Source: Comamonadaceae bacterium
Lineage (GTDB): Bacteria > Pseudomonadota > Gammaproteobacteria > Burkholderiales > Burkholderiaceae_C
Reading direction: 5' to 3'
DNA: 57,532 nucleotides
NCBI GenBank assembly: GCA_947446885.1
Contig: CANFHZ010000003.1
Span: 1 to 57,532, forward strand
This document shows, in pieces, positions 1 to 57,532 of this stretch; within the stretch, counting starts at the first letter, position 1; the number at the start of each line of letters is the position of its first letter. The notes below the pieces were generated by a model that saw nothing but the letters and a program-made list of their open reading frames with translations, was not told where the DNA came from and did not search any database. The position numbers were made by a program, and so were the translations under genes.

Positions 1-447
1 AAGCTCCCGCGTCTCGTAGCAATAAAACTCCATGCGGTCGATTTCACGCAGCAAGTCGTTGGGGAACTCGATATCCGCTTTGTCGATCTCATCAATCAGC
101 AGCGCAACTGGCGTCTCGCTGGTGAAGGCCTGCCACAGCACCCCTTTGACGATGTAGTTGTGGATATTTTTGACCCGCTCACCCCCGTCGATGTCGGACA
201 ACTGCGCATCACGCAAACGGCTGACCGCATCGTATTCATACAGGCCTTGCTGCGCTTTGGTGGTGGACTTGATGTGCCATTGCAACAGCGGCATTCCCAA
301 GGCGGCGGCCACCTCTTCGGCGAGCATCGTTTTTCCGGTTCCCGGTTCGCCTTTGATCAGCAGGGGGCGCTGCAGCGTGATGGCGGCGTTGACGGACAGC
401 ATCAGATCCCGGGTGGCGATGTAGTTTTTGCTTCCTTGGAATTTCAT
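1..447 (-). CDS. MoxR-family AAA+ ATPase (5' part; gene runs off the window)
   Basis: The N-terminal 149 residues of a MoxR-type AAA+ ATPase. A Walker A motif GEPGTGKT lies at residues 33-40 and a Walker B motif LLIDEID at about 116-122, followed by a KADIEFPNDLLREID stretch typical of MoxR proteins. Such ATPases act as chaperones that usually insert metals or activate complexes together with von Willebrand A-domain partners, whose genes would lie beyond position 1. The start ATG at 447 precedes a short MKFQGS leader, as in relatives. It is divergent from the cytochrome gene. The C-terminal lid domain is not visible, so the subfamily cannot be fixed. Confidence 0.9.
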   Translation of the reverse strand, partial: MKFQGSKNYIATRDLMLSVNAAITLQRPLLIKGEPGTGKTMLAEEVAAALGMPLLQWHIKSTTKAQQGLYEYDAVSRLRDAQLSDIDGGERVKNIHNYIVKGVLWQAFTSETPVALLIDEIDKADIEFPNDLLREIDRMEFYCYETREL

Positions 448-513
448 GGTGAATAGGCTTTTGGTGGCAACAGTATCTGGTGTAGGGCGCAGCGCCCTCG
501 GGAGACCGGTCGA

Positions 514-519
514 TATAAT
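514..519 (+). promoter_or_regulatory. Candidate -10 box of the c4-type cytochrome gene
   Basis: A perfect TATAAT lies 43 bases upstream of the cytochrome ATG at 563. No good -35 hexamer is seen 16-18 bases further upstream, so an activator may be needed, or the match may be fortuitous. Confidence 0.4.
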
Positions 520-562
520 CTGTCGGCTTTTCACTCCCTTTCTTTCTGATTGTCCCTGCAAA

Positions 563-1228
563 ATGAAAACACCGGCTTCGCTACTTTGTGCCCTTTTTAT
601 TGCCGCGTCGACGGTTTTTTCGGCGCAGGCGCAGGCGCTCAAAGGCGATGTCCAGGCAGGTGAGCGCAAAAACACCATGTGCATGGGCTGCCACGGGATC
701 ATCGGTTACCAAGCGACTTTCCCCGAAGTGCACAAAGTTCCCAAGATTGCCGGTCAGAATGAGAAATACATCCTCAATGCACTCGCGGCCTACAAGAGCG
801 GTGAGCGCAAGCATGCCAGCATGCGTGGTATTGCCGCATCGCTGAGCGACCAGGATATGGCTGATGTGGCTGCCTACTACGCCCAACTTGGCGTGGACCC
901 TGGCGCGGCTCCATTGGGCAAAGCCCCGGCGGGTTCTGCCAAAGCGGCTGAGCTGGTGGCCAAAGGTGCCTGCACATCCTGCCATGGCGAGAGTTTCAGC
1001 CAACCCGTGGACCCCGGCTTTCCCAAGGTGGCAGGCCAATACCGCGATTACCTGTTTGTCGCCCTTAAATCGTATAAAGCCGAGGGCAACCCCCATGTAG
1101 GCCGTGGCAATGCGGTCATGGGCGGCGTGGCCAAGCAGTTCAGCCATGCCGAGCTCAAGGTACTGGCTGAGTACCTGGCTTCTTTGCCCGGTGAGGTGAA
1201 AACAGTTCCTGAAAAACGCTTGCGTTGA
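563..1228 (+). CDS. Dihaem c-type cytochrome (cytochrome c4-like)
   Basis: A 221-residue exported protein with a signal peptide (about residues 1-25, ending AQAQA) and two haem-binding motifs, CMGCH at 40-44 and CTSCH at 137-141, one in each of two similar halves. This is the cytochrome c4 architecture. Members carry electrons in the periplasm from the bc1 complex to terminal oxidases, which fits the oxidase operon 4 kb downstream. An upstream in-frame ATG at 428 would add residues without signal-peptide character and lies inside the divergent moxR region, so the ATG at 563 is preferred. A strong hairpin terminator follows. Confidence 0.88.
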   Translation: MKTPASLLCALFIAASTVFSAQAQALKGDVQAGERKNTMCMGCHGIIGYQATFPEVHKVPKIAGQNEKYILNALAAYKSGERKHASMRGIAASLSDQDMADVAAYYAQLGVDPGAAPLGKAPAGSAKAAELVAKGACTSCHGESFSQPVDPGFPKVAGQYRDYLFVALKSYKAEGNPHVGRGNAVMGGVAKQFSHAELKVLAEYLASLPGEVKTVPEKRLR

Positions 1229-1249
1229 GCCGGCAAAGTACGCAGCCTA

Positions 1250-1275
1250 CAAACCGCCTCCGGGCGGTTTTTTTG
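1250..1275 (+). terminator. Rho-independent terminator after the c4-type cytochrome gene
   Basis: The stem AACCGCC/GGCGGTT with a TCCG loop is followed by a run of seven T on the plus strand, 21 bases after the cytochrome stop codon. Confidence 0.85.
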
Positions 1276-1278
1276 TGG

Positions 1279-1722
1279 TCAGTCTTTGGTCGCCTGGCGC
1301 TGCACGCAGGCGATATAGGCATCGCCATCGGGCGGTCGTCCGGCGCGCTGGCTCTCCCATAACATGGTGCCCAGGCATTCCATGGCCGCGTGGTGGGCCG
1401 CATGCAAGGAGTCGCGCCGGTGTGCCAGCAGTTCCACGGCCTGCCGGATGCCGCGCGGCTGGTCAATGCTGCACTGCTCGCTGATAGACAAGTGCATGGA
1501 AAGGTGCAAAAACGGATTGCTCTCCTGCAAGGCAGTCGGGGCGGTGGCGTACACGGCGGCCACCGCCGCCTCGGCGTCTAAGAGGGCCGGGTGGTAGTGC
1601 GGGTGCTCCGCAATCCATTGCGCGGCCAGTGTTTCCAGGGGTTCTAAGGGCTGGCCCTGGCGCGATTTGGCGAAGGCGGCGCAAAAATACCGGCGCACGT
1701 CTTCTTGGCTGGGATTGAACAT
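1279..1722 (-). CDS. DUF1841 family protein
   Basis: 147 residues starting MFNPSQEDVRRYF, the characteristic opening of the DUF1841 family found across beta- and gamma-proteobacteria. It is soluble, with no signal peptide or membrane segment. It contains several His residues in the central part (HPHYHPALL, HLSMHLS) and near HAAHHAAMECLG. The function is unknown. It is convergent with the cytochrome gene and ends just after the cytochrome terminator. Confidence 0.8.
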   Translation of the reverse strand: MFNPSQEDVRRYFCAAFAKSRQGQPLEPLETLAAQWIAEHPHYHPALLDAEAAVAAVYATAPTALQESNPFLHLSMHLSISEQCSIDQPRGIRQAVELLAHRRDSLHAAHHAAMECLGTMLWESQRAGRPPDGDAYIACVQRQATKD

Positions 1723-1784
1723 CAGCGCAGATTAGCACGCCCCTTTATCGCGCCTTGCCGACGGCGGGGGGCTACAGTGGCGGC

Positions 1785-2239
1785 ATGAGAACCTTTGCCG
1801 CACTTGCCGATGTGCCTGACAGCTTGGGCCAGGATGTTGCTGTCAGCGACTGGGTGGAAATGACCCAGCAGCGGATCGGGCGCTTTGCTGATGCCACCAG
1901 CGACCACCAGTGGATTCATGTCGATACCGAGCGCGCCCGCAGCGGCCCGTTTGGCAGCACGATTGCCCACGGTTTCCTCACCTTGTCGCTGCTACCCCAT
2001 TTTTGGAGACTGCGCTGCGCGTGGATGGTCTGCGGATGATGGTGAATTACGGCTTGAACAAAGTGCGTTTCATCACGCCCGTACCGGTGGGCAGCCGGGT
2101 ACGGGCGCATCTGCATCTGCTGGATGTACTTGCGCTGCCGCCCGACGGCATGCAGCTGTGCTGGAAGGTCACAGTGGAGTTGGAGGGTGCACCCAAACCC
2201 GCCTGCGTCGCGGAAGTGCTGGTGCGCTGTTACACCTGA
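1785..2239 (+). pseudogene. MaoC-family (R)-enoyl-CoA hydratase, frameshifted
   Basis: Two overlapping reading frames together give one MaoC-like hotdog hydratase. The first (from ATG 1785) carries the active-site segment DATSDHQWIHVD followed by GPFGSTIAHGFLTLSLLPHF. The second resumes with LETALRVDG and NYGLNKVRFITPVPVGSRVRA and runs to the stop at 2239. The frame breaks in the T tract at 2000-2004; one extra T would restore a continuous protein of about 151 residues. Catalytic Asp and His are intact. It could be a genuine frameshift mutation or a homopolymer sequencing error. The 3' end overlaps the convergent trmL by 10 bases. Confidence 0.8.
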
Positions 2240-2712
2240 GCGGGGGGCGGCGCGGCAAAGCCGTTTTGCCGCCAGGCTTCGAAGACTGTGACAGCCACTG
2301 CGTTGGACAGATTCAGGCTGCGCTGGCCCTCGCGCATGGGCAGGCGCAAGCAGTTGCCGGGGCGGAAGGCCGCCCGTACCGGTCCGGCCAGCCCCTTGGT
2401 TTCCGCGCCGAATACCAGCCAGTCCCCGGGTGCAAACGGGGTGTCGTAGGGGCTTGCATGGCCCTGCGTGGTCAGGGCAAACATGCGTGCGGTGTCGGGC
2501 CTGGCGGTTGCCACAAATGCCTCCCAGCTGGGGTGGGTATGTAAGGTGGCGTATTCGTGGTAATCGAGCCCGGCGCGACGCAGGTGTTTGTCGTCAATCA
2601 AAAATCCCAGCGGCTCCACCAGATGCAGCGTGCACCCGGTGTTGGCAGCCAGGCGGATGACGTTACCGGTGTTGGGTGGAATTTCAGGCTCAACCAGAAC
2701 GATATGGAACAT
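2230..2712 (-). CDS. trmL: tRNA (cytidine(34)-2'-O)-methyltransferase TrmL
   Basis: 160 residues of a SPOUT-class methyltransferase. The motifs are EIPPNTGNVIRLAANTG near residues 10-26, VFGAETKGL (the SAM-binding knot) and SLNLSNAVAV near the C-terminus. TrmL methylates the ribose of the wobble base in certain leucine tRNAs. The start is set at MFHIVLVEPEIPP (2712), which is where the family begins; upstream in-frame codons give Pro/Arg-rich non-conserved sequence. Confidence 0.93.
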   Translation of the reverse strand: MFHIVLVEPEIPPNTGNVIRLAANTGCTLHLVEPLGFLIDDKHLRRAGLDYHEYATLHTHPSWEAFVATARPDTARMFALTTQGHASPYDTPFAPGDWLVFGAETKGLAGPVRAAFRPGNCLRLPMREGQRSLNLSNAVAVTVFEAWRQNGFAAPPPAQV

Positions 2713-2755
2713 GGGCAGATTGTGGCGCGGCCGGGGCGGTGGGTCAGTGCGCCGT

Positions 2756-3460
2756 TTACGGAGTCCGGGCGAAAACAAGCGCAGCAACTTCTACCGCCCC
2801 GGCATGCGCCAGCGCCCGGGCCGCCGCATGGAGAGAGGCGCCTGTGGTCATCACATCGTCCACTATCAGCAGCTTTTTGCCCCGCAGTGCACCGAACTGG
2901 GCAGGATCAACGGCAAAGGCGTGCGCCACATTGGCCTGCCGCTCCCGGTGCGGCAGGCTGCTTTGGGCTGCGGTGTCCACAACGCGCACCAGGACGTCCT
3001 CCCGCACCGTGCCGGTTTGAGTCGGACTGAGCGCGCGCGCGAGCAAGCCACTTTGGTTGAAGCCGCGTTCCCGCAGGCGTCGCGCCGACAGGGGCATAGG
3101 CACGATCCAGTCCGCAGCGTCGATTGCCGGATCTACCCAGGGGGCGCTGCGTAATATCCTGGCAAAGCTGCGCGCCCAGGCGGTATCCGCATGGAACTTG
3201 AAGTCGCGCACCAAATTGGCCCAGGGGTAGGCGTAATCCACCGCAGCGGTCACCGACCTTAGCGGCGGAGGATCTCGCAGGCATGCACCGCACTGGGTCA
3301 ATGGCGCGGGCAGGCTGATGGCGCAGGTGCGGCACCGCAGCCGTGGCTGGCCAAACAGTCTCACGCAGCCGTCACAGACGGCGCTGCTGGGCCAGGCGTG
3401 GCAAATCGCACAGCGGCTTGGCAGCCACCTCTCCCATTCTCTGATCCCTGCGAAAACCAT
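2756..3460 (-). CDS. ComF-family phosphoribosyltransferase-like protein
   Basis: 234 residues. The N-terminal part has paired cysteines forming a zinc ribbon (CAICH, CDGC, CRTC, CGAC). A type I phosphoribosyltransferase domain follows, with the PRPP-binding loop LLIVDDVMTTGASL near the C-terminus and the ERGFNQS segment of the ComF family. In competent bacteria ComF assists DNA uptake; in many proteobacteria its role is undefined. The start at 3460 (MVFAGIREWERW) is chosen because earlier in-frame codons overlap the divergent methyltransferase gene. Confidence 0.88.
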   Translation of the reverse strand: MVFAGIREWERWLPSRCAICHAWPSSAVCDGCVRLFGQPRLRCRTCAISLPAPLTQCGACLRDPPPLRSVTAAVDYAYPWANLVRDFKFHADTAWARSFARILRSAPWVDPAIDAADWIVPMPLSARRLRERGFNQSGLLARALSPTQTGTVREDVLVRVVDTAAQSSLPHRERQANVAHAFAVDPAQFGALRGKKLLIVDDVMTTGASLHAAARALAHAGAVEVAALVFARTP

Positions 3461-3521
3461 GCTGCCAATATACTGCCGCCGCGCGCGCAAGCCCGGCGTC
3501 GCGCGACCCCAAGCACCATCC

Positions 3522-4451
3522 ATGAGCACCCAGCGCCCGCCCACGATCGACCCCGCTGCGGCCCGGCGCTGGGCCGGTTTGCCCGTGCTACCTACGCAAC
3601 AGCCGCCGGGCTTTGCCTCGCCCTGGCTGCATGAGGAAGTGGCCCGGCGCATGGAGGATCGTCTGCAATGGCTGGTACAAAAGCCTGCGCATTGGGCGCA
3701 CTGGGAGCCGGTGCGGGGTGGTTGGCAGGCGCAGGAATTGCTGCAAACACGCTACCCCCGCGCGCGGGTCTCGCTCATGGAGGCTGATCCGACCCGGGCC
3801 GCGCTGTTACGCCGTGCCGTGGCAGCGCCTTGGTGGAATCCATTGGCCCGCGCAGCGGGCATGGTTCGCGTGGAATCCCCGGCGCGGCCGGTCGGGATGC
3901 TGTGGGCCAATATGGCTTTGCACCACGCGGACGATCCGCAGGCCTTGATGGCGCAATGGCTGCAGCTGCTGGAAGTGGATGGTTTCCTGATGTTTTCCTG
4001 CTTGGGTCCCGACACCTTGCGTGAACTGCGCGCGGTCTACGCCGCACGGGGTTGGCCACCCCCATGCCACGCCTTTACCGATATGCACGATTGGGGCGAC
4101 ATGTTGGTGGCGGCCGGCTTTGCCGAGCCGGTGATGGACATGGAACGCATCACCCTGTCTTACAGCGCGCCAGAGCACTTGCTGGCCGAGCTGCGTACCC
4201 TGGGCCGAAATCTTTCCAACCTGCGTGCCCAGGGTCTGCGCACAGGGGCGTGGCGGGAGCGTCTGCTGGCAGTTCTGCGCCAGGACCTGGCTGACCCATC
4301 TCACGGTGGTCGGCTGACCGTGAGTTTCGAAGTCATTTACGGGCATGCCTTCAAGCCAGCCCCCCGCTTTACGGCGAAACCTCAAACCAATATTGCGTTC
4401 GATAGCCTGCGCCAGGCCTTAAGGCGGGGGCCGCAAGGGCCTGAAGAATGA
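3522..4451 (+). CDS. BioC-like methyltransferase (malonyl-ACP O-methyltransferase family)
   Basis: 309 residues. The C-terminal half is recognisably BioC-like: LWANMALHHADDPQALMAQW, FLMFSCLGPDTLREL, FTDMHDWGDMLVAAGF and the closing FEVIYGHAFKP. BioC methylates malonyl-ACP to start biotin synthesis. The N-terminal half lacks the usual glycine-rich SAM motif I; at the expected place is HWEPVRGGWQAQELL. Either a divergent SAM site is used or the protein has another role. No other biotin genes lie in the window. The start ATG at 3522 precedes MSTQRPPTIDPAAARRW; upstream residues are not family-like. Confidence 0.75.
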   Translation: MSTQRPPTIDPAAARRWAGLPVLPTQQPPGFASPWLHEEVARRMEDRLQWLVQKPAHWAHWEPVRGGWQAQELLQTRYPRARVSLMEADPTRAALLRRAVAAPWWNPLARAAGMVRVESPARPVGMLWANMALHHADDPQALMAQWLQLLEVDGFLMFSCLGPDTLRELRAVYAARGWPPPCHAFTDMHDWGDMLVAAGFAEPVMDMERITLSYSAPEHLLAELRTLGRNLSNLRAQGLRTGAWRERLLAVLRQDLADPSHGGRLTVSFEVIYGHAFKPAPRFTAKPQTNIAFDSLRQALRRGPQGPEE

Positions 4452-4459
4452 CTGTGGGC

Positions 4460-4465
4460 TACAAT
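4460..4465 (+). promoter_or_regulatory. Candidate -10 hexamer ahead of the cytochrome oxidase operon
   Basis: TACAAT in the short gap between the methyltransferase stop and the DUF2244 gene. No convincing -35 is seen at normal spacing, so this is only a suggestion for the start of the cox transcript. Confidence 0.3.
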
Positions 4466-4541
4466 CTTTTGCTGTCGAAGCACGGGGTATTCCCCTTGAG
4501 TCGTTCGGGAAATTTGACCAATCACACTCAAAGCGGCCGCT

Positions 4542-5030
4542 GTGGACAGTCCTGTTTTTCGGTCTGTGACCGACCAAGATTTGCGAGTTTGCTGGGATTT
4601 CCGCCGCAACTGTTCGGTGAGCCCCAAGCAGCTTGCGGCGAGTTTTGCTTTGCTGGTGGGTGTTTCTTTGACGATTGGCTTGTTTTTTTTGCTGAATGGT
4701 GTGCCGCTCGTCTTGCCTTTTGCCTCTTTGGAGTTGCTGGCACTGGGCGTGGCCTTCATGGTTTATGCACGGCACGCCCTTGATGGCGAGCGGATCTGGA
4801 TGGATGGCCCTGTGTTGATAGTGGAATCTGAGCGCGGTAGCCAGGTGGTTCGGAAAGAGTTTCATACTGCGTGGGTGCGCATAGAGCCCTTGGTTCATGC
4901 GGACGCTCTGATCGAGATTTCTGGTCAGGGGCAGCGGGTGCAGGTGGGTAAGTATGTCCGCCATGATGTGCGCAGGAGTCTGGCGCACGATTTGCGCCGC
5001 GCGGTGGCTCATGTGGGTGGCCGCTCCTAG
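4542..5030 (+). CDS. DUF2244 integral membrane protein, first gene of cox operon
   Basis: 162 residues with two adjacent hydrophobic segments (about 34-53 and 58-77), then a soluble domain with RIWMDGPVLIVESERGSQ. This matches DUF2244, whose genes commonly sit just upstream of coxB in alpha- and beta-proteobacteria. The function is not established; location suggests a role in oxidase biogenesis. The only sensible start is GTG at 4542. The gap to coxB is short, consistent with co-transcription. Confidence 0.8.
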   Translation: MDSPVFRSVTDQDLRVCWDFRRNCSVSPKQLAASFALLVGVSLTIGLFFLLNGVPLVLPFASLELLALGVAFMVYARHALDGERIWMDGPVLIVESERGSQVVRKEFHTAWVRIEPLVHADALIEISGQGQRVQVGKYVRHDVRRSLAHDLRRAVAHVGGRS

Positions 5031-5072
5031 CAGTAGCGATATGTGTTTTTTTGGCATTGGAAAGTGAAAACG

Positions 5073-6254
5073 ATGACGAGTATTTGGAACACCCTGGCAT
5101 CCCGGTGGTTGGCATTGCCAGCGGCGGCTTGCGGCCTTGTGACCACGGCCTATGCGGTAAACGACCTTCCCGGAGGCCCGGCTGTCAACCAGCTCAATAT
5201 CGGTCCTCCTGCGTCGCTTATCGCGCAGGACTTGCAGTGGTTGCACTGGTTCATGCTCATCATCTGCGTGGTGATTTTTGTCGCTGTTTTTTCGGTGATG
5301 TTTTATTCCATCTGGAAGCATCGCAAATCGGTTGGACACAAAGCGGCCACATTTCACGAATCCACAACAGTGGAGATCATCTGGACATTGGTTCCATTTC
5401 TGATCGTGATTGCCATGGCGATTCCAGCCACGAAATCGGTGGTGGAAATGAAAGACACCACCGCTGCAGATTTAACAATCAAGGTCACCGGTATGCAGTG
5501 GAAGTGGGGCTACGACTACCTCACAGGAGAGGGTGCTGGCATTGGATTCGTGTCGACGATTGACGCCGAGCAGCGCGAAATGTCTAACCAGGGCGGCCCC
5601 AAAGCAGGCCAAAACGTCGACGACTATCTGCTCAAAGTGGACTATCCCTTGGTTGTGCCTGTGCACAAAAAGATCCGCTTGATCACGACCGCAAATGACG
5701 TCATCCACGCGTTCTATATCCAGTCATTCGGTATCAATCAGGCCGCTATTCCCGGATTTGTGCGTGACGCTTGGTTCAAATCCGAAAAAGTGGGCGATTT
5801 TTACGGTCAGTGCTCACAGCTCTGCGGCAAGGAGCACTCATTCATGCCCATCCACATCAAGGTGCTGTCGGAGGAAGACTACAGCAAGTGGGCGGCAACT
5901 GAGGTTAAGAAGGCAGCCGCCAAGGCGGATGACCCCTCCAAGGTGTGGGCCATGGAAGACATCATGGCGCGCGGTGAAAAGGTGTATGCGCAAAACTGTG
6001 CCGCCTGCCACCAGGCGACTGGCAAAGGCGGTGGCGCCATCAAGGCGCTTGATGGTGCGCCTGTGGTGAACGATGCCGACAAGACCAAGCAAATCATGGT
6101 CTTACTCAACGGCCAGAACAATGGTGCCATGCCGTCTTGGAAGGCCTTGAGTGACACCGAAATTGCTGCTGTGGTGACTTACACCAAAAACCATTGGTCG
6201 AACAAAACCGGCCAGTTGGTTCAGCCAGCCGACGTGCTCGCACTGCGCAAGTAA
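5073..6254 (+). CDS. coxB: Cytochrome c oxidase subunit II with C-terminal cytochrome c domain
   Basis: 393 residues: signal peptide, two transmembrane segments around LHWFMLIICVVIFVAVFSV and TLVPFLIVIAMAIPA, then the cupredoxin domain with the CuA motif CSQLCGKEHSFMPIHI, and a C-terminal monohaem cytochrome c domain with CAACH. The extra haem domain makes it a caa3/cbaa3-like subunit II that can accept electrons directly from a small cytochrome c. ATG 5073 places the signal peptide at the N-terminus; an in-frame GTG at 5043 is the alternative start. It is followed by coxA. Confidence 0.95.
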   Translation: MTSIWNTLASRWLALPAAACGLVTTAYAVNDLPGGPAVNQLNIGPPASLIAQDLQWLHWFMLIICVVIFVAVFSVMFYSIWKHRKSVGHKAATFHESTTVEIIWTLVPFLIVIAMAIPATKSVVEMKDTTAADLTIKVTGMQWKWGYDYLTGEGAGIGFVSTIDAEQREMSNQGGPKAGQNVDDYLLKVDYPLVVPVHKKIRLITTANDVIHAFYIQSFGINQAAIPGFVRDAWFKSEKVGDFYGQCSQLCGKEHSFMPIHIKVLSEEDYSKWAATEVKKAAAKADDPSKVWAMEDIMARGEKVYAQNCAACHQATGKGGGAIKALDGAPVVNDADKTKQIMVLLNGQNNGAMPSWKALSDTEIAAVVTYTKNHWSNKTGQLVQPADVLALRK

Positions 6255-6329
6255 ATCGCTGCGCAAGCACCGTCAAGAATTTTTAGCTACCGTTCAACGT
6301 AAATAGCGTTAATCGAAAAGGACATCACC

Positions 6330-7946
6330 ATGAGCGCAGTTCTCGGACACCATGAACACGCACACGACGACCACAGCCACGCCCCCAGCGGCTGGCGCCG
6401 GTGGGTTTTCGCGACCAACCACAAAGATATCGGTACGCTGTACCTGTTGTTTGCGTTCAGCAACCTGATGATCGGCGGCATTCTGGCGCTGTGCATCCGT
6501 TTGGAGTTGTTTCAACCTGGCCTGCAGTTCTTCAACCCTGAGTTGTTCAACCAGTTCACCACCATGCACGGTTTGATCATGGTGTTCGGCGCCATCATGC
6601 CGGCCTTCGTGGGTTTTGCAAACTGGATGATTCCTCTGCAAATCGGCGCTTCTGATATGGCGTTTGCACGCATGAACAACTTCAGCTTTTGGTTGATGAT
6701 TCCTGCGGCCTTGCTGCTGGTGAGTTCGTTCTGGATGCCCGGCGGTGCAGTGGCTGCCGGTTGGACGATTTACGCGCCCTTGAGCTTGCAACAAGGTGCG
6801 GCAATGGACGCGGGTATTTTCGCCCTGCACGTTCTGGGTGCCTCGTCCATCATGGGCTCGATCAACATCATCGTGACCATCCTCAACATGCGTGCCCCTG
6901 GCATGACCCTGATGAAGATGCCCATGTTCGCTTGGACTTGGCTGATTACCGCCTATTTGCTGATCGCCGTCATGCCGGTGCTGGCCGGCGTTATTACCAT
7001 GACACTGACCGATCGCCACTTCGGTACCAGTTTCTTCAACCCCGCAGGCGGCGGTGACCCGGTGATGTTCCAGCACATTTTCTGGTTCTTCGGCCACCCT
7101 GAGGTGTACATTATGATTTTGCCGGCCTTCGGCATCATCAGCCAGGTGGTACCTGCCTTCGCCCGCAAAAAACTGTTTGGCTATGCCTCGATGGTGTATG
7201 CCACATCCAGTATCGCCATCCTGTCATTTATCGTCTGGGCGCACCACATGTTCACCTCGGGCATGCCGGTCACAGGACAACTGTTCTTCATGTACGCCAC
7301 CATGCTGATCGCGGTCCCCACGGCGGTGAAAATTTTCAACTGGATCGCCACCATGTGGCAGGGCTCCATGACTTTTGAGACACCGATGCTGTTTGCCGTC
7401 GGTTTTATCTTTGTGTTCACCATGGGAGGCTTCACCGGCCTGATCCTGGCCATGGCACCGATTGATATCCAGATACACGACACCTACTACGTGGTCGCCC
7501 ACTTCCACTACGTATTGGTGGCGGGTTCTCTCTATGCGATGTTCGCCGGGTTCTACTACTGGTCGCCCAAATGGACCGGTCATATGTACAGCGAGACCCG
7601 TGGAAAGATCCATTTCTGGTGGTCGTTGATTGCGTTCAACGTTACCTTCTTCCCCATGCACTTTTTGGGACTTGCCGGTATGCCGCGCCGCTACGCTGAT
7701 TACCCCATGCAGTTTGCTGACTTCAACGCGGTGGCATCGGTGGGTGGTTTTGCCTTCGGTTTGGCGCAGGTTTATTTCTTCTTCTTCATCGTGTTGCCCA
7801 TGATGATGGGCAAGGGCGAAAAAGCGCCGCAAAAACCCTGGGACGGTTCTGAAGGTCTGGAATGGGAGATTCCTTCACCCGCGCCATTCCACACTTTTGA
7901 AACTCCGCCCAAGCTCAATGCCAGCGCAAACCGCATTGTGGGTTGA
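6330..7946 (+). CDS. coxA: Cytochrome c oxidase subunit I
   Basis: 538 residues with about 12 transmembrane segments. Haem-a and CuB ligands are visible: [11 protein letters not shown] (low-spin haem His), [11 protein letters not shown] (CuB His plus the cross-linked Tyr), HHMFTSGM (two CuB His) and [11 protein letters not shown] (haem a/a3 His pair). The N-terminus is His-rich ([12 protein letters not shown]). It is the catalytic subunit of an aa3-type oxygen reductase in the cytoplasmic membrane. An AAAAGGAC ribosome-binding site precedes ATG 6330. Confidence 0.98.
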
Positions 7947-7959
7947 TAGGGAAGCCACC

Positions 7960-8094
7960 ATGGACGATGACGCCGTGCACCTTGCGCAAAACCAAGCGAA
8001 CCGCCGTCTCGGTTTGATTTTGGGAACCGTAGCAGCTGCGTTTTTCCTGGGATTTTTGGCACGGGTGTTTATTTTGAGCGGTCAAGTCGGATGA
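7960..8094 (+). CDS. Cytochrome oxidase small assembly protein
   Basis: A 44-residue single-pass membrane protein: a short soluble start MDDDAVHLAQNQANRRLGL, then one hydrophobic segment (about 19-40). Small proteins of this type are conserved between coxA and ctaG in Burkholderiales. The stop overlaps the ATG of ctaG (ATGA), showing translational coupling. Confidence 0.82.
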   Translation: MDDDAVHLAQNQANRRLGLILGTVAAAFFLGFLARVFILSGQVG

Positions 8095-8711
8095 ATCGGG
8101 CGCTGGCGAACCAGTACGTATTGCGCAAACTGGCCGTGGTCACCTTGGCCATGTTCGGTTTCGGCTACGCATTGGTTCCCATGTACCGGGCGATATGCGA
8201 GTACACCGGCATTAATGTGCTGGCGCTGGCAGAACAGGCTGTACCGGGGATGCGCGCGGCACCCACCAACACCCAGATCGATACCACCCGCCTGATCACC
8301 GTCGAGTTTGATGCCAACTCCCGCGGTCCGTGGGAGTTCCGTCCCGAGCAGCGGTCGGTGCAAATCCACCCTGGCGAAGTGGTCACGGTCTTGTATGAAT
8401 TCCAAAACACCCAGAACCGTCGAATGAGTGCGCAGGCGATCCCCAGCTACGCACCGCAACAGGCGGCCTCGCATTTCAACAAATTGGAGTGTTTTTGTTT
8501 CCAGCAGTACACATTGGACGCCGGGGAGAAAAAGTCCTGGCCTGTGGTTTTTGTGGTGGATTCCAAGCTGTCGCCTGACGTGAAGACCATTACCCTGTCG
8601 TACACGTTCTTTGAAGTTGGCGCAAAGACGCCGGCTGCGCCCATTGCTTCGCAGAACCATGCCGCTCCGGTCGCGCTGGACCTGCAACGCGTACGGAACC
8701 GGGCCACATGA
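8091..8711 (+). CDS. ctaG: Cytochrome c oxidase assembly protein CtaG/Cox11
   Basis: 206 residues. One N-terminal transmembrane helix (about 12-30, including FGFGYALVPMYRAICEYTG) is followed by a periplasmic immunoglobulin-like domain with the copper-binding motif LECFCFQQ. Cox11 delivers copper to the CuB site of subunit I. The sequence PMYRAICEYTGIN is diagnostic. It is ATGA-coupled to the preceding small gene and, by its own stop, to the following DUF2970 gene. Confidence 0.95.
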   Translation: MNRALANQYVLRKLAVVTLAMFGFGYALVPMYRAICEYTGINVLALAEQAVPGMRAAPTNTQIDTTRLITVEFDANSRGPWEFRPEQRSVQIHPGEVVTVLYEFQNTQNRRMSAQAIPSYAPQQAASHFNKLECFCFQQYTLDAGEKKSWPVVFVVDSKLSPDVKTITLSYTFFEVGAKTPAAPIASQNHAAPVALDLQRVRNRAT

Positions 8712-8911
8712 TGGCTGCAGTGGCATGGCGGCGTTTCGGCCGCAGCATCAGGGCGGTAGCCTGGTCTTTTTTGGGTATCCGCAGCAAGGCGGGTCTGGAT
8801 AGTGATCACGCGCAGGTCAAGCCCTTGGAGGTGCTGGCGGTGGGTCTGGTCGGCGTGTTTGTATTGATCGCGGTGCTGGTGGCGGTCGTGAGTTGGGCGG
8901 TTGCAAAGTAA
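8708..8911 (+). CDS. DUF2970 small membrane protein
   Basis: 67 residues with the segment RAVAWSFLGIRSKAG followed by one C-terminal membrane helix (about 42-63). This is the DUF2970 pattern, usually found between ctaG and coxC in this order of bacteria. The function is unknown; probably an oxidase assembly or stability factor by context. The start overlaps the ctaG stop (ATGA); a second ATG directly follows the first. Confidence 0.8.
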   Translation: MMAAVAWRRFGRSIRAVAWSFLGIRSKAGLDSDHAQVKPLEVLAVGLVGVFVLIAVLVAVVSWAVAK

Positions 8912-8960
8912 GGGTCGCGACTGCGGCACTTCTTGATTTTTGGCAAATACTGGAGTTGAT

Positions 8961-9842
8961 ATGAGTTCAAGTGCACACGGGGCAACGCCCTATTATTTTG
9001 TCCCGGGCCCGTCGCGTCACCCGGCCATGGCGGCTCTGGGTTTGTTCTTCGTTATTTTGGGTGCGTCCCAGTGGGTCAACGACGTGGCATGGGGACGGTA
9101 TTCGCTTTTTGCGGGTCTCGCACTGTTCGCCTGGGTCTTGGTTGGCTGGTTTGGTGATGCCATCAGTGAAAGCGAGGGGGGCCAGTACGGGCGGCGCATC
9201 GACATCTCGTTCCGCTGGAGCATGAGCTGGTTCATTTTCTCCGAGGTGATGTTTTTCGGTGCATTCTTTACCGCGCTGTGGTGGGGCCGTGCCCACTCAA
9301 TCCCGGAGGCTGGAAGCCTGGAAAACGCCTTGCTGTGGCCCGGTTTCAAATCGGTCTGGCCCAGCATGGCCGCCGGCGTGACGGGTTCTCCTGCAGACAT
9401 CATCGAACCTTTTACCACCATGGGTCCATTCTGGTTGCCCACCATCAACACCGCCTTGCTGCTGACTTCGGGCGTGACCCTGACGATTGCGCACCATGCC
9501 CTGATTGACGACCACCGTGCCCGTGCCATTAGCTTCATGTGGCTCACGGTGCTGCTGGGGGTGACATTCCTGTGCGTGCAAGGCTACGAGTACTACCACG
9601 CCTATACCGAATACAACCTTAAACTCACTTCCGGCATTTACGGGTCCACCTTTTTCATGCTGACTGGCTTCCACGGTTTCCACGTGTTTGTCGGCATGCT
9701 GATGCTGCTGTTCACGACCCTGCGTATGCAAAAAGGGCACTTCACTCCCGGCCGGCATTTCGGCTTTGAGGGTGCCGCCTGGTACTGGCACTTTGTAGAC
9801 GTGGTCTGGCTGGGTCTGTATATCCTGGTGTATTGGATATAA
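8961..9842 (+). CDS. coxC: Cytochrome c oxidase subunit III
   Basis: 293 residues with seven predicted membrane segments and the family signatures FSEVMFFGAFFTALWW, HGFHVFVGMLML and WYWHFVDVVWLGLYILVYWI. Subunit III stabilises the catalytic core and holds lipids near the oxygen path. The start is ATG 8961 with TGGAG ten bases upstream. A terminator hairpin follows 20 bases after the stop. Confidence 0.96.
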   Translation: MSSSAHGATPYYFVPGPSRHPAMAALGLFFVILGASQWVNDVAWGRYSLFAGLALFAWVLVGWFGDAISESEGGQYGRRIDISFRWSMSWFIFSEVMFFGAFFTALWWGRAHSIPEAGSLENALLWPGFKSVWPSMAAGVTGSPADIIEPFTTMGPFWLPTINTALLLTSGVTLTIAHHALIDDHRARAISFMWLTVLLGVTFLCVQGYEYYHAYTEYNLKLTSGIYGSTFFMLTGFHGFHVFVGMLMLLFTTLRMQKGHFTPGRHFGFEGAAWYWHFVDVVWLGLYILVYWI

Positions 9843-9861
9843 GGTGCACAAGCGCCGCGCG

Positions 9862-9888
9862 AAAGGCACCGCACCCGGTGCCTTTTTT
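9862..9888 (+). terminator. Rho-independent terminator after coxC
   Basis: The stem AAGGCACCG/CGGTGCCTT with a CACC loop is followed by a T run on the plus strand. It probably ends the coxBAC transcript and separates it from the SURF1-ctaA-ctaB segment. Confidence 0.85.
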
Positions 9889-9911
9889 CATGCTCCCGTG
9901 CTTCTGGCGGG

Positions 9912-10133
9912 TCAGCGAGCCATGGGCAAGCCGGTAGGTTGTATCCACCCGAGTTGCCCGGCCAGCAAGATACAGATAAACAGCACGATGGATACAGCCA
10001 CCCGCAGCGCCAGCGCCCAAGCCATGCGTTTGGATTTGGTAACGGGTGAAGGGCTTGCGCGCAGCATGAAGAACAGGGCGCTGCCCAGCGCCGCCAATAT
10101 GGCCAGGAAAGCCAGTGCAACAAGGTATTTCAT
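9912..10133 (-). CDS. DUF2909 twin-transmembrane protein
   Basis: 73 residues with two hydrophobic helices (about 2-24 and 42-62) separated by a basic loop VTKSKRMAWALALR, the twin-transmembrane DUF2909 pattern. It lies opposite to the cox genes and divergent from the SURF1 gene only 15 bases away, a placement common in Burkholderiales. Its function is unknown; oxidase biogenesis is inferred from context only. Confidence 0.78.
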   Translation of the reverse strand: MKYLVALAFLAILAALGSALFFMLRASPSPVTKSKRMAWALALRVAVSIVLFICILLAGQLGWIQPTGLPMAR

Positions 10134-10148
10134 CCGGGGGATTATCGG

Positions 10149-10895
10149 GTGAGTCCGCGCATGCGCCTTATCTTGGTGACCCTGGCATCGGTATCAGGCC
10201 TCGCCCTGACGGTATCGCTGGGGCGCTGGCAGTTACAGCGCGCGGCATACAAGGAAGAAGTTCAAGCGCGGGCGCTGCAGCGGGGTGCGCTACCCGCGCT
10301 GGCCGCTGACGCGCTTGTGGCATTGGATGCGACTTCGGTGAAAGAACAGTTGCAGCGCCGCACTGTGGTTCAGGGTACTTGGCTGCCGCAACACACCGTG
10401 GCACTGGATAACCGCCAAATGCTGGACAAGCAGGGTTTTTTCATTCTGACGCCTCTGCAGCTACAGCCGTCAGGCGATCTGGTCCTGGTTCAGCGCGGTT
10501 GGTTACCCCGTAATTTTCAGCAGCGCGATGCGCTCTTGCCCTTTGCAACACCAGCTGGCCCGGTCAAGCTAGACGCCACGATTGCCCTTGGCCCAGCGCG
10601 GCTATACGAGTTCGATGGCCGCGAACGCGGGCCGATCCGCCAGAATTTGGATCTTGCCGCTTTTGCCCGTGAAACCGGCCTGCCCTTGCGGGAGTTCATG
10701 CTGGTCCAGCAGGGGCCGTCCGGAGATGGCTTGTTGCGCGAATGGACTGCGCCAAGTCTGGGTATCGAACGGCACTACGGCTACGCGTTTCAATGGTTCA
10801 GCCTGGCGATCTTGATTGCCGGCCTGTACCTCTGGTTTCAATGGATGCGACCCCTGCGGCGCGTAAAGGAACACGTTTCTGATGGCAAACCCTGA
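10149..10895 (+). CDS. SURF1-family cytochrome oxidase biogenesis protein
   Basis: 248 residues bounded by two membrane helices (about 7-22 and 213-232), with the SURF1 signatures SLGRWQLQRAAYKEE, VALDNRQMLDKQGFFILTPL, VQRGWLPR and HYGYAFQWFSLA. SURF1 helps place haem a in subunit I. The start is GTG 10149; ATG 10161 is an alternative in the same frame. The 3' end overlaps the next gene by 14 bases. Confidence 0.92.
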   Translation: MSPRMRLILVTLASVSGLALTVSLGRWQLQRAAYKEEVQARALQRGALPALAADALVALDATSVKEQLQRRTVVQGTWLPQHTVALDNRQMLDKQGFFILTPLQLQPSGDLVLVQRGWLPRNFQQRDALLPFATPAGPVKLDATIALGPARLYEFDGRERGPIRQNLDLAAFARETGLPLREFMLVQQGPSGDGLLREWTAPSLGIERHYGYAFQWFSLAILIAGLYLWFQWMRPLRRVKEHVSDGKP

Positions 10896-11595
10896 ACGCT
10901 TTGACGACAGACCGGTTGAGCTTGCCGTGCATGCCATGCCCATGCCGCAGGATATGCAGGCCGAGCCTGATCGCACCCGCAAGGGCCGCTTGAAGATGCT
11001 GCTGGTTCTTATCGCTTGCGCTGCGCCGGTTGTGGCCTCGTACTTCAGCTATTACGTGCTGCGCCCTGAGGGTCGCAGCAATTTTGGCGTTTTGGTGCAG
11101 CCTCCACGGCCGATTCCCGCGCTGACCGCGCAGACGCTGGACGGACAGCCGCTTGCGCTGCCCAGTTTGCGTGGGCAATGGCTGCTGCTGAGCGTGGCGC
11201 ACGCGGCCTGCGACGCGCAGTGTCAATCCACTTTGTTCCTACAGCGCCAACTGCGGGCCGGTCTGGGTAAAGACACGGACAGGGTGGACTGGGTCTGGCT
11301 GATTGATGACGATGGCGTCGTGCCGCCGGAGATGCTGCCGCGTCTTGAGGGTGCAACGGTGCTGCGCGTCGCCCCTGATGGGCTGGGGCAGTGGTTGGAC
11401 GGTGGTCCGCAGTCCGCCACCCCTGGCACCTCTTTTCTGGTCGATCCCCAGGGTGATTTGATGATGCGTTTCCCGGCACCCGAGGCCCGTGCCGATGCCC
11501 CTATCCAGGACAAGCTGGCCTATGCCAAGAAGGTCAAGCGCGATGTTGAGCGCCTGTTGCGCGCTTCCGCCTCCTGGGACACACCGGGGCGATAA
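10882..11595 (+). CDS. Sco-like membrane-anchored thioredoxin-fold protein
   Basis: 237 residues: a cytoplasmic tail, one membrane helix (about 38-60), then a periplasmic thioredoxin-like domain with a CDAQC (CxxxC) motif at residues 110-114. This is the spacing seen in Sco copper chaperones. The conserved C-terminal copper-ligand His of true Sco proteins is not apparent; the equivalent region reads TPGTSFLVDPQGDL. It probably assists oxidase assembly or disulfide handling in the periplasm. It sits between SURF1 and ctaA, with no gap to ctaA. Confidence 0.75.
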   Translation: MANPERFDDRPVELAVHAMPMPQDMQAEPDRTRKGRLKMLLVLIACAAPVVASYFSYYVLRPEGRSNFGVLVQPPRPIPALTAQTLDGQPLALPSLRGQWLLLSVAHAACDAQCQSTLFLQRQLRAGLGKDTDRVDWVWLIDDDGVVPPEMLPRLEGATVLRVAPDGLGQWLDGGPQSATPGTSFLVDPQGDLMMRFPAPEARADAPIQDKLAYAKKVKRDVERLLRASASWDTPGR

Positions 11596-12684
11596 ATGCT
11601 TGACCTCGCCCCTGCACCCGCCTTGATGGGCTTTGCCGCGCTGCTCGCAGCCTTTTTGTGTGCGATTTTCTGGGCACGCCGGTCTGCGGGTTCGACCCTG
11701 CCCTGGCGTTTGGCGCTGACCGTGTTCACCCTGTTTCTGACTTTCGATCTGGTGCTTTTCGGCGCTTTCACACGCCTGACCGACAGCGGCTTGGGTTGCC
11801 CCGACTGGCCGGGTTGCTACGGCACCGCCAGCCCTTTGGCCGCGCATGCCGACATCGCGCTGGCGCAGCAAGCCATGCCCGATGGGCCGGTCACCCACAG
11901 CAAGGCCTGGATCGAAATGTTGCACCGCTACCTGGCCTCAGGCGTGGGCGGACTGATCCTGTTGTTGGCGGTAGCCGCCTGCTTGCCTGCCGGGCGGCAA
12001 CACCGTATGGGCGTGGCGCTTCCCCTGCTGACCCTGGCCTGGGTCTGCGTGCAGGGTGCATTTGGCGCGCTTACGGTGACACTCAAGCTCTTGCCCCTGG
12101 TCGTCAGCCTCCATCTGCTGGGTGCCTATGGATTGCTGGCATTGTTGACGCTGCAAATCCGTGCGCTGGGAGCGCCAGCGCAGCGTGTGCCGCCGAACGT
12201 CCGACTGCGCCCATGGCTGTGGCTGGCGCTGGTGGTCCTCTTGGCCCAGGCGTCCTTGGGCGCCTGGGTCAGCACCAATTACGCGGTGCTGGTCTGCTCG
12301 GACTTTCCGACCTGCCAGGGCAGTTGGTGGCCCGAGATGGATTTCTTATCCGCTTACACACTTTGGCGCCCCTTGGGGCTGGGCCCGGACGGTTCTCCCT
12401 TGAGCCTGCAAGCCCTCACGGCCATCCATATGGCGCACCGGCTGGGTGCGCTGGTTCTGTTTGGGGTCTTGCTGACGCTGCTGCTGCGCATGTGGGGCGA
12501 GCCGGGTACGCAAGTGCCCGCCCGCTGGCTTGCGGGCCTGCTGGCGCTGCAGGTCGCCACCGGCATCAGCAATGTCATCCTGGATTGGCCCATGCTGGCA
12601 GCGGTGCTGCACACGGGTGGAGCGGGTGCATTGTTGGTGGTACTGGTCTGGTTGGTCAGCGCACCACGTGCTGCGATAGACTGA
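11596..12684 (+). CDS. ctaA: Haem A synthase CtaA/COX15
   Basis: 362 residues with eight membrane segments. Motifs include GAFTRLTDSGLGCPDWPGCYG near the N-terminus and the His positions EMLHRYLAS, VSLHLLGAYG, HMAHRLGALV and VLHTGGAGAL that ligate haem. A paired cysteine segment (CSDFPTCQGSWWP) is present. The enzyme oxidises the C8 methyl of haem O to give haem A for the aa3 oxidase. It starts immediately after the preceding stop and is followed six bases later by ctaB. Confidence 0.95.
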   Translation: MLDLAPAPALMGFAALLAAFLCAIFWARRSAGSTLPWRLALTVFTLFLTFDLVLFGAFTRLTDSGLGCPDWPGCYGTASPLAAHADIALAQQAMPDGPVTHSKAWIEMLHRYLASGVGGLILLLAVAACLPAGRQHRMGVALPLLTLAWVCVQGAFGALTVTLKLLPLVVSLHLLGAYGLLALLTLQIRALGAPAQRVPPNVRLRPWLWLALVVLLAQASLGAWVSTNYAVLVCSDFPTCQGSWWPEMDFLSAYTLWRPLGLGPDGSPLSLQALTAIHMAHRLGALVLFGVLLTLLLRMWGEPGTQVPARWLAGLLALQVATGISNVILDWPMLAAVLHTGGAGALLVVLVWLVSAPRAAID

Positions 12685-12690
12685 GTCGTT

Positions 12691-13608
12691 ATGCCTGAGA
12701 ACGCGCTCCCCGCTTCCCCTGCTGTTGCCAAGCCATTGGCCGCGTGGCGTCAGTACAAAGCGCTGACCAAGCCGCGGGTGATTCAGCTCATCGTCTTTTG
12801 CGCCCTGATCGGGATGGTGCTGGCGGTACCTGGCGTGCCTAGCGTATCGGACGCTGTTACCGGCGCGATTGCCAGCCTGGGTATCTGGCTTGTCGCTGGG
12901 GCCGCGGCAGCCTTCAACTGCATCGTCGAAAAAAGTATTGACGCCAAGATGAAGCGCACGTCCTGGCGTCCCACCGCGCGCGGTGATCTCAGCGATGTGC
13001 AAACACTGTTGTTCTCGGCGGTTTTAGGCACAGCGGGATCGGTGATTTTGTATGTCTGGATCAACCCGCTGACCATGTGGCTGACCTTCGGCACGTTTGT
13101 CGGCTATGCCGTCATCTACACCCTGGTATTGAAGCCGCTGACCCCGCAGAACATTGTGATCGGCGGCGCATCCGGCGCCATGCCACCGGTGCTGGGCTGG
13201 GCGGCCATGACCAATGAGGTGTCAGCGGATGCCCTGATTCTGTTCTTGATTATTTTCCTGTGGACGCCGCCACACTTCTGGGCTCTGGCGCTGTACCGGG
13301 TCGAGGATTACCGCAAATCCGGACTGCCCATGCTGCCCGTGACCCACGGCAGCGAATTCACCCGGCTGCAGATTTTTCTCTACACCCTGGTGCTGTTTGC
13401 CGCCTGCTTGCTGCCTTTTGTATCCGGCATGAGCTCCTGGTTGTATCTGGCCGCGGCGGTGGTTCTGAGCGTGATTTTTTGCGTCTATGCAGTGCGCTTG
13501 ATGCGCAATTACTCCGACGAGCTCGCCCGTGCAACCTTCCGTTTTTCCCTCTGGCATTTGAGCCTTTTGTTTGCAGCTTTGCTGCTGGACCATTACCTTT
13601 TGTTCTGA
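12691..13608 (+). CDS. ctaB: Protohaem IX farnesyltransferase (haem O synthase)
   Basis: 305 residues with about nine membrane helices and the UbiA-type prenyltransferase signatures LTKPRVIQL near residue 25 and the conserved [15 protein letters not shown] segment at 76-90. A second prenyl-binding loop ([16 protein letters not shown]) is also present. It transfers a farnesyl group to haem b, giving haem O, the substrate of CtaA next door. Also known as CyoE. Confidence 0.95.
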
Positions 13609-13614
13609 GTCGCC

Positions 13615-14217
13615 ATGATCCATCCGTTCTCATCGCGCCGCAGCTTTATGGGTTTGGGCTTGGCGGCAAGCGCAGCGCTGCTGGCTGCGTGTTCCGAGAA
13701 AAAGCTGGTCTTCAACGCCATTGACATCAGCGGCGGCGAAATGGGGCGCGACTTTGCGATCAATGACCATAACGGGCAAGCGCGGCGTCTGGCCGATTTC
13801 GCTGGCAGGGTCGTCGTGGTATTTTTTGGCTACACCCAGTGCCCTGACGTGTGTCCGACCACCTTGACCGAGCTGGTGGAAGTCAAGCGCCTTTTGGGCA
13901 AAGACGGTGCGCGCTTGCAGCCGCTGTTTATCACGGTGGATCCCCAGCGCGACACGCCCGAGATGCTCAAAGCCTATATGGCCAATTTCGACCCCGGGTT
14001 TTTGGCGCTGTGTCCCACGCCGGAACAACTCGCCGACGTGGCCGCCAGTTTCAAGGTGTACTACAAAAAAGTCGGTGACGAGAAGGGCGCCAGCTACACC
14101 ATGGACCACTCGGCGGGCAGCTACGTCTTTGACCCCAAAGGCCGTGTGCGCCTGTTTGTGCGCTATGGTTTAGGAGCGCAGGCACTGGCAGCTGATATTG
14201 CGCAGTTGCTTGGCTAA
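13615..14217 (+). CDS. Sco-family copper chaperone, lipoprotein
   Basis: 200 residues. A twin-Arg-like leader (SRRSFMGLG) ends in the lipobox LLAAC (Cys26), predicting a membrane-tethered lipoprotein. The copper-binding motif CPDVCP (Cys76, Cys80) and the ligand His165 in DHSAGSY are intact. Sco proteins load CuA of subunit II. It closes the oxidase biogenesis set and is convergent with rpoH; a short perfect hairpin lies between the two. Confidence 0.93.
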   Translation: MIHPFSSRRSFMGLGLAASAALLAACSEKKLVFNAIDISGGEMGRDFAINDHNGQARRLADFAGRVVVVFFGYTQCPDVCPTTLTELVEVKRLLGKDGARLQPLFITVDPQRDTPEMLKAYMANFDPGFLALCPTPEQLADVAASFKVYYKKVGDEKGASYTMDHSAGSYVFDPKGRVRLFVRYGLGAQALAADIAQLLG

Positions 14218-14222
14218 TTACG

Positions 14223-14242
14223 CGCTGGTCGGCACACCAGCG
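14223..14242. other. Small inverted repeat between convergent sco and rpoH
   Basis: CGCTGGT/ACCAGCG with a six-base loop in the 35-base gap between convergent genes. No T tract follows on either strand, so it is only a weak transcription-stop candidate. Confidence 0.35.
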
Positions 14243-14252
14243 GCACGGTAGA

Positions 14253-15194
14253 TCAGGCGTATTCGGCCAGCGCAGTTTTCATTTTCTTCATGGCCGCCAC
14301 TTCGATCTGGCGGATGCGCTCGGCGCTGACGCTGTATTCGGCGGCCAGTTCGTGCAGCGTCATGCCACCGGAGCCGTCGTCGTTCACCTTGAGCCAACGC
14401 TCTTCCACGATGCGGCGGCTGCGTGCGTCCAGCACGTCCAAGGCAGCGGCGATGCCGTCCGAGGCCAGCACATCGCGCCGGTGTGCTTCCATCACTTCTA
14501 GCGGCTCGTAGTTGCTGTCGGTCAGATAGGCAATCGGGCCAAACGCCTCTTCGCCGTCGTCGCCGTTCATCGGGTCCAGCACCACATCGCCACCGGCCAG
14601 ACGGCTTTCCATCTCGCGTACTTCCTCGGGCTTGACGTGGAGCTCCTGCGCCATGGTGGCCACCTGCGCGGGGCTGAGCGTGTCGCGGTGGGTGGTCAGA
14701 TCCGCGGCGGCGTCTTCACCCTTGAAGCGTTGGCGCATAGAGCGCAGGTTGAAGAACAGCTTGCGCTGTGCTTTGGTCGTGGCCACTTTGACCATGCGCC
14801 AGTTTTTGAGGATGTATTCGTGGATTTCCGCCTTGATCCAGTGCAGCGCATAGCTCACCAGGCGCACACCCTGGTCCGGGTCAAAGCGCTTGACTGCCTT
14901 CATCAGCCCAACGTTGCCTTCCTGTATCAGGTCGCCGTGGGGTAGGCCGTAGCCCACGTACTGGCGGGCGACTGAGACCACCAGCCGCAGGTGCGAGAGC
15001 ACCAACTTTCCCGCGGCCTCCAGGTCGTTGTCATTGCGGAACTGGCGGGCAAAGCGTTGCTCCTCTTCCAGCGTGAGCATGGGCAGCCGGTTGGCGGCTG
15101 AAATATAGGCATCCAAATTTCCCAGCGAGGGCACCACGGCCCAGGGGTTGGCAAGGGAAGTAGGGGAACTGGGTGCGGCTAAAACGAGCGTCAT
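14253..15194 (-). CDS. rpoH: RNA polymerase sigma-32 factor RpoH
   Basis: 313 residues with sigma region 2 (DLIQEGNVGLMKAVKRFDPDQG and YALHWIKAEIHEYILKNW), the RpoH box QRKLFFNLR that distinguishes heat-shock sigma-32, and a region 4 helix-turn-helix ending SAERIRQIEVAAMKKMK. It directs transcription of heat-shock chaperone and protease genes. An AAGGAG ribosome-binding site lies nine bases before the ATG at 15194. A perfect CIRCE operator sits 31 bases upstream, implying HrcA control. Confidence 0.96.
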   Translation of the reverse strand: MTLVLAAPSSPTSLANPWAVVPSLGNLDAYISAANRLPMLTLEEEQRFARQFRNDNDLEAAGKLVLSHLRLVVSVARQYVGYGLPHGDLIQEGNVGLMKAVKRFDPDQGVRLVSYALHWIKAEIHEYILKNWRMVKVATTKAQRKLFFNLRSMRQRFKGEDAAADLTTHRDTLSPAQVATMAQELHVKPEEVREMESRLAGGDVVLDPMNGDDGEEAFGPIAYLTDSNYEPLEVMEAHRRDVLASDGIAAALDVLDARSRRIVEERWLKVNDDGSGGMTLHELAAEYSVSAERIRQIEVAAMKKMKTALAEYA

Positions 15195-15225
15195 GGTCGA
15201 ACTCCTTGTTCTTAAGGAGGTAATA

Positions 15226-15252
15226 TTAGCACTCTCAAGCGGCGAGTGCTAA
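15226..15252 (-). promoter_or_regulatory. CIRCE operator (HrcA binding site) upstream of rpoH
   Basis: An exact TTAGCACTC-N9-GAGTGCTAA element, the consensus bound by the heat-shock repressor HrcA, lies between the rpoH start and its putative promoter. It indicates that rpoH transcription is repressed by HrcA in normal conditions and released on heat stress. Confidence 0.92.
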
Positions 15253-15281
15253 ATAACCCACCACAGTTTGCGCTAAGTCAA
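15251..15281 (-). promoter_or_regulatory. Putative sigma-70 promoter of rpoH
   Basis: On the minus strand a TTGACT (15281-15276) and a TTATTT (15256-15251) are spaced by 19 bases, slightly long, and abut the CIRCE element. Repressor binding would then block the start region. The assignment is tentative because of the spacing. Confidence 0.45.
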
Positions 15282-15294
15282 ACCATGGCTTTGC

Positions 15295-15606
15295 TTAATT
15301 TTTAGGCTCTATGGCGGTGACTACGAACGCGCCCTCGTGCTTTTCGGCAATAAAGCGGATTTTGTCGCCCACTTTGACCTTGTCCAGCAGCGCCGCGTCC
15401 CCAAGCTGGAAAACCATGCTCATGGGCGGCATGTCCAGATTCTTGATTTCACCGTGCCGGATGGTGATTTTGAGATTGCCACGGTCGATGCGGCGCACCT
15501 CCCCCTCGCTCATCTCGCTGGCGGTTTGGGCTCCAAGTCCGACCCCGGCAAGGCCCAGAGTCCATCCCGCACTGTTGCGTACAAAGCTTCTTCGCTGCAT
15601 GTGCAT
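15295..15606 (-). CDS. CusF-like periplasmic copper-binding protein
   Basis: 103 residues with an export signal (RRSFVRNSAGWTLGLAGVGLGA) and a small beta-barrel domain carrying ITIRHGEIKNLDMPPMSMVF. The His and the two Met of MPPMSM match the metal ligands of CusF; the Trp of E. coli CusF is replaced by Met. It is likely to bind Cu(I) in the periplasm. It is the last gene of the copper cluster, 39 bases after the cupredoxin gene. An in-frame ATG at 15600 is an alternative start. Confidence 0.82.
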   Translation of the reverse strand: MHMQRRSFVRNSAGWTLGLAGVGLGAQTASEMSEGEVRRIDRGNLKITIRHGEIKNLDMPPMSMVFQLGDAALLDKVKVGDKIRFIAEKHEGAFVVTAIEPKN

Positions 15607-15645
15607 TCTTTCTGTTTGGGTAGCTTATGGGTTCGAAGCGCTTGA

Positions 15646-16179
15646 TCAATGGCTGTGCCCATCGTGCGCATCATGGGGAAGCCGGCCGCTGATGGCCACC
15701 TGGCCTTTCATGCCGGCGTCGTAATGGCTCGGCTGCAGGCAGGCGAAATGCACAGTTCCTGCCTTGCCGAATTGCCAGATGATTTCGCTGCGTTGGCCCG
15801 GTTGCACGGTGACCATGTTGTCATCCTCGTGCTCCATATCCGGATTTTTCTGCATGAAAGCGTTGTGCGCACGCAGGTCTTTTTGCGTGCCCAGCACCAG
15901 CTCATGCTTCACTTTGCCGGCGTTGTAGATCTGAAAACGAACCGTCTCACCCCCGCGCACCCGGATGCGAGCCGGGCTGAAGCGCATGGTGTCCAGCATG
16001 GTGATGGTGACCGTGCGCTTAGCCTTATCTGGCTGACCCGCCTGACCGATGTCCGTGTTTTCTCCGTGCTGATGGCCATCTGCATGGTCGCCGCTGGCAT
16101 AGGCCGGCACTGCCGCATACAGCGCCGCCAAGAACACGGCGCAGAGTGTGCGTTTGAGAGGAAAAATAACCTTTTGCAT
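15646..16179 (-). CDS. Periplasmic cupredoxin (plastocyanin/azurin-like)
   Basis: 177 residues: signal peptide to about residue 29, a His-rich linker (GDHADGHQHGEN), then a cupredoxin domain. The type 1 copper ligands are visible as His92, Cys147, His152 and Met157 in the segments KHELVLG and HFACLQPSHYDAGM. The C-terminus is again His-rich. It probably carries electrons or copper for the adjacent multicopper oxidase. The ATG at 16179 has an AAGGA site upstream; it lies 31 bases after the oxidase stop, so the two are co-transcribed. Confidence 0.86.
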   Translation of the reverse strand: MQKVIFPLKRTLCAVFLAALYAAVPAYASGDHADGHQHGENTDIGQAGQPDKAKRTVTITMLDTMRFSPARIRVRGGETVRFQIYNAGKVKHELVLGTQKDLRAHNAFMQKNPDMEHEDDNMVTVQPGQRSEIIWQFGKAGTVHFACLQPSHYDAGMKGQVAISGRLPHDAHDGHSH

Positions 16180-16210
16180 GGTGGTCCTTTTCAAGTGGTT
16201 CATAAAAAAC

Positions 16211-17620
16211 TCAGTGTTGTGCATGTCCGCCAGCGGGTTTTCGAACCTGTACTTCAATGCTGTCGGTATGCGTGCTGCCCTCGTGCACGGAGCCTTGCTC
16301 TGGCGCAGGCGTCGCGGCAGGCAGTGCGCCAGTCCATTCATAGGCCACGCTGCCCGGCGGGTGGTGGTACCACGCCGGGTTGCTGTAGTCGCCCGGCGGC
16401 TGGTCTTTGCGCACCTTGAGCACGGAGAACATCCCGCCCATTTCCAGCCCGCCAAACGGGCCCTGGCCGGTCATCATGGGCACCGTGTTATCCGGTAAGG
16501 GCATTTCCATTTCGCCCATATCGGCCATGCCGCGCTCGCCCATGACCATGTAATCCGGAATCAATTTGCTGATTTTTGCGACCACGTCGCGGTGGTCCAC
16601 CCCGATCATGGTTGGTACGTTGTGCCCCATGGCGTTCATGGTGTGGTGGCTTTTGTGGCAGTGAAAAGCCCAGTCGCCTTCCTCGTCGGCAGTGAATTCC
16701 AGCTGCCGCATCTGGCCCACAGCGACGTCTGTGGTGACTTCACTCCAGCGCGCGCTGTGCGGCACCGGGCCGCCATCCGTTCCCGTCACCTGGAACTCAT
16801 GGCCATGCAGGTGAATCGGGTGGTTGGTCATGGTCAGATTGCCCACCCGGATCCGCACCTTGTCGTGCAGGCGTACGTTCAGGCTGTCAATGCCGGGGAA
16901 TATGCGGCTGTTCCAGGACCACAGGTTGAATTCCAGCATGGTCATGATCTTGGGCGTGCAGCTGCCGGGGTCTATGTCGTATGCACTGAGCAAAAAGCAA
17001 AAGTCGCGCTGGACTTCGTCGATCAGCGGGTGTGTGTCTCTGGGATGCGTGACCCAAAAGCCCATCATCCCCATGGCCATTTGCGTCATTTCGTCGGCAT
17101 GGGGGTGGTACATAAACGTGCCGGGGCGGCGGGCCACGAATTCGTACACGAATGTCTTACCCGGCTGGATCGCGTTCTGGGTTAAGCCCGAGACCCCGTC
17201 CATGCCATTGGGCAGGCGCTGGCCGTGCCAATGCACGCTGGTGTGTTCGGGCAGCTTGTTGGTGACAAAAATCCGAACCCGGTCGCCCTCCACGACTTCG
17301 ATGGTTGGCCCCGGGCTCTGGCCGTTGTAACCCCACAAATGCGCCTTCATGCCCGGGGCCATTTCGCGCACAACGGGTTCGGCGACCAGATGAAATTCCT
17401 TGACGCCCTGGCGCATGCGCCAAGGCAGAGTCCAGCCATTGAGCGTGACCACCGGGTTGTACGGCCGCCCGCTGTTGGGCACCAGCGGCGGCATGGTGTC
17501 GGGCCGGGTTTGCAGCATGGGCTCGGGCAGGGCGGCCATGGCCACGCGGCTCACCGCAGCAGCTGCGATGGCCCCTCCGGCCAGCCCGGCGGCCTGGAAA
17601 AAATTGCGGCGGGATGTCAT
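16211..17620 (-). CDS. Multicopper oxidase (copper resistance type, Tat-exported)
   Basis: 469 residues with a twin-arginine signal (TSRRNFFQAAGL) and all copper-binding motifs: HWHG at 130-133, HPHAD at about 172, HPIHLHGHEF, and HCHKSHHTMNAMG near residue 345. A Met-rich stretch near the C-terminus (MVMGERGMADMGEMEM) is typical of cuprous oxidases that detoxify periplasmic Cu(I). It is shorter than classical CopA (about 600 residues). The start ATG 17620 has an AGGAG site. Confidence 0.9.
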   Translation of the reverse strand: MTSRRNFFQAAGLAGGAIAAAAVSRVAMAALPEPMLQTRPDTMPPLVPNSGRPYNPVVTLNGWTLPWRMRQGVKEFHLVAEPVVREMAPGMKAHLWGYNGQSPGPTIEVVEGDRVRIFVTNKLPEHTSVHWHGQRLPNGMDGVSGLTQNAIQPGKTFVYEFVARRPGTFMYHPHADEMTQMAMGMMGFWVTHPRDTHPLIDEVQRDFCFLLSAYDIDPGSCTPKIMTMLEFNLWSWNSRIFPGIDSLNVRLHDKVRIRVGNLTMTNHPIHLHGHEFQVTGTDGGPVPHSARWSEVTTDVAVGQMRQLEFTADEEGDWAFHCHKSHHTMNAMGHNVPTMIGVDHRDVVAKISKLIPDYMVMGERGMADMGEMEMPLPDNTVPMMTGQGPFGGLEMGGMFSVLKVRKDQPPGDYSNPAWYHHPPGSVAYEWTGALPAATPAPEQGSVHEGSTHTDSIEVQVRKPAGGHAQH

Positions 17621-17650
17621 GTGGCGGACTCCTGAAAACAAATAGGGCGG

Positions 17651-19102
17651 TCAGTGGCTGGCGCGGCCGTCACCCGCAGCGCGGATGAGGGGACTCATCA
17701 GAGAGGATTCCATGGGCAGGCCGATCAGCGTGGATTGCAAAGCCGCCTCGGCCAGCCAAAACTGCTCCTGCGCCGCAATCGCGGCTATGACGCTGGCAGT
17801 CTGGGCACGTGCGTCAGCCAGCAGCTCAAACACCCCGATCAGCATGCCGTTGTAGCGCAGCAGGTTTTCCTCGCCGATCAATTGCTGCGTGGGCACAACG
17901 TCGTCCCGGTAATGCGCAGCGATATCCCACGCCGTGCGGTAAGCCGAATAACTCTCGCGCAAATGGGAGCCCGCAGCGCGTGTAGTGGCTTGCAGATTCT
18001 GGGCCGCTGCCAGCGTTCGGGCGTTCATGGCTGCGCGTCGCTGGTCACCCGCATCCAACACCGGAACACGCACGCTGAGCTGTACGCCGGTACGCGCGGT
18101 CGTCGTTGCGGCGGCGTTGTCGAATACGGTGTCGGCGCGCAAACCCAGCTCGATATCGCCCAGGCTGTGGATGTTCTCCAATCCTTGCGCCGCAGCCTGC
18201 ACCTGCAGCGCGGCTTGCGCCAGCCGGATGTCCAGGCGGCCCTCGCTGGCGCTGCGGGCGGCGGCTTGTGGCTCCATGGTTTGTTTGGGTAGGTCGGGCA
18301 GCCGGTCGGGTAAACGCAGCAAGGCCGCTTGCGCATCGCGCAAACCCAGCGCCCGCACCAGTGCCTCCCGGGTGGCGGTCTGCGCGTGTTGTGCGGCCGC
18401 CCACTGGGCCATGGCCTCGGCGTAAAAGGCGTGCTCCCGCGCCCTTTGCAAGCGGGTGAAATTACCGGCAGCCTGCATGCGACGGGCCAGCTCGGCACTG
18501 GCTTGCGCGCTTTCCTGTACCTGTGCGGCGTAGGCCAGGTTTTGCTGGGCCGCCACCGCGCGCACCCAGGCCTGCCGCACCTGTGTGACGTGCGCGACCA
18601 CGCTGGCTGCGAGCAGCAGTTCCTGCCGCGCAAGTTCTGCGTCTGCGGTCTTGCGGCGCTGGGGCAGCGTGAGCAGATCCAGCAGGCCAAATGAAATGCT
18701 GCGCCCGATCTCCAGCTCACTCCCGTAGACCAATCGCTCCAGGCTGATCAGCGGGTTGGCGAGGCGCCCACCCTGTGCGGCTTGCGCTGCATCGCCCGCG
18801 TGCTGGGCCAGCAGCGCCTGTAGCGCCGGGCTGTTGACCAGCGCCAAGCGCACTGCCTTGTCGCGCGTGAGTGTTTGGGCCAGCAAGTCGGCTGCGGCGC
18901 GGTCCATGGCCTCGCGTTGTGCTTCGTCGCGCGCCAGCACCAACGCGCCCTGGGTGAAGGCGCCGGCCTGCTGGTTGGTGCGTGCCACAGTCTGCTCAAA
19001 ATTCGCACTGGTGCAGGCTGTCAAAGCCAACGCGCAAGCCAGCCCTGCTGTCCACGTCATACGGTGCATGCCGCGTTCGTAAGGGAGGGGTGGGTTGCTC
19101 AT
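17651..19102 (-). CDS. TolC-family outer-membrane lipoprotein
   Basis: 483 residues. The leader ends in the lipobox ALTAC, so the mature protein is a lipoprotein. The body is Ala/Gln-rich, largely helical, with two similar repeats as in OEP/TolC efflux channels. No RND or MFP partner is in the window, so the pump it serves is unknown; the cluster suggests copper or silver. The start ATG at 19102 overlaps the previous stop (ATGA); an alternative ATG at 19069 lies just before the signal peptide. Confidence 0.83.
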   Translation of the reverse strand: MSNPPLPYERGMHRMTWTAGLACALALTACTSANFEQTVARTNQQAGAFTQGALVLARDEAQREAMDRAAADLLAQTLTRDKAVRLALVNSPALQALLAQHAGDAAQAAQGGRLANPLISLERLVYGSELEIGRSISFGLLDLLTLPQRRKTADAELARQELLLAASVVAHVTQVRQAWVRAVAAQQNLAYAAQVQESAQASAELARRMQAAGNFTRLQRAREHAFYAEAMAQWAAAQHAQTATREALVRALGLRDAQAALLRLPDRLPDLPKQTMEPQAAARSASEGRLDIRLAQAALQVQAAAQGLENIHSLGDIELGLRADTVFDNAAATTTARTGVQLSVRVPVLDAGDQRRAAMNARTLAAAQNLQATTRAAGSHLRESYSAYRTAWDIAAHYRDDVVPTQQLIGEENLLRYNGMLIGVFELLADARAQTASVIAAIAAQEQFWLAEAALQSTLIGLPMESSLMSPLIRAAGDGRASH

Positions 19103-19437
19103 GGTGTGGTGGGCACGGCGGTGCGCTGGGGTATATGGGGCGTTGCCTCTGCGGTATCCGCCTGCGCAGCGGCACGCGCTTGGGCTGCCTCTTTGGCGTA
19201 GGCCCGCCAACCACCCACTGCACGCACGGTGTCATTCACCGCAGGCCAGGGCGCCAGCACTGCGTCGGCAAAGCCTTGGTATTGCATAAATACCGAGCGG
19301 TAAACCAGCTCCTGCGCAGGGGCGGGAATCACCGCTGCTGGTTGCGCCCACGCGTTCATATGCAGAGCCCATGCGGGCAGTAGCACCAGATGCCGCGCTA
19401 CGGCATAGCCACTGCTTGTCGTGAAAAATCTATTCAT
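19099..19437 (-). CDS. Small exported protein of the copper cluster
   Basis: 112 residues with an N-terminal hydrophobic export segment ending near AWAQP, then a conserved-looking core ELVYRSVFMQYQGF and VGGWRAYAKEAAQA. I recall similar short proteins next to TolC genes in Burkholderiales metal-resistance clusters, but no function is known. The start ATG 19437 has GAGG upstream, and the stop overlaps the TolC-like gene start, so the two are translationally coupled. Confidence 0.65.
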   Translation of the reverse strand: MNRFFTTSSGYAVARHLVLLPAWALHMNAWAQPAAVIPAPAQELVYRSVFMQYQGFADAVLAPWPAVNDTVRAVGGWRAYAKEAAQARAAAQADTAEATPHIPQRTAVPTTP

Positions 19438-19547
19438 ACCGTCCTCGATGTACGCCATAGCCCAAAGCCTTGCAGTGCGCTACAGCAGCGCATGCGGCGA
19501 AAAAACTTGGCATGGGAAAAGATGCGCGCAGAAAGCACGCATGAACG

Positions 19548-19955
19548 CTAGCTGCGGGCGATTCGGGGAGGCGGATCGAGAGTGGGCGGGGTGTGACTGT
19601 CCGGCGCAGACGGCTGGAAGGGCAGCCAGCTCGACTTTGGCAGGGCGGGCATCCAGGCTGTCAGATGGGGCGTAAGCAGCGCGACCGTACAGCAGTCCGC
19701 CGTATGGGCGCACGCATGTGGAGTGGTACTACTTTGGCTGGCGTGGGCATCGGGCGTATTTGCCGGCAGATGGGAATGGGCTTCGCGGCGGTCATGACCA
19801 CCATGTACGTGCACGGGTGGCGTTATCTCTTCTGTGTGTGCAGTGGTCGGCGGGCGACTTTCATCGCAGCAAGTCTGCCACGCCGCTGCCATGCCCTGCA
19901 TAGGCAGGCTCATGGCCAGCAACAGGGTGATCAGCAAGCGGTACACGGGGTGCAT
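19548..19955 (-). CDS. Cys/His-rich exported protein (CzcI-like)
   Basis: 135 residues: a clear signal peptide (RLLITLLLAMSLPMQGMAAA), then a region rich in likely metal ligands (TCC, HVHGGHD, HSH, CAHTADCC) and a Pro-rich tail. The layout resembles CzcI/CnrI-type accessory proteins of metal efflux loci, though similarity is by composition rather than a defined motif. The 5' end overlaps the 3' end of the guanine deaminase gene by 95 bases on the same strand. It is the likely first gene of the copper cluster. Confidence 0.62.
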   Translation of the reverse strand: MHPVYRLLITLLLAMSLPMQGMAAAWQTCCDESRPPTTAHTEEITPPVHVHGGHDRREAHSHLPANTPDAHASQSSTTPHACAHTADCCTVALLTPHLTAWMPALPKSSWLPFQPSAPDSHTPPTLDPPPRIARS

Positions 19956-21285
19956 GCGAAGAATGTAGCACGGCATCCACCACCTGCCCCTGCACCAGGG
20001 TATGCGCCACCGCCCGGTCGTCCCCCAGCACGATCAGCGCAAACAGCAGCTCGTCCAGGCTGGATGCCTGGGCGGTACGCCGCGCCAGTAAAGGCGTGGC
20101 GCGCGGGTTGATGGCGATGAAATCAGCCTCGCAGCCGGGTAGCAGATTGCCCACCACGCCACCCAAACCCAGGGCCTGCGCCGCACCCGCCGTGTGCCGC
20201 CACCAGAGGGCGGCGGGCGGCATGCTGATGCCGGTCTTCGCCTGGCCTTCGCGGCCCACGTAATAAGCCGCCAGCATAGTCTGAAAAGGCGAGAAGCTGG
20301 TGCCGCCACCCACGTCACTGGCCAGGCCGTAGCGCATGTGTGCTGCGTCGGCGGCGGCAAAGTCAAAATAACCGCTGCCCAGAAACAGGTTGCTGGTGGG
20401 GCAGACCGCGGCCGCTGCGCCGCGCTCGCGCATCAGGGCGCGGTCATTGGCGTCGAAGTGGATGCAGTGCGCATAGACGGCGCGTTCACGCAAAAGGCCG
20501 CAGTCGGCATAAACGCCCAGATAACTACCAGCCTGCGGAAAAAGTTCCTGCACCCAACGGACCTCGTCCAGGTTTTCCGAAACATGCGATTGCACCCAGA
20601 CGTTGGGGTAGGCGCGGGCGATTTCGCCCGCGCCGCGCAGCTGCGCCTCGGAGCAGGTCGGTGCAAAGCGCGGGGTGATGGCATAGCCCAGGCGGTCCAC
20701 GCCGTGCCAGCGGCGCAGCAGGTCTTCTGTATCGCGCAGGCTTTGTTCGGTGTCGTCGCGTACGCCGTCTGGGCTGTGGCGGTCTTGCAAAACTTTTCCG
20801 GTGATCAGGCGTATACGGCGGGTCTGCGCGGCCTGCATCAGCGCTGTCACCGATGCCGGGTGCGAGGTGGCGAATGCCAGCGCGCTTGTCACACCGTTGC
20901 GCAGCAACTCCGCGAGAAAGAAATCGGCCGCCGCCTGCGCGTGTGCGGGGTCGGCAAAGCGGGCTTCTTCGACAAAGGTGTAGCGCGTGAGCCAGGGCAA
21001 GAGCCCCTCGGCGGGCGAGCCGATCACATCGGTTTGCGGGTAGTGGATATGCATGTCCACAAAGCCGGGTGCCAGCAGCAGCTCGGGCCAGTGCGTGGGC
21101 CTAAGGTAGCTAAAGCGCGCCGCCAGGTCCTGGTGCGCACCGACCGCCAGCACGCGTGCCACGCCGTCCGCGCCGGTATGCGTGACCAGCAAGCCGTCGG
21201 CCACGTAGCGCGGCTGCTGCGCCGCATCGAACCACAACATAGCGGCACGCCAGGCCTTCTCACCTGTGCTGACGGATGCGTTCAT
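19861..21285 (-). CDS. guaD: Guanine deaminase
   Basis: 474 residues of an amidohydrolase: FVDMHIHYPQTDVIG carries the metal-binding HxH, followed by SHVSEN, YAHCIHF and LASDVGGGTSFS with the metal-ligand Asp. It hydrolyses guanine to xanthine and ammonia, which feeds the xanthine dehydrogenase encoded just upstream in the operon. The start overlaps the xdhB stop (ATGA). About 35 C-terminal residues after VQGQVVDA look non-conserved and reach into the next gene, as if the ancestral stop were lost. Confidence 0.92.
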   Translation of the reverse strand: MNASVSTGEKAWRAAMLWFDAAQQPRYVADGLLVTHTGADGVARVLAVGAHQDLAARFSYLRPTHWPELLLAPGFVDMHIHYPQTDVIGSPAEGLLPWLTRYTFVEEARFADPAHAQAAADFFLAELLRNGVTSALAFATSHPASVTALMQAAQTRRIRLITGKVLQDRHSPDGVRDDTEQSLRDTEDLLRRWHGVDRLGYAITPRFAPTCSEAQLRGAGEIARAYPNVWVQSHVSENLDEVRWVQELFPQAGSYLGVYADCGLLRERAVYAHCIHFDANDRALMRERGAAAAVCPTSNLFLGSGYFDFAAADAAHMRYGLASDVGGGTSFSPFQTMLAAYYVGREGQAKTGISMPPAALWWRHTAGAAQALGLGGVVGNLLPGCEADFIAINPRATPLLARRTAQASSLDELLFALIVLGDDRAVAHTLVQGQVVDAVLHSSHAPRVPLADHPVAGHEPAYAGHGSGVADLLR

Positions 21286-23566
21286 TGCAGTGCTTCCAGC
21301 ACACGCTGCGGCGTGGCGGGTGCGTTGAGCTGCAGCGCCTGCGTGCTGTTGCCGGTGCGGCTGCGCGCCTGCGCGACCGCATCGCGCAGCGCCTCCAGCA
21401 CACTGAGGGCCAGCATGAAGGGCGGCTCACCCACGGCTTTGCTGCCGCCCACGTTGTCTTCGCGGTTGGGCTCGTGCCACAGCGTGATGTGAAAGTGCGC
21501 CGGCGTGTCGCCGATGGTGGGGATTTTGTAGGTGCTGGGCGCATGGGTGCGTAGCCGGCCTTGCGCATCCCAGACCAGTTCTTCGGTGGTCAGCCAGCCC
21601 ATGCCCTGGATGAAGCCGCCTTCGATCTGACCGATGTCAATGGCGCGGTGCAGCGGCGTGCCGACGTCGTGCAGGATGTCCACGCGCAGCACCTTGGTTT
21701 CGCCGGTGAGCGTATCGATGGCCACCTCGGTGCAGGCCGCGCCGTAGGCAAAGTAATAAAAGGGGCGGCCGCTGAGGGTGGCTTTGTCGTAATGGATTTT
21801 GGGCGTGCGGTAAAAGCCGTCGCTCCACAGTTGCACCCGCTGCGCATAGGCCAGGGGTATCAGGCTGGCAAAGCTGCGGGTCTGCGTGGGGCTGTGGACC
21901 TGGTCATCGGCAAAGCGCACCGCGCTGGCGCTGCAGCCATCCAGGTCGGCGACAAACTGCGCCAGCCGGTCGCGCACCTGCAGCGCGGCGCGCTCGGCGG
22001 CGCGGCCGTTCAGGTCGGTGCCCGCAGAGGCCGCCGTGGCGCTGGCGTTGGGCACTTTGTCGGTATCGCTGGCGTTGACTTTGACCCGTGCAGGCCTGAG
22101 GCCCAGCACATGCGCCACGATCAATCCCACCTTGGTGTGCAGGCCCTGGCCCATCTCGGTGCCGCCATGGTTCACCAGCACGCTGCCGTCGGTGTACACA
22201 TGCACCAAAGCGCCGGCCTGGTTGAACTGGGTGGCGGTGAAGCTGATGCCGAACTTCACCGGTGTAAGCGCTAACCCGCGCTGCAGGACCGGTTGCGTGG
22301 CGTTCCAAGCGGCGATCTCAGCGCGGCGCGCGTGGTATTCACAGTCGTTTGCCAGCTGGGCGATCAGCGGCTGCAAGATGTTGTCCTCCACCGCCATGCC
22401 GTAGTGCGTGGTGTTGCGCTCAATTGTTCCGTACAGATTACGCACGCGCACATCCAGCGGGTCCAGGCCCAGCGCCCGGGCGATGTCGCCCAGAATCACT
22501 TCGGTCACCACCATGCCCTGCGGTCCACCGAAGCCACGGAATGCCGTATGGCTTTGCTTGTGGGTTTTGCAGCGGTAGGAGTCGATCGCCACATGCTCTA
22601 AAAAATACGCGTTGTCGGTGTGGAAGATGGCGCGGTCGGCCACCGGGCCGCTCAGGTCGGCGCTGAAGCCGCAATCCACCAGTTGTGTGACCTGCAGGCC
22701 CAGAATCCGGCCGCTGGCATCAAAGCCCACGTGGTAGTCGTAGCTGAATGGATGGCGCTTGCCGGTGACCATGAAGTCGTCATCGCGGTCCAAGCGCAGC
22801 TTGACCGGCCGCCCTACTTTGTGCGCCGCCAGCGCCGCCCACACCGCCAGATGCCCGGACTGCGTTTCCTTGCCGCCAAAACCCCCGCCCATGCGGCGGC
22901 AGACCACGCGCACCGCGTGCAGCGGAATGCCCAGCGCGTGTGCCACCCAGTGCTGCACCTCGCCGGGGTGCTGGGTGCTGCTGTGGATCAGCCACTGCCC
23001 GTCTTCCTGCGGGAGCGCGTAGGCGATTTGCCCCTCCAGATAAAAGTGCTCCTGTCCACCTACGTCTAGGGTGCCACGCAAAACATGGGGTGCCGCCGCC
23101 AGCGCCTGCGCCGCATCGCCCCGGCGCACATGCACCGGCGGCAAAACCCAGTGCTGCTGCGCTACCGCGTCGCGCACATGCAGGACGGCGGGCAGGGGTT
23201 CGATGTCCGGGCGCACCAGCTGCGCGGCGTAGCGCGCACGGTGGTGGCTGTCGGCCACCACCAGTCCCATGACATTGCCCACGTGCTGCACCGTTCTGTC
23301 CGCAAAAATCGCCTCGTCGTGCGCAAAGTTGGCCAGCAGATGGTCACCCGGAATATCCGCAGAATCCACCAGCACATGCACACCCCGCGTGGCCATGGCG
23401 GCGGCGCTGTCCATGCCGCGCACCCGCCCGTGCGCCAGCGGCGAAAGGATGGGCGCAGCGTGCAGCGTACCGGCCACTTCCGGCAGATCGTCGATGTACT
23501 GGGCGCGTCCGTCGATATGGCGGGCCGCGCTTTCGTGGTGCGCCGGAATCGCAGTCGAGGGCGTGC

Positions 23567-23570
<4 letters not shown>
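21282..23570 (-). CDS. xdhB: Xanthine dehydrogenase, molybdopterin-binding subunit
   Basis: 762 residues. Signatures include GGGFGGKETQSG, FRGFGGPQGM, GTEMGQGLHTK (molybdopterin contacts) and the catalytic-Glu segment KAVGEPPFMLALSVLEA. It oxidises hypoxanthine and xanthine to urate. The start ATG 23570 overlaps the stop of xdhA and the stop overlaps guaD, giving a tightly coupled xdhA-xdhB-guaD operon. No xdhC, the usual cofactor-insertion gene, lies in this operon or elsewhere in the window. Confidence 0.95.
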
Positions 23571-25051
<1,481 letters not shown>

Positions 25052-25100
25052 AGGGCGGGCGCGCAGGGGCGGCACAAGTGCAAAGATGGCTACAGTTTAG

Positions 25101-26189
<1,089 letters not shown>

Positions 26190-26263
26190 GGCAAGAACGT
26201 CCCTGGCGCCTTGCCAGGCAAGCCGTGCAGGCGACCTGGGTGCGGCTCGCGCGCGGCTTTTGC

Positions 26264-27877
26264 TCAGGCGGCCCGTTTGGCCAGCACCCCGTCAAGCCAG
26301 TCGCTGCGCATCACCGGCACGGCGGTGATGAGCTTCTCGGTGTAGGGGTGGAAGGGGCCGTCAAAGATGCGGCTGGTGTCGTCGAAGGCCACAAAAGACC
26401 CTTGCAGCATGACGGCGGTGCGGTGGGCGATGCGGTGTACCACGTCGAGGTCGTGGGTGATCAGCACATAGCTCAGGCGCAGCTCGGCTTGCAGGCGGCG
26501 CAGCAACTTCAAAATTTCCTCAGCCACCAAGGGATCCAGCGCGGAGGTGGGTTCGTCCAGAATAATCAAGTCGGGTTTGGCCGCCAGGGCACGCGCAATG
26601 CATACGCGCTGCTTCTGGCCACCGGAGAGCTGACCCGGGCGGCGCGTCAAAAAGTCGCGCGGTAGCTCCACCAAATCCAGCAGCTCTTCGGCGCGCCGCC
26701 GCACGGCCGCCGCATCCAGGCCGAAATAAAACGCAGCCGGACGGCCAATGATGTCCAACACGCTTTGGCGTGGGTTGATGGCCACGTCGGGAATCTGGTA
26801 AACCAATTGGACGCAGCGCTTGAGGTCTTTGCTGCGCTCGGCCAAGGTTTTGGGCAGCGCCTGGCCCTTGAACGTAATCTGGCCGCCTGTGGGTGGCAGC
26901 AGCCCGGTGACCACCCGGGCCAGCGTCGATTTGCCCGAGCCGGATTCGCCCACCACAGCCACGGTCTCGCCCACCCGGACGTCCAGACTCACGTCGTTGA
27001 TGACCTTGAAACTTCCGTACGCGGCATAGATCTTGTCGATCTTCAAAATGGTTTGATCCTGCACGGACGATGCCGAGGCGCGCTCGTGCGCGGCGGCACC
27101 GCGTACTGCGACGAGACGTGCGGAATATTCTTGCGTGGGCGCTTGCAGCACGCCGTCTACGGTGCCTTCTTCCACTTCTTCGCCGTGGCGCAATACCTTG
27201 ATGCGGTCGGCCACCTGCGCCACCACCGCCAGGTCGTGGGTGATGTACAGCGCGGCGGTACCGAACTCGCGTATCAGCGACTTGATCAGGATCAGCACTT
27301 CGATCTGGGTGGTCACGTCCAGCGCGGTGGTGGGTTCGTCGAGCACCAGAATGTCGGGACGGCAGGACATGGCCATGGCGGCCATGGCACGCTGCAACTG
27401 GCCACCAGAGGCCTGGTGCGGGTAGCGCCGGCCGAAGTTGTCGGGGTCGGGCAAATCCAGCGACTTGAACAGGCTGCGCGCCCAGGCTTCGGCCTCGCTG
27501 CGGCTCATGAGTTTGTGCAGCACCGGTGCTTCGCAGACCTGGTCCATGATGCTGTGGGCCGGGTTGAAAGCGGCGGCGGCAGACTGCGCCACGTAGGCAA
27601 TGCGCCGCCCGCGCACGGAACGCCGGCCTTCGGCGTCCTGGGTGCGCAAATCGATACCGTCAATTTCGATGGAGCCACCGGCGATATGCACACCCGCACG
27701 GGCATAGCCCATGGCCGCCAGGCCGATGGTGGACTTGCCAGCACCGCTCTCGCCGATCAGCCCCAGCACCTGGCCCGCGCGCAGTTCCAAGTCAACCGAT
27801 TTGACGATGGGCGCACCACTCATCACCGCGTCCAGCCGCAGGCCCTTCATCTGGAGAATTACTTTTTCAGTTGCCAT
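26264..27877 (-). CDS. ABC transporter, fused double ATP-binding protein (peptide type)
   Basis: 537 residues with two complete ATPase modules. The first has GESGAGKST, ASGGQLQRA and LVLDEPTTALD; the second has GESGSGKST, LSGGQKQRV and LILDEPTSALD. This is a DppD-DppF type fusion, as in GsiA. It powers the importer encoded by the three upstream genes. The start ATG 27877 is one base past the permease stop with GGAG upstream. It is the last gene of the minus-strand block and converges with the deaminase gene. Confidence 0.94.
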   Translation of the reverse strand: MATEKVILQMKGLRLDAVMSGAPIVKSVDLELRAGQVLGLIGESGAGKSTIGLAAMGYARAGVHIAGGSIEIDGIDLRTQDAEGRRSVRGRRIAYVAQSAAAAFNPAHSIMDQVCEAPVLHKLMSRSEAEAWARSLFKSLDLPDPDNFGRRYPHQASGGQLQRAMAAMAMSCRPDILVLDEPTTALDVTTQIEVLILIKSLIREFGTAALYITHDLAVVAQVADRIKVLRHGEEVEEGTVDGVLQAPTQEYSARLVAVRGAAAHERASASSVQDQTILKIDKIYAAYGSFKVINDVSLDVRVGETVAVVGESGSGKSTLARVVTGLLPPTGGQITFKGQALPKTLAERSKDLKRCVQLVYQIPDVAINPRQSVLDIIGRPAAFYFGLDAAAVRRRAEELLDLVELPRDFLTRRPGQLSGGQKQRVCIARALAAKPDLIILDEPTSALDPLVAEEILKLLRRLQAELRLSYVLITHDLDVVHRIAHRTAVMLQGSFVAFDDTSRIFDGPFHPYTEKLITAVPVMRSDWLDGVLAKRAA

Positions 27878-27878
27878 T

Positions 27879-28712
27879 TCAGAGCTCCGCTTGCGCGCCC
27901 GAGGGACGCGCGTCAATGGACAACATCCAGTCGACCATCAGGTTGACCGACACCGTGAGCAGCGCAATCGCGGTGGCCGGATAAATCGGTGCCATCATGC
28001 CGAAATTGATCGCTGCAGCGTTCTCGCGCACCATGCCGCCCAGGTCAGCGTAGGGCGGCTGAATGCCCAGGCCGAGGAAGGACAAGCCCGCGATAAACAA
28101 GAAGTTGAAGCAAAACCGCAGCCCGAATTCCGAGACCAGCGGTGCCCAGGCGTTGGGCAGAATTTCGCGGGTAATCACCCACCACAGACCTTCGCCACGC
28201 AGGCGTGCGGCTTCGACATACTCCATCACATTCAGATTCATGCCCAGCGCCCGCGACAGGCGGAAGACACGGGTGGAGTCCAGCACCGCGATGGTGAGGA
28301 TCAGCACCGGAATGCTGGAGCCAAAGACGCCCAAAATGATCAAGGCAAAAATCAGGCTGGGGATGGACAGCATCACGTCAACCAGGCGCGAGAAGAAGGT
28401 GTCGACCCAGCCGCCCAGCACGGCGCTGACCAGCCCGGTCAGGATGCCGATCAAAAAGGAGAGTGCGGTAATCGCCAGTGCCACGCCAATCGTCATGCGG
28501 CTTCCGTACATCATGCGCGTGAGCATGTCGCGTCCGATCTGGTCGGCACCGAAAATCATTTTGGCTGATGGCTCATCCCAGGTTCCGCCGACGTTGGCCG
28601 ACTCGGAGTAGGGCGCGATCCAGGGCGTGAACAGCGAAACAACGATAAAGATTGCAACCACCGCCATACCGAAGGCGGCAGATGCGGTCAACTTGTGGCC
28701 GAAAAGTTTCAT
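27879..28712 (-). CDS. ABC transporter permease, DppC type
   Basis: 277 residues with an N-terminal membrane helix, a periplasmic stretch FGADQIGRDMLTRMMYGSR characteristic of DppC/OppC permeases, and five further helices. The EAA loop is VEYVEAARLRGEG-like (MEYVEAARLRGEGLWW). It forms the membrane channel with the preceding permease. The start ATG 28712 (MKLFGHK) is chosen by homology of the N-terminus; longer in-frame options overlap the upstream gene. Confidence 0.93.
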   Translation of the reverse strand: MKLFGHKLTASAAFGMAVVAIFIVVSLFTPWIAPYSESANVGGTWDEPSAKMIFGADQIGRDMLTRMMYGSRMTIGVALAITALSFLIGILTGLVSAVLGGWVDTFFSRLVDVMLSIPSLIFALIILGVFGSSIPVLILTIAVLDSTRVFRLSRALGMNLNVMEYVEAARLRGEGLWWVITREILPNAWAPLVSEFGLRFCFNFLFIAGLSFLGLGIQPPYADLGGMVRENAAAINFGMMAPIYPATAIALLTVSVNLMVDWMLSIDARPSGAQAEL

Positions 28713-28734
28713 GGTGTGTGCAAAAGAGAGGGGC

Positions 28735-29682
28735 TTAGCGCTGGTGGCGCAGGCGGGGGTTGACCACAATGACCAGGATGTCTGCCAGCGTGTTGAGCGT
28801 GACAAAAACGGTGGCGAAGGTCAGGCCACAGGCCTGGATGACCGGTACGTCCCGCTTGGAAACACCGTCCACCATGTACTGACCCAGCCCCGGGTAGACA
28901 AACACCGCCTCGATCACCACCACGCCGACCACCAGATAGGCCATGTTGAGTGCAATCACCGTGATGATGGGCGCTGCCGCGTTGGGAAGCGCGTGGCGCA
29001 CGATGACGCGGGCCCGGGGCGCGCCTTTCAGAAAGGCCATTTCAATATAGGGCGTGGACATCACGGACAGAACCGAGCTGCGCGTCATGCGCAGCATGTG
29101 CGCCGCGACCAGCAAGGTCAGCGTGAGCGCAGGCAGCGTTGTTTGGAACACCCGTTCACTGAAATCCATGTTTTTGGACACCATGGCCAGCGATGGGAAC
29201 CATTGGTATTCGACTGCGAAAAAAATGATCAGCAGGTAGGCAATGAAAAATTCGGGGAGTGAGATGGCAATCAGCGTCAGGATGTTGGACAAGCGGTCCG
29301 AGAGCTTGCCCTCATTGATGGCGGCCAAAATGCCCAGGCCCACCGACAGGGGAATCGCGATCACTGCCGCATAACCGGCCAGAAATAGGGTGTTGCGCAG
29401 GCGTGGCATCAAGTCGTCAACGATGACCCGCTTGTTTGTCAGGGCCACGCCCAGATCACCATGCAGCGCGCCGACCAACCAGTTCCAGTAGCGCAAATGC
29501 GCTGGTACGTCGAGCCCGAGTTCGCGGCGAAAAATCACCAGGGCTTCTGGGGTTGCGCCCTGACCCAGCACCGCAGACGCGACGTCGCCTGGCAGGATTT
29601 GCGTGCATACGAATATCAATACCGAAACTGCGAAAAGGGTCAAAACCCCGAGTAGCAGCCGGTTCACGATCAGCTTAGCCAT
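28735..29682 (-). CDS. ABC transporter permease, DppB type
   Basis: 315 residues with six membrane segments, the N-terminal FVCTQILPGDVA of DppB/OppB permeases, and the EAA loop IEMAFLKGAPRARVIVRHALPNA. It pairs with the DppC-type permease. A minus-strand terminator hairpin separates it from the substrate-binding-protein gene, a common way to keep permease levels below those of the binding protein. Confidence 0.94.
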   Translation of the reverse strand: MAKLIVNRLLLGVLTLFAVSVLIFVCTQILPGDVASAVLGQGATPEALVIFRRELGLDVPAHLRYWNWLVGALHGDLGVALTNKRVIVDDLMPRLRNTLFLAGYAAVIAIPLSVGLGILAAINEGKLSDRLSNILTLIAISLPEFFIAYLLIIFFAVEYQWFPSLAMVSKNMDFSERVFQTTLPALTLTLLVAAHMLRMTRSSVLSVMSTPYIEMAFLKGAPRARVIVRHALPNAAAPIITVIALNMAYLVVGVVVIEAVFVYPGLGQYMVDGVSKRDVPVIQACGLTFATVFVTLNTLADILVIVVNPRLRHQR

Positions 29683-29768
29683 GGAATGCCATCAGTCATA
29701 AAAGAGTTCGGTACAGGATCAGTGCGGTGCTTAGCATAACGCCATGACAAGGCCCGCACAGTGTGCCC

Positions 29769-29801
29769 AAAAAAAAAGGGCTGGGCGCAAGCCCAACCCT
29801 T
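29769..29801 (-). terminator. Terminator/attenuator between binding-protein and permease genes
   Basis: On the minus strand a nine-pair stem GGGTTGGGC/GCCCAGCCC (one G-T pair) with a four-base loop is followed by a long T run, 53 bases after the stop of the substrate-binding-protein gene. Partial read-through would give the downstream permeases lower expression. Confidence 0.85.
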
Positions 29802-29854
29802 TATCAGAGACCGAAAACGACGCCGACTGAAGTCAGACCGGCATCGCCAACGGT

Positions 29855-31435
29855 TTATGCGAACCAGCCTTTTTCAGCGATACGCGCATCACCGAAGTCA
29901 TAGCGTCCCGAAGGTGTCAGGCCACGCAGTTTGGTGCTGTGCGCATCCAGGTAATCCTGCACTGCGTAGTTCACCATGCCGGCGTTTTGCGACACCAGCG
30001 ACTGGCAACGCGAGTACAGATCCTGGCGCTTCTTGGGATCGATTTCGAGGCGCGCAGCTTCCAAGGCTTTGGTGAAATCGGCGTTCTCGAAGTGGCTGTC
30101 ATTCCAGGGGTTGCTCTTGCCACCGTAAAAAATGGAGGTCAACTGGTTGTCGATGGTCGGGCGGTTGCCCCAGTACACCGCGCAGAAGGGAACTTTCAAC
30201 CAGACGTTGTCCCAGTAGCCGTCGCCAGAGACGCGCTTCAGGTCCAGGTTGATGCCGGCCTTGGAGAGCGATTCCTGGAAGATCTGGCCCGCGTCGGTTG
30301 CGCCCGAGAACGCGCCTTCTGAGACTTGCAGCTCGATCGCGCCGGAATAATTGGCCTTCTTCATGTGGAACTTGGCTTTTTCTGGGTCGTAGCGGTTCAG
30401 CGGCTGCTTGGCGTCGAAGAACTTCATCTTCGGTCCCACGCAGTTGTCGTTACCGATTGAGGCGAAGCCGCTGTAGACGTTGTCCACAATCTTCTGGCGG
30501 TCGATACCGTACTTGAGCGCCAGCATGACATCGCGGTTGGTGAAGGGGTCTTTGTCGGTGTGGGCCACAAAGCAGAAGCGGTTACCCATGCCCGGTGTGC
30601 GCGAGACGACCAGGTTCTTGTTCTTGGCGAGCAAGGCAGCCGTCTTGGGGTTGACGCGGTTGATGATGTCCACGGTGCCAGTCTGCAGCGCGGTAGTACG
30701 CTGGTTGGCGTCGCCGATATAGATCAGTTCCACACGATCAAAGAAACCGCGGTTGGGCTTCCAGTAGTTACCGGGCTTGCGCTTGAAGGTGGCACGCACG
30801 CCGGGTTGGAACTCTTCGAGCGTGAACGCGCCGGTTCCATCGGGCTTGCTGTAATCTTTGAAGCCGTTTGGCACAACGATGATGTGGTAATCGCTCAGGT
30901 TGAACGGCAAGTCCACATTGCCCTTGCTCATGGTGATCTGCACTTGGTGCGAAGACAGCTTTTTAATGTCTTTGATGTCAGCCAGCAGCGCCTTGGCGGG
31001 CGACTTGGTCTCACCGCGGTGCATGTTCAGCGAGTAAATCACGTCATCCGCGTCCAGGGTTTTGCCGGAGGTGAAGGTGACGCCCTTGCGCACATTGAAA
31101 GTCCAGTCAGCCGCACCGGGCTTGACGTCCCAGCTCTCGAACAGCTCGCCGGTGGCGTCGCCGTTGTCGGCCACTTCAACCAGGTTGTTCCAGAGCATCA
31201 GGCTCATGTTGATTGGGATCGAGTCCGCGTAGGTCAAAGGATCCAGACTGTCCGATGGCGAGCCGCCTTCCATGCCCATGCGCAGGGTTCCGCCCTTTTT
31301 CGGAGCACCCGCACCCATCAGGGTTTGCGCGGATGCAGGGATGGAGCCCATCAGACCCAGAGCGGCAGCGCCGGTCAGAATTTGGCGGCGATCCAGGATG
31401 ATTCCCGATTCGGTTTGGTTGTCAATTTGTGCCAT
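29855..31435 (-). CDS. ABC transporter substrate-binding protein (peptide/SBP_bac_5 family)
   Basis: 526 residues. A twin-Arg-like leader (DRRQILTGAAALGLMGSIPASAQT) precedes the periplasmic domain, with GGTLRMGMEGG, SLDPLTYADS, FNVRKGVTFTSGKTLDADDVIYSL and GTGAFTLEEFQPG typical of DppA/OppA-like proteins. The ligand is not predictable; the adjacent carnitine-type catabolic genes on the same strand suggest a quaternary-ammonium compound or its conjugate. The start ATG 31435 has AGGAAA upstream. A 26-base imperfect palindrome lies 40 bases before the start. Confidence 0.9.
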   Translation of the reverse strand: MAQIDNQTESGIILDRRQILTGAAALGLMGSIPASAQTLMGAGAPKKGGTLRMGMEGGSPSDSLDPLTYADSIPINMSLMLWNNLVEVADNGDATGELFESWDVKPGAADWTFNVRKGVTFTSGKTLDADDVIYSLNMHRGETKSPAKALLADIKDIKKLSSHQVQITMSKGNVDLPFNLSDYHIIVVPNGFKDYSKPDGTGAFTLEEFQPGVRATFKRKPGNYWKPNRGFFDRVELIYIGDANQRTTALQTGTVDIINRVNPKTAALLAKNKNLVVSRTPGMGNRFCFVAHTDKDPFTNRDVMLALKYGIDRQKIVDNVYSGFASIGNDNCVGPKMKFFDAKQPLNRYDPEKAKFHMKKANYSGAIELQVSEGAFSGATDAGQIFQESLSKAGINLDLKRVSGDGYWDNVWLKVPFCAVYWGNRPTIDNQLTSIFYGGKSNPWNDSHFENADFTKALEAARLEIDPKKRQDLYSRCQSLVSQNAGMVNYAVQDYLDAHSTKLRGLTPSGRYDFGDARIAEKGWFA

Positions 31436-31474
31436 GTGTCTAAATTTCCTATAAGTTCTATCAACAATGTTCCG

Positions 31475-31500
31475 AACGTTTCTCATATTTGTGAACCGTT
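31475..31500 (-). promoter_or_regulatory. Candidate operator upstream of ABC transporter operon
   Basis: AACGTTTCTCA-TATT-TGTGAACCGTT: the two 11-base arms match as an inverted repeat at 9 of 11 positions. The position 40-65 bases upstream of the binding-protein ATG suits a transcription-factor site. The regulator is unknown. Confidence 0.4.
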
Positions 31501-31672
31501 GGTACTGCCCGAGGCAAGGAAGTTTGCGCTCCGAGAGTCATCTTACGGTATGAAACCCCCCTGCGCACCCTCAGGTAATCCCTAGGTACAGCGGTTTTTG
31601 ACCAATTTTTCTGACACCTCGGCAATTCCTCAGATTGACTGCATCATGGCCTCTGCAGCCGTCACGCCGCTG

Positions 31673-32461
31673 TCATACACCGCGCCATTGCGGCGGGCGC
31701 TTTTCACCGAAAGCGCGTGGTCCTTCGGTGGCGTCCTCGCTGCGCAGCATGGCGCGATAGGCTGGCAAATCCTGGTGGCGCAGCACCTGGTAGCCCGCTT
31801 CGACCGCCATGCCTTGTGTGCGCCGCAGGACTTCCTTGATCGCCGCTTGCGCCAGTGGTGCGTTTTCCATCAGGGTGCGGGCCAGGGCCAGCGCCGCTGG
31901 CATCAACTGATCCGGTGGGGCGACCTGGTTCACCAGCCCCCAGCGCAGTGCCTCTGCTGCGTCCATGCGCCGCCCGGTGAGCAGTAATTGGGTGGCAATC
32001 GCCCGTGGCAGGCGCTGCGGCAGGCGCAACACGCCGCCCGAGTCGGCCATCAACCCGAGTTTGACTTCGGGGAGGGCGAACTCGGCGGACAGCGATGCGA
32101 CGATCAGGTCGGCCGCCAGCGCCAGTTCAAAGCCCCCGCCCATGGCCAGGCCGTTGACGGCGGCGATAACCGGCTTGCCCAGGCTGAAAAATTCGGTCAG
32201 CCCGGCAAAGCCGCCAGGGCCGTGGTCGGCGTCCACGGCTTCGCCTTCGTTGGCTGCCGCCAGATCCCAGCCCGCGGAGAAAAAGCGGCCGGTGCCCGTG
32301 ATGATGCCCACCCGCAACGCCGGGTCATCCTGCAGGCGGGCAAAAGCGGCGTACAGCGCCAGACTGGTCGGCACGTTGATGGCATTGGCCTTGGGCCGGT
32401 TCAGGGTGATGGTCAGCACGCCCGCTTCGGCGTGGCACTGGACGGCGTCGTTGGCAGACAT
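31673..32461 (-). CDS. Enoyl-CoA hydratase, CaiD-like (carnitinyl-CoA dehydratase candidate)
   Basis: 262 residues of the crotonase family with the oxyanion-hole segments [10 protein letters not shown] and [17 protein letters not shown], and [23 protein letters not shown], which carries the usual active-site region. CaiD-type enzymes interconvert crotonobetainyl-CoA and carnitinyl-CoA. The role is inferred from the carnitine genes in the same block. It is 12 bases after the CoA ligase stop, so co-transcribed, and is the last catabolic gene before the ABC importer. Confidence 0.8.
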
Positions 32462-32473
32462 GGCAGCTTTCTT

Positions 32474-34621
32474 TCAAGGGTTTTGCAATCGGATCAAGGC
32501 GTCCACCGCCAGCACGCCGCGCCCTTGGGGCAAGACCAGCACCGGATTGACGTCGAGCTCTCGCAGGTTCTCAGCGTTGGCCTGTGCGTAATCGACCACA
32601 GCGAGGACTGCATTGAGCAGCGCGTCCACATCGCCCGCTGGCTTGCCGCGAAAGCCGGTGAGCAGCGGCCACACCCTGAGCGATTGCAACGCGGCCAGCA
32701 CCTCGTGGCGCGCTACGGGGAATAGCAGCGTGGCGGCGTCCTGCAGTAGTTCCACCAGCACGCCACCCGCGCCCAGCGTCAGCGTAAGGCCGAACTGCGC
32801 GTCGCGCTGCACGCCCACAATCAGCTCCAGCACCACGTCCTGCGCCATGGTTTCCACCAAAAAGCGCTCCGACAGATGGGCCATCCGCGCCAGCGCGGCA
32901 GCAAGCGCCGCTGCGTCCCGCAGATTCAGTGCCACGCCCCCGGCCTCGGTTTTGTGGGCCAGCTGCTCCGACACCGCTTTGAGCACGACCGGGAAACCCA
33001 GCGCGTTCGCGCAGGCCAGCACCTCGCCCGCCGCAACCAGCTTTCCGTGCGGGATCGGTAGTCCGAAAGCCGCGAGCGCGGCTTTGCCCGCTGCCTCGTC
33101 CAGGGTGCGCACCTGCCCGGTGCTGGATTGCCGTACCAGCGAAGCCAAGGGTGTGGTGCGGCCCAAGCGCGCCCGGGCTGCGCCGATGTCCGCCGCGTGG
33201 CCTATGGCGGCGATGCAGTCGGCCAGGCCTTGCATGGGTGCCACGCCGCGCGCCAGCAGGGTATGGGCAATCTCCTCGGGCAAATCTTCAGGTAGGGAAG
33301 CGACCACCGTGGCAGCAGTGCCAGGCCCGGCCTGCGCCGCTGCATCGGTGAATGCGTCCACCGCCGCGCCCCAGCTGTCGGCGCTGCAGCGGTCCAGGCG
33401 CGGGTAGTCCAGCACCAGGATGTGCGCGTCGAAGCGGCAGTCCATCAGCCCGGCAAAGCATTCGCCCAAAGCGGGGCGGTCGCCCCAGATATAGGTGTGG
33501 TAATCCAGCGGGTTGGCAACCGTCACCTTATCGCCCAGCACCGCGTGCATGCGCTGGTAGGCCGCTGGAGGCAGGGTCGGCATGTCAAGCCCGCGCGCTT
33601 GCGCCAGATCGGCCATGAGCGAAGCCTCGCCGCCTGAGCAGCTCGCGCTGATGATGCGCCGCCCGGGCAGTGCGCCGTGCACATGCAGAAACTTCAGGGT
33701 CTCCAGCATTTCACCGGGCTCGCGCACACGTGCTACGCCGCAGCGTGCGAATAACGCGTCGTAGAGCGCGTCCGGCCCGGCCAGCGAGCTGGTGTGGCTC
33801 ATGGCGGTTTGCGCCCCCAGCGCGGACGAACCGGCTTTGAGCGCCACCAGCGGCACGCCCTGCGCCAATGCCTGCAAGGCCACGGTGCTGAAAGCCGCCA
33901 CGTCATCCAGGCCCTCGATGTGCAGGCCGATGGCGCTGACGCGCGCGTCGGAAAGCAGTGCCTGCACGATGGACTCCATGCTGTCACCTGCCTTGTTCCC
34001 CACCGTAATCAAATACGCTAACGGCAGGCCGCGCCGCTGCATGGTCAGGTTCAGGCCGATGTTGCCGCTTTGGGTGACGATGGCCACCCCGCGCGGCACC
34101 CGCTGCCCGCCGTGCTGGTCCGGCCACAGTGCCACACCGTCCAGGTAATTCAGCATGCCGTAGCAATTGGGGCCTACCAGCGCCATGTCACCGGCTGCCA
34201 CCACCAATGCCTTTTGCAAGGCGATGCCCTCGCCCCCCACTTCGGCAAAGCCCGAGGCATAGCAGATTGCCCCGCCCGCACCGCGCGCTGCCAGCGCCCG
34301 CACCACCTCGACGGTGGCGGCGGCAGGCACGGCAACAAAGCTCGCGTCCGGCGCTTCCGGTAGCGCTGCGACATCCGGGAAGCAGGTCAGACCTTCGACG
34401 GTTTTTCGGGTCGGATGAACCGGCCAGATGTTCCCGGCAAATCCCAGGGCACGGCACTGGCGGACCGCTTCGCTTGCCGAGGCACCGCCGAAAACGGCGA
34501 TGTGGCGTGGTGAAAACAGGCGCTGCAAGCGGGTGCGAACCGGGTTCTTGTTTTCGCCTGGCGCTAGCGCCTGCGCGCTGTGCTCAGCCGAAACGCAGGC
34601 CGTGGCCGCCGGGGTGTTCAC
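32474..34621 (-). CDS. ADP-forming acyl-CoA synthetase (acetate--CoA ligase family)
   Basis: 715 residues with all parts of NDP-forming acyl-CoA synthetases in one chain. First is a CoA-binding Rossmann domain (LFSPRHIAVFGGASASEAV). Next is a succinyl-CoA-ligase-like domain with VGPNCYGMLNY, VTQSGNIGLN and MSHTSSLAGPD (phosphohistidine region). A C-terminal ATP-grasp domain follows (GFPVVLKAVSEQLAHKTEAGGV and ELDVNPVLVLPQGRG). It activates a carboxylate to its CoA ester with ATP to ADP. In this operon the plausible substrate is gamma-butyrobetaine or crotonobetaine. The start overlaps the dehydrogenase stop (ATGA). Confidence 0.87.
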   Translation of the reverse strand: MNTPAATACVSAEHSAQALAPGENKNPVRTRLQRLFSPRHIAVFGGASASEAVRQCRALGFAGNIWPVHPTRKTVEGLTCFPDVAALPEAPDASFVAVPAAATVEVVRALAARGAGGAICYASGFAEVGGEGIALQKALVVAAGDMALVGPNCYGMLNYLDGVALWPDQHGGQRVPRGVAIVTQSGNIGLNLTMQRRGLPLAYLITVGNKAGDSMESIVQALLSDARVSAIGLHIEGLDDVAAFSTVALQALAQGVPLVALKAGSSALGAQTAMSHTSSLAGPDALYDALFARCGVARVREPGEMLETLKFLHVHGALPGRRIISASCSGGEASLMADLAQARGLDMPTLPPAAYQRMHAVLGDKVTVANPLDYHTYIWGDRPALGECFAGLMDCRFDAHILVLDYPRLDRCSADSWGAAVDAFTDAAAQAGPGTAATVVASLPEDLPEEIAHTLLARGVAPMQGLADCIAAIGHAADIGAARARLGRTTPLASLVRQSSTGQVRTLDEAAGKAALAAFGLPIPHGKLVAAGEVLACANALGFPVVLKAVSEQLAHKTEAGGVALNLRDAAALAAALARMAHLSERFLVETMAQDVVLELIVGVQRDAQFGLTLTLGAGGVLVELLQDAATLLFPVARHEVLAALQSLRVWPLLTGFRGKPAGDVDALLNAVLAVVDYAQANAENLRELDVNPVLVLPQGRGVLAVDALIRLQNP

Positions 34622-35790
34622 GCGCCGTGTACGCGCAGCATGGCGCGCGAAATGATGTGGCGCTGGATTTCGCTGGTGCCATCCCAGATGCGCTCCACCC
34701 GGGCGTCACGCCAGAAGCGCTCAATCGGCAGCTGGTTCATCAGCCCCATGCCGCCAAAAATTTGCAGCGCGTTGTCGGTCACGCGCGCCAGCGCCTCCGA
34801 GGCGAATAGTTTGGCCATGGCGGCGTCGGAATCGCTCATGCTGCCCTGGTCGCATTTCCAGGCAGCTTGCAGCGTCAATAGTTCAGCGGCGGCCAGCTCG
34901 GTGGCCATGTCGGCGAGCTTGAAGCCCGTGCCCTGGAACTTGCCTATGGGCTGGCCGAACTGCTTGCGCGTGGCGGCCCACTGCGTGGCCATTTCCATCA
35001 CCCGCTGGCCGCGTCCCACGCTGGTGGCAGCCACGGTCAGGCGGGTGGCGCCCAGCCACTGGCCCATCAAATCAAAACCTTTGCCTTCCTCGCCCAGGCG
35101 CTTGTAGGCGGGCACGCGACAGTCGCTGAAAAACAGCTCGCACTGGTGGTAGCCCCGGTGCGAGACGCAGGCCGGGCCCCGGCGCACGGTCAGTCCGGGT
35201 GAATCCAGATCTACCAAAAAGCCGGTGATTTTTTTCTTGGGGCCGTGCGTGGTTTCTTCGACGCCGGTGGCGGCGAACAGCACCACAAAGTCGCTCATGT
35301 CGGCGTGGCTGATGAAGTGCTTGGTGCCATTGATGATGTAGTCGGCGTTTTCGCCGCTGCCGTCGCGCGTGGCCCGGGTTTGCATACCGCGCACGTCCGA
35401 GCCGGCGTTGGGCTCCGTCATGGCCAGGCAGTCGTGGCGTTCGCCCCGGATAGTGGGCAGCAAATACTCTTCAATCTGTGCGCCTTGGCAGGCCCGCAGG
35501 ATGTTGCTGGGGCGGGCAATCAGCATTTGCAGGCCGTAGGAGGCACGGCCCAGTTCACGTTCCATCAAGGCCAGGGTGAAATTGTCCAGCCCGCCGCCGC
35601 CCAGTTCGGCCGGCATATTGGCGGCGTACAGACCGACTTCCATCGCTTTGTTCTGGATGGACTGTGCGAGTTCGGACGGGATGGCGTCGGTGCGCTCCAC
35701 CTCGTCTTCATACGGGTACAGCTCTTTTTCGACAAAGGCGCGCACCGTGTCGACGATCATGGTTTGTTCGCTGCTCAGTTGGAAGTGCAT
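34618..35790 (-). CDS. Acyl-CoA dehydrogenase (gamma-butyrobetainyl-CoA dehydrogenase candidate)
   Basis: 390 residues of a FAD-dependent acyl-CoA dehydrogenase: FVEKELYPYEDEVER near the N-terminus, CLAMTEPNAGSDVRGMQT (signature 1), FGQPIGKFQ and QIFGGMGLMNQLPIERFWRDARVERIWDGTSEIQ (signature 2; the expected catalytic Glu is in ERIWDGTSE). It would introduce the double bond of crotonobetainyl-CoA if the pathway reading is right. The start ATG 35790 (MHFQLSSEQ) matches the family N-terminus. It lies 20 bases after the thioesterase stop. Confidence 0.86.
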   Translation of the reverse strand: MHFQLSSEQTMIVDTVRAFVEKELYPYEDEVERTDAIPSELAQSIQNKAMEVGLYAANMPAELGGGGLDNFTLALMERELGRASYGLQMLIARPSNILRACQGAQIEEYLLPTIRGERHDCLAMTEPNAGSDVRGMQTRATRDGSGENADYIINGTKHFISHADMSDFVVLFAATGVEETTHGPKKKITGFLVDLDSPGLTVRRGPACVSHRGYHQCELFFSDCRVPAYKRLGEEGKGFDLMGQWLGATRLTVAATSVGRGQRVMEMATQWAATRKQFGQPIGKFQGTGFKLADMATELAAAELLTLQAAWKCDQGSMSDSDAAMAKLFASEALARVTDNALQIFGGMGLMNQLPIERFWRDARVERIWDGTSEIQRHIISRAMLRVHGA

Positions 35791-35809
35791 GGTGGACTTA
35801 TCAAAAAAA

Positions 35810-36376
35810 TCAGGTGCTGCGGCGTATGCCCATGGGGCGGCCGACTTGGGGAGGAATGGGGAGGGTGGAGTGGGCTTGCAAAATGGCTTGCAGGCGGGCG
35901 TACAAAAAGTCCGGTAGGGCGGCGGCGCGGCCTTTGGCCATGTCCACATGCACCAGCATCTGTTCCCCCGTGCACAGCAGATCGCCGCTGCCCGCGTGGT
36001 ACATGCAGTGGATCAGGTGGATGCGCCGGGGGTCCAGGTCCAGCAGTTGCAAAGTGAGGCGAAGCGCTTCGCCCTGCGCCACTTCTTTCACATAGTGGAT
36101 ATGGGTTTGCGCGGTGTACAGCGAATGCCCATCCTGGTCGCGGTAGGACTCGTCGATGCCGATGTAGCGGAAGAAGGCATCCGAGTTGTCGCCAAACACC
36201 AGCAGGTAGCAGGACTCGCTCATGTGGCCGTTGTAGTCCACCCAGTCCCACAGCACATGGGGGCGGTGCAGGCACAGCGGCGCGTCGATGGGGGCGGCCG
36301 GATCCCAGGCCCGTGCCGGCGTGTTTTCCAGTGGCGTACGTACGCCGTGCCGGGAGGGTGGGTGGGCTTTGGACAT
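35810..36376 (-). CDS. Hotdog-fold acyl-CoA thioesterase (first of two paralogues)
   Basis: 188 residues of the 4-hydroxybenzoyl-CoA thioesterase/FcbC-like group: WDWVDYNGHMSESCY holds the catalytic Asp, then HSLYTAQTHIHYVKEV. It shares this architecture with the protein at 37504-38010. In Pseudomonas carnitine catabolism CdhB is a betainyl-CoA thioesterase; one of the two paralogues here may have that role and the other may free carnitine from carnitinyl-CoA. The N-terminal 35 residues are an extension relative to the fold. Confidence 0.8.
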   Translation of the reverse strand: MSKAHPPSRHGVRTPLENTPARAWDPAAPIDAPLCLHRPHVLWDWVDYNGHMSESCYLLVFGDNSDAFFRYIGIDESYRDQDGHSLYTAQTHIHYVKEVAQGEALRLTLQLLDLDPRRIHLIHCMYHAGSGDLLCTGEQMLVHVDMAKGRAAALPDFLYARLQAILQAHSTLPIPPQVGRPMGIRRST

Positions 36377-36394
36377 GGTGGGGCGGCTTGCTGG

Positions 36395-37489
36395 TCAGGG
36401 CGGCGGGATGAGTGCGAGTTTGCCCAGAAACTGCTTGGCCGAAAAATCGGCCTGGGCTTGCGCAATGTCCGCCAAGGCATAGCTTTGCGCGAGCAGCGGC
36501 CCCAGTTCGCCGCGTTCGATGTAGCCGATAAGGTTCTCGAAAATCGCGTCTTCCTGAAAAGTGCAGCCGAACAGCGCGAGGTCTTTAAGGTAGAGCGTAC
36601 GCAAGTCCAGCGGCACCACGGGGCCGGCGATCGCGCCGGCACTGGCATAGCGCCCGCCGGTGCGCAGCACATCGAGCAGCAGCGGCCACTGCGCGCCGCC
36701 CACCAGATCGATCACCACGCTGACCGCGTTGTGCCCCAGGCTGCGCAGCGCATCCTCGCCCCGGTCTATGGCCGCCTGTGCGCCGAGTGCCAGCACGCCT
36801 GCGTGCTTGGCGGTTGCGGCCTGTACCACCACCTGCGCGCCCCGGCGCAAGGCGAGTTGAACCGCCGCACTGCCTACGCCACCCGATGCCCCGGTGACCA
36901 GCACCCTGTCCCCGGCCCGCACACCGCTGCGCGTGAGCAGGTTCTCGGCTGTGGAATAGGCGCAGGGGAAAGTGGCCAGCTCGGCGTCGGACAAATGGCT
37001 GCGTATGGGCAGCGCCGCGTCGGACGGCACTTTGGTGTACTGGGCAAACGCGCCATCGCATTCGGAGCCCAGGTACCAGCAGGCAAAAGGCGCGTAGCCC
37101 GCGTACATGCGCAGCACCGGCCGCACCAGCACGCGCTCACCCATGCGCTGTGCGTCCACCCCCGGACCGACGCCCACGATCCTGCCGCAGCAGTCCGCAC
37201 CCTGGATACGCGGAAAAGCCATGGCGGTGCCGCCCCAGCCGGGCGTGGCATCGGAACCGGCGTCAAAGCCCACGCCCTCCGAAGCGCTGGAGGCATCCAC
37301 CGTTTTGGAATACCAGCCGGTGCGGGTGTTGATATCGGTGTTGTTGACCGCCGAGGCTCCGACGCGGATCAGCACCTCGCCGGTCTGGGGGACTGGCAGC
37401 GGAACGTCGCTGCGGTAGACCAGCTTCTCCGGCCCGCCAAAGCCGGTCAGCACGGCGGCGTGCATGGTGGCAGGCAGTGCGGCGGGCAT
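36395..37489 (-). CDS. MDR-family quinone oxidoreductase-like enzyme
   Basis: 364 residues of the medium-chain dehydrogenase/reductase superfamily: the GroES-like N-terminal part (HAAVLTGFGGPEKLVYRSDVP, ADCCGRIVGVGPGV) and the nucleotide-binding motif VTGASGGVGSAAVQLALRRGA in the middle. Typical catalytic zinc ligands are not all present, which favours a zinc-free NAD(P)H quinone reductase or enoyl reductase. The substrate is unknown; it lies between the two thioesterase genes. ATG 37489 is used; ATG 37465 is possible. There is no clear ribosome-binding site. Confidence 0.75.
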   Translation of the reverse strand: MPAALPATMHAAVLTGFGGPEKLVYRSDVPLPVPQTGEVLIRVGASAVNNTDINTRTGWYSKTVDASSASEGVGFDAGSDATPGWGGTAMAFPRIQGADCCGRIVGVGPGVDAQRMGERVLVRPVLRMYAGYAPFACWYLGSECDGAFAQYTKVPSDAALPIRSHLSDAELATFPCAYSTAENLLTRSGVRAGDRVLVTGASGGVGSAAVQLALRRGAQVVVQAATAKHAGVLALGAQAAIDRGEDALRSLGHNAVSVVIDLVGGAQWPLLLDVLRTGGRYASAGAIAGPVVPLDLRTLYLKDLALFGCTFQEDAIFENLIGYIERGELGPLLAQSYALADIAQAQADFSAKQFLGKLALIPPP

Positions 37490-37503
37490 GGCGTGGTGTG
37501 CGT

Positions 37504-38010
37504 TTATTTCTTGACGGGCAGGCCGATCACGCTGCCCAGCCGGGCAGGGCGCGGCAGCGTCGCGTGCTGCGCCGCCAAGGGCTGCAAGTGCAACAGCACC
37601 TGCGGCGCAAAAGGCGCGCTGCGGGGGCCGCGCATGTCCATGTTCAAGAGCATTTGCTCGCCCAGCGCCGCTGCGCCATCCACCCCCGGCACGTACAGCG
37701 CGAGCGCCACATGCAGGCGTTTGGCATCGATGGCCACTACTTGCGCGCGCACTTCCAGTGCTGCGCCCAGTTTGACCTCGCGCAGGTAATGGATGTGGGC
37801 CTCCAGCGTGAACAGCGAATGCGATAGCGCCGCGCGTCCGGCGGCATCCAGCCCGATGCGGTCCATCAAGCCGTCCACGCCGTAGCTGAACAACAGGGAA
37901 TAAAAGGCGTCGCGCAAATGGCCGTTGTAGTCCACCCATTCGGGCAGCACCGCGCCCTGGTAGGTAAGCAGGGGCAGCGGTGGCGCTATCGCGCTGGTGG
38001 CCTCAGGCAT
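37504..38010 (-). CDS. Hotdog-fold acyl-CoA thioesterase (second paralogue; betainyl-CoA thioesterase candidate)
   Basis: 168 residues with [20 protein letters not shown] (catalytic Asp) and [19 protein letters not shown], matching the sister protein at 35810-36376 in order and spacing. The gene overlaps the carnitine dehydrogenase 3' end by eight bases, as expected for CdhB, the thioesterase that releases glycine betaine from betainyl-CoA. The assignment of this copy rather than the other to CdhB rests on adjacency only. Confidence 0.8.
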
Positions 38011-38968
38011 CCGGCGCGATTCCGTGTTTCAGCTTGGTCGACTTGATAGCGGCCTGCACAGCCATCAGGCAGTCGTCGCGGTAACGCTCCCAATCGGCAA
38101 TGCTGCGTCCGGCCAGTTGTTCCTCGCTGCCCTCGGCCACGGCGTCGAGCAGGGCGTCGGTGAGTTCGGGAGCTTCCAGCTTGGTCCAGGGTAATTTCAG
38201 CGCCGGGCCGAACTGCGCCATAAAGTGGCGCATGCCGGCGTCGCCACCGGCCAGGGTGTAGATCAAAAAGCTACCCATGAAAGACCAGCGCATGCCCGCG
38301 CCAAAGCGGATCGCGTCGTCAATCTCGCCGGTGGTCGCCACGCCATCGTTGACCAGGTGCAGCGACTCGCGCCACATGGCCTCCAACAGCCGGTCGGCAA
38401 TAAAACCGGGGACCTCTTTGCGCACATGCAGCGGGCGCATGCCCAAGCTGCGGTAGACCTGCATGGCGGCTTGCACCGCCTCAGGCGCGGTGTTCACGCC
38501 GCCCACCACTTCCACCAGCGGCAGCAAATACACCGGGTTGAAGGGATGGCCGACCACGCAGCGCTCGGGATGCCGGGCCTGGGCATAAAAGTCGCTGGGC
38601 AAGAGGCCCGAGGTGCTGGAGCCGATCAGCACATTCGGCCGCGCGGCTGCGGTGATTTGCGCATGCAGCGACAGCTTGAGGTCCTCGCGCTCAGGCGCGC
38701 TTTCCTGGATGAAGTCAGCATGCGCCACGCATTCTTCGACGGTGGCGACGAATCGCATACGGTCTTGCGAAGCGCCGGGTGCCAGGCCCTGCGCGGTCAG
38801 CGCGCCCCAGGCTTTGGCGGTGCGCGCACGCAGCGCGGCTTCGGCACCGGGGGCCGGGTCCCAGGCAATCACGTCCAGGCCGTGGGCCAGGGCGCGGGCC
38901 ACCCAGCCGCTGCCGATCACGCCGGTGCCCAGGGCCGCAAAGGTTTTGATGTCGGTGTTGAAGTTCAT
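38003..38968 (-). CDS. cdhA: L-carnitine 3-dehydrogenase (3-hydroxyacyl-CoA dehydrogenase family)
   Basis: 321 residues. The Rossmann motif [19 protein letters not shown] near the N-terminus, then [50 protein letters not shown] and [18 protein letters not shown] are the pattern of carnitine dehydrogenases, which oxidise L-carnitine to 3-dehydrocarnitine with NAD+. It is followed by a thioesterase gene and preceded by a BKACE gene, the same trio as the Pseudomonas cdh locus. The start ATG is 38968. Confidence 0.85.
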
Positions 38969-39000
38969 GGTGTCCTCGCTATTTCGTTGGGTACAGCGGA

Positions 39001-39888
39001 TCAGCCGCGCTTCTTGAGCCCCATTTTTTCGCGCCCCTGGGCTGGCGTCATGGGCGTGCCACCCAGGCGGGTGATGATTTCCACCACGCGCTCGGTCAGC
39101 GAGCCGTTGCTTGCCAACACGCCCTTGTCCAGCCACAGGTTGTCTTCCAAGCCTACGCGCACATTGCCACCCAGCAGCATGGCCTGCGCGGCCATGGGCA
39201 TTTGGGCACGGCCAATGCCGAAACCGGACCACACCACACCCGGCGGCAGGTTGTCGACCATGGCTTTCATGGTGGTGGTGTCAGCTGGTGCGCCCCAGGG
39301 AATGCCCAGGCAGAGCTGGAATAGCGGGTTGTCCAGCAAGCCTTCTTTCATCATTTGCTTGGCAAACCACAGGTGGCCGGTATCAAAAATTTCCAGCTCG
39401 GCTTTCACGCCCAGCTCGGTGATGCGCTTGGCCCCTGCGCGCAGCGCCACCGGGGTGGAGACGTAAATCGTGTTGCCGTCGCCAAAGTTCAGCGTGCCGC
39501 AGTCCAGGGTGCAGATTTCGGGCAGCAGTTGTTCCACATGGATCAGACGCGCCAGAGGACCGATCAGGTCGGTGTTGGGGCCGAACTGGGTGGGTGTTTC
39601 GCCGGGGCCGATTTCCAGGTCGCCGCCCATGCCCGCCGTCAGGTTGACGATGATGTCCACGCCGGAGTCGCGGATGCGGTCCATGACCTCGGCGTACAGG
39701 GCCGGGTCGCGGCTGAACTGGCCGGTTGCAGGGTTGCGCACATGGCAGTGGACGACGGTGGCGCCTGCTTTGGCCGCCTCCACCGCTGCGGCGGCGATTT
39801 GCGTGGGTGTGACAGGCACGTGCGGACTCTTGCCGACCGTGTCGCCCGCGCCGGTCAGCGCACAGGTAATGATGACGTTGGGGTTCAC
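39001..39888 (-). CDS. BKACE-family beta-keto acid cleavage enzyme (dehydrocarnitine cleavage, CdhC-like)
   Basis: 295 residues of the DUF849/BKACE family: [16 protein letters not shown], the metal-binding [45 protein letters not shown] and the C-terminal [10 protein letters not shown]. These zinc enzymes cleave a beta-keto acid with acetyl-CoA. For 3-dehydrocarnitine the products are betainyl-CoA and acetoacetate. Context with a carnitine dehydrogenase makes that the likely reaction. It begins at GTG 39888 with AAAGGAG five bases upstream and appears to be the first gene of the minus-strand block. Confidence 0.85.
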
Positions 39889-40195
39889 ACAATCTCCTTT
39901 GTTTTTGAGGGCGTCCGGGGCCTGCTCCGGGCGCGATGGCGCGGCGGCAAGTGTAGGGGCTGCCTGCCACTGTAGGAGTGCAGGGTGGGGCGGTCCAGTC
40001 TGCGGGCGACATGGGAGAAAGTCGGCGCGACCACGTCGCGGCCCGGCTGTCGCGCCCCGCCGCAGGCAGGTCGCTACCCGCACAGGCGCACGCACCGGGT
40101 CATGGCACCATACGGCGTATTGCCCTTGCGCTGCCCGGTCGGCGGACGGAGCGTCAGGCGCCTACCGGTCACCCTCTTGTTTCCCGGACATTTTC
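39889..40195. promoter_or_regulatory. Divergent intergenic region between BKACE and MFS genes
   Basis: 307 bases without a supported gene. It must hold the promoter of the minus-strand catabolic block and that of the MFS-HD-DMT genes. A small palindrome ATACG-G-CGTAT lies in the half nearer the MFS gene. No clear sigma-70 hexamers, and no regulator gene, are seen. Confidence 0.5.
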
Positions 40196-41464
40196 GTGAA
40201 CCCCTTGTTTTGGCCTTTGGCCTCTTTGCTCAGCGGTGTGGCCATGCTGGTGGTTGGCATTGCCTTGCTGACCGTGGCCATCAGCTCGCAAGCCAGCACC
40301 GCGCACTTCTCCGGCCTGGTCACCGGCATGGTGATGTCGGCCTACTTCGCCGGTTTTGTGTATGGCACCTACGCCTGTCCGCGCCTGATCAAGCGGGTGG
40401 GCTATATCCGCGCATTTGCCGTGCTGGCCTCCGTGGCATCGGCTTTGCCCGTGCTGCACGCCTTGTGGACCAACCCCTGGTTTTGGGGCGGCCTGCGCTT
40501 TACCACCGGGCTGTGCATTGTGGGTTTGTATATGGTGATTGAGAGCTGGCTCAATGTGGTGGCGGGCAGCGAGGACCGGGGCAAGGTCTTTGCGGCCTAT
40601 ATGGCGGTCAGCGGCGTGTCCATGGCGCTGGGACAGTGGCTGATTCTCGCGGGCGACCGCTTTGGCTTCGTGCCCTTTGCGTTTGCCTCGATATTGTTTT
40701 CTTTTGCGCTGGTGCCCACCACCATGACCACCATTGCCGAGCCGGTGCAAACCGACACGCCGGCATTGAGCATGCGCCGCCTGTTTGCGGTCTCGCCTAT
40801 CGGTGCGTTGGCCTCCATGGGATCGGGGCTGATCAATGGCACCTTCTTCAGCCTGGGTAACGTTTTCGGGCACGGCGTCGGCTTCAGCGACGGGCGCACC
40901 GCGACCTTCATGGCCATCACCATCCTGAGCGGTGCGGCTTTTCAATGGCCGATCGGCCACCTGTCGGACCGCTACGACCGGCGTTGGGTCTTGTTCTGGG
41001 TGTGCGTCGGCTCGGCGGCCCTGGCGGTCTTGGGCTTTTATTTGGCGCGGGAGTTTGAGAATCTTTTGCTGCTGCTGGGTGTGGGTTTTGGTGCTTTGGT
41101 ATTTGCGGTCTACGGCCTGAGCGTGGCGCATACCAATGACCTGATTGACCCTTCCGAAGTGCTGGAAACCACGGGCGGTCTTTTGCTGCTGTACGGCGTC
41201 GGGGCCACCATCGGCCCGACCCTTGCCGGAGGTCTGATGGACGTGCTGGGCCCTGAGAGCTTGATGCTGTACTTTGCGTTGATGCTGGGCTTGCTGGCCC
41301 TGGCGGTCTGGTTTTTTGCCACCCGCAAAGGCCGCATTTTCAGCAACCCGGGCCATACCAGCGACTATGTGCGCATGGAGGCCAGTTCGCTGGTGGTCTT
41401 GCAACTCGACCCGCGTGCCGCCAAGCGGCAAGCCACAATCGAGGCACAGGAAGTCCATCCCTGA
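40196..41464 (+). CDS. MFS transporter (YcaD-like)
   Basis: 422 residues with about 12 membrane helices and the segment GLCIVGLYMVIESWLNVVAGSEDRGKVFAAYM, typical of the YcaD/YfkF-like MFS group. The cytoplasmic loop DRYDRRW (GHLSDRYDRRWVL) is the MFS motif A. The substrate is unknown; divergence from the betaine genes makes a quaternary-ammonium substrate possible. The start is the GTG at 40196, since upstream codons are not membrane-like. It is followed 33 bases later by the HD-domain gene. Confidence 0.84.
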   Translation: MNPLFWPLASLLSGVAMLVVGIALLTVAISSQASTAHFSGLVTGMVMSAYFAGFVYGTYACPRLIKRVGYIRAFAVLASVASALPVLHALWTNPWFWGGLRFTTGLCIVGLYMVIESWLNVVAGSEDRGKVFAAYMAVSGVSMALGQWLILAGDRFGFVPFAFASILFSFALVPTTMTTIAEPVQTDTPALSMRRLFAVSPIGALASMGSGLINGTFFSLGNVFGHGVGFSDGRTATFMAITILSGAAFQWPIGHLSDRYDRRWVLFWVCVGSAALAVLGFYLAREFENLLLLLGVGFGALVFAVYGLSVAHTNDLIDPSEVLETTGGLLLLYGVGATIGPTLAGGLMDVLGPESLMLYFALMLGLLALAVWFFATRKGRIFSNPGHTSDYVRMEASSLVVLQLDPRAAKRQATIEAQEVHP

Positions 41465-41497
41465 ACCACTCAGCCCACCGATCCGCAGGAGCCCGCC

Positions 41498-42079
41498 ATG
41501 CAACACGTCGCCTTCACCGCCATGCAAGACGGCACCCAGGCCGAGTACGCGTTCCTGCATGCGCTGGAGGCCGATTACATGCGCGCGCTGCCGCAGCGCA
41601 TTCTGGCCTCCTTGGAGCGCACGGCGGACACGCTGCCCGGTTACCAGATCAACCGCCTGACCCACGCATTGCAAAGTGCGGCGCGCGCCGAGGCCGACGG
41701 CGCGGATGTAGACATGGTGGTCGGTGCCCTGGTGCACGACATGGGGGACGAGCTGGCACCGGCCAACCACGCCGCTTTTGCCGCCGCGCTGCTGCGGCCC
41801 TATGTGCGTGCCGAAGTGACCTGGGTGGTCGAAAAGCACGCGCTGTTTCAGATGCAGTACTACGCGCACCACCTCGGGCAGGAGCGTGATGGCCGGCTGC
41901 GCTACCGCGAGCACCCCTGGTTTGCCAGCTGCCAGCATTTTTGCCAGGCCTACGACCAGAATTCTTTCGACCCTGATTACCCCACGCCGCCCTTGGCGCA
42001 CTTTGCGCCTCTGGTGCATGCGGTGTTCAGTCGCACGCCGTACGACCCGGCGGTCTTGCAAGAGCCTGTGCGCAATTGA
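41498..42079 (+). CDS. HD-domain protein with PhnZ/TmpB-like diiron ligand set
   Basis: 193 residues. The motif order H56, H80-D81, H91, H114 and D153 reproduces the six metal ligands of the HD-domain mixed-valent diiron oxygenases (PhnZ, TmpB, inositol oxygenase). The INRLTHALQSAARAE segment and the 24-residue H-to-HD spacing agree with PhnZ. Routine annotation would call it a phosphohydrolase. TmpB makes glycine betaine from a phosphonate, a striking parallel with the neighbouring betaine pathway, but the true substrate is unknown. The gene overlaps the next one by four bases (TTGA). Confidence 0.75.
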   Translation: MQHVAFTAMQDGTQAEYAFLHALEADYMRALPQRILASLERTADTLPGYQINRLTHALQSAARAEADGADVDMVVGALVHDMGDELAPANHAAFAAALLRPYVRAEVTWVVEKHALFQMQYYAHHLGQERDGRLRYREHPWFASCQHFCQAYDQNSFDPDYPTPPLAHFAPLVHAVFSRTPYDPAVLQEPVRN

Positions 42080-42972
42080 GCGGCTTGAGCGCCTCGCTGC
42101 GCGCCATTCTGGCGATGCTGGCTGCGGTCGGCTGCTTCTCCCTGATGGACGCAGCCCTCAAGGGGCTTACCGGTGCCTACCCGCCCTTGCAGGTTGCCGC
42201 GCTGCGCGGGCTGGCGGCTTTTCCCTTGGTCTGCGCGTATATCGCCTGGCAGGTCCCGTTGCGCACGCTGGTGCAGGTGCGCTGGCCCATGCACCTGCTG
42301 CGCGGCGCGCTCAATGTGGGCATGTTGTGCAGCTTTTCATTGGGCATAGGCCACCTGGCCATTGCCGAGGCCTACACCCTGTTTTTCATTTCGCCGCTGG
42401 TCGTGACCGCGCTGGCGGTTCCGCTGCTCAAAGAGCCTGCGCGCCGTGCGCACTGGGTTGCGATCGCCATCGGCTTGTGCGGCGTGCTGATCGCCATGCG
42501 TCCCGGCGGCGACAGCATGGTGTCCTGGGGCGCGCTGGCGATTCTGGTCTCGTCCCTGTGCTACAGCGGCACGGTCTTGACCGCGCGCATCATCACCCGC
42601 ACCGAGGGCACGGCCAGCGTGGTTTTCTGGACCACGTTTTTCATGGCCGCCGGGGCCGGTGCGTTGGCGCTGCCCGATTGGCAACCGGTTCAGCCGGTGC
42701 ACTGGCCCATGATCGCGGCGATGGGCCTGACCGGCTTTGGCGGCACGGTGGCGATCACCTATGCGTTTAAACATGGCAAGACCGCCAGCGTCGCGCCCTT
42801 TGAATACAGCGCCCTGGCCTGGGCAATTGCCATCGATTACTTGATATGGAACACCACGCCGGATGCCTATACGCTGGTGGGCGGTTGCATCGTCATATTG
42901 AGCGGCTTGTATTTGATCCGCGATGAACGTGGTCAGGCTGCTGAAGCCGCCAAGTTGGCGCAGCACCCTTAA
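42076..42972 (+). CDS. EamA/DMT-family transporter
   Basis: 298 residues with ten membrane helices in two EamA repeats (first: MLAAVGCFSLMDAALKGL to VLLKEPARR-like PLLKEPARRAHW; second: ILVSSLCYSGTVLTAR to GGCIVILSGLYLIRDE). Such proteins export metabolites. It begins with a TTG whose TTGA overlaps the TGA of the HD-domain gene, so a coupled start is likely. It ends next to a scar that marks the left edge of the accessory island. Confidence 0.85.
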   Translation: MSGLSASLRAILAMLAAVGCFSLMDAALKGLTGAYPPLQVAALRGLAAFPLVCAYIAWQVPLRTLVQVRWPMHLLRGALNVGMLCSFSLGIGHLAIAEAYTLFFISPLVVTALAVPLLKEPARRAHWVAIAIGLCGVLIAMRPGGDSMVSWGALAILVSSLCYSGTVLTARIITRTEGTASVVFWTTFFMAAGAGALALPDWQPVQPVHWPMIAAMGLTGFGGTVAITYAFKHGKTASVAPFEYSALAWAIAIDYLIWNTTPDAYTLVGGCIVILSGLYLIRDERGQAAEAAKLAQHP

Positions 42973-42979
42973 GCGGTTT

Positions 42980-43007
42980 ATCTGGTCGCGCCAGCGGTTG
43001 TCGGCGA
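42980..43007. repeat. Left copy of 28-bp imperfect direct repeat (gntR fragment)
   Basis: 28 bases matching 46994-47021 at 27 of 28 positions, in the same orientation. The right copy lies inside the gntR gene; read on the minus strand both give NRWRDQ. This copy is joined to the NIPSNAP remnant, so it looks like a recombination scar. Confidence 0.8.
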
Positions 43008-43176
43008 AAGAGATCAGCCCCTAGGCCTCGTAGTTGCTGCCCTCGTGCGGCACACAGTAGCCCAGCAAATGCCCGCCCAGGCGGGGGGTGATGTGCGCCC
43101 AGTTGTCAGCATAGGCCGTGAACTGGTCTTTCTGGAGAGGGGCGATTTAGTAGCGGATGAAGCAGGTGATGGTCAT
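43008..43176 (-). pseudogene. NIPSNAP-family protein remnant
   Basis: Reading from ATG 43176 on the minus strand gives [29 protein letters not shown], then [27 protein letters not shown]. This is clearly a NIPSNAP protein. In-frame TAA (43147-43149) and TAG (43021-43023, replacing an expected Trp) interrupt it, and the C-terminal half is missing where a gntR fragment is joined. An AGGAA ribosome-binding site survives. It is a decayed gene at the island border. Confidence 0.85.
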
Positions 43177-43425
43177 GGCGGTTCCTCTGGCTGGTGATGA
43201 GAGGAGTCTCAAGGACGAATGCGGGGAATGCTTTGGTGGGTGACGAAATTGTGAATGTGTCAGGTGAAAGACTAAGCAATAGGATGATGAGTGGCTTTGG
43301 TCTGAAGAGGAGTTGGCGGAGCTGTTCGTGCGGCGAGGAGGTCGGACGCGCGAATGTCGACCTGTAGACTCGGAAGTGTTGTTTTAGAAAGCCCAACCAC
43401 AGCATTGCTTCACGAGGTGAGATCG
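43177..43425. other. Intergenic border region upstream of the ParB-like gene
   Basis: 249 bases without a supported gene, more AT-rich and different in texture from the flanks. It should contain the promoter of the ParB-like/endonuclease-like pair. No transposase, integrase or clean promoter pair is visible. Confidence 0.4.
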
Positions 43426-44565
43426 ATGGCAAAAACCAAGGATATGGAAACGATTGTTCGCGCCGCGGCCGCGAGGAGCGTGCTGCTGCCGGTCACGAAC
43501 CTCCACTTCGACCGGAACAATCCACGCTTCCCACCGAAGGTGGCACAAGGTCCTGTAGCGGATCTGATGCAACGGTTCGTTAGGGACGAACGCTTGTTGG
43601 AGATCATCGAATCGGTCGGCAATCACGGTTTCTTCCCAGGTGAACCGCTGTTGGTTGTTCCTGACGGTGACGACGACTATCGGGTCGTTGAGGGTAATCG
43701 CCGTCTCGCGGCGCTTAAGCTTCTGGTGAGGGAGCTGGAGCCACCGAGCGGCCGCACCTCAATAGAAGAGGCCGTCGAGGCTGCTGAATTCCGTCCCAAG
43801 AAAGTGCCTTGTCTTGTATTCGACGACGAGAACGAGATATTGCGCTACCTCGGCTTTCGTCACATCACTGGCATCAAGGCCTGGAGCGCGCTGCAGAAGG
43901 CACGATACGCCGAGCGGATGTACCAAAAGTACAAGACCTTGCCTGAAGACGAGGGGCTTCGCTTGCTTGCTCGCGAGACGGGCACCCGGCGCGACACCGT
44001 CGGACAGATGCTCACGGCACTCAAGCTGTACGACCGCGCAGAGGCGAAAAACTTCTTCGGGCTGTCGATCGTGCCTGAGCAAATTGAGTTTTCTGTTCTC
44101 GGGACCGCTCTTAGCTACTCGGCTCTCATTGATTTTCTAGGGCTGGAGTCGCGCAGCGACATCATGCAAAAGGGGCTTGAGGAAGGCTCACTCAAGGACC
44201 TGTTCGACTGGCTCTTTGTCGTCGAGGGACGGTCTAAGCCCATCGTCACTGAGTCGCGGAACCTCCGAAAGCTAGCAGCAGTCGTGTCGTCGGAAACGGC
44301 GATTAAGGAACTGCGAAAGTCTGGCAATCTGGATCAATCCTACGAGCTGAGCAGCGGACCGGAAGAGGCTCTCGCAGACAGCCTGCGGACCGCGCTACGG
44401 CGACTCGAAACGGCTCAGGCGCTCGTTCCCAAGGTGCCAAAGATCAGTGAGGAGCATATGGAGCTTGCGGAGGGCTTGGTAAAAGCCGCTGCTGCAGTGC
44501 ACGACGTGGTGTTTGGTGCCCACCGACGGCAGAAGCGCTCGACAATTAAGCCGTCGCGGGGCTGA
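43426..44565 (+). CDS. ParB/Srx-fold N-terminal domain protein of an R-M-like island
   Basis: 379 residues. The N-terminal third is a ParB/sulfiredoxin fold: VTNLHFDRNNPRFP, then GNHGFFPGEPLLVVP and the nucleotide-binding-type motif VVEGNRRLAALK (EGNRR at 89-93). A central helix-turn-helix-like stretch LLARETGTRRDTVGQML follows, as in ParB. The remainder is helical with no known motif. ParB/Srx domains occur in DNA-sensing nucleases and NTP-dependent switches. It is not a chromosomal ParB: no parA or parS is nearby. It is followed three bases later by a nuclease-like gene and faces a DNA methyltransferase gene. Confidence 0.75.
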   Translation: MAKTKDMETIVRAAAARSVLLPVTNLHFDRNNPRFPPKVAQGPVADLMQRFVRDERLLEIIESVGNHGFFPGEPLLVVPDGDDDYRVVEGNRRLAALKLLVRELEPPSGRTSIEEAVEAAEFRPKKVPCLVFDDENEILRYLGFRHITGIKAWSALQKARYAERMYQKYKTLPEDEGLRLLARETGTRRDTVGQMLTALKLYDRAEAKNFFGLSIVPEQIEFSVLGTALSYSALIDFLGLESRSDIMQKGLEEGSLKDLFDWLFVVEGRSKPIVTESRNLRKLAAVVSSETAIKELRKSGNLDQSYELSSGPEEALADSLRTALRRLETAQALVPKVPKISEEHMELAEGLVKAAAAVHDVVFGAHRRQKRSTIKPSRG

Positions 44566-44568
44566 CAA

Positions 44569-45648
44569 ATGGCTGGACCAGCAAAGAAGCCGAAGAAGGC
44601 GGTTACGCCAATTCTTGACGCGAAGATGAGCCGTCCCAACGGGAGCGACCTCTATATCTGGTGTGACTACATTGAACTGCGCTGTCTGGTTGACAAAGAC
44701 AGACGACTGTCGCGCGGTCGCATGCAGGAACTGCTAGAAGACACCGCACAGATGTACGGCGAGCTGACTGATGCCGATGTTGTCAACCCGGCGGACGTTA
44801 CCCCGCAGCTCGACGGCAACTCTGATGATCCGGACGCTCTCGCCGGCGTGCCGCCTGGCGGTGTTCAGATTGGGACACGCAACGAGATGCGAGTGGTCGG
44901 CTGGTTCAATAACCTGGCCTTTCGCGCCAAGACTTTCGGCGACGCGTACCCGTTCAAGTTGTCAGCTGACTGCCAAGAACTTGAGGCACTGCAAGTGGAC
45001 ACGCCTTTGCGTGTGCTCTATGTACAGATGCTCATGTCGGCCTCTCTGCGGCTAGTGCCAAAAACGAGACACGATGAGCTGACCGAGTCTTTCGAGGAAA
45101 CCTCTCACGAGATTTTCAAGCAGCTCATGCCAAAGGGCTGGGAGGTACATCGCTTTGGAGCAAAGGGCGCGAGCCGATATGAAGGCCTGCTTTTTGATAA
45201 GTTGAAGGCCCTGGTAAAGGACCTACGTGGAAAGCTGATGCTTGAGGCCAAACACTTCAAGCCCAACGATCGTGGCGACGGCGGCCTGGACCTTGTAGCA
45301 TGGCATCCGATGGCCGGGGACGAGCGCGATGGTCTACCAATCGCACTTGCACAATGTGGCTGTACATCTGACAGCGATGCATGGAGCAAGAAATCCCTTG
45401 AAGCAGCCCCAGCAAAGTTGAGAGGTCACTTACACCTGTTGACCTCTTGGTCCACTTACTACTTCATGCCCCATGACCTCACGGAGGCATCCGGTACGAA
45501 AATCGACTGGCAACTGCGCAAAGAGTTGACCGAGTCGATCGTGATAGACCGCTCCCGCCTGATCCGCCTGGCAAAGCTCTATGGTTCGGTTGATCGGTGC
45601 GTGACGGCGCAGGCCACCGTTACTGAAGCTGTCGCGTTGAATTACTAA
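44569..45648 (+). CDS. Putative PD-(D/E)XK-type endonuclease-like protein
   Basis: 359 residues, no signal peptide. The C-terminal half contains RYEGLLFDKL (Glu205), then RGDGGLDLVAW (Asp237, Asp241) and, 20 residues on, LAQCGC (Gln262). This GDGGLD...QC pattern resembles restriction-endonuclease-like PD-(D/E)XK folds of the Q-variant type, as in some Mrr-like enzymes. The N-terminal half has no motif I recognise. Tight coupling to the ParB-like gene and a convergent cytosine methyltransferase favour a restriction role. The fold call is an inference. Confidence 0.6.
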   Translation: MAGPAKKPKKAVTPILDAKMSRPNGSDLYIWCDYIELRCLVDKDRRLSRGRMQELLEDTAQMYGELTDADVVNPADVTPQLDGNSDDPDALAGVPPGGVQIGTRNEMRVVGWFNNLAFRAKTFGDAYPFKLSADCQELEALQVDTPLRVLYVQMLMSASLRLVPKTRHDELTESFEETSHEIFKQLMPKGWEVHRFGAKGASRYEGLLFDKLKALVKDLRGKLMLEAKHFKPNDRGDGGLDLVAWHPMAGDERDGLPIALAQCGCTSDSDAWSKKSLEAAPAKLRGHLHLLTSWSTYYFMPHDLTEASGTKIDWQLRKELTESIVIDRSRLIRLAKLYGSVDRCVTAQATVTEAVALNY

Positions 45649-45653
45649 AGCTC

Positions 45654-46601
45654 CTACCAGATCGACTGCGGCAAAGCCTTGGCCACAGCGGCAAACAGTG
45701 GTGGGGGCACCGCGTTTCCCACGATCTTGTAGCGCATATCCAAGCTGCCGTTCTCCGTGTCTGGAAACCGGAAGTCGGAGTCAAACCCCTGTAGTCGCGC
45801 TGCCTCGCGGTACGTGAACCGCCGAGCTGGTGCGTCATTCTCAAACTCCCACACGTTGTGACGCAACTTACGTAACTGCGGGCTGATCGGGTGTAGCGGC
45901 ATGTGTCTGGGGTTGGCTACGATGGTCTTGGACAACTCGCTCCAATCCCGGCGGCGATCCCGTGACAGGTAGTACCAGTGAAAGTCTCGCCGGTAATACT
46001 CATTCTCTGAAGGCCAGTGACGCATGTATCGCAGCGCATCCTTAATTGTCTGGTATGGCTTGCTTCTGCCCTCTCCGTGAGTAGCCTCGGGGAATTGGTA
46101 GTCTGCTCCGAGATCGCTCCGCGTGCCAACTATGAGAATGCGCTTACGCTCCTGTGCAACGCCAAAGTCTGCCGCGTTCAACAAAGCGCTCTTTACATCG
46201 TAGCCAATCTCGGAGAAAACCTTGATTTGGTCGAGCAGTAGGTGGCGGTAGTTTGTCCGCACCATGCCCGACACGTTCTCTACGATGAAGGCTTTTGGTT
46301 TCATCTGCGCTAGCGCTCGCGCAAACTCTAGGTACAAGGTGTTTATGCGACGATTCGGATCGCGCACCCCGCCCTGGCTAAATCCCTGACACGGGTAGCA
46401 GCCGACCAGCAGGTCAGCGCTGGGGAAAATCTTGATCTTCTGAACGTCGCCGAGCCGGTAGTCGGTTTCAGCATGATTAGCCTCATACACATCCTTTGCG
46501 TATGCCAGCTTGTCGTTCGCCATCAAGACGGTGAAACCCGCTTGTGCGATACCAAAATCCGACCCACCACAGCCCGAAAAGAGCGAGACAGCAGTCTTCA
46601 T
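45654..46601 (-). CDS. DNA (cytosine-5-)-methyltransferase
   Basis: 315 residues with all major C5-methylase motifs: I FSGCGGSDFG (residues 8-17), IV PCQGFSQGG with catalytic Cys71, VI ENV (108-110), VIII QERKR (150-154), a variable target-recognition stretch of about 80 residues, IX RRFTYREAARLQGF and X YKIVGNAVPPPL. It would protect host DNA in an R-M system with the two genes facing it; the stop codons are six bases apart. The recognition sequence cannot be read. No strong ribosome-binding site precedes ATG 46601. Confidence 0.93.
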   Translation of the reverse strand: MKTAVSLFSGCGGSDFGIAQAGFTVLMANDKLAYAKDVYEANHAETDYRLGDVQKIKIFPSADLLVGCYPCQGFSQGGVRDPNRRINTLYLEFARALAQMKPKAFIVENVSGMVRTNYRHLLLDQIKVFSEIGYDVKSALLNAADFGVAQERKRILIVGTRSDLGADYQFPEATHGEGRSKPYQTIKDALRYMRHWPSENEYYRRDFHWYYLSRDRRRDWSELSKTIVANPRHMPLHPISPQLRKLRHNVWEFENDAPARRFTYREAARLQGFDSDFRFPDTENGSLDMRYKIVGNAVPPPLFAAVAKALPQSIW

Positions 46602-46628
46602 ATTTTTTGCTTACTCATACTAAGTGGA

Positions 46629-46658
46629 AGTGTATCCGCTGCCGACAGTCTGGGACAA
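46629..46658 (-). promoter_or_regulatory. Candidate promoter of the cytosine methyltransferase gene
   Basis: On the minus strand TTGTCC (46658-46653) and TACACT (46634-46629) are separated by 18 bases and lie just upstream of the methyltransferase start. Modest matches to sigma-70 hexamers. Confidence 0.45.
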
Positions 46659-46809
46659 AAGGCAAAGCCTATATGACTCCCAGCGCTTGCGTTACTTCTT
46701 TTCACCGAACATAGGTGATTCAATCGACACTGCAAATTCGTATGCAGAAGCATTCCCTGGGAGGCGTGCCGGGCCGTTCGTGCAGTCCTAATGTGTGCGT
46801 CGTGTAGTC

Positions 46810-47499
46810 CTACTCCGCCGCCTCCAACCCATTAGCAAAATGCTCCCGCATGCGCTCCTGCGTGCGCCCCGCATCCCGCGCCAGCAGCGCATCCATGATG
46901 GCCTGATGCTCCTCCAGTGACTCGGCGATGCGGCCGGTCTTGAGCAGGGAGTTGTGGCGGTTGAGTTTCATGACCTTGCGCAGGTCGGCCACCATCTGGT
47001 CGCGCCAGCGGTTGTTGGCGATGGCCAGCAGGCGCATGTGAAACTGTTCGTTCAGGGTGAAGAACTGGTCGGTATTCGGCTTCTGGGCCTTGCCCGCTTT
47101 CACGGGCTTCGCGGCGGCTTCCAGTTCCTTGTGCAGCTTTTGCAGCTCGGCCAGTTCCGCGTCGGTGGCTTTGGTGGCGACCACGCCCGCCGCGTCACTC
47201 TCCAGCAGGCTGAGCAGGTGGTACACATCGGCCAGGTCGGTCTTGGACACCTCGGTCACATAAGCGCCACGGCGCACCTTCATAGTCACCAGGCCTTCGG
47301 CGGCCAATACTTTCAGCGCCTCGCGCAGCGGGGTGCGGCTGATGCCGTATTCCTCGGCGATTCTTAATTCGTCAATCCAGTTGCCAGGTTCAAGTTCGCG
47401 CTTGAAAATGCGCTGCCGCAGCAGCTCCGCCACTTCTTCGTAAAGTGGCCTTGGGGCTAGCGATTTGCTGGCTAGGGCGGAAGAGGAGGCGGCTGGCAT
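46810..47499 (-). CDS. GntR-family (FadR-like) transcriptional regulator
   Basis: 229 residues. A winged helix-turn-helix (LYEEVAELLRQRIFKRELEPG, DELRIAEEYGISRTPLREALKVLAAEGLV) is followed by an FCD-type ligand-binding helical domain with the metal/ligand His residues (NEQFHMRLLAIANN, EEHQAIMDALLARD). The divergent methylmalonyl-CoA mutase gene and the 16-bp palindrome between them suggest it controls propionyl-CoA metabolism. The start is ATG 47499; an in-frame GTG at 47505 adds two residues. Part of this gene (46994-47021) is duplicated at 42980-43007. Confidence 0.92.
   Translation of the reverse strand: MPAASSSALASKSLAPRPLYEEVAELLRQRIFKRELEPGNWIDELRIAEEYGISRTPLREALKVLAAEGLVTMKVRRGAYVTEVSKTDLADVYHLLSLLESDAAGVVATKATDAELAELQKLHKELEAAAKPVKAGKAQKPNTDQFFTLNEQFHMRLLAIANNRWRDQMVADLRKVMKLNRHNSLLKTGRIAESLEEHQAIMDALLARDAGRTQERMREHFANGLEAAE
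46994..47021. repeat. Right copy of 28-bp imperfect direct repeat, inside gntR
   Basis: Matches 42980-43007 at 27 of 28 bases in the same orientation. The two copies bracket the ParB-like/nuclease/methyltransferase island. This copy is intact coding sequence for the NNRWRDQM segment of the regulator. Confidence 0.8.
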
Positions 47500-47533
47500 G
47501 GGCACAAAGTGTAAGTTAAAACACAGATTCTGA

Positions 47534-47549
47534 ATTCATAATTATGAAT
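47534..47549. promoter_or_regulatory. Palindromic operator between gntR and the mutase gene
   Basis: ATTCATAATTATGAAT is a perfect 16-base palindrome in the divergent intergenic region, in an AT-rich patch within GC-rich DNA. The size and symmetry fit a GntR/FCD dimer, so it is the likely binding site of the adjacent regulator. Confidence 0.65.
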
Positions 47550-47610
47550 AATGTAAACTCTCAACAGCCCTCCAGGCCGCCCCGGATTCGACCCGGCGGC
47601 CCCAACTGTG

Positions 47611-49800
47611 ATGACCGCCATGACTGACAAAAACCCCGAATTCAAGACCGCCACGCTGCAAGACTGGGCCAAAGCAGCCGCCAAGTCGGCCCCCGACGGC
47701 AATGTCGACGCATTGAACTGGGTCACACCCGACGGCATCGTCGTCAAACCCCTGTACACCGCAGCGGACACTGCCAACTTGCCCTACGCCAACACGCTGC
47801 CCGGCTTCGCGCCCTATGTGCGCGGTCCGCAGGCGACCATGTATGCGGTGCGTCCCTGGACGATTCGCCAGTACGCCGGTTTCTCGACCGCCGAGGAATC
47901 CAACGCCTTCTACCGCAAGGCTTTGGCGGCGGGCGGCCAGGGCGTCTCGGTGGCATTTGACCTGGCGACCCACCGTGGCTACGACTCGGACCACCCGCGC
48001 GTAACGGGCGATGTGGGCAAGGCCGGCGTGGCGATTGATTCGGTCGAGGACATGAAAATTCTGTTTGACCAAATCCCCCTAGAAAAGGTGAGTGTCTCCA
48101 TGACCATGAACGGCGCGGTGCTGCCGGTGCTGGCCGGTTACGTGGTGGCCGCCGAAGAGCAGGGCGTGCGCCAAGACCAGCTATCGGGAACGATTCAGAA
48201 CGACATTCTGAAAGAGTTCATGGTGCGCAACACCTATATCTATCCGCCCGCGCCCAGCATGCGCATCATTGGCGACATCATTGGCTACACGGCCAAGAAC
48301 ATGCCCAAGTTCAACTCCATCTCCATCTCGGGCTACCACATGCAAGAGGCCGGGGCCAACCAGGCGCTCGAACTCGCGTTCACGCTCGCCGACGGCAAGG
48401 AATACGTCAAAACCGCGATTGCCACCGGCCTGGACGTGGACGAGTTTGCCGGGCGCCTGAGCTTCTTCTGGGCCATCGGCATGAACTTCTATCTGGAAGT
48501 GGCCAAGATGCGCGCCGCGCGCCTGCTGTGGTGCCGCATCATGAAGGGCTTTGACGCCAAGTCGCCCAAGAGCCTGATGCTGCGCACCCACTGCCAGACC
48601 AGCGGCTGGAGCCTGACCGAGCAAGACCCGTACAACAACGTGGTGCGCACCACCATCGAGGCCATGGCCGCCGTGTTTGGTGGCACCCAAAGCCTACACA
48701 CCAACAGCTTTGACGAGGCGATTGCCTTGCCCACCGAGTTCAGCTCGCGCATTGCACGCAACACCCAGCTCATCATCCAGGAAGAAACCCATATCACCAG
48801 CGTGATCGACCCCTGGGCGGGTAGCTACATGATGGAAAAACTTACGCAAGAGATGGCCGATGCCGCCTGGAAAATCATCGAAGAAGTCGACGCCATGGGC
48901 GGCATGGTCAAGGCCGTGGACAGCGGCTGGGCCAAGCTCAAGATTGAGGCCGCCGCCGCCGAAAAGCAGGCCCGCATTGACAGTGGCAAAGACGTGATCG
49001 TGGGCGTCAACAAATACAAGCTCACAAGCGAGGACGCCATTGAGGCGCGCGACATTGACAACGTGGCCGTGCGCGAGGGCCAGATTGCCCGCTTGAAAAC
49101 CATACGCGCCAGCCGCGACAGCGCCGCCGTCAAAGCCGCACTCGACGCGCTGACCTACGCCGCTGGCCACAACGAAGGCAATTTGCTGGACTTGTCGATC
49201 AAGGCCATGCGCTTGCGTGCCACGGTGGGTGAGGTGAGCGATGCGCTGGAAGCGGCCTTCGACCGCCACCGCGCCGACACGCACAAGGTCTCGGGCGTGT
49301 ATGCCGCCGCGTATGACACCGACACCACCAACGGGGACACCATGGAGTACTGGAACGCACTCAAAGTCGACATCGCCGCCTTTGCCGAGGCCCAGGGCCG
49401 ACGCCCCCGCGTGATGATTTCCAAGCTCGGCCAGGACGGCCACGACCGGGGTGCCAAGGTGGTGGCCACCGCTTTTGCCGACCTGGGTTTTGATGTGGAT
49501 ATGGGGCCGCTGTTCCAGACACCGGAGGAATGCGCGCGCCAGGCCATCGAGAACGATGTGCACGCAGTCGGCGTATCCACCCTTGCGGCGGGTCACAAAA
49601 CGCTGGTGCCTGCCATCATTGCCGAGCTCAAAAAGCAGGGCGCCGACGACATCATCGTCTTCGTGGGCGGGGTGATTCCGCGCCAGGACTACGACTTTTT
49701 GTATGCCGCAGGCGTCAAAGGCATTTACGGCCCGGGCACGCCGATTCCGGTCAGTGCCAAAGACGTGCTGGCGCAGATCAACAAGGCACTGGCGGCCTGA
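47611..49800 (+). CDS. scpA: Methylmalonyl-CoA mutase
   Basis: About 729 residues: a substrate-binding TIM barrel ([64 protein letters not shown]) and a C-terminal cobalamin-binding domain with [22 protein letters not shown], which holds the B12-ligating His. It converts (R)-methylmalonyl-CoA to succinyl-CoA. It is a single-chain enzyme, as in E. coli Sbm. The start is uncertain among ATG 47611, ATG 47620 and GTG 47608; none has a clear ribosome-binding site. The next genes are a toxin-antitoxin pair, then meaB. Confidence 0.95.
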
Positions 49801-49813
49801 AACCCCGTTCGTT

Positions 49814-49829
49814 ATACTGTAATACCGTA
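49814..49829 (+). promoter_or_regulatory. Tandem ATACNGTA repeats (operator of the RHH antitoxin)
   Basis: Two adjoining eight-base repeats ATACTGTA and ATACCGTA lie just upstream of the antitoxin gene and overlap a TATACT -10-like box (49813-49818). Ribbon-helix-helix antitoxins bind such tandem sites, so autoregulation is likely. Confidence 0.55.
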
Positions 49830-49847
49830 TTTCAACTGGAGTCCACC

Positions 49848-50162
49848 ATGGCTGTTTCCGTTCGCATGGACCCTTTGCTGGAAAAGCAGCTGGAGCAGGC
49901 TGCCAAGCGCCAAGGCGTGACCAAATCCCAGTTCATCATCGACGCGGTCGAGCGTGCGCTGGGGCGCAAGAACCCGTATGAATTGATGCTGGCCTTGAAG
50001 GCGGAAGAAGAACAAAAGGCCTACGGGCCCCTGGCCAATCCGGCCGACGCCGCCGTAGCCAAGGCCTTTGAGGGCTACGAGCAGCCTTACGACACCGAGC
50101 GATCCCGCGCGCAATTGCTGGCCAAGTTGCAGGAAAAACATGGCCTTCGCAGCGATCGTTGA
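49848..50162 (+). CDS. Ribbon-helix-helix antitoxin
   Basis: 104 residues starting MAVSVRMDPLLEKQLEQAAKRQGVT, a CopG/RHH DNA-binding domain (first beta strand SVRMD), followed by a charged C-terminal half that would wrap the toxin. It is the cognate antitoxin of the PIN-domain toxin whose gene overlaps its 3' end by 23 bases. TGGAG lies seven bases before ATG 49848. The pair sits between the mutase and meaB genes and has its own operator-like repeat. Confidence 0.82.
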   Translation: MAVSVRMDPLLEKQLEQAAKRQGVTKSQFIIDAVERALGRKNPYELMLALKAEEEQKAYGPLANPADAAVAKAFEGYEQPYDTERSRAQLLAKLQEKHGLRSDR

Positions 50163-50562
50163 CGCCAGCGCCATGGTGGCGCTGTTTGGCAGAGACCAAG
50201 CCGAGAATGCGCGCTATAGCCAGTTGTTCGCACAGGCCGCGCAAGAGCAATGGTCGCTTACCTCGACCTGGCCCTGCGTGACCGAAGCCAGCCATTTGCT
50301 GGGATTGCCGCAGCGCTACGCGTTTTTGCGTTGGGTGGCGGCGGACGCGATTTCCATTTTTCCGTTCGACCAGGACACGCTCGAAGGCATGGCCGAGCTG
50401 ATGCGCCGCTACACCGAGTCGCCGCGCACCGAGATGGATCTGGCCGATGCCTCCCTGGTGTTTCTGGCGTCTGATACGGGCGTGACCCGCATCATGACGC
50501 GCGACGTGCGCGACTTTTCCCGCTACCGCCTCGCTGACGGTCGGGCGTTTGAAATCCTTTAA
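50140..50562 (+). CDS. PIN-domain toxin (VapC-like)
   Basis: 140 residues: the PIN-domain acidic residues appear as [11 protein letters not shown] at the N-terminus, TEASHLL in the middle, [12 protein letters not shown] and [10 protein letters not shown] at the C-terminus. VapC-type proteins are RNases that cut tRNA or rRNA when freed from the antitoxin. AGGAA precedes ATG 50140. The stop TAA shares one base with the ATG of meaB, so toxin and MeaB translation are linked. Confidence 0.82.
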
Positions 50563-51572
50563 TGGCCGCCGCCAACACCTCTTTGCTGACTGCGCTGCGC
50601 GGTGTGGAACCGATGGCGCAGCGCCGTGCCATGGCCAAAGCCATCACCCTGCTGGAATCCACCCGCGCCGACCACCGCGCGCAGGCCGACGCTTTGCTTA
50701 CCGCGCTGCTTCCGTTTACCGGTGGTTCATTCCGTCTGGGCATCAGTGGCGTGCCGGGCGTGGGGAAAAGCACCTTTATTGAGACCTTGGGGCTGTACCT
50801 GATCGCCCAGGGCCACCGCGTGGCGGTGCTGGCGGTGGACCCGTCGAGCAGCGTCTCAGGTGGCTCCATCCTGGGCGACAAAACCCGTATGGAGCGCCTG
50901 AGCGTGGCGCCGCAAGCCTATATCCGCCCCAGCCCGGCCAGTGGCACGCTGGGCGGCGTAGCCGAAAAAACCCGTGAGGCCATGCTGGTGGTCGAGGCCG
51001 CCGGGTTTGATGTGGTGATCGTGGAAACCGTGGGCGTGGGCCAGTCGGAAACCGCCGTGGCGCAGATGACCGATATGTTCGTGTTGCTGCAGCTGCCCAA
51101 TGCTGGCGATGACTTGCAAGCCATCAAAAAGGGCGTGATGGAACTGGCCGATCTGGTGGTGATCAACAAAGCCGATCTCGATCCGGACGCAGCCACCCGT
51201 GCCCAGGCCCAAATCGGCAGTGCCTTGCGCCTGCTGGGCTTGCACGGCAACCCATCCCATATGCACCACGCGGATAGCCAGTGGCATCCCCGGGTGATCC
51301 AGATCAGCGCGCTGCTGGGGCAGGGTGTGGACGGATTTTGGACGGCTGTTCAGGAATTCAAGTCACTGCAAACGGCGAATGGCCGCTTTGCCAGCCGCCG
51401 CCAGGGCCAGGCCCTGGCCTGGATGTGGGAGCGGATTGACGCAGGCCTCAAGCAGCGCTTCAAGTCCCAGGCCGCAGTCGCTGCTTTACTGCCCCGGCTC
51501 AGTGACGAGGTGCGCGCGGGGCAGCTGCCCGCGTCTAGCGCAGCCCGCATGCTGCTGGAGGCGGGGCGCTGA
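50562..51572 (+). CDS. meaB: Methylmalonyl-CoA mutase-associated GTPase MeaB
   Basis: 336 residues of the ArgK/MeaB G3E-type GTPase family: Walker [10 protein letters not shown] (63-71), [32 protein letters not shown] (switch/Walker B) and VINKAD (base specificity). MeaB protects and reloads the B12-dependent mutase. Normally its gene directly follows the mutase gene; here a toxin-antitoxin pair lies between them. The start codon is joined to the toxin stop as TAATG. Confidence 0.94.
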
Positions 51573-51577
51573 TGTTT

Positions 51578-51895
51578 TCAGATGCCGCTGATCAGCGTGT
51601 CGAGTGCGGCCACGATGGTGTGGCTTTGGGCGTCCAGATCCAACACGGAGCGCCCCAGCGCGTGGCTGTCAATCGCGAACAACTGCTGCATCAGGACCAC
51701 GTGTTCCACGCCGTCTATCCAGATGCAGGGGTTCAAGCGCTCCACCACGGCGCTGGCAAGGCGTCGGCGTGCAATCACCGGTGCCACCACGCGCGTGCCC
51801 ATGGCCGACAGCAGTCGGCTCTGGATGTCCAGCACGAATGGAATGTCTGCGGCCAGCGCGTCGTCGAGCAGCACGTGGATATGGTTTTGGCTCAT
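51578..51895 (-). CDS. ccdB: CcdB-family toxin
   Basis: 105 residues with the CcdB fold signature: IPFVLDIQSRLLSAMGTRVVAPV, RLNPCIWIDGVEHVVLMQQLFAID and a terminal LISGI. CcdB of plasmid F poisons DNA gyrase and needs a C-terminal Trp-Gly-Ile; here the Trp is Ser, so gyrase poisoning is not certain. The start overlaps the antitoxin stop (ATGA). It converges with meaB with a gap of five bases. Confidence 0.85.
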   Translation of the reverse strand: MSQNHIHVLLDDALAADIPFVLDIQSRLLSAMGTRVVAPVIARRRLASAVVERLNPCIWIDGVEHVVLMQQLFAIDSHALGRSVLDLDAQSHTIVAALDTLISGI

Positions 51896-52164
51896 CGAAT
51901 CTCAGGCTTGCTCAGGCCCTTCCACAAGCGCTGGCGGACCCCATCAAACGGCAGCCCGTTTTCCTCCACATGCCGGTTGTACGCGTCAATCGCCTCCTTG
52001 TTCTCTTCCAGCCATTGCGCCTCGCGCAGGCGTTTGACCTGGCTGGCCAGAGCCACTTCGAGCACCTGCGAGACGTTGACTTTGAGCTCCTTGGCCTGGC
52101 GCAGCAAGTCGCTGTTCACGCTGAGGTTGACCGGTTTTTTTGCGGCTGTGGATTCGTAGGCCAT
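51892..52164 (-). CDS. ccdA: CcdA-family antitoxin
   Basis: 90 residues: RHH-type N-terminus (KKPVNLSVNSDLLRQAKELKVNVSQVLE) and C-terminal toxin-binding part (RHVEENGLPFDG) as in CcdA. It neutralises CcdB and represses the operon. AAAGGAA lies before ATG 52164. Divergent from pccB with only 71 bases between the start codons, which contain paired palindromic octamers. Confidence 0.87.
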   Translation of the reverse strand: MAYESTAAKKPVNLSVNSDLLRQAKELKVNVSQVLEVALASQVKRLREAQWLEENKEAIDAYNRHVEENGLPFDGVRQRLWKGLSKPEIR

Positions 52165-52183
52165 GGCGATTCCTTTGTACGGC

Positions 52184-52204
52184 ATGCGCATATTCCATGC
52201 GCAT
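52184..52204. promoter_or_regulatory. Paired ATGCGCAT palindromes (CcdA operator candidate)
   Basis: Two copies of the self-complementary octamer ATGCGCAT (52184-52191 and 52197-52204) separated by five bases lie in the ccdA/pccB divergent gap, as expected for cooperative RHH-repressor binding. Binding might also affect pccB transcription. Confidence 0.6.
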
Positions 52205-52235
52205 TCAATGAATTTTAGACAGAAAGGCAAACCCC

Positions 52236-53768
52236 ATGCACGACATTCTTGAACAACTGGAGGCCAAGCGTGAGCTGGCCCGCCAAGGCGGCGGTCAGCG
52301 CCGGATTGATGCCCAGCATGCCAAAGGCAAGCTGACCGCGCGCGAGCGCATCGAGGTGCTGCTGGACGAGGGCACCTTCGAAGAGTGGGATATGTTCGTC
52401 GAGCACCGCTGTACCGATTTCGGCATGGCGGACAACAAGATCCCTGGCGATGGCGTGGTGACGGGCTACGGCATGATCAACGGGCGTCTGGTCTTTGTTT
52501 TCAGCCAGGACTTCACCGTGTATGGCGGTGCGCTCTCCGAAACGCACGCCGAAAAAATCTGCAAGATCATGGACCAGGCCATGAAAGTGGGGGCGCCGGT
52601 CATTGGCCTGAACGATTCCGGCGGCGCGCGCATCCAGGAGGGTGTGGCCTCGCTGGGCGGTTATGCCGAAGTGTTCCAGCGCAATATGCTGGCCAGCGGC
52701 GTGGTCCCGCAAATCAGCGTGGTCATGGGGCCATCGGCCGGGGGCGCTGTGTATTCCCCTGCGCTGACCGATTTCATCTTCATGGTCAAAGACAGTTCCT
52801 ACATGTTCGTGACCGGGCCTGAGGTGGTCAAAACAGTGACGCACGAAGAGGTGAGTGCCGAAGAGTTGGGTGGTGCCATCACCCACACCACCAAGAGTGG
52901 CGTGGCCGATATGGCTTTTGAAAACGATGTGGAGGCGCTGTTGATGGTGCGCCGCCTGTACAACTATTTGCCTTTGTCCAACCGCGAAAAATCACCCTTG
53001 CGCCATAGCGGTGATCCAGCGCATCGTATGGATGCCAGCCTCAATACCCTGGTGCCGGACAACCCCAACAAAGCCTACGACATGAAGGAGCTGATCCTCA
53101 AAACCGTGGACGACGGCGACTTCTTCGAGCTGCAACCCGATTACGCCAAAAACATCCTGATTGGCTTTGCCCGCATGGACGGGCAAACGGTCGGCATCGT
53201 TGCCAACCAGCCGCTGGTCTTGGCCGGGTGCCTGGACATCAAGAGCAGCACCAAGGCGGCCCGTTTCATCCGCTTCTGCGACGCGTTCAATATCCCGGTG
53301 ATCACCTTTGTCGATGTGCCGGGTTTCATGCCCGGCACCGCCCAGGAGTTCGGCGGCATCATCAAGCACGGTGCGAAATTACTGTACGCGTACGCTGAGT
53401 GCACCGTGCCCAAAATTACCGTCATTACCCGCAAAGCCTATGGCGGCGCGTATGACGTGATGGCCTCCAAGCATTTGCGTGGCGACGTCAACTTCGCCTG
53501 GCCGCATGCGGAGATCGCCGTTATGGGTGCCAAAGGCGCGGTCGAAATCATTTTCCGCGAAGACAAGGGAGACCCCGAAAAACTCGCTGCCAAAGAGGCG
53601 GAATACAAAGCCCGCTTTGCCAATCCCTTCGTCGCTGGCGCGCGTGGATTCATTGACGATGTCATCCTGCCCAGCGAGACCCGCAAACGCATTTGCCGTT
53701 CGCTGGTGATGCTCAAAGACAAGAAGATCGAGAACCCGTGGCGCAAGCACGGCAACATTCCGCTTTAA
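52236..53768 (+). CDS. pccB: Propionyl-CoA carboxylase, carboxyltransferase (beta) subunit
   Basis: 510 residues of the acyl-CoA carboxylase beta family: [78 protein letters not shown] and [15 protein letters not shown]. It transfers CO2 from biotin to propionyl-CoA to form methylmalonyl-CoA. Neighbours (mutase, MeaB, epimerase-like protein, pccA) fix propionyl-CoA as the likely substrate. AAAGG precedes the ATG. It is followed 18 bases later by pccA. Confidence 0.95.
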
Positions 53769-53786
53769 AGCCCGAGGACCACACAT

Positions 53787-55835
53787 ATGTTCACCAAAAT
53801 CCTGATCGCCAACCGGGGCGAAATCGCCTGCCGCGTCATCACCACCGCCCGCAAAATGGGTATTGCAACCGTGGCGGTGTATTCCGATGCCGACAAGGAT
53901 GCGCGCCATGTCGCGCTGGCCGACGAGGCCGTGCGCATCGGCACGCCGCCCAGCCGCGAAAGTTATTTGCTGGCCGATGTGATCATTGCCGCGGCCCAAT
54001 CCACTGGCGCGCAGGCCATCCATCCCGGCTACGGTTTTCTGAGCGAGAACGCCGAGTTTTCCAAGCGCTGCGAGGCCGAGGGCATTGTGTTCATTGGCCC
54101 CAAACACCATTCGATTGCCGCCATGGGCGACAAGATCGAATCGAAGAAGTTGGCCGGCAAAGCCGGTGTGAATTGCATCCCTGGCGTCAACGACGCGATT
54201 GAGGCTCCCGAGAAGGCCGTGGAGATTGCCAAAGGCATAGGCTATCCGGTGATGATCAAAGCCTCTGCCGGCGGCGGTGGCAAAGGCTTGCGCGTGGCCT
54301 ATAACGACAAAGAGGCATTTGAGGGCTTTACCAGCTGCCGCAACGAAGCGCGCAACAGCTTTGGCGACGACCGCGTATTCATCGAAAAATTTGTCGAAGA
54401 GCCGCGCCACATCGAGATCCAGCTCATTGGCGATGCCCATGGCAACGTGCTGTACCTGAACGAGCGTGAATGCTCGATCCAGCGCCGCCACCAGAAAGTC
54501 ATTGAAGAGGCACCATCGCCCTTTATCAGCGAGGCCACGCGCAAAGCCATGGGCGAGCAGGCGGTGGCGCTGGCCAAGGCGGTGGACTACCAAAGCGCAG
54601 GTACCGTGGAATTTGTGGTCGGCAAAGACCAGAGCTTTTACTTCCTTGAGATGAACACCCGCTTGCAGGTCGAGCACCCGGTGACCGAAGCCATCACCGG
54701 CTTGGATCTGGTGGAGCTGATGATCCGCGTGGCCGCCGGCGAGAAACTGCCGCTCACCCAGGCGCAGGTGCAGCGCAAGGGATGGGCCATCGAGTGCCGA
54801 ATCAACGCCGAAGACCCCTTTCGCAACTTCCTGCCGTCCACCGGCCGCTTGGTGCGTTTTGCGCCACCGGCGCAAACCATGTTCCAGGGCAATACGGCGG
54901 ATTTGCTGGGCGTGCGGGTGGATACCGGTGTGCAGGACGGCGGCGAAATCCCCATGTACTACGACTCCATGATCGCCAAGCTGATCGTGCATGGCGCAGA
55001 CCGCATGGACGCGATCGCCAAGATGCGCGAGGCGCTCAACGGCTTTGTGATCCGGGGCGTCTCCAGCAACATCCCCTTCCAGTCCGCGCTCTTGGCGCAT
55101 CCCAGGTTTGTGGCGGGCGACTTCAATACCGGCTTCATCGCCGAGAACTACGCCCAGGGTTTCCGCGCGGAGGACGTGCCGCATGACGACGCGGCCTTTC
55201 CGGTGGCACTCGCCGCCTTTGTGCGGCGCAAATCGCGCGAGCGCGCCACCAGCCTGAGCGGACAGTTGCCCGGATACAGCGTTGATGCCGGTAAAGACTA
55301 TGTGGTGGTCACCTTGTCCGGTAGTGGCGACAACAGCTACACACCGGTGCATGTGGACGAGTTTGTCGGCGAGACTGGCTCAGCCCGTGTGCGCGTGGGC
55401 GCCAGCAGCTACGACATCCGCAGCCAGTCGCGTCTGAACGACATTGCCATCAGCGGCACCGTGAATGGCAAGGTCTTTACTGCGCAGGTGGAACGGGGCA
55501 CGCCCAAGAACCCCTTGGCACTGCGTGTGCAACACAACGGCCAGCGCATCGACGTGCTGGTGGTCTCGCCGCGCATGGCCGAGTTGCACCGGCTGATGCC
55601 CTTTAAAGCGCCACCCGATCTCAGCCGCTTTGTGCTCTCGCCCATGCCCGGCCTGCTCGCCGAAGTAGCGGTGGTGCCGGGGCAAAAAGTCCAGGCTGGT
55701 GAACGCGTGGCCGTGATCGAGGCCATGAAGATGGAGAACGTCCTGTTCGCCGCCGCCGACGGCATAGTCAGCAAGGTGCTGGCAGTCAAAGGCGAGAGCC
55801 TCAGCGTGGACCAGGCGATTGTGGAGTTTGTATGA
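53787..55835 (+). CDS. pccA: Propionyl-CoA carboxylase, biotin carboxylase/carrier (alpha) subunit
   Basis: 682 residues: biotin carboxylase domain starting [15 protein letters not shown], with the ATP-grasp glycine loop [32 protein letters not shown] and [14 protein letters not shown]; a BT linker domain; and the C-terminal biotinyl domain with EAMKMEN (biotin on Lys648). It carboxylates its own biotin for PccB. The stop overlaps the start of the VOC gene (ATGA). Confidence 0.96.
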
Positions 55836-56311
55836 GCGCGCGTCCTTTCAAGGTGCTGGGTATCCAGCAAATCGCCATCGGCGCGCCCGACAAGCAGCGC
55901 CTCAAAACGCTGTGGGTGGATATGCTGGGCCTGGAGGTGACGGGCAACTTCCAAAGCGAGCGGGAAAACGTGGACGAAGACATTTGCGCGATGGGCAGCG
56001 GCCCCTTCAAGGTCGAGGTCGATTTGATGCAGCCCATAGACCCCGAGAAAAAACCGGCGGTTCACACCACGCCGCTGAACCACGTGGGGCTGTGGATCGA
56101 TGATTTGCCTGCTGCCGTTCATTGGCTCAGCGCCCAGGGCGTACGCTTTGCGCCCGGCGGTATCCGCAAGGGCGCGGCGGGTTTTGACATTTGCTTTTTG
56201 CACCCGAAAAGCAATGAGGAGTTTCCTGTGTCAGGTGAGGGCGTGCTGATTGAGTTGGTGCAAGCGCCACCCGAAGTGGTGGGCGCATTTGCGCGCATGG
56301 CGCTAGCCTGA
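55832..56311 (+). CDS. VOC-family protein, methylmalonyl-CoA epimerase candidate
   Basis: 159 residues of the glyoxalase/VOC fold: an N-terminal half with [29 protein letters not shown] and a second half with [25 protein letters not shown] and [10 protein letters not shown]. Metal ligands fitting epimerases (Gln/His, His, Glu) are present. Coupling to pccA argues for methylmalonyl-CoA epimerase, which links carboxylase and mutase stereochemistry. It converges with the rnfB-like gene, overlapping by nine bases. Confidence 0.82.
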
Positions 56312-56998
56312 GTTGCGCTGGCGCGCGCGCGCCATGGCGGCTTCAATCAAAGCCTTTTTGCGTTCCAGTTGTTCCGGGTCGCTGATGCGGGAGTGCGCGG
56401 CCAAATCGGCCAGCTTCTCCTGCGCCTCAGCGGCCTTACGGGTTTGGTGCGCCGACGCTGTTTCAGCGCGTCGAATCTGGGCTGAGGCGTAGCGCGTACG
56501 GGCCAGATCGGCCTGCGCGGGCGACCACGCGGCCCAGCCGGTGGCGCTGCCGCTGGCATTTTCCAGATGGATGCAGTCCACCGGGCAGACTGGCAGACAC
56601 AGCTCGCAGCCCGTGCAATAGGCTTCGATGACCGTGTGCATGTGCTTGTGCGTGCCGAAGATGGCGTCGGTCGGGCAGGCGTCTATGCACAGCGTGCAGC
56701 CAATGCACCAGGCTTCGTCCACAAAGGCCACACTGCGCGGGCCTTCGGTACCGTTTTCCGGATTCAGGGCGGTGGCGGGCTTGCCGCTGATGGCTGCCAG
56801 GCGGACAACGCCTTCGGCACCACCGGGCGGGCATTGGTTGATTGCGGCTTCCCCGGCGGCCATGGCGTGTGCATAGGCTGCGCAATCGGGGTAGCCGCAG
56901 CGCGTGCACTGGGTTTGCGGCAAGGCATCGAGCAGGCGCTGCGCCAGATCATCCACGCCGTAAGAAGCGGCCTGCTCCGGCACGGGAGGCTGGCCCAT
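56303..56998 (-). CDS. rsxB: RnfB/RsxB-type iron-sulfur electron transport protein
   Basis: 231 residues: a CTRCGYPDC cluster site near the N-terminus (the RnfB [4Fe-4S] domain), then two ferredoxin motifs [12 protein letters not shown] and [12 protein letters not shown], and a charged helical C-terminal tail. Unlike classical RnfB there is no N-terminal membrane helix, and no other rnf gene is adjacent. Stand-alone forms are usual in Burkholderiales. It may carry electrons for iron-sulfur repair or another reductase. The upstream neighbour is the depolymerase gene, 11 bases away. Confidence 0.88.
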
Positions 56999-57009
56999 GC
57001 CCGTCGGTT

Positions 57010-57532
57010 TCAGCGCGCAGCCGCGCGTTTGGCCGTCGCTTTTTTCTTGGCTGCGGGCATGGCGCGTGCGGCCGCTACTTTTTTGGGCGCGGCCGCCACC
57101 GGCACGGCTGTGGCGGCAGGCGCAGCGACCGCAACCGGGTTCGCCTGGCTAACAAGCTTGGCCGCCGGCGTGTGCTGGGCAATAAAGCTGTGAACTTGCG
57201 GATACACCATATCGCGCCAGCGCCGGCCGGAGAAGATGCCGTAATGGCCCGCACCTTTGGCCTCAAAGTGGCGCGAATAACGCGGGTCCACCCCGGTGCA
57301 CAACGCGTGCACGGCTTCGGTCTGGCCGGAGCCGGAGATGTCGTCGAGCTCGCCCTCCACCGACAGCAGCGCGGTGGTGCGGATGTCCTGCGGGCGCACC
57401 CGTTCGGCCACGCCGGTCGCAGACTTCACGTCCCATGTGCCGTTGACCAGGTTGAAGTCCTGGAACACCACCCGGATGGTGTCCAGGTAATAGGGCGCGT
57501 CCATGTCGAGCACGGCGTTGTACTCGTCGTAA
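57010..57532 (-). CDS. phaZ: Intracellular polyhydroxyalkanoate depolymerase (3' part; gene runs off the window)
   Basis: The C-terminal 173 or so residues of a PHB depolymerase: EYNAVLDMDAPYYLDTIRVVFQDFN at the edge, then ALLSVEGELDDISGSGQTEAVHALC, which carries the catalytic Asp region, and GAGHYGIFSGRRWRDMVYPQVHSFI with the catalytic His. An Ala/Lys/Pro-rich tail (about 50 residues) follows, resembling the basic tails of granule- or nucleoid-associated proteins. It releases hydroxyacyl units from stored polymer, feeding acyl-CoA metabolism. The N-terminus is outside the window. Confidence 0.86.
   Translation of the reverse strand, partial: YDEYNAVLDMDAPYYLDTIRVVFQDFNLVNGTWDVKSATGVAERVRPQDIRTTALLSVEGELDDISGSGQTEAVHALCTGVDPRYSRHFEAKGAGHYGIFSGRRWRDMVYPQVHSFIAQHTPAAKLVSQANPVAVAAPAATAVPVAAAPKKVAAARAMPAAKKKATAKRAAAR

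Follow-up and report, generated by a model that had tools for sequence, protein, structure and literature searches.

ParB/Srx domains in defence are treated in PMC12839542, PMC10952713 and PMC10853773. PMC12373910 places DUF262/ParB_n proteins among the type IV restriction enzymes and also describes ParB_n–nuclease pairs as type IV GmrSD enzymes. PD-λ-5 was validated against phages, and its finders describe it as an RM+Abi system in compacted prophage form (Vassallo et al. 2022; PMC9519451). The main text of that paper does not mention ParB; the reading of its A protein as ParB/Srx and of its B protein as a D12 methylase is taken here from PADLOC and Pfam matches. We analysed a 57,532-nucleotide stretch (the window) of contig CANFHZ010000003.1 from a Comamonadaceae bacterium, in which a ParB/Srx gene, a gene for a predicted nuclease subunit and a DNA methyltransferase gene lie side by side.

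The trio and its genomic setting

The first gene, ORF1 (43426..44565, plus strand), encodes a ParB/Srx protein of 379 residues, and the second, ORF2 (44569..45648, plus strand), encodes a predicted restriction subunit of 359 residues with a PD-(D/E)XK nuclease fold. The third gene (45654..46601, minus strand) encodes a C5-cytosine methyltransferase of 315 residues. A gap of 3 bases separates the ORF1 stop codon from ORF2, and 5 bases separate the ORF2 stop codon from the convergent methyltransferase gene. The ORF1 frame is open already from 43354, but because many close homologues are 379 residues long, the ATG at 43426 was taken as its start. A preliminary description had noted two tightly linked plus-strand genes converging on a complete C5-methyltransferase gene, and this layout was borne out, the methyltransferase matching PF00145 with 224.6 bits.

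The GC content of 500-base segments is 0.54–0.59 across 43000–46999, compared with 0.61–0.67 across 38000–42999, and ORF2 was present in one of 101 related genomes, that of the window itself. For the synteny comparison, the region around the flanking mutase gene was taken from nine relatives and compared at the DNA level with window positions 38000–52000. In eight of the nine, similarity starts at 46810–46889, with nothing left of that point; in the ninth, it stops at 47303, the edge of its contig. Thus, the trio borders a synteny break. It may have been acquired as one unit, although the genes on its left are equally non-syntenic in those relatives. Attachment-site-like repeats were not found at the edges of the trio, the window DNA stretch had no match among plasmids, and the four scanned window neighbours of the trio included no recognised phage gene. 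A short, unrelated reading frame interrupted by an in-frame stop lies just to the left of the trio, at 42960–43200 on the minus strand; it is a remnant, perhaps of a gene damaged where the insertion took place.

ORF1 comprises an Srx-type N-terminal domain, an EGNRR motif at residues 89–93, a helix-turn-helix (HTH) at approximately residues 174–207 and a helical C-terminal part. Its sequence matches to ParB families lie below cut-off (Pfam ParB_N, weak at E 0.0069; NCBIfam parB_part, 1.3e-6). A fold search with the structure model backs a KorB/Noc/ParB-type Srx domain plus HTH, and in the model HTH-type helices follow the Srx part; both fold-level marks of a ParB CTPase are therefore present. 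The glutamate of the ParB GERR motif is catalytic. In a comparison with two ParB proteins, the GNRR of ORF1 has asparagine at this position. At least 1003 homologues of ORF1 were found at E<=1e-3.

ORF2 had no match in Pfam, NCBIfam or PADLOC; it matches phrog_3984, a PHROG of unknown function (E 4.6e-54), and has 309 homologues at E<=1e-3. Its structure model is confident (pLDDT 89.6). The closest PDB structure is MspJI, a modest match (Foldseek E 8.1e-3, probability 0.99), and restriction or nicking endonucleases make up the first 21 of the best 50 VIA rows for the model. Profile alignment places ORF2 D241 at MspJI D334 and Q262 at MspJI Q355. D237, D241, Q262 and K275 are conserved, and K275 seems to be the displaced counterpart of the usual active-site lysine; the ORF2 of L058 has a lysine at the usual position and lacks K275. 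On a modest structural match and conserved candidate active-site residues, ORF2 is thus predicted to be a restriction subunit of the PD-(D/E)XK nuclease fold. Among further searches, no nuclease appeared when A3 was used for a profile search of the PDB, a viral scan with the ORF2 of L039 found nothing, and neither did a phage search with the ORF2 of L052. The preliminary description had recognised a ParB/Srx-fold protein with an EGNRR motif and an HTH, and a GDGGLD...QC nuclease-like core (ORF2 residues 236–263), and had proposed structure prediction as a check on the nuclease fold; the models agree with it on both proteins.

The methyltransferase resembles M.HaeIII over its whole length: its residues 4–311 align with the M.HaeIII structure 1dct (E 3.9e-51). 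The target-recognition region is also M.HaeIII-like, the residues of FHWYYLSR-RR--W---S-TI----RHMPLHP-SP being invariant among 11 trio methylases. From these sequence features, GGCC is the likely site of the window methylase, and one phage record names its copy "Modification methylase BspRI". Avoidance of GGCC was considered as a further clue to the site and was uninformative, with observed/expected ratios over six sequences spanning 0.70–1.02 (0.99 in the window, 0.70 with 14 sites in the WΦ piece, and 0.70, 1.02, 0.86 and 0.82 in four others).

Recurrence and methylase exchange

ORF2 was used in tblastn, profile and pattern searches, which gathered relatives from phages, plasmids, IMG/VR and genomes. 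The layout of ParB and ORF2 genes on the plus strand with a convergent methylase gene was found in L002, L007, L009, L012–L016 and L018, and is kept also in phage WΦ (gp98, gp96, Mth), P2 record OU784549, phage 12474II and Pseudomonas phage D14A. Among 5426 E. coli genomes, 103 contain 80% or more of the WΦ trio, and 103 records also show at least 99% identity. A further 37 E. coli genomes match the WΦ trio less; for the 7 of them with matches listed, these are the methylase part. Two of the 37 were inspected, and both carry a ParB–hypothetical–methylase trio in the interval from portal to replication genes of a P2-like prophage, a place that Rousset et al. describe as a defence hotspot (PMC9122126). 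The module is thus often prophage-hotspot cargo. The preliminary description had named a failure of the three genes to co-occur in other genomes as a refuting result; instead, they recur together in many places with the same geometry. In genome samples the family is thin, with 2 of 399 genomes at the level of the order, 4 of 398 for the phylum and 4 of 385 for the class of G694, counts that include the own genome of the window or of the sample's centre.

Two records show unusual arrangements. Phage record MT835579 (L023, 2908–7747) carries two different ParB–ORF2 pairs facing each other, with a C5 methylase further along. On a Microvirga plasmid (L051, 5001–6818), ORF2 is broken over two frames and a D12 methylase match remains (33.8 bits); on inspection of the frame list alone, no ParB-like frame was noticed. 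The restriction half seems to have decayed here while the methylase was retained.

We compared 24 non-duplicate ParB–ORF2 pairs, 23 of which were found through ORF2 alone; the remaining one (L025) entered via a methylase match and is therefore biased for the methylase count. EGNRR is conserved in all 24. The methylase gene, which in an R-M system would be encoded with the nuclease, is directly adjacent in 20 of the 24 (that of L041 being truncated) and one gene away in another. The two pairs of MT835579 have their C5 methylase further off on the same record, and for the Persicobacter pair none of three methylase families was found on its replicon. The methylases beside the pairs are HaeIII-like C5 enzymes in 13 cases, other C5 enzymes in 2, D12 N6-adenine enzymes in 4 and N6_N4 enzymes in 2. 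Specifically, D12 genes are convergent to the pair in L038, L039 and L052 and lie upstream on the same strand in L058, and PF01555 N6_N4 genes share the strand of the pair in L053 and L060. A different C5 methylase lies on the same strand as the pair in L059, and in L017 another is separated from the pair by a single gene, which matches a PADLOC type II enzyme (64.2 bits). In L041 (8324–8995), the pair appears intact, and the HaeIII-like methylase next to it lacks its N-terminal part and abuts another gene.

On a tree of ParB plus ORF2, a minimum of 5 changes in methylase class is required; 8 of the 21 inner branches have weak support. A tree holding the HaeIII-like rows together was rejected (AU p 1.9e-9), a result that depends in part on L041, whose branch is long and whose methylase is truncated. 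The HaeIII-like class requires 4 changes on the tree, compared with a shuffled mean of 8.2. Because methylase class is clustered in this way, the exchange is real but occasional. The HTH letters of most C5 rows differ from those of the D12 and N6_N4 rows. A role for the HTH as sole reader of specificity was rejected, since in L041 the HTH is D12-like although the methylase is HaeIII-like, so that the pattern is not clean.

Within the HaeIII-type systems (66 pairwise comparisons of 12 systems), median identities are 71.0% for the methylase, 41.6% for ParB and 35.7% for ORF2, and the methylase is the most conserved of the three proteins in 66 of 66 comparisons. Its high conservation would be explained by a common site, probably GGCC, together with a fast-evolving restriction pair.

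Proposed function and competing readings

The change of methylase class beside a conserved pair argues for an R-M role, and we propose that the trio is probably an R-M module consisting of a two-protein restriction part, ORF1 and ORF2, and a host-protecting methylase. The methylase adjacency and a predicted nuclease-fold subunit with conserved active-site residues, its structural match being modest, are what the R-M class would lead one to expect. ORF1 and ORF2 would act as a complex, with ORF1 as the DNA-reading and probably nucleotide-sensing subunit and ORF2 as the nuclease subunit, cleaving with D241, Q262 and the displaced K275. The C5 methylase would mark the host's own DNA, with GGCC the most likely site, and thereby limit attack by the pair to unmodified incoming DNA, such as that of phages. 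The preliminary suggestion that the pair restricts and the methylase protects thus gains support from the methylase exchange.

More tentatively, the nucleotide-gated DNA clamp of ParB may have been co-opted by a restriction enzyme as its target-search subunit, with the ParB/Srx subunit as a general chassis for an exchangeable effector and methylase. ORF1 would then load at unmethylated sites, change state with nucleotide at the EGNRR pocket, slide, and deliver or activate the PD-(D/E)XK subunit. The effector would be PD-(D/E)XK here and another domain in PD-λ-5, and the methylase any of the four kinds seen.

Among other readings, an RM-linked abortive system, in which methylation restrains the nuclease pair and a phage that disturbs the methylase causes the host chromosome to be cut and the cell to die, the phage not being cut directly, appears unlikely. 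The RM+Abi description of PD-λ-5, the closest named system, is in keeping with it (PMC9519451), as is a methylase far more conserved than the pair; however, no similarity was detected between ORF2 and the effector half of PD-λ-5_A, and ORF2 resembles restriction nucleases. It is improbable that the pair is a modification-dependent, type IV-like nuclease sensing foreign base modifications, as MspJI and the ParB_n-containing GmrSD enzymes do, with an independent methylase beside it. MspJI is a modification-dependent enzyme, and the best structural matches of ORF2 are MspJI and then AspBHI, which is titled modification-dependent. The assignment of DUF262/ParB_n proteins to type IV restriction (PMC12373910) points the same way, but the match covers the C-terminal catalytic part of MspJI (residues 267–440), and an unrelated neighbour would not explain a methylase that adjoins 20 of 24 pairs and changes class.

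That a plasmid-like prophage uses ORF1 for partition or copy control, with the other genes as passengers, we regard as very improbable. ORF1 does have a ParB fold with an HTH, and a putative partition system, which may involve other genes than these, is described in roughly one in four P2-like phages of E. coli (PMC9122126). This reading is disfavoured since the partner of ORF1 looks nuclease-like rather than like a ParA ATPase; the trio also keeps its methylase, and none of its four scanned window neighbours is a recognised phage gene. Orphan methylases are common, but a chance meeting of an orphan C5 methylase with an unrelated gene pair is hardly credible and was set aside, given the recurrence of the trio with the same geometry across distant lineages and the substitution of other methylase classes.

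An R-M role would give a concrete function and mechanism to prophage genes annotated as hypothetical or ParB-like, those of the classic phage WΦ included. It opens to test the idea that DNA restriction can be driven by a nucleotide switch of the ParB type, and for the C5 version it predicts a simple site, GGCC, that can be checked by HaeIII digestion.

Comparison with described systems

GmrSD/DUF262 (ParB_n) enzymes are not known to have a cognate methylase. Like the trio, they couple a ParB/Srx-type domain to a nuclease, sometimes as two genes; they are described with HNH/His-Me nucleases and a DGQQR motif, whereas the trio has PD-(D/E)XK and EGNRR. Plasmid and chromosome ParB, Noc and KorB share the Srx-type domain and HTH arrangement of ORF1, but the two ParB proteins compared have GERR for GNRR; the operon partner in the trio is nuclease-like, and the trio lacks ParA. 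MspJI and AspBHI share with ORF2 a catalytic-domain resemblance and an active-site D...Q, but among the matches listed the C-terminal, catalytic part of MspJI alone aligns, where a member of that family would also have a 5mC-reading domain, and ORF2 has a displaced lysine and an adjoining methylase gene. GGCC-specific type II systems (HaeIII, BspRI) have in common with the window a full-length M.HaeIII-like methylase. They differ in the restriction part, which here is the ParB/Srx and PD-(D/E)XK pair; neither ORF1 nor ORF2 matched restriction-enzyme families in Pfam or NCBIfam, so no HaeIII-family endonuclease was recognised.

The best PADLOC model for the window methylase is DruM2 (335.7 bits), a component of Druantia type II (DruM2, DruE2). 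No DruE, DruF or DruG match was found in ORF1, ORF2 or the four scanned window neighbours, and the trio was rejected as Druantia type II since the methylase alone matches. At L059 (8536–12963), a gene upstream of a ParB–ORF2–C5 methylase set encodes a DruE2-like protein (1187.6 bits), and no gene of the set matches DruF or DruG among the PADLOC matches listed; this is a possible hybrid Druantia-like locus.

The match to the PADLOC candidate PDC-M38A is longer than that to PD-Lambda-5_A, and ParB proteins of other pairs match it too. ORF1 residues 54–330 match profile positions 58–329 of 715 (73.4 bits); membership was rejected because ORF1 covers only this part of the profile, and ORF2 has no PADLOC match.

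PD-λ-5 resembles the trio in having a ParB/Srx protein, similar over the first ~165 residues, adjoining a DNA methylase. PADLOC PD-Lambda-5_A models match this part of ORF1 with up to 78.9 bits, the best of them at positions 7–162 of 466 and so short of full length. ORF2 had no match to PD-λ-5 models, and hhalign found no similarity between the ORF2 profile and either the A protein of Marinobacter phage AS1, which carries the two-gene form of PD-λ-5, or the effector part of Vibrio phage ValB1MD-2, single-sequence templates with which a very remote tie may be missed. In ValB1MD-2 (L064, 3132–5571), PD-λ-5_A is split into genes of 252 and 265 residues followed by a D12 methylase, which gives the same three-gene ParB–effector–methylase layout as the trio. 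The effector domain differs from ORF2, and the window methylase is C5 rather than D12, as PD-Lambda-5_B is; the methylase of L052 does belong to the PD-Lambda-5_B family (315.7 bits). The trio was not recognised as described in the open-access literature searched, although the supplementary tables of Rousset 2022 may list it. The preliminary description did not recognise the trio as a named system. The trio was not assigned to PD-λ-5, as ORF1 matches PD-Lambda-5_A N-terminally only and ORF2 has no detected similarity to A, but it is related to that named, validated system. Judged by sequence, PD-λ-5 is the named system to which the trio is closest, as a relative rather than a member, and the comparison joins PD-λ-5 to a wider set of putative ParB/Srx-based restriction modules with exchangeable methylases.
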